A model generated the notes under the pieces. It was not told the DNA's origin and ran no database searches. It was given only the letters and a program-made list of their open reading frames with translations. Positions 1 to 16,710 of a stretch of DNA of 16,710 nucleotides are shown here, one piece after another. The stretch covers positions 1-16,710 of the forward strand of contig DFGW01000255.1 in the NCBI GenBank assembly GCA_002372465.1, read 5' to 3'. The number at the start of each line of letters is the position of its first letter. Position 1 is the first letter of the stretch. Origin of the DNA: Butyrivibrio sp. UBA3740. Lineage in GTDB: Bacteria > Bacillota > Clostridia > Lachnospirales > Lachnospiraceae. The translations under genes were made by a program, and so were the position numbers.

Positions 1-23
1 TCTTTTAGACATAAAGGCTTGTT

Positions 24-53
24 ATTATAATATTGTCAGATGAGTTAAGACAA
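24..53 (-). promoter_or_regulatory. Candidate promoter reading out of the left edge, with an overlapping dyad
   Basis: On the minus strand a -35 box TTGTCT (53-48) and a -10 box TATAAT (29-24) are 18 bp apart. The pair would drive a gene beyond the left edge. A perfect 7-bp inverted repeat, TATTGTC-N11-GACAATA (31-55), covers the -35 box and reaches toward the -10 box, so it could be a repressor site. An ATG at 12-10 is only a few bases from the expected transcription start and has no ribosome binding site, so it is probably not the real start of the next gene. Confidence 0.4.
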
Positions 54-80
54 TACCAAACAAAAACTTTTTCATAATAT

Positions 81-104
81 GCCAGGTAAGGAAGCTTACC
101 TGGC
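81..104 (-). terminator. Hairpin after the whiA/Crh-like operon, probable terminator
   Basis: A perfect 10-bp inverted repeat with a 4-nt loop (GCCAGGTAAG / CTTACCTGGC) lies 37 nt after the stop codon of the Crh-like gene, where the operon should end. No U-run follows directly on the minus strand; the first T5 run is about 14 nt further on. It may therefore be a weak intrinsic terminator, a Rho-aided end or an mRNA-stabilising hairpin. No other gene lies in 1-141. Confidence 0.5.
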
Positions 105-141
105 ATCCTCCCTTTTTATAGGGTCTTTTTTATTTTCGGGA

Positions 142-405
142 TTAGTTCTGTCCATTTCCCTGAAGGAAATTCTCTAAATCGGCAACTGCTGCCTCTTCAT
201 CAGTTCCCTCTGCGATAACTGTAACTGCCTCTCCTGAAGTGAGATTAAGTGTCATCATACCCATGATGCTCTTTGCGTTCACTTTCTTGGACTGAGCCTC
301 GATATGAACAGTGCTCTCGTACTTGCTTGCAAGCTGTACAAGCTCAGCAACAGGTCTTGCTTCCAATCCTCTTGGCAGCTTGATCTCGATAGATTTTGTG
401 ATCAT
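142..405 (-). CDS. Crh-like HPr-family protein with Glu at the PTS site (position 15) and intact Ser46
   Basis: An 87-residue HPr-fold protein. In ordinary HPr, His15 in GLHARPA carries the phosphate from enzyme I; here the motif is GLEARPV and position 15 is Glu (codon GAA). It should not relay phosphate to PTS transporters. The HPr kinase target region NAKSIMG is fully conserved, with Ser46 at the canonical position. This is the logic of Bacillus subtilis Crh, which has Gln15 and Ser46 and acts as a CcpA corepressor when phosphorylated. Gene order also fits, since crh follows rapZ-yvcK-whiA in B. subtilis. It is the last gene of the hprK operon, 19 nt after whiA, with the best ribosome binding site in the window (AAGGAGG). 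Inferred role: HprK-dependent carbon signalling without transport. Whether this lineage has CcpA cannot be seen here. Confidence 0.93.
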   Translation of the reverse strand: MITKSIEIKLPRGLEARPVAELVQLASKYESTVHIEAQSKKVNAKSIMGMMTLNLTSGEAVTVIAEGTDEEAAVADLENFLQGNGQN

Positions 406-424
406 AATATCCTCCTTAGAACCT

Positions 425-1369
425 CTAACCTCTTATCCTGTCCGCAAGCTCCGACAGCTTGCGAAGTCTGTGATTAACTCCGGACTTCCCTACCGGGGGA
501 TCCAAAAAACCTCCCAGCTCTATCAGTGTTGAATCCGGATGTTCCAGTCTTACTTCTGCCATCTCCCTTAAGCTGTCCGGCAGTTTCCTGAATCCGTAAT
601 TATCCCTGATATAGGTTATATCCTCTATCTGCTTGGTGGCTGCATTCACTGTCTTGGTGATGTTTGCGACCTCGCAATTGACTCGTCTGTTAATGGAATT
701 TCTCATCTCCTTGAGAATCCTTAAATTCTCAAGATTCATAAGACTGACAGGCGCCTCCATGATGTTAAGAAGATCTACTATTCCGGCGCCCTCCTTGACA
801 TAGAGGACATGGTACTTCTTTCTTTGAACAATTCTGGCTTCCGTGTCGAAGCTCTCTATCAGCTCTTGCAGCTGATATGCCTGACCTTCGCTGGTGCAGA
901 CAAACTCCAGATGATACCCCTTATTGGGATCACTGATTGAGCCTATACACAAAAACGCATCCCGAAGGAAAGCTCTTTTGCAGCAGGAGTTCTTGGTGAT
1001 AATAGGACTTGCTCCGTCCTCGAACTTCCTGATGCTGCCGTCTGACTCCATAAGCCTTGTGGCCTTTAAAAGCGCCGTCAGCTCCTCTTTATCCTTAAGA
1101 ACCGGCCTGTAGATTCGGCCTGCGCTCTTAATGTCCGGCACATCCTCCAGAAAGCTAGTAACTATATTAAATGCTTTTTTTATTAATGTAAAGAACTTTC
1201 TAAGCGCCAGGCTGTTTTCCGGCTGCAGATACAGCACCATTTCGCCGTCCTCATCCGCCCCCACATAGCCAATACAGGTTATTATGGCAGCCAGCTCTGC
1301 CAGCTGACAGTGGCGGGATGAACCGATGCGCTTTGAGAGTTCCTCTTTTACTTCTGAGGAAAAAGACAT
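425..1369 (-). CDS. whiA: WhiA, DNA-binding regulator of sporulation/division family
   Basis: A 314-residue protein of normal length for WhiA. The family joins an N-terminal fold derived from LAGLIDADG homing endonucleases to a C-terminal helix-turn-helix. The LAGLIDADG-like halves are recognisable at about residues 20-40 (CQLAELAAIITCIGYVG) and 135-150 (LRDAFLCIGSISDP), without the acidic catalytic signature, so it should bind but not cut DNA. The C-terminal HTH is about residues 225-312 (STLIELGGFLDPPVGKSGVNHRL). In Streptomyces WhiA is a sporulation regulator; in Firmicutes it affects chromosome segregation and division. It starts 3 nt after the rapZ stop. The yvcK/mgfK gene that separates rapZ from whiA in B. 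subtilis is absent here. Confidence 0.96.
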   Translation of the reverse strand: MSFSSEVKEELSKRIGSSRHCQLAELAAIITCIGYVGADEDGEMVLYLQPENSLALRKFFTLIKKAFNIVTSFLEDVPDIKSAGRIYRPVLKDKEELTALLKATRLMESDGSIRKFEDGASPIITKNSCCKRAFLRDAFLCIGSISDPNKGYHLEFVCTSEGQAYQLQELIESFDTEARIVQRKKYHVLYVKEGAGIVDLLNIMEAPVSLMNLENLRILKEMRNSINRRVNCEVANITKTVNAATKQIEDITYIRDNYGFRKLPDSLREMAEVRLEHPDSTLIELGGFLDPPVGKSGVNHRLRKLSELADRIRG

Positions 1370-1372
1370 TTC

Positions 1373-2242
1373 TCACTTAGCCTCTTTGACGTCCCTGTGG
1401 AAAAGCTTAAGCCCAAAGTCTCCCTTGGTTTTCTCAAGCCGGTCATAAATCTCGTTTGCGATGGTTACACTTCTGTGCTGGCCTCCCGTACATCCAATGG
1501 CCACCACCAGCTGATACTTGCCCTCCTGAACATATCCGGGGATCAGGAAGGTCAGCATATCTGTCAGTTTATCCACAAACTCCCCACAGGCAGGGAAGCT
1601 CTTTACATAGTCCTGAACAGGCTTATCGTTGCCTGTCTGATGCTTGAGTTCATCGATATAATATGGGTTTGGAAGAAATCTGACGTCAAATACAAGGTCC
1701 GCGTCAGATGGAATACCATGCTTAAAGCCAAAGGACATGATGTTCACCATAAGAGAATTGTATTCTGCATTCTCTACAAAGATCTTGTCCAGCTCCCTCT
1801 TGAGTTCTCTGGTAAGAAGCGTCGAAGTATCGATGACATAATCAGCCTTCTTCTTGATCTCTGCCAGAACCTCCCTTTCCTTGGCAATGCCATCCTCAAG
1901 CCTGTCTCCCACGGCATTCATAGGGTGGATCCTTCTTGACTCCTTATATCTCTTTATAAGAACTTCGTCACTGCAATCCATGAAAAGAATTTCAACCGGA
2001 ATTCCCTTTTCCTTCATGGAATCAATGATGCCGGAAACCCCTTCAAAACTCTGGCCTGCTCTGGCGTCTATACCAAGAACCACCTTGGTGATTCCTGAAT
2101 CGGGCATGGTTATAAGCTCTGTAAACTTCTCTATCAGAGAAACCGGCAGATTATCAACGCAGTAAAATCCTGCGTCTTCAAGCATATGTATGGCAGTGGC
2201 CTTCCCTCCGCCACTCATTCCGGTCACGATGACAAATCTCAT
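1373..2242 (-). CDS. rapZ: RapZ/YvcJ-family nucleotide-binding protein (RNase adapter family)
   Basis: A 289-residue protein from the ATG at 2242, normal for RapZ/YvcJ. That start follows GGAG by 9 nt and is one base after the murB stop. A longer reading from TTG at 2257 overlaps murB and is less likely. The N-terminal half has a P-loop, GMSGGGKAT (residues 8-16), followed by the family segment FYCVDNLP. The C-terminal half carries GCTGGQHRSV (250-259), typical of the domain that binds small RNA in E. coli RapZ and has been linked to UDP-GlcNAc sensing. Oddity: the residue after the P-loop lysine is Ala15, where Ser or Thr normally helps hold Mg-nucleotide; Thr16 follows. In Firmicutes the YvcJ role is not well settled. 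Its place after murB fits a link to cell-wall precursor supply. Confidence 0.95.
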   Translation of the reverse strand: MRFVIVTGMSGGGKATAIHMLEDAGFYCVDNLPVSLIEKFTELITMPDSGITKVVLGIDARAGQSFEGVSGIIDSMKEKGIPVEILFMDCSDEVLIKRYKESRRIHPMNAVGDRLEDGIAKEREVLAEIKKKADYVIDTSTLLTRELKRELDKIFVENAEYNSLMVNIMSFGFKHGIPSDADLVFDVRFLPNPYYIDELKHQTGNDKPVQDYVKSFPACGEFVDKLTDMLTFLIPGYVQEGKYQLVVAIGCTGGQHRSVTIANEIYDRLEKTKGDFGLKLFHRDVKEAK

Positions 2243-2243
2243 A

Positions 2244-3155
2244 TCAGAATTCTCCAACCATTATAACTTCCGGCTCAAGGGTAACTCCAAAAGAAGAATA
2301 AACCCTATCCTTAACTTCCTTTATAAGTGCATATATATCTGAGGAAGTAGCATTTCCTTTATTGACTACAAAGCCGCAGTGCTTCTCTGAAACCTGTGCG
2401 TCTCCTACACTAAAGCCTCTTAGCCCCGCGTCCTCTATAAGCTTTCCGGCAAAGTAACCCTCAGGCCTTTTGAAGGTGGATCCTGCACTTGGATACTCCA
2501 GAGGCTGCTTCTCTTTGCGCTTAAGGGCAAGCTCTTTCATTGTCTCAGAGATCTCTTTTTCTGAGCCCTTTTTCAGCTTAAGAAGGGCAGAAAGAACTAT
2601 ATAACCTCTTCCCTTTATGGCGCTATTCCTGTAACCAAATTCCATGTTGTCATTGCTGAGGGTCATGAACTCGCCCTCAGGGGAGAGCACATCCACCTGC
2701 TCTGTGATCATCTTCATCTCGCCGCCATAGGCACCGGCATTCATTATCATGGCTCCGCCTATGGTTCCGGGTATTCCGGCAGCAAATTCAAAGCCTGTAA
2801 GGCTGTTATCCCTGGCAAAGGCTGCAATGCCTGAGTTAAGTGCTCCTGCCTGGGCAAGGATCTTATTTTCTCCCACGAGACTTATGCTATCAAGTCTCGT
2901 GGGAGAAATCATAACTCCTTCAAAGCCCGCATCCGAAACCAGGAGATTACTACCGTTTCCGATGATAAAGTAAGGAAGACCAAGCTTTCTGATAAGCAGA
3001 GCTACCTTCTCAAGCTCCTGTACGTTTCCCGGGCATAAAAACAAGCTGGCAGGCCCACCGGTTCTAAACGTGGTGTGCCTGCTCATTGGTTCGTCTATAT
3101 AGATATTTTCTTCGGATACTATATCCTTTAAATAAGCAATGATCTCGCTGTTCAA
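2244..3155 (-). CDS. murB: UDP-N-acetylenolpyruvoylglucosamine reductase
   Basis: MurB is a cytosolic FAD enzyme that uses NADPH to reduce UDP-GlcNAc-enolpyruvate to UDP-MurNAc, the second committed step of peptidoglycan precursor synthesis. It has 303 residues, with FAD-site motifs IIGNGSNLL (64-72) and GIPGTIGGA (127-135), the catalytic serine segment SAGSTFKRP (Ser226) and LEPEV near the C-terminus (Glu294). It looks like the shorter type II form. The start is unusual: the codon at 3155-3153 is TTG, with GGGG 7 nt upstream. The next in-frame ATG (codon 24) would remove conserved N-terminal sequence, and a stop lies just upstream in frame, so TTG is the best choice. It begins 13 nt after the glucokinase stop. 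A perfect 17-bp inverted repeat lies within codons 83-97. Confidence 0.97.
   Translation of the reverse strand: MNSEIIAYLKDIVSEENIYIDEPMSRHTTFRTGGPASLFLCPGNVQELEKVALLIRKLGLPYFIIGNGSNLLVSDAGFEGVMISPTRLDSISLVGENKILAQAGALNSGIAAFARDNSLTGFEFAAGIPGTIGGAMIMNAGAYGGEMKMITEQVDVLSPEGEFMTLSNDNMEFGYRNSAIKGRGYIVLSALLKLKKGSEKEISETMKELALKRKEKQPLEYPSAGSTFKRPEGYFAGKLIEDAGLRGFSVGDAQVSEKHCGFVVNKGNATSSDIYALIKEVKDRVYSSFGVTLEPEVIMVGEF
2867..2908. repeat. Perfect 17-bp inverted repeat inside murB
   Basis: Left arm TTTCTCCCACGAGACTT (2867-2883), loop of 8 nt (2884-2891), and a right arm (2892-2908) that is its exact reverse complement. In the murB mRNA this would fold into a very stable hairpin over codons 83-97 (from Ile-Ser-Pro-Thr-Arg-Leu to Ser-Leu-Val-Gly-Glu). 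No T-run follows on either strand, so it is not a normal terminator. The protein here has the length expected for MurB, so it does not look like a simple insertion. Confidence 0.9.
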
Positions 3156-3168
3156 ATCCTGTCCCCAA

Positions 3169-4104
3169 TCAACTGATTACTAACTTGGCTGCTCCGTATA
3201 CTCCGGCGTCGTTACCAAGCTTTGCAAGAGCAAACTTAGCGTCCTTACATCCCGGGAATACGTACTTCTCAAAGCTTGGCTTAAGAAGATCAAAGAGCAT
3301 ATCTCCAGCCTTTGAAACGCCGCCACCAAGAACGATGATCTCAGGATTAACTACTGATGCCACAGCTGCGATGCCCTTTCCAAGGTAATAGCCGTACTGT
3401 TCTGCAGCCTTTACTGCAAGCTTGTCGCCGTTCTTGGCTGCATCAAAGATATCTCTGCACTCAAAGTCCTTGTTTCTGAGAACGCTGTCCTCATCTGTGG
3501 AAGCAAGGAGTCTCTTTGCAAGTCTTACTGCACCTGTTGCGCTGGCATACATCTCAAAGCAGCCGTGATTTCCGCATCCGCAGGTCTCAGGCTCGTCATC
3601 CACAAGGTGAAGGTGCCCGATCTCTCCGCCTGATCCCTTAGCACCTGTGAGAATCTTGCCGTCGATGATGATTCCGCCGCCAACGCCGGTTCCAAGAGTT
3701 ACAAGGCACATGTTGGGATAGCCCTGTCCGCCGCCCTTCCAGGCCTCGCCCAGAGCTGCCACATTGGCATCATTCCCTGCCTTTACAGGGAGCTTCAAAG
3801 CTGAATGAAGCTCGTTGACTACATTAACCTTCTCCCATCCAAGGTTTACTGCCTGGTGGCAAAGGCCGTCAGCATTAACAGCGCCGGGAACACCTACGCC
3901 TGCTCCTACAACCTGAGTATCTTCTATATTTTTTTCCTTCATCTTGGCTCTGATGGAAGCTGCGATATCAGGAATGATCTGTGATCCGTGATCCTCTGTT
4001 CTTGTGGGGATCTCCCAGAAATCCACCCTCTCACCTGTCTCTGTAAGAAGTCCGATCTTAACTGTAGTTCCTCCAACATCTGCACCAAATACGTATCTTG
4101 TCAT
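3169..4104 (-). CDS. glcK: ROK-family glucokinase
   Basis: A 311-residue ROK (repressor, ORF, kinase) protein lacking the DNA-binding domain of ROK repressors, so it is a sugar kinase. It should phosphorylate intracellular glucose to glucose 6-phosphate with ATP. Visible motifs are the N-terminal phosphate-binding loop DVGGTTVK (residues 9-16), GNDANVAALGE with the catalytic aspartate, the glycine-rich LGTGVGGGI, and the ROK zinc/signature region GEIGH...CGCGNHGCFE, where a histidine and three cysteines bind zinc. It lies between hprK and murB, 33 nt after hprK. Placing glucokinase with HPr kinase and a Crh-like protein suggests joint control of glucose entry and carbon signalling. Specificity for glucose is inferred from the family; N-acetylmannosamine or another hexose cannot be excluded. 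Confidence 0.92.
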   Translation of the reverse strand: MTRYVFGADVGGTTVKIGLLTETGERVDFWEIPTRTEDHGSQIIPDIAASIRAKMKEKNIEDTQVVGAGVGVPGAVNADGLCHQAVNLGWEKVNVVNELHSALKLPVKAGNDANVAALGEAWKGGGQGYPNMCLVTLGTGVGGGIIIDGKILTGAKGSGGEIGHLHLVDDEPETCGCGNHGCFEMYASATGAVRLAKRLLASTDEDSVLRNKDFECRDIFDAAKNGDKLAVKAAEQYGYYLGKGIAAVASVVNPEIIVLGGGVSKAGDMLFDLLKPSFEKYVFPGCKDAKFALAKLGNDAGVYGAAKLVIS

Positions 4105-4137
4105 GTTTGCACCCTCTCTTTTATATGTTGGTTATTA

Positions 4138-5088
4138 TCAATCTTCGTCATCGTCGTCCTCAGAACGTCTCCTTGCAAGAGAGTTCTGAACTCTGTTGTA
4201 AAGCTCCTGAGCTGCGTTGTAGCCCATGGCCTTCTGTCTGTGGTTAACCGCTGCAGACTCACAGATGACAGCCAGGTTTCTTCCGGGACGGATAGGAATC
4301 CTGTGGCACACTACCTTGTTTCCAAGATACTCTGTGTGCTCCTCCTCAAGGCCAAGTCTGTCATATTCCTTGTCCTTGTCCCAGTCCTCAAGCTTGATAA
4401 CAAGGTCGATGGTCTGAGTCTCCCTTACGCTTGATACACCGTAAAGAGTCTTAACATCGATGATACCAACACCTCTCATCTCAATGAAGTGTTTGGTTAT
4501 ATCAGGGGCAGATCCGATAAGAGTCTCTTCACTTACCCTTCTGATCTCTACTACGTCATCTGAAACAAGACGATGCCCTCTCTTTATGAGCTCGATAGCT
4601 GTCTCAGACTTACCGATTCCGCTCTCACCGGTAATAAGAACGCCGACACCGTATACATCAACCAAAACACCGTGGATTGAAATGCATGGAGCCAGTTTGA
4701 CATTCAGCCATCTTATGATCTCGGCCATAAATGAGGATGTGGATTTCTTGGTGATAAGAACAGGAACCTTCTCCTCAACGGCAATCTTTACAAACAGGGG
4801 ATCTGGAGCCAGTTCACGGCAGAAAACAACTCCGGGAATATCAAAAGAAAGGAATTCCCTGTACATCTTCTCCTTTTTGTTCTCAGGCAGTGACTCCATA
4901 TAGGTATACTCAACGAATCCTATGATCTGAAGTCTTGTGGCCTCAAAGTGCTCAAAGTAGCCTGCCAGCTGAAGCGCCGGCCTGTTGATGTCCGGCTGGC
5001 TTATCCTGATCTTCTTGATATCCAGTTCCGGAGTGAGGTTCTCAAGCTTCATTTTCTCAATGATAGTTTTCAAACTTACACTAGACAT
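4138..5088 (-). CDS. hprK: HPr kinase/phosphorylase
   Basis: HprK phosphorylates Ser46 of HPr and Crh when glycolytic intermediates are high, and removes the phosphate when inorganic phosphate is high. The 316-residue protein has an N-terminal domain (about 1-130), His139 in SIHG, the P-loop GESGIGKS (154-161), SDD with the catalytic aspartates (177-178), the family signature EMRGVGIIDV (203-212), Arg244 in YDRLG, and RPGRN (267-271). All expected catalytic residues are present. The C-terminus ends in an acidic tail, EDDDDED, which is longer and more charged than I expect. The start is supported by AAGGAG 6 nt upstream. It is the first gene of its operon, with a promoter just upstream. One likely substrate, the Crh-like protein, is the last gene of the same operon. 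Confidence 0.97.
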   Translation of the reverse strand: MSSVSLKTIIEKMKLENLTPELDIKKIRISQPDINRPALQLAGYFEHFEATRLQIIGFVEYTYMESLPENKKEKMYREFLSFDIPGVVFCRELAPDPLFVKIAVEEKVPVLITKKSTSSFMAEIIRWLNVKLAPCISIHGVLVDVYGVGVLITGESGIGKSETAIELIKRGHRLVSDDVVEIRRVSEETLIGSAPDITKHFIEMRGVGIIDVKTLYGVSSVRETQTIDLVIKLEDWDKDKEYDRLGLEEEHTEYLGNKVVCHRIPIRPGRNLAVICESAAVNHRQKAMGYNAAQELYNRVQNSLARRRSEDDDDED

Positions 5089-5127
5089 GGGAATCTCCTT
5101 TGTAAAATCTGTATTTACGACGCCTAA

Positions 5128-5156
5128 ATAATATCACAGATATGTAGCTTGTTCAA
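5128..5156 (-). promoter_or_regulatory. Promoter of the hprK operon
   Basis: On the minus strand, TTGAAC (5156-5151), a 17-bp spacer and TATTAT (5133-5128) form a good housekeeping sigma promoter 40 nt upstream of the hprK start. It begins 7 nt after the uvrC stop codon. No terminator separates uvrC from hprK, so read-through from uvrC is also possible. Confidence 0.6.
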
Positions 5157-5162
5157 ATATTA

Positions 5163-7034
5163 TCAAGGCGTTTGATGAAAGAAATCATAAATCTGCCGCG
5201 CCACATTTTCGGGGATGTCCGGCACCTTGGAAAGCTCCTCTACAGAAGCATTTCTTATGTCCTCTATGGTCTCAAAGCTCTTCATCAAAGCCTTCCTTCT
5301 TGCGGGTCCGATTCCCGGAATATCGTCCAAAGAGCTCTTTACCTGGGCTTTACTTCGAAGGGACCTGTGGTACTCTATGGCAAATCTGTGGGCTTCATCC
5401 TGTATTCTTGTTATGAGCTTAAAACCTTCTGACCTGGTGTCTATAGGAAGCTCTACATTATTATAATATAGGCCTCTGGTCCTGTGATTGTCGTCCTTTA
5501 CCATTCCGCAGACAGGAATGTTTATTCCAAGTTCCTCAAGGACCTGTAAACATATGTTGACCTGCCCCCTTCCGCCATCCATAAGGATAAGGTCAGGAAA
5601 CTTGGTAAAAGAGCCGTACTTAGCATCTATGTCTCTGACCTGAAGCTCATGTCTTTCTTCTATTCCATGAAGCAGCCTTCTGGTGAGGACCTCATGCATG
5701 CAGGCGTAGTCATCAGGGCCTGCCACGGTCTTTATCCTGAATTTGCGGTAGTCACTCTTTTTAGGTTTACCTTTTTCGTAGACCACCATGGAACCTACAT
5801 TGGCAAAGCCACTGATATTGGAAATATCATAGGCTTCCATTCTGTTAAGCCCCTTGATGCCAAGAAGATTTTCTATCTCTTTGACCGCTCCTATGGTACG
5901 GCCTTCTTCTCTCTTTATCCTCTCCTTGTCCTTGGACAGCACCAGCTCTGCGTTCTGGGCTGCCAGCTCCATGAGTTTTTCCTTCTGGCCTCGCTCGGGA
6001 ACATTTATATAAACCCTGCTGCCCTTTCGCTGAGTAAGCCACTTCTCAATTATCTCCATGTCCTCAATGGGCTCAGGAAGAAGAAGCTGCCTGGGGATGA
6101 AAGGTGTTCCGGCATAGAACTGTTTAACGAAGTTTCCAAGGATCTCCGACTGGGGATTTTCCGAAACATGAGTCATATAAAAATGCTCTCTTCCGATAAG
6201 GCGCCCGTCCCTTACAAAGAATACCTGTACAACCGCATCATTATCATCGGAGGCAATGGCTACAATGTCCTTATCCTCCATAGAAGAATCCGTCATCTTC
6301 TGTTTCTGGGCAACCACCTTTACCGATGCGATAAGGTCCCTGTATTTGGCTGCATTCTCAAAGTCCAGTTCCTCGGAAGCAGCCTCCATCTTGGCCTGAA
6401 GGTCTTTTAATATGACTGCATAGTTGCCATTTAAAAAGTCCAGTGCCATGTCGATCCTGGCCCTGTAATCCTCCTTGGAGACCTCTCCGGTACATGGACC
6501 GCAGCACTGCTTCATGTGATAGTTAAGACACGGGCGCTCTGCACCTATATCCCTCGGCAGAACTCTGTTGCAGGTCCGAAGACCGTATAATTTATTGATA
6601 AGCTCAATGGTATCCTTAACTGCCGCTGCGCTGGTGAAGGGTCCAAAGTACCTGGACTTGTCCTTCTTCATGAGCCTGGAGAAAAGGATCCTTGGATATT
6701 CTTCAGACACTGTAACCTTAATATAGGGATAGGTCTTGTCATCCTTAAGAAGGGTGTTATATCTGGGGCTGTGCTCCTTGATCAGGTTATTCTCAAGGAC
6801 CAGGGCCTCCAGTTCTGAATCCGTAACAATATATTCAAACCTTGCAATCTGCTTGACCATTCGGTCAATCTGAGGTCCACGGCCTATGTTTGAACGAAAA
6901 TAAGACCTTACACGGTTGTGAAGGTTTATGGCCTTTCCCACGTACATTATGGTGTCAGCCTCGTCATGCATTATGTAGACTCCCGGTTTATTGGGGAGCT
7001 TTTTTAATTCTTCTTTTATATCAAATGCCGGCAT
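5163..7034 (-). CDS. uvrC: UvrC, excinuclease ABC subunit C
   Basis: UvrC makes both incisions around bulky DNA lesions in nucleotide excision repair, recruited by UvrB. The 623-residue protein has the GIY-YIG nuclease domain (about 13-95, with GVY at 18-20 and YVG at 31-33), a cysteine cluster matching the reported iron-sulfur site (Cys155, Cys169, Cys177/178, Cys181), a UVR domain (about 205-242), an RNase H-like nuclease domain with Asp403, Asp486 and His549, and a C-terminal double helix-hairpin-helix (about 570-620, [12 protein letters not shown]). The ATG at 7034 matches where the family begins ([14 protein letters not shown]). It has no clear ribosome binding site: the closest candidate, GGTGG, is 12 nt upstream and lies in the arm of a large hairpin. 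Its position before hprK is common in clostridia. Confidence 0.97.
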
Positions 7035-7040
7035 ATAACA

Positions 7041-7096
7041 ATTAAACCACCAATCCGGGAACTTTTAAAGAGGATGCTCCCGGCCGGTGGTTTAAT
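7041..7096 (-). terminator. Large two-tier hairpin between the PTS operon and uvrC
   Basis: The outer arms are a perfect 11-bp match (ATTAAACCACC, 7041-7051, with GGTGGTTTAAT, 7086-7096). Inside them is a second perfect 6-bp stem (CCGGGA 7055-7060 with TCCCGG 7078-7083), separated by a small internal loop, around a 17-nt loop. On the minus strand the 3' arm ends in TTTAAT and then TTGTTAT, a weak U-rich tail. It is placed to end the PTS operon 30 nt after its last gene. It also ends only 6 nt before the uvrC ATG and holds the only possible ribosome binding site of uvrC, so it may control uvrC translation instead or as well. Confidence 0.6.
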
Positions 7097-7120
7097 ATGA
7101 TGAGGAAAAAAAGGATACAA
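7092..7120 (-). promoter_or_regulatory. Weak candidate promoter for uvrC
   Basis: On the minus strand, TTGTAT (7120-7115), a 17-bp spacer and TATTAA (7097-7092) could initiate transcription within the 5' arm of the hairpin. If so, transcripts from this promoter would lack most of that arm and escape the hairpin, unlike read-through from the PTS operon. The boxes are only fair matches. Confidence 0.25.
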
Positions 7121-7126
7121 TTTATA

Positions 7127-7384
7127 TCACAGGTTACCCTGCAGATACCGTTCTATTTCGCCTGCTGCCTTATCTTCGTCTTCGCCGTCAAAAGTAAGGG
7201 TAAGAGTCTGGCCCTGTTTAACCCCAAGACCAACAAGCCCAAAGACGTGCTTGGCGTCAACTCTCTTACCGTTCCCCTCTGCGGTTATCTCGCAGGCAAA
7301 GTTTTCAGCAAGCTTTATAAGTCCACTGGCGGGAAGTGCATGCACCCCCTCCGGGTCTTTCACTGTGTAGCAGATCTGCTTCAT
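7127..7384 (-). CDS. HPr-family protein of the PTS operon: His15 kept, Ser46 replaced by His
   Basis: An 85-residue HPr-fold protein. The active-site motif is GVHALPA: His15, which accepts phosphate from enzyme I, is present, but the usually invariant Arg17 is Leu. The HPr kinase target region reads DAKHVFG in place of NAKSIMG, so position 46 is His (codon CAC) and Ile47-Met48 are Val-Phe. HprK should be unable to phosphorylate it. Its ATG overlaps the dehydrogenase stop (ATGA), so the two are translationally coupled. Inferred role: a dedicated phosphocarrier for the EIIA, EIICB and regulator of this operon, insulated from HprK control. Loss of Arg17 could reduce transfer, so a purely regulatory or weakened role is the alternative. 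Enzyme I is not in the window. Confidence 0.88.
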   Translation of the reverse strand: MKQICYTVKDPEGVHALPASGLIKLAENFACEITAEGNGKRVDAKHVFGLVGLGVKQGQTLTLTFDGEDEDKAAGEIERYLQGNL

Positions 7385-8643
7385 ACTTCCACTCCGAAGT
7401 GCTCAAAAAGAATCTTCTCTGCTTCAGGGTTCCAGAGTCCAGCGTTCTTTTTGCAGCACTCGTCGAGCTTCTTGAACAAAGGATCACTTTCACCGAGTTT
7501 TTCAAAATCATCTATAGCTGTAAGAGGCATTTCGATCTGTGTGTAGATCAGCTTCTTACCGCCGGGAATGCTGGGCAGGTTGCAGGTTGCATCAGCAGCT
7601 GCATCAAGTCCGCCAACATGAGTTACCATAACTGAAGGATTGATCTCACCCTTGGCAGCAAGCTGAAGAGCCTCTAAGAGGTCATCATTGTTACCGCCTG
7701 TTGTTCCAAGGATGTGGGTGCTGGTGTAATGAGCGTTGTACAGGTTGATCTCTGACTTAAACTGATTGTCTGTAGGACCAGCAAAGAAATTCATGCAGCC
7801 ATCAAAAGCCAGAAGTCTGTCGCCCATCTCGGCAACGCTTCTTACTGGAACATAGACAAATACGTCATCGTAGCCGTGTCCCTCTGTGATCTCCATGAGC
7901 TTTTCCTCTGCATCAGCTGCTGATGAGTTGAAGTAGATAAGCTCAACGCCCTTTTCTTTTGCAAACTCAGGGCTGATTACAGCTGCTGCCCTTGCAAGCT
8001 TTGCATCGTCGAGGTCAGTAACCACGATCCTCTTGGGCTTATTCTCAAATCTAAGGCCGTAGCTTACTGCTCCAAGGCCCATAGGTCCACATCCACCCAT
8101 GATAAGGATGTTTCCACCCTCCTTGGTACCCATGGCATGGTTGTAGTTCTGCTTGTTTGTATGATAATTGGCATGATAGCCACCGATAATGCAGCTCATT
8201 GGCTCTCCAAGGGATGCCTGGTAGAAGCTCTCTCCGTTATAAGGCAAAAGAGCATCCAGCTCCATAACTTCGTGAGGCATGATGCAGTAAGTAGCATCTC
8301 CGCCGCAGAAGCGATATGAATATCCGGGAGAATCAAGCTTTCCCTGGTAGTTAAGTGCCGGCTGAAGTGCCCACTTATCTCCTACCTTGTACTTATCCTT
8401 CCACTTTTCTCCGACCTCTACGATAACTCCGGAGCACTCGTGTCCTGTGATTATAGGATTGACGTCAATGTCCTGAGGTGCTCTCTTATGTTTCTTTCCC
8501 TGCTTAGCCAGCTTGTAGGTTGACATGCAGATACTGTCACTTATTACCTTAACAAGGATCTCATCATCCTTTATCTGTGGAAGCTCAAACTCCTCGAGCC
8601 TTAAATCCATTTCACCGTACATTCTTACTGCTTTAGTCTTCAT
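7381..8643 (-). CDS. Zinc-dependent MDR-family dehydrogenase, likely sugar- or polyol-phosphate
   Basis: A 420-residue medium-chain dehydrogenase. Likely zinc ligands are Cys39 (SICMSTYK), His68 with Glu69 in GHECSGVIVEVG, and Glu147 in LGEP. The four-cysteine structural zinc lobe of classic alcohol dehydrogenases is absent. The Rossmann domain has GGCGPMGLG (183-191) and Asp210 at the end of beta-2, favouring NAD(H) over NADP(H). It resembles sorbitol dehydrogenase and L-sorbose-1-phosphate reductase relatives. In this operon it stands where mannitol-1-phosphate 5-dehydrogenase (MtlD, an unrelated family) would be, so I infer that it oxidises the hexitol phosphate made by the PTS. The exact substrate cannot be read from sequence. 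The ATG at 8643 is chosen because GGAGG lies 8 nt upstream; an upstream ATG at 8703 would overlap the EIIA gene. Confidence 0.85.
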   Translation of the reverse strand: MKTKAVRMYGEMDLRLEEFELPQIKDDEILVKVISDSICMSTYKLAKQGKKHKRAPQDIDVNPIITGHECSGVIVEVGEKWKDKYKVGDKWALQPALNYQGKLDSPGYSYRFCGGDATYCIMPHEVMELDALLPYNGESFYQASLGEPMSCIIGGYHANYHTNKQNYNHAMGTKEGGNILIMGGCGPMGLGAVSYGLRFENKPKRIVVTDLDDAKLARAAAVISPEFAKEKGVELIYFNSSAADAEEKLMEITEGHGYDDVFVYVPVRSVAEMGDRLLAFDGCMNFFAGPTDNQFKSEINLYNAHYTSTHILGTTGGNNDDLLEALQLAAKGEINPSVMVTHVGGLDAAADATCNLPSIPGGKKLIYTQIEMPLTAIDDFEKLGESDPLFKKLDECCKKNAGLWNPEAEKILFEHFGVEV

Positions 8644-8668
8644 TGTTTTTTCCTCCGAAAGCGCAAGT

Positions 8669-9088
8669 TTATCCTTCAAATAGGTTACTGATCTCATCTT
8701 CATTTAATGTAAGAAGATTCTCTACTCCTGCCTTGTCCGAGAAGGTCATGGCGATCTTCTGCAGCACATCAAGATGCTCATCTCCAACCGCTGCTATTCC
8801 GATAACGACCTTTACCTTCTCGCTGGCGCCCCAGTCCTGTCCCTCAGGGAAGGTCATAAGCACCAGACCTGTCATTTTAATATGCTTCTTAGCCTCCTCA
8901 ATACCGTGAGGAATTGCTATCTCATTCCCAATATATGTATTAAACACCTTCTCTTTATCCAGCATTGCCTGAGTATAATACTCATTTGTGTAGCCCTGGG
9001 ACTGGAATATATCTCCTATCTTTCTGATGATGTCCTCCTTATTACCGGGCTTTTGATTGATAAAGATGTTTTTCTTCTCAAGTATCAT
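8669..9088 (-). CDS. mtlF: PTS EIIA component, mannitol/fructose type
   Basis: A 139-residue stand-alone EIIA of the mannitol class. The phosphorylated histidine is His61 in GNEIAIPHG, and the second conserved active-site histidine is His105 in GDEHLDVL. It takes phosphate from an HPr and passes it to Cys384 of the EIIB domain encoded two genes upstream. The start is the ATG at 9088, preceded by GGAGG at 7 nt; the upstream extension to 9127 runs back into mtlR and is not supported. It lies 16 nt after mtlR and 25 nt before the dehydrogenase. The order A-R-F-dehydrogenase matches firmicute mannitol operons. Confidence 0.93.
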   Translation of the reverse strand: MILEKKNIFINQKPGNKEDIIRKIGDIFQSQGYTNEYYTQAMLDKEKVFNTYIGNEIAIPHGIEEAKKHIKMTGLVLMTFPEGQDWGASEKVKVVIGIAAVGDEHLDVLQKIAMTFSDKAGVENLLTLNEDEISNLFEG

Positions 9089-9104
9089 TGTGTAACCTCC
9101 GATT

Positions 9105-11141
9105 TTATAAGACACTGAGCTGCTCACTAAAATAACCCTTTAGTATTTCCTGCAGCTTATCCTGTATAGCCTCTTCATCTCCTTCTTTCAGAGATCCCAG
9201 AAACTCCTCGTCCTCGATGATGGCGCTTGAAACTCTGCCAAGCATCTCTGCATTCTGTTTTCTGTTTTCATCCACCGGCATTGTCATACACAGCACTGCC
9301 TGTATTCCATATAGCGCCTGATCCGTAAAAGCCCTTTCGCCATCCAAACCTGCTGTGACTATCTGGCACTCTTTTACCGCCTTGCTTCTGCAGTGGAAAA
9401 GAGCTATCCCGATCTCCGGGAAAAGCTGACTCATTACCTGCTCTCTGGACTTGATGTCCGCCGCAAGGACTGCGGCCGCTTTTGAGCTGTCAGTCATTTC
9501 AGATGCCAAGAGCCTTATAAGCCCCTCCAGTGTAGTGTCCTTTGAAACTGTCAGATGATGATACCTTCGAATAACACCTTTAACTCTGGTGATGATGTTA
9601 TTGATCTCATCCAGCTGTCTCGTAAAGTCATTATTCTCCTGCCTTGCCGGCATAGATGCGTATTCATCGATCTTAACGCTTATCTGTAAAACATCCCTCT
9701 GAGTGATCAGAGGATTAACCAGGCAATAATCCACTCCCAGGTCGTCCACATTGATACTGGAGATAAAGAAATCTGTTCTTGATACTATGTGCTGAGTGAT
9801 CTCATCACTTCCGTATGCCTTAAGGACGATGTCCCAGTCAGCGAACTCACGCTTTAGCTTGGCCATCATAAGCTGCGCAACACCAAAGCCGCTGGCACAG
9901 ATAACACCTATGGTTACCGTGCGTCTCTTTTTCTTTCGTGACTCGATCCTCTCTTTTGCAGCACCAAGATGCATTGCAAGATATCCAATCTCTGCCTCAT
10001 TGGGTACCAGACCTGTCTTTTCTGTTATTACCTCTGCAGCCCTCTCGCAGTCAGAAAATACGTCAGGATATTCCTGCTTTATCTCCGAAAGCAAAGGGTT
10101 ACTTATTGTCATGTCATTCTTCATGCGATAAAGTGCAGGCTCCAGATGAACCATGAGACCTCTGATAAAGTCATCCTCACAGCGGAGTTCCCTGGCAAAA
10201 TCAGGATCCAGAACATCTATCATCGCATCTATAATTCCCATCAGCTCTCCGGTATCAATCCCGCTTTGGCCGATGGCTTCATTTGTGTAGTTTAGCTTTG
10301 CTCCCTTTATGTGGAGCAGAATGTTGTTTACTTCCGATTCCGGAAGCTGAATTGAGAACTCCTCCTCAAGGGCAGTAGCGATGTTCTTGGCTATGTCATA
10401 CCCGTTGTCGTATCTGGCATCGTAAGTCTCTTCCGATACAAGTTCTCCCTGCCTTATCCTCTCAACCGCAACAGCCAGATGGACCAAAAGCCCAACATAG
10501 GCATCGTTTGTCAGAAGACGAAGATATGGCTCCTTTGTTCTCTCCAGAACCTCTTCCACCTCAGACAAGACCTCTTCATTCATAAGAAGATAGATATTGT
10601 CTCCGGCTTCAGATTCCTTGTGTGTTTTTAGATTTTCAGTGACAAAGCGCTGAAGTGCAGTTCTATAGCTCTTTTCACTTCCGGAAAGTGCGATCCCGTA
10701 GCCGGGCTTCCTGATAATCTCAAGATGACACTCCTTTGCCCAGCCGCTTATTGCCTCCAGGTCAGTGGATATTGTCGCTTCACTTACTCCGAACATGTCG
10801 CTGTAGTAAAAGAGCTTTTGAGGTTCTCTGTTTCGTAAAAGCTCCAGCTTTAAAAGGTTTCTTCTCTTCTCCTTGTCGGAGACCACCTGCTCCTTTCTGG
10901 CCTTGACCATCATAAGGAGCTCTTCCTTCTTTTCTCTGTCACCTTCGATCTGGCTTCCCTCACCCTTTTTCCGAACAAGAGTCAGGTCATAGCTTTTGAG
11001 GATGCTTCCGATGTAGTCCGCTTCCCTTAAAATAGTACGTTTACTTACACCCAGAGCATCAGCCACTTCACTGTCAGTGACTGGTTGCTCTGCGCCAAGC
11101 AAATATATTAAGATCTGTCTTATGCGTGGTGTAAGTTCCAT
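9105..11141 (-). CDS. mtlR: MtlR-type PRD transcriptional activator with EIIB and EIIA domains
   Basis: A 678-residue regulator with the full MtlR architecture: N-terminal HTH (about 5-65), a second Mga-like HTH (85-165), PRD1 (about 190-295, His221 and His277), PRD2 (about 305-405, His332 and His391), an EIIB(Gat)-like domain with Cys415 in VICASGFG, and an EIIA(Mtl)-like domain (about 540-678, candidate His583 in IALFHCRS). All four PRD histidines and the EIIB cysteine are kept, so phosphorylation control should be intact. In B. subtilis MtlR, HPr-dependent phosphorylation of PRD2 activates, and phosphorylation of the EIIB-like cysteine through the mannitol EII inhibits. Here it is the second gene, 13 nt after EIICB, and probably controls its own operon. 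The ribosome binding site is weak (AGAAAG). Confidence 0.92.
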   Translation of the reverse strand: MELTPRIRQILIYLLGAEQPVTDSEVADALGVSKRTILREADYIGSILKSYDLTLVRKKGEGSQIEGDREKKEELLMMVKARKEQVVSDKEKRRNLLKLELLRNREPQKLFYYSDMFGVSEATISTDLEAISGWAKECHLEIIRKPGYGIALSGSEKSYRTALQRFVTENLKTHKESEAGDNIYLLMNEEVLSEVEEVLERTKEPYLRLLTNDAYVGLLVHLAVAVERIRQGELVSEETYDARYDNGYDIAKNIATALEEEFSIQLPESEVNNILLHIKGAKLNYTNEAIGQSGIDTGELMGIIDAMIDVLDPDFARELRCEDDFIRGLMVHLEPALYRMKNDMTISNPLLSEIKQEYPDVFSDCERAAEVITEKTGLVPNEAEIGYLAMHLGAAKERIESRKKKRRTVTIGVICASGFGVAQLMMAKLKREFADWDIVLKAYGSDEITQHIVSRTDFFISSINVDDLGVDYCLVNPLITQRDVLQISVKIDEYASMPARQENNDFTRQLDEINNIITRVKGVIRRYHHLTVSKDTTLEGLIRLLASEMTDSSKAAAVLAADIKSREQVMSQLFPEIGIALFHCRSKAVKECQIVTAGLDGERAFTDQALYGIQAVLCMTMPVDENRKQNAEMLGRVSSAIIEDEEFLGSLKEGDEEAIQDKLQEILKGYFSEQLSVL

Positions 11142-11154
11142 TTGATTTTCTTTC

Positions 11155-12558
11155 TTATGCCTTCAGCTCTTTTGCCAGTGCATCATACTCAGGTGCTGAC
11201 ATGAAGTTACTGATGGTGATGATCCTTGCATTTGGAGCGCTCTTCTTTGCTCTTCCTGCAAGCTCCTGATGTGTTACAACTATCTGAGCATCAGCAGGTA
11301 TCTCTGAAACTGAAGCATGCTTAACTTCAATATCTGTTCTTCCTGCCTCTGTCAGTTTTTTCTTAAGTACTGTAGCACCCATTGCTGATGATCCCATTCC
11401 TGCGTCACAAGCAAATACGATGTGCTTTACATCTGCTGCATTTGTCTTTACAAGGCTGTCAGCTGCTGTTGTAACTTCGCTTGCTGCGACGCCTTTAGAC
11501 TCTGCCTTCATTTCCTTCATCTGTGCTGTAGAGTCCTCAAGGCTCTGCTTTGAGTTTGAGAGTCTTACGATAGGAGCTGCGATTACGAATGAAACTGCTG
11601 CAGCAACTACTACAGAAAGAAGTACCATGAATGTTGATCCCTTAGGAGCCATTCCTACATAAGCAATGATTGATCCAGGTGATGGAGGACCTGCAAGACC
11701 AAGCTTGAACAGTGTGTTGAAGATCATTGCTGCTACTGAACCACCGATTGTTGCAAGAAGAAGAAGTGGATTCATGAGCACATATGGGAAGTAGATCTCG
11801 TGGATTCCACCAAGGAGATGAACGATAAGTGCTCCGGGTGCTGAATCCTTTGTTACCTTATCCTTTGAGAACAGCATGTAAGCAAGAAGTACACCTGTAC
11901 CTGCGCCAGGGTTTGTCTCGATCATGTAGAAGATAGACTTTCCTGCACTTGCAACCTGCTCTGCTCCAAGAGGAGTGAAGATACCGTGGTTGATAGCGTT
12001 ATTAAGGAAAAGAACTTTAGCTGGCTCAACAAATACTGAAACCAGTGGAAGTATGTTGTTGTTAACAAGTACTGCAACGCCTGCGTTAAGGAATGCAAGC
12101 ACTCCGCCCATGAATGGGCCGATTACGTAGTAGCCTACGATAGCAAGTAAAAGACCAAGGATACCAACTGAGAAGTTGTTTACAAGCATCTCAAATCCTG
12201 ATGGGATCTTACCCTCAACAGCCTTGTCGAATTTCTTGATAACCCAGCCGGCAAGTGGTCCTGCGATCATTGCTCCCATGAACATAGTGTACTCTGTTCC
12301 GCAGATAACACCGATTGTCATGATCGCACCCATGACTGCTCCGCGAGCTCCCCCTACCATTTTTCCTCCCTGGTATGCTATGAGAACTGGCAAAACGTAT
12401 GTCAACATTGGGCCAACGATTGAGCTAAGTTGTGCGTTTGGAAGCCATCCACTGTCGATGAACAGAGCAGTGAGAAGACCCCATGCGATAAATGCGCCGA
12501 TATTTGGCATTACCATTCCGCTAAGGAAACGGCCGAAGCTTTGAATCTTTTCTTTCAT
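11155..12558 (-). CDS. mtlA: Mannitol-type PTS EIICB membrane transporter
   Basis: A 467-residue membrane protein. The EIIC domain (about 1-340) has several hydrophobic segments and family motifs: NNAINHGIF (His191) and GGIHEIYFPYVLM (His253, Glu254). A polar linker (about 335-375) leads to the EIIB domain with the phosphocysteine Cys384 in FACDAGMGSSAMGA. There is no fused EIIA; that is a separate gene in the operon. It takes up and phosphorylates a hexitol, most likely mannitol. Neighbours leave some doubt, because the usual MtlD is missing. The start at 12558 (MKEKIQSFGRFLSG) has AGGGG upstream and matches the family N-terminus; the in-frame extension to 12639 lies in the leader and does not look like protein of this family. 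Confidence 0.94.
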   Translation of the reverse strand: MKEKIQSFGRFLSGMVMPNIGAFIAWGLLTALFIDSGWLPNAQLSSIVGPMLTYVLPVLIAYQGGKMVGGARGAVMGAIMTIGVICGTEYTMFMGAMIAGPLAGWVIKKFDKAVEGKIPSGFEMLVNNFSVGILGLLLAIVGYYVIGPFMGGVLAFLNAGVAVLVNNNILPLVSVFVEPAKVLFLNNAINHGIFTPLGAEQVASAGKSIFYMIETNPGAGTGVLLAYMLFSKDKVTKDSAPGALIVHLLGGIHEIYFPYVLMNPLLLLATIGGSVAAMIFNTLFKLGLAGPPSPGSIIAYVGMAPKGSTFMVLLSVVVAAAVSFVIAAPIVRLSNSKQSLEDSTAQMKEMKAESKGVAASEVTTAADSLVKTNAADVKHIVFACDAGMGSSAMGATVLKKKLTEAGRTDIEVKHASVSEIPADAQIVVTHQELAGRAKKSAPNARIITISNFMSAPEYDALAKELKA

Positions 12559-12630
12559 TTGGATTTCCCCTTCCAAGCTAAACTGATAGGTAACTCGAGG
12601 CACGTCTGCCATATGAGTTTCTTGAATATC

Positions 12631-12642
12631 CGAATGCATTCG
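12631..12642. repeat. 12-bp palindrome in the leader of the PTS operon
   Basis: CGAATGCATTCG is a perfect palindrome about 10-21 nt after the predicted transcription start, between promoter and EIICB gene. It could be an operator or an incidental palindrome. The rest of the roughly 93-nt leader shows no clear terminator or antiterminator pair. Confidence 0.35.
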
Positions 12643-12657
12643 TGTTGTTGTAAGTTT

Positions 12658-12686
12658 ATTGTATTTGCCGCATCCCGATTTTTCAA
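12658..12686 (-). promoter_or_regulatory. Promoter of the mannitol-type PTS operon
   Basis: On the minus strand, TTGAAA (12686-12681), a 17-bp spacer and TACAAT (12663-12658) form a strong housekeeping-type promoter. It gives a leader of about 93 nt before the EIICB start at 12558. Confidence 0.65.
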
Positions 12687-12703
12687 TTCATACATATTTA
12701 ACT

Positions 12704-12726
12704 TTGTCACGAGGGGAAAGTGACAA
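12704..12726 (-). promoter_or_regulatory. Candidate MtlR operator upstream of the PTS promoter
   Basis: The inverted repeat TTGTCAC-N9-GTGACAA lies about 53-75 bp upstream of the predicted transcription start, a normal place for an activator. From memory, the B. subtilis MtlR site is TTGNCAC-N6-GTGNCAA; both half-sites match exactly but the spacer is 3 bp longer here. Because an mtlR gene lies in this operon, the regulator is the natural ligand. Confidence 0.5.
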
Positions 12727-12794
12727 GTCCTTAAGAGCCCGTAGCTTTGCGTTGTACAGCACTTGCGTCCATGGCTTGCCGGTCTTGTGCAACA

Positions 12795-12831
12795 AAAAGA
12801 GCCATGGGTTTTAGCCTCCCATGACTCTTTT
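12795..12831 (-). terminator. Intrinsic terminator of ftsH
   Basis: 14-nt arms (AAAAGAGCCATGGG at 12795-12808 with CCCATGACTCTTTT at 12818-12831, one mismatch) flank a 9-nt loop. On the minus strand the stem runs into TTTTTG. It lies 13 nt after the ftsH stop and separates ftsH from the PTS operon. Confidence 0.8.
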
Positions 12832-12844
12832 CATACTCATTATT

Positions 12845-15136
12845 TCAGTCTTTTTTATCAAAGTCCTGTGGAACGTGAGAGAACAGTCCGTCTCTCCCCT
12901 GAGTGGGCTTGTCGTTTTCAGGACCCTTATCCTCGATAAATTCGGGCTTGTCATCCACTATGGCTTCTGCCATATGTGCCTCAAAATCAGCAGCTTTTTC
13001 TATGGCCTGTCCAACTGTAGACTCCGCATTTGCTACCACATCCCCGGCACTTTCAGAGGCTGCGCCCTCTGAAGCTGCTTCGGTTTTGACTTCTGATGTA
13101 TCAGCGGATGTAGCCTCTTTTCCTGAAGGTTTCTTAACAGGTACGTTCTCACCAACAAGTGCTGACTCAGCTCTTGTGGCATAGATCCTGCCCTGCTTGG
13201 CCTTCTCCTGCTCCTCCTCGGTAGGCTCAGGAATGTTCTCCACCTCGCGGTAGATCTTCATGAATTCCTTACCTGTAATGGTCTCCTTCTCGATGAGGAA
13301 CTGGGCTATCTTATCCATGGAATCCAGGTGCTCTCTGATGATCTGCTTAGCCCTGTCATAGCACTCTGAAAGGAGCTTCTGAACTTCAGCATCTACATCT
13401 GCTGCCGTCTTGTCTGAGCAGTTAAGTACCCTGTTTCCGTCAAGGTATCTGTTCTGAATCGACTCCAGCTGCATGAGACCGAACCTGTCGCTCATACCGA
13501 ACATGGTGATCATGCTGCGGGCCATATTGGTTGCCTTTTCAATGTCGTTCTCTGCGCCTGTGGTAACGGTGTTGAATATAACCTCTTCTGCCGCACGTCC
13601 GCCAAGGGAAACGATGATATCATCAATGAGCTCGTCCTTGGTCTGAAGATATTTCTCATCCTCAGGCACCTGCATAACATATCCCAAAGCTCCCATGGTT
13701 CTTGGAACAATGGTGATCTTCTGCACGGGCTCTGTGTTCTTTTGAACTGCGCTGATAAGGGCGTGTCCAACCTCGTGGTAGGATACGATCTTTCTCTCTT
13801 CCTTGCTGAGGATTCTGTCCTTTTTCTCTTTTCCCACAAGAACCTGCTCTACAGCTTCCATAAGATCCTGCTGGCAGACATACTCTCTGTGAGCCTTTAC
13901 TGCATTGATGGCTGCCTCGTTGATCATGTTGGCAAGGTCTGATCCTACAGCTCCGCTGGTTGCCAGAGCAATGCCCTTAAGATCTACGGTCTCATCCATC
14001 TTAACATCCTTGGAGTGAACCTTAAGGATCTCCTCACGGCCCTTTAGGTCAGGCTTATCAACGATGATACGTCTGTCAAAACGTCCGGGACGAAGAAGGG
14101 CCTTATCAAGGATCTCAGGTCTGTTGGTGGCACCAAGGATAAGTACACCCTTGGATGAATCAAAACCATCCATCTCGGAAAGAAGCTGGTTAAGAGTCTG
14201 CTCTCTCTCCTCATTACCGCCGCCGTACTTGCTGTCACGGCTTCTACCGATGGCATCTATCTCATCTATAAAAATGATACATGGTGCGTTCTTGCTTGCT
14301 TCGCTAAAGAGGTCTCTTACACGGCTGGCACCAACACCGACATAGAGCTCGATGAAGTCTGAACCTGCCAGTGAATAAAAGGGAACATGGGCTTCGCCTG
14401 CAACGGCCTTTGCCAAAAGAGTCTTACCTGTTCCGGGAGGTCCTACCAAAAGGGCACCCTTGGGGAGCTTGGCTCCGATCTTGGCGTACTTTGCAGGGTT
14501 GTGGAGGAAATCTACAACTTCAACCAGGGACTCTTTTGCCTCGTCCTCACCTGCCACGTCCTTAAAGGTAACGCCTGTCTCCTTCTGAACATAGACCTTG
14601 GCATTGCTCTTTCCTACGCTGAGTGGTCCGCCGCCTCTGCCCATTCTCTTGAAGATGATGGAAAGAAGGAACCACATAAGAAGGATCGGAGCGATGTAGT
14701 AAAGAATAAATGTGAGAATAGCTCCTGAGCTGTCGGGAACTTCGCTGGAAACCTCAACTCCCGCATCAAGCATTCTCTTGGTCAGGTCGGTGTCATCCTC
14801 GGCCTTTCCCGTGTAATAAGTAACTGTGGAATATCCTGTAAGGGAGTATCCAAAACCAAGCTGATCCTCTTCCTTGGTCTCCTTGGGGTAAATGTTGACA
14901 CGGTCTTCCTCGATAACGATCTTCTCGATCTTGTTGTCATTTACCATCTGAAGGAATTCAGAATAAGTAACTTCAGTGTTGGTGTTCTCAGAAAATGCCC
15001 TGAGGAAATAAGTCATGCAGACCATGGTTACAAGGGCTGCCACCAATAAAAGTATTATATTCTGACGTCTTGGTGAGCTGCCGTTATCGCCGCCACCAAG
15101 GGGGTTGTTGTTTCTCTGATTCTGATTATTATCCAT
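12845..15136 (-). CDS. ftsH: FtsH, membrane-bound ATP-dependent zinc metalloprotease
   Basis: A 763-residue AAA+ protease that extracts and degrades membrane and short-lived cytosolic proteins. It has transmembrane helices at about 26-45 and 139-162 around an extracytoplasmic domain, Walker A GPPGTGKT (232-239), Walker B IIFIDEIDAIG, the second region of homology GATNRPEILDKALLRPGRFDRR, the zinc site HEVGH (454-458; the family usually has HEAGH) and Asp531 as third ligand. Catalysis should be intact. The protein is about 120 residues longer than typical FtsH: after about residue 640 comes an Ala/Glu/Ser/Asp-rich, probably disordered acidic tail. The start has AGGA about 7 nt upstream. It is transcribed alone, between its own promoter and terminator, divergent from pyrG. 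Confidence 0.97.
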   Translation of the reverse strand: MDNNQNQRNNNPLGGGDNGSSPRRQNIILLLVAALVTMVCMTYFLRAFSENTNTEVTYSEFLQMVNDNKIEKIVIEEDRVNIYPKETKEEDQLGFGYSLTGYSTVTYYTGKAEDDTDLTKRMLDAGVEVSSEVPDSSGAILTFILYYIAPILLMWFLLSIIFKRMGRGGGPLSVGKSNAKVYVQKETGVTFKDVAGEDEAKESLVEVVDFLHNPAKYAKIGAKLPKGALLVGPPGTGKTLLAKAVAGEAHVPFYSLAGSDFIELYVGVGASRVRDLFSEASKNAPCIIFIDEIDAIGRSRDSKYGGGNEEREQTLNQLLSEMDGFDSSKGVLILGATNRPEILDKALLRPGRFDRRIIVDKPDLKGREEILKVHSKDVKMDETVDLKGIALATSGAVGSDLANMINEAAINAVKAHREYVCQQDLMEAVEQVLVGKEKKDRILSKEERKIVSYHEVGHALISAVQKNTEPVQKITIVPRTMGALGYVMQVPEDEKYLQTKDELIDDIIVSLGGRAAEEVIFNTVTTGAENDIEKATNMARSMITMFGMSDRFGLMQLESIQNRYLDGNRVLNCSDKTAADVDAEVQKLLSECYDRAKQIIREHLDSMDKIAQFLIEKETITGKEFMKIYREVENIPEPTEEEQEKAKQGRIYATRAESALVGENVPVKKPSGKEATSADTSEVKTEAASEGAASESAGDVVANAESTVGQAIEKAADFEAHMAEAIVDDKPEFIEDKGPENDKPTQGRDGLFSHVPQDFDKKD

Positions 15137-15157
15137 ATATTTTCCTACTTCCTAATA

Positions 15158-15186
15158 TTGCACTTCATGCTATAATATCATAGTAT
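15158..15186 (+). promoter_or_regulatory. Weak candidate promoter for pyrG
   Basis: On the plus strand, TTGCAC (15158-15163), a 17-bp spacer and TAGTAT (15181-15186) are a fair promoter match. A TATAAT at 15171-15176 is a competing -10 box with no good -35. The leader would be about 117 nt. I see no terminator hairpin and no GGGC start like the CTP-sensing leader of B. subtilis pyrG. Confidence 0.3.
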
Positions 15187-15236
15187 GATGCGAGATAACC
15201 GTTCTTCTTATATTAATATCAGCACTATAACATAGA

Positions 15237-15265
15237 ATTATATCGCGTGCAATTTGATATTTCAA
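15237..15265 (-). promoter_or_regulatory. Promoter of ftsH
   Basis: On the minus strand, TTGAAA (15265-15260), a 17-bp spacer and a perfect TATAAT (15242-15237) form a strong promoter with a leader of about 94 nt. A 6-bp dyad TTGATA-N10-TATCAA (15254-15275) is centred on the -35 box and could be a control site. A second short palindrome, ATCATAGTATGAT (15177-15189), lies in the leader. Confidence 0.7.
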
Positions 15266-15309
15266 TCTTTATCAATCAATTTCGTCAAAAATCGGGAGGA
15301 AAAAGCTAA

Positions 15310-16710
15310 ATGGCAGTAAAGTACATCTTTGTGACTGGTGGTGTTGTATCAGGTCTTGGAAAGGGGATAACCGCTGCATCTTTGGGGCGTCTGTTGAAGG
15401 CCCGCGGATACAAGGTTACAATGCAGAAATTTGACCCCTATATCAACATTGATCCTGGTACCATGAACCCTGTACAGCACGGAGAAGTATTCGTTACAGA
15501 GGACGGCACTGAGACCGACCTGGACCTTGGCCATTACGAGAGGTTTATTGACGAGAATCTGGATAAAAACTCAAACGTTACAACAGGTAAGATTTACTGG
15601 TCAGTTCTCCAGAAGGAGCGCCGCGGCGACTACGGCGGAAGGACTGTTCAGGTAATCCCTCACATAACAAACGAGATCAAGAGCAAGTTCTACAGGAACT
15701 TTACAGATGATGAGACAAGGATAGCCATCATCGAGGTTGGCGGAACCGTGGGAGACATCGAGTCCCAGCCATTCCTTGAGGCCATCAGACAGTTCCAGCA
15801 TGAGGTTGGTCACGAGAATGCAATGCTGATCCTTGTTTCCCTTATTCCCTACCTTCGCTGCTCCCAGGAGATCAAGACAAAGCCTACACAGTCTGCAGTT
15901 AAGACTATGCAGGGAATGGGTCTTCAGCCTGATGTTATCGTCTGCCGAAGCGAGCTGGAGCTTGACCAGGAGACAAAGGATAAGATAGCTCTTTTCTGCA
16001 ATGTTCCTGCAAGCCACGTTCTTAATAACCTTGATCTTGAGCACCTCTATGAAGCACCTCTTGCCATGGAAAAAGAGCACCTGGCACAGGTTGCCTGTGA
16101 GTGCCTGGAGCTTGATTGTCCCGAGCCGGACCTTACAGACTGGAAGGCCATGGTTGACACCCTCTACTCCATGAAGCATACGGTAAGGGTTGCCCTTGTT
16201 GGTAAGTATACACAGCTCCACGACGCCTACATAAGCGTTGTTGAAGCCCTTAAGCACGGCGGTATTTCCAATCAGACCGCAGTGGATATCAAGTGGATCG
16301 ATTCAGAAGAAGTTACTCCGGACAATGTGGCAGACATGCTCTCAGACGTTGACGGACTCCTTGTTCCCGGCGGATTTGGCGATCGCGGAATTGATGGAAT
16401 GATCACCTCAATAAAGTATGCCCGTGAGAACAATCTTCCATTCCTTGGCCTTTGCCTTGGAATGCAGCTGGCAATCGTTGAGTTTGCAAGAGATGTAGTT
16501 GGCTATGCAGATGCCCACTCCATCGAGTTTGATCCCAACACCCAGCACCCTATGATAGCTCTTTTGCCTGACCAGAATGGTGTTGAGGATATCGGAGGAA
16601 CCTTACGTCTTGGCTCATATCCTTGCGTTCTTGATAAGGAGTCAATGGCTTATAAGCTCTTTGGTTCAACAGAGATCACAGAGCGCCACCGTCACAGATA
16701 TGAGGTTAAC
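15310..16710 (+). CDS. pyrG: CTP synthase, C-terminus cut by the window edge
   Basis: PyrG aminates UTP to CTP using ATP and ammonia from glutamine. The 467 codons present include the whole synthetase domain, with the N-terminal nucleotide loop [12 protein letters not shown] (9-20), and most of the class I glutaminase domain: PGGFGDRG and the nucleophile Cys382 in FLGLCLGMQ. Full-length enzymes have about 535 residues; the His-Glu part of the catalytic triad lies beyond the edge, so completeness cannot be judged. The ATG at 15310 follows GGGAGG at 10 nt and gives the standard N-terminus ([19 protein letters not shown]). It diverges from ftsH over 173 bp. Confidence 0.97.

Follow-up and report, generated by a model that had tools for sequence, protein, structure and literature searches.

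The window, a 16,710-nucleotide stretch of a Butyrivibrio sp. UBA3740 contig, encodes two HPr-like proteins on either side of hprK, one with only the HprK site (Ser46) and the other with only the PTS site (His15), and this raises the question of whether the organism has divided HPr function between them. In the Bacillus model, as set out in PMC13130090, one HPr carries PTS phosphate and loses its carrier role once its Ser46 has been phosphorylated by HprK; Crh plays an accessory part. The original prediction was that this genome had divided HPr function into a sensor cotranscribed with hprK and a transport carrier immune to HprK. Since the genome also has a two-site HPr, we favor, with a probability of roughly 70%, added specialization rather than a complete split: the window would encode a Crh-like signalling HPr and an operon-specific HPr paralogue. 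The evidence comprises sequences, gene order, conservation and co-occurrence, from which every phosphorylation event, co-transcription and all partners are inferred.

Both reading frames lay on the minus strand where they had been placed, with hprK between them, and the residues called at positions 15 and 46 were correct. The first protein (142 to 405), numbered by gap-free alignment to Bacillus subtilis Crh (GLQ15ARP, AKS46IMG), reads GLE15AR17P and AKS46IMG and thus has Glu15, Arg17 and Ser46. It matches PF00381 with 101.4 bits (Pfam cut-off, 23), its top match among solved structures is B. subtilis Crh (70 bits), followed by a Thermoanaerobacter HPr (68.9 bits), and several near homologues carry the JGI name "catabolite repression HPr-like protein." NF010354, which we take to be the model for Crh, was the top one among nine NCBIfam models listed, at 94.1 bits against a cut-off of 123; this threshold is a score cut-off and not a biological criterion, and the protein is claimed as Crh-like.

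Its gene is the last of a minus-strand run that comprises hprK (4138 to 5088, encoding both domains of HPr kinase/phosphorylase, PF02603 and PF07475; TIGR00679, 377.2 bits versus a cut-off of 240), a ROK-family glucokinase gene (3169 to 4104; TIGR00744, 298.7 versus 260.35), murB (2244 to 3155; NF010480, 363.9 versus 259), rapZ (1373 to 2257; NF003828, 360.3 versus 244) and whiA (425 to 1369; TIGR00647, 267.9 versus 44.1), so that the HPr gene lies immediately 3' of whiA with rapZ close by. Throughout, neighboring genes overlap or lie no more than 33 bp apart; the run looks like one transcription unit, and the HPr gene is probably co-transcribed with hprK. A hairpin at 79 to 106 (minus strand; -24.5 kcal/mol for a 64-nucleotide piece, z -4.42), 35 bases 3' of the gene, is a possible terminator; no T-run is immediately adjacent to it.

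The suggestion that Glu15 might be common at this gene position in Lachnospiraceae was borne out. In a set of 41 genus genomes, sampled from a larger group and including the window's own, residue 15 of the whiA-linked protein is Glu in 40 and Asp in 1, and Ser46 is present in all 41; among 120 homologues listed out of 7263, all with at least 79% identity, residue 15 is Glu in 116, Asp in 2 and Gln in 2. With a median dN/dS of 0.055 over the 559 usable pairs out of 820, the gene is under purifying selection. These data support its identification as a Crh-like protein that, judging from its residues, retains Ser46 alone of the two sites. It would not be expected to accept phosphate from enzyme I, and it has kept the KSIMG motif of HprK substrates; given these two features and the probable co-transcription with hprK, phosphorylation of its Ser46 would report the glycolytic state.

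The second protein (7127 to 7384, minus strand) belongs to a different unit, separated from hprK by uvrC (5163 to 7034, minus strand; TIGR00194, 642.9 bits versus a cut-off of 285.45). Its gene closes a mannitol-type PTS operon, also on the minus strand, with genes for a mannitol-type EIICB (mtlA-like, 11155 to 12639; NF011663, 645.3 versus 589), an mtlR-like PTS-regulated transcription factor with an HTH, PRDs and an EIIA-like domain (9105 to 11141), an EIIA of the mannitol/fructose type (mtlF-like, 8669 to 9127; PF00359, 110.7 bits) and a zinc-type alcohol dehydrogenase (7381 to 8703). The last of these, presumed to be a sugar-alcohol phosphate dehydrogenase, exceeded the cut-off of none of the NCBIfam models listed in the profile search, and its stop codon overlaps the start codon of the HPr gene (ATGA). 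A strong hairpin between the HPr gene and uvrC (7041 to 7096, minus strand; -31.3 kcal/mol for a 70-nucleotide piece, z -6.72) is the likely end of the mtl transcript.

Numbered by gap-free alignment to Escherichia coli HPr (GLH15TRP, AKS46LF), this mtl-linked protein reads GVH15AL17P and AKH46VFG, i.e., His15, Leu17 and His46, and it matches PF00381 with 79.2 bits (cut-off, 23) and TIGR01003 with 72 bits, above the cut-off. The proposed alignment of positions 15, 17 and 46 yielded residues that recur in relatives. The prediction had overlooked that Arg17, which is important in the HPr active center, is replaced by Leu. This substitution may impair phosphotransfer, and it weakens a plain reading of the protein as a transport carrier. 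Mtl-linked copies were found in 11 of the 41 genus genomes, many of these assemblies being incomplete, and all 11 have His15 and Leu17 and none has Ser46 (position 46 is His in 8, Asp in 2 and Lys in 1). Likewise, His15 and Leu17 are present in 24 of 24 homologues (E ≤ 1e-10) and Ser46 in none (22 His, 1 Arg and 1 Asn). A separate role for a phosphorylatable His46 was considered and rejected, given the Asp, Lys, Arg and Asn found there in relatives. Purifying selection acts on this gene as well (median dN/dS, 0.14, from 25 usable pairs out of 55; saturation affected most of the rest).

In a tree of HPr proteins, the six mtl-linked rows form one group (SH-aLRT 99), nested within a 32-row clade (SH-aLRT 99) that holds 26 of the 27 rows with His15 and without Ser46; absence of Ser46 is thus a trait common to its clade of enzyme-I-linked HPrs, and because of this placement an HprK brake at position 46 would not be expected. 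In the same tree, built on 85 columns, B. subtilis Crh and the whiA-linked proteins did not group together, the forks there being weak. The mtl-linked protein most likely passes phosphate from enzyme I via His15 to the EIIA encoded at 8669 to 9127, perhaps also to the MtlR-like regulator, and Leu17 suggests that the protein has adapted to a partner of its own.

Leu17 also invites another explanation, namely, that the mtl-linked protein is a former phosphocarrier that selection now keeps in a regulatory or adaptor role, for example one acting on the MtlR-like protein. The residue is invariant in the 24 homologues and the 11 genus copies, versus Arg17 in 22 of 22 HPrs near enzyme I in other genera, and a precedent exists in E. 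coli HPr, which binds an MtlR unrelated to the MtlR-like protein here. Two papers address HPr in connection with the mannitol operon (PMC5320558 and PMC6763467). Nevertheless, we consider such a change of function rather unlikely, with His15 retained in every mtl-linked copy, enzyme I present in 10 of 10 relatives having a copy, and the PTS operon being complete, with the HPr gene overlapping its dehydrogenase gene.

The division of HPr function in this genome between one sensor and one HprK-immune carrier fares worse. Locally, the residues and positions of the two window proteins agree with it: a Ser46-only protein is encoded with hprK, and a His15 protein without Ser46 is encoded in a PTS operon. 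It is the genome-wide claim that lacks support. Among five PF00381 places found in a profile search of the same assembly, one, on contig 158, encodes a third HPr; it has His15, Arg17 and Ser46, as in the canonical protein that the prediction itself had allowed for elsewhere in the genome; furthermore, both sites are present in 31 of 32 HPrs located within 3 kb of enzyme I in 32 genus genomes. Given these two observations, the mtl-linked protein is an extra paralogue and not the general carrier, and its detection in a minority of the genus genomes, many of them incomplete, speaks against division too. In spite of a strict division in some other genera (see below), we regard it as improbable here. 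Decay in one degenerate genome or an assembly error, for which only the draft state of the assembly (263 contigs) speaks, is rejected as extremely improbable for either substitution, since matching residues turn up in 40 more genomes for the whiA-linked protein and in 10 more for the mtl-linked one, and since both genes have dN/dS values well under 1.

The proposed search for enzyme I found none in the window's assembly, which is 76.65% complete. Among genomes at least 90% complete, which are not phylogenetically independent samples, an HPr with His15 and Arg or Leu at 17 was present in 43 of 43 enzyme-I-positive and 0 of 3 enzyme-I-negative genomes. A Ser46 HPr-like protein was present in 65 of 65 genomes, and HprK was found in 25 of 25 searched. 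Hence, the presence of His15 tracks enzyme I, and Ser46 persists with or without it. Two of three incomplete enzyme-I-negative genomes, the window's own (77%) and G075 (66%), do have His15 HPrs and represent either assembly gaps or exceptions.

Although the proposed division lacks support in this genome, it fits some other Lachnospiraceae genera. HPrs were read in 24 genomes of 24 other genera, drawn from 60 and chosen for completeness (97 to 100%) and partly for having few HPr matches, so that every full-length one could be covered. Ser46 is absent from 21 of the 22 HPrs near enzyme I in these genomes. Of the full-length proteins, 24 had both His15 and Ser46 (5 of them without Arg17), 26 had His15 only, 23 had Ser46 only and none had neither. 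Six of the 24 genomes have enzyme I and HprK and no full-length two-site HPr, a proportion that probably overstates that of the family, because the choice of genomes favored a strict split. Among named Lachnospiraceae-like relatives found via an HPr of the Ser46-free type, a two-site HPr was present in 9 of 9, and a strict split was seen in none.

We tentatively raise the possibility, somewhat doubtful in view of this selection of genomes, that the two HPr inputs reside on separate proteins across much of Lachnospiraceae and that Butyrivibrio has gone part of the way back to the classical arrangement. The enzyme-I-linked carrier, with Lys, Arg, Ala or Thr at position 46, would escape HprK, whose dedicated Ser46-only targets would be the Crh-like HPr linked to whiA and short mini-HPrs without the His15 loop. 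At the main carrier, PTS sugar uptake would then no longer be coupled to catabolite signalling by HprK. Among full-length HPrs the separation is complete in 6 of the 24 sampled genera; elsewhere, a second, cdaR-linked HPr has both sites. Butyrivibrio combines a two-site HPr beside enzyme I with an HPr in its mannitol operon that lacks Ser46.

In the literature searched, mostly titles and the beginnings of abstracts and with subscription journals thinly covered, we found no description of Ser46-free HPrs beside enzyme I or of such a split in Lachnospiraceae. Phosphorylation of serine 46 is mentioned in an evolutionary survey (PMC2405797), and a term count returned no instance of "Crh" as a word in its main text. 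If many gut and rumen Lachnospiraceae do split the sites, Bacillus could not serve to predict their catabolite repression and sugar uptake, and natural single-site proteins would make it possible to test why HPr and Crh coexist. A natural experiment on this question is that His15 occurs together with enzyme I, while Ser46 persists regardless.

A Crh match is also present in Thermoanaerobacterium saccharolyticum, according to PMC3526391. Like the Crh proteins of B. subtilis and Geobacillus, the first window protein is an HPr relative without His15 and with Ser46 within AKSIMG. Its gene follows whiA with rapZ upstream, as does crh in B. subtilis. In contrast, those proteins have Gln15, whereas Glu is found here and some relatives have Asp, Gln or Ala at this position, and several related genera have a Ser46-free HPr beside enzyme I. 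A further difference is that 0 of 14 genomes had a LacI-type protein above the CcpA model cut-off (TIGR01481), a strict threshold that 2 of 14 control genomes pass; weaker LacI-type matches occurred in 13 of the 14, and a motif inspection of part of these for CcpA residues matching Glu15 gave nothing firm. The second protein shares the PF00381 fold and His15 with the general Firmicutes HPr (PtsH) but differs in Leu17 and His46 and in being encoded in a sugar operon instead of beside ptsI; in having His46 in place of Ser46, it also differs from HprK-regulated Firmicute HPrs. It is closer in one respect to FPr/FruB and DhaM, the operon-dedicated HPr paralogues of E. coli, in that it would serve one sugar system, yet unlike them it is free-standing, is 85 residues long and has Leu17 in its active center.

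Both HPr genes of the window are where the original prediction had placed them on the minus strand, as open reading frames (positions 142 to 405 and 7127 to 7384) whose products are HPr proteins by Pfam. With residue numbering set by gap-free alignment to solved structures, the whiA-linked protein at 142 to 405 has, as predicted, Glu15 in its PTS site (GLEARP) and Ser46 in its HprK site (NAKSIMGMM), and the mtl-linked protein at 7127 to 7384 has His15 (GVHALP) and His46 (DAKHVFGLV); the same sites read GLQARP and AKSIMG in Bacillus subtilis Crh and GLHTRP and AKSLF in Escherichia coli HPr. A leucine replacing the active-centre Arg17 in the mtl-linked protein went unmentioned in the original prediction. 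While the observation is thereby confirmed, its interpretation, a division of HPr function between the two proteins, is partly supported: the residue pattern holds, but an HPr with both sites is also encoded in the assembly, and the HPr near enzyme I (EI) is a two-site protein in the genus.

From high to low coordinates, the minus strand encodes an mtlA-like EIICB (11155 to 12639), an mtlR-like regulator (9105 to 11141), EIIA (8669 to 9127), the zinc-type dehydrogenase of this mannitol-type operon (7381 to 8703), the mtl-linked HPr, the start of whose gene overlaps the stop of the preceding gene, and then UvrC, HprK, a ROK glucokinase, MurB, RapZ, WhiA and the Glu15 HPr. One hairpin (7041 to 7096; −31.3 kcal/mol, z −6.72) separates the mtl-linked HPr gene from uvrC, and another (79 to 106; −24.5 kcal/mol, z −4.42) follows the Glu15 gene; the former was not listed by a simple terminator scan, since its 13-base loop exceeds the length permitted by that scan. 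We read this arrangement as a predicted mtl operon whose last gene encodes the HPr, followed by a separate predicted run that begins at uvrC or hprK and closes with the Glu15 gene. The dehydrogenase, a zinc-type alcohol dehydrogenase, scored above no listed NCBIfam cut-off, leaving the sugar alcohol used uncertain.

A canonical HPr had been considered possible elsewhere in the genome and was indeed found: among five PF00381 places in the assembly, two of them in the window, contig 158 encodes an HPr with His15, Arg17 and Ser46, adjoining a gene for a YbbR (CdaR-type) protein. The other two are short HPr-like proteins, one of 76 residues on contig 244 (L004:1456-1686, beside thiI/mtaB) and one with an uncertain start on contig 248 (L005, around 1501 to 1620, beside asnA; 21.7 bits versus a Pfam cut-off of 23). 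Both are without the His15 loop and keep the HprK motif (DAKSIMG or DAKSILG), and such mini-HPrs could be further HprK targets. A close homologue, P0147, has a high-confidence structure prediction (mean pLDDT, 93.3), whose first 18 PDB matches consist entirely of HPr or Crh proteins (query TM, 0.67 to 0.78); in the protein database, each of the 7999 candidates that were scored passes 1e-6, 120 of them being listed. No PF05524 match to EI was found in this assembly, which is 76.65% complete; only a terminal piece of a PEP-utiliser (PF02896) protein was recovered, where a contig ends, and we take it to be pyruvate phosphate dikinase.

HPr sequences were compared across 41 genomes from the genus, host included (drawn from a larger group; 22 are ≥90% complete and ≤5% contaminated). 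The whiA-linked HPr has Glu15 in 40 and Asp15 in 1, with Arg17 and Ser46 in all. The mtl-linked HPr, found in 11, always has His15 and Leu17, with His (8), Asp (2) or Lys (1) at position 46; uvrC lies within 170 bases of it in nine of these, as in the window, and was not seen beside it in G085 and G086. The third class, the cdaR-type HPr, has His15 and Ser46 in 38 and Asp15 and Ser46 in 3. For 32 of the 37 EI genes above the cut-off, an HPr gene starts within 3 kb (none for the other 5), and 31 of these 32 HPrs have His15 and Ser46, the remaining one (G073) having His15 and Ala46. Therefore, within this genus the HPr beside EI has both sites, and the mtl-linked HPr is an extra.

Beyond the genus, 24 genomes from 24 other Lachnospiraceae genera (97 to 100% complete) were chosen from 60, by completeness and in part by having few HPr matches. 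A whiA-linked HPr is present in 19 (none seen at whiA in 5), with Glu (12), Asp (5), Gln (1) or Ala (1) at position 15 and Ser46 throughout, which bears out the suggestion that Glu15 is common at this position in the family. Among 30 EI matches, 22 are accompanied by an HPr gene that starts within 3 kb and 8 are without one nearby; 21 of the 22 HPrs are without Ser46 (Lys, 9; Arg, 8; Ala, 3; Thr, 1). The full-length HPrs comprise 24 with His15 and Ser46 (5 without Arg17), 26 with His15 only, 23 with Ser46 only and none with neither. A strict split, in which EI and HprK are present and no full-length HPr has both residues, occurs in six genomes (G011, G013, G050, G051, G056 and G058; two short HPr-like matches in G050 are excluded), and 16 genomes encode one two-site HPr or several; G003 and G040 have neither EI nor His15. 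On a bold reading, the two sites would be separated in much of the Lachnospiraceae. As a side observation, the cdaR-type HPrs of G003, G040, G051, G073, G092 and G096 have Asp, Gln or Lys at position 15 and keep Ser46, and four of these six genomes have no EI match; that of G003 was classed by sequence, its cdaR neighbour not being seen.

Named genomes were scanned for the EI-linked type with patterns requiring His15 and Arg17 and leaving position 46 free. At least 532 places were confirmed, and the 80 best of them were analysed further. Ser46 occurs in 5 of the 79 fully read (L342, L344, L350, L377 and L408), the 80th (L336) being partial with Lys46; EI lies within 1.5 kb at 61 of the 79, and 59 of these 61 are without Ser46. 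Represented here are Blautia luti, Fusicatenibacter saccharivorans, Clostridium fessum, Faecalicatena faecalis and Dorea sp. D27 and, outside the family, for example, Bifidobacterium and Treponema. In ten of these genomes that were searched whole (50 of 73 matches read), nine of them Lachnospiraceae-like, a His15 HPr without Ser46 was found in every one, as was an HPr with both residues; the strict split is therefore not general.

The presence or absence of EI across genomes provides a natural experiment on His15. In a set of 65 genomes divided at 90% completeness, all 43 of the more complete genomes with EI encode an HPr that combines His15 with Arg or Leu at position 17, and none of the three without EI (G003, G040 and G096) does (P = 6.6e-5 under independence, a guide only, as the genomes are related). 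Below 90%, His15 is present in 16 of 16 genomes with EI and in two of three EI-negative ones (the host assembly and G075). A Ser46 HPr-like protein was found in all 65, and HprK in all 25 genomes searched.

In a tree of 104 HPrs, with columns 15, 17 and 46 retained, six mtl-linked rows form one group (SH-aLRT, 99), nested in a clade with 26 of 27 His15, Ser46-free rows (SH-aLRT, 99); 54 of 101 forks are weak and drawn open, and B. subtilis Crh was placed without clear grouping. Given this nesting, Ser46 was probably already lacking before the protein became linked to the mtl operon. In a 397-genome family sample, the 29 top matches of the mtl-linked HPr outside the genus all have Arg17, and the Leu17 form was seen only in the host genus and in database homologues; judged by sequence, Leu17 is the distinctive trait of this protein.

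Most likely, the Glu15 protein would report HprK activity in a Crh-like manner, and the mtl-linked HPr would serve as an operon carrier beyond the reach of HprK at position 46. We call Glu15 odd because the acidic H15D change in Thermoanaerobacterium HPr is argued to disrupt CcpA binding (PMC3526391). No LacI-type protein above the curated CcpA cut-off was found in any of 14 Lachnospiraceae genomes; the Ser-P partner may thus differ from CcpA, and HprK signalling in the family may run through it. Unphosphorylated Crh is reported also to inhibit MgsA in Bacillus, and ribose repression in Geobacillus is proposed to be driven by Crh, not HPr (PMC13130090); roles of this kind would suit a Ser46-only protein.
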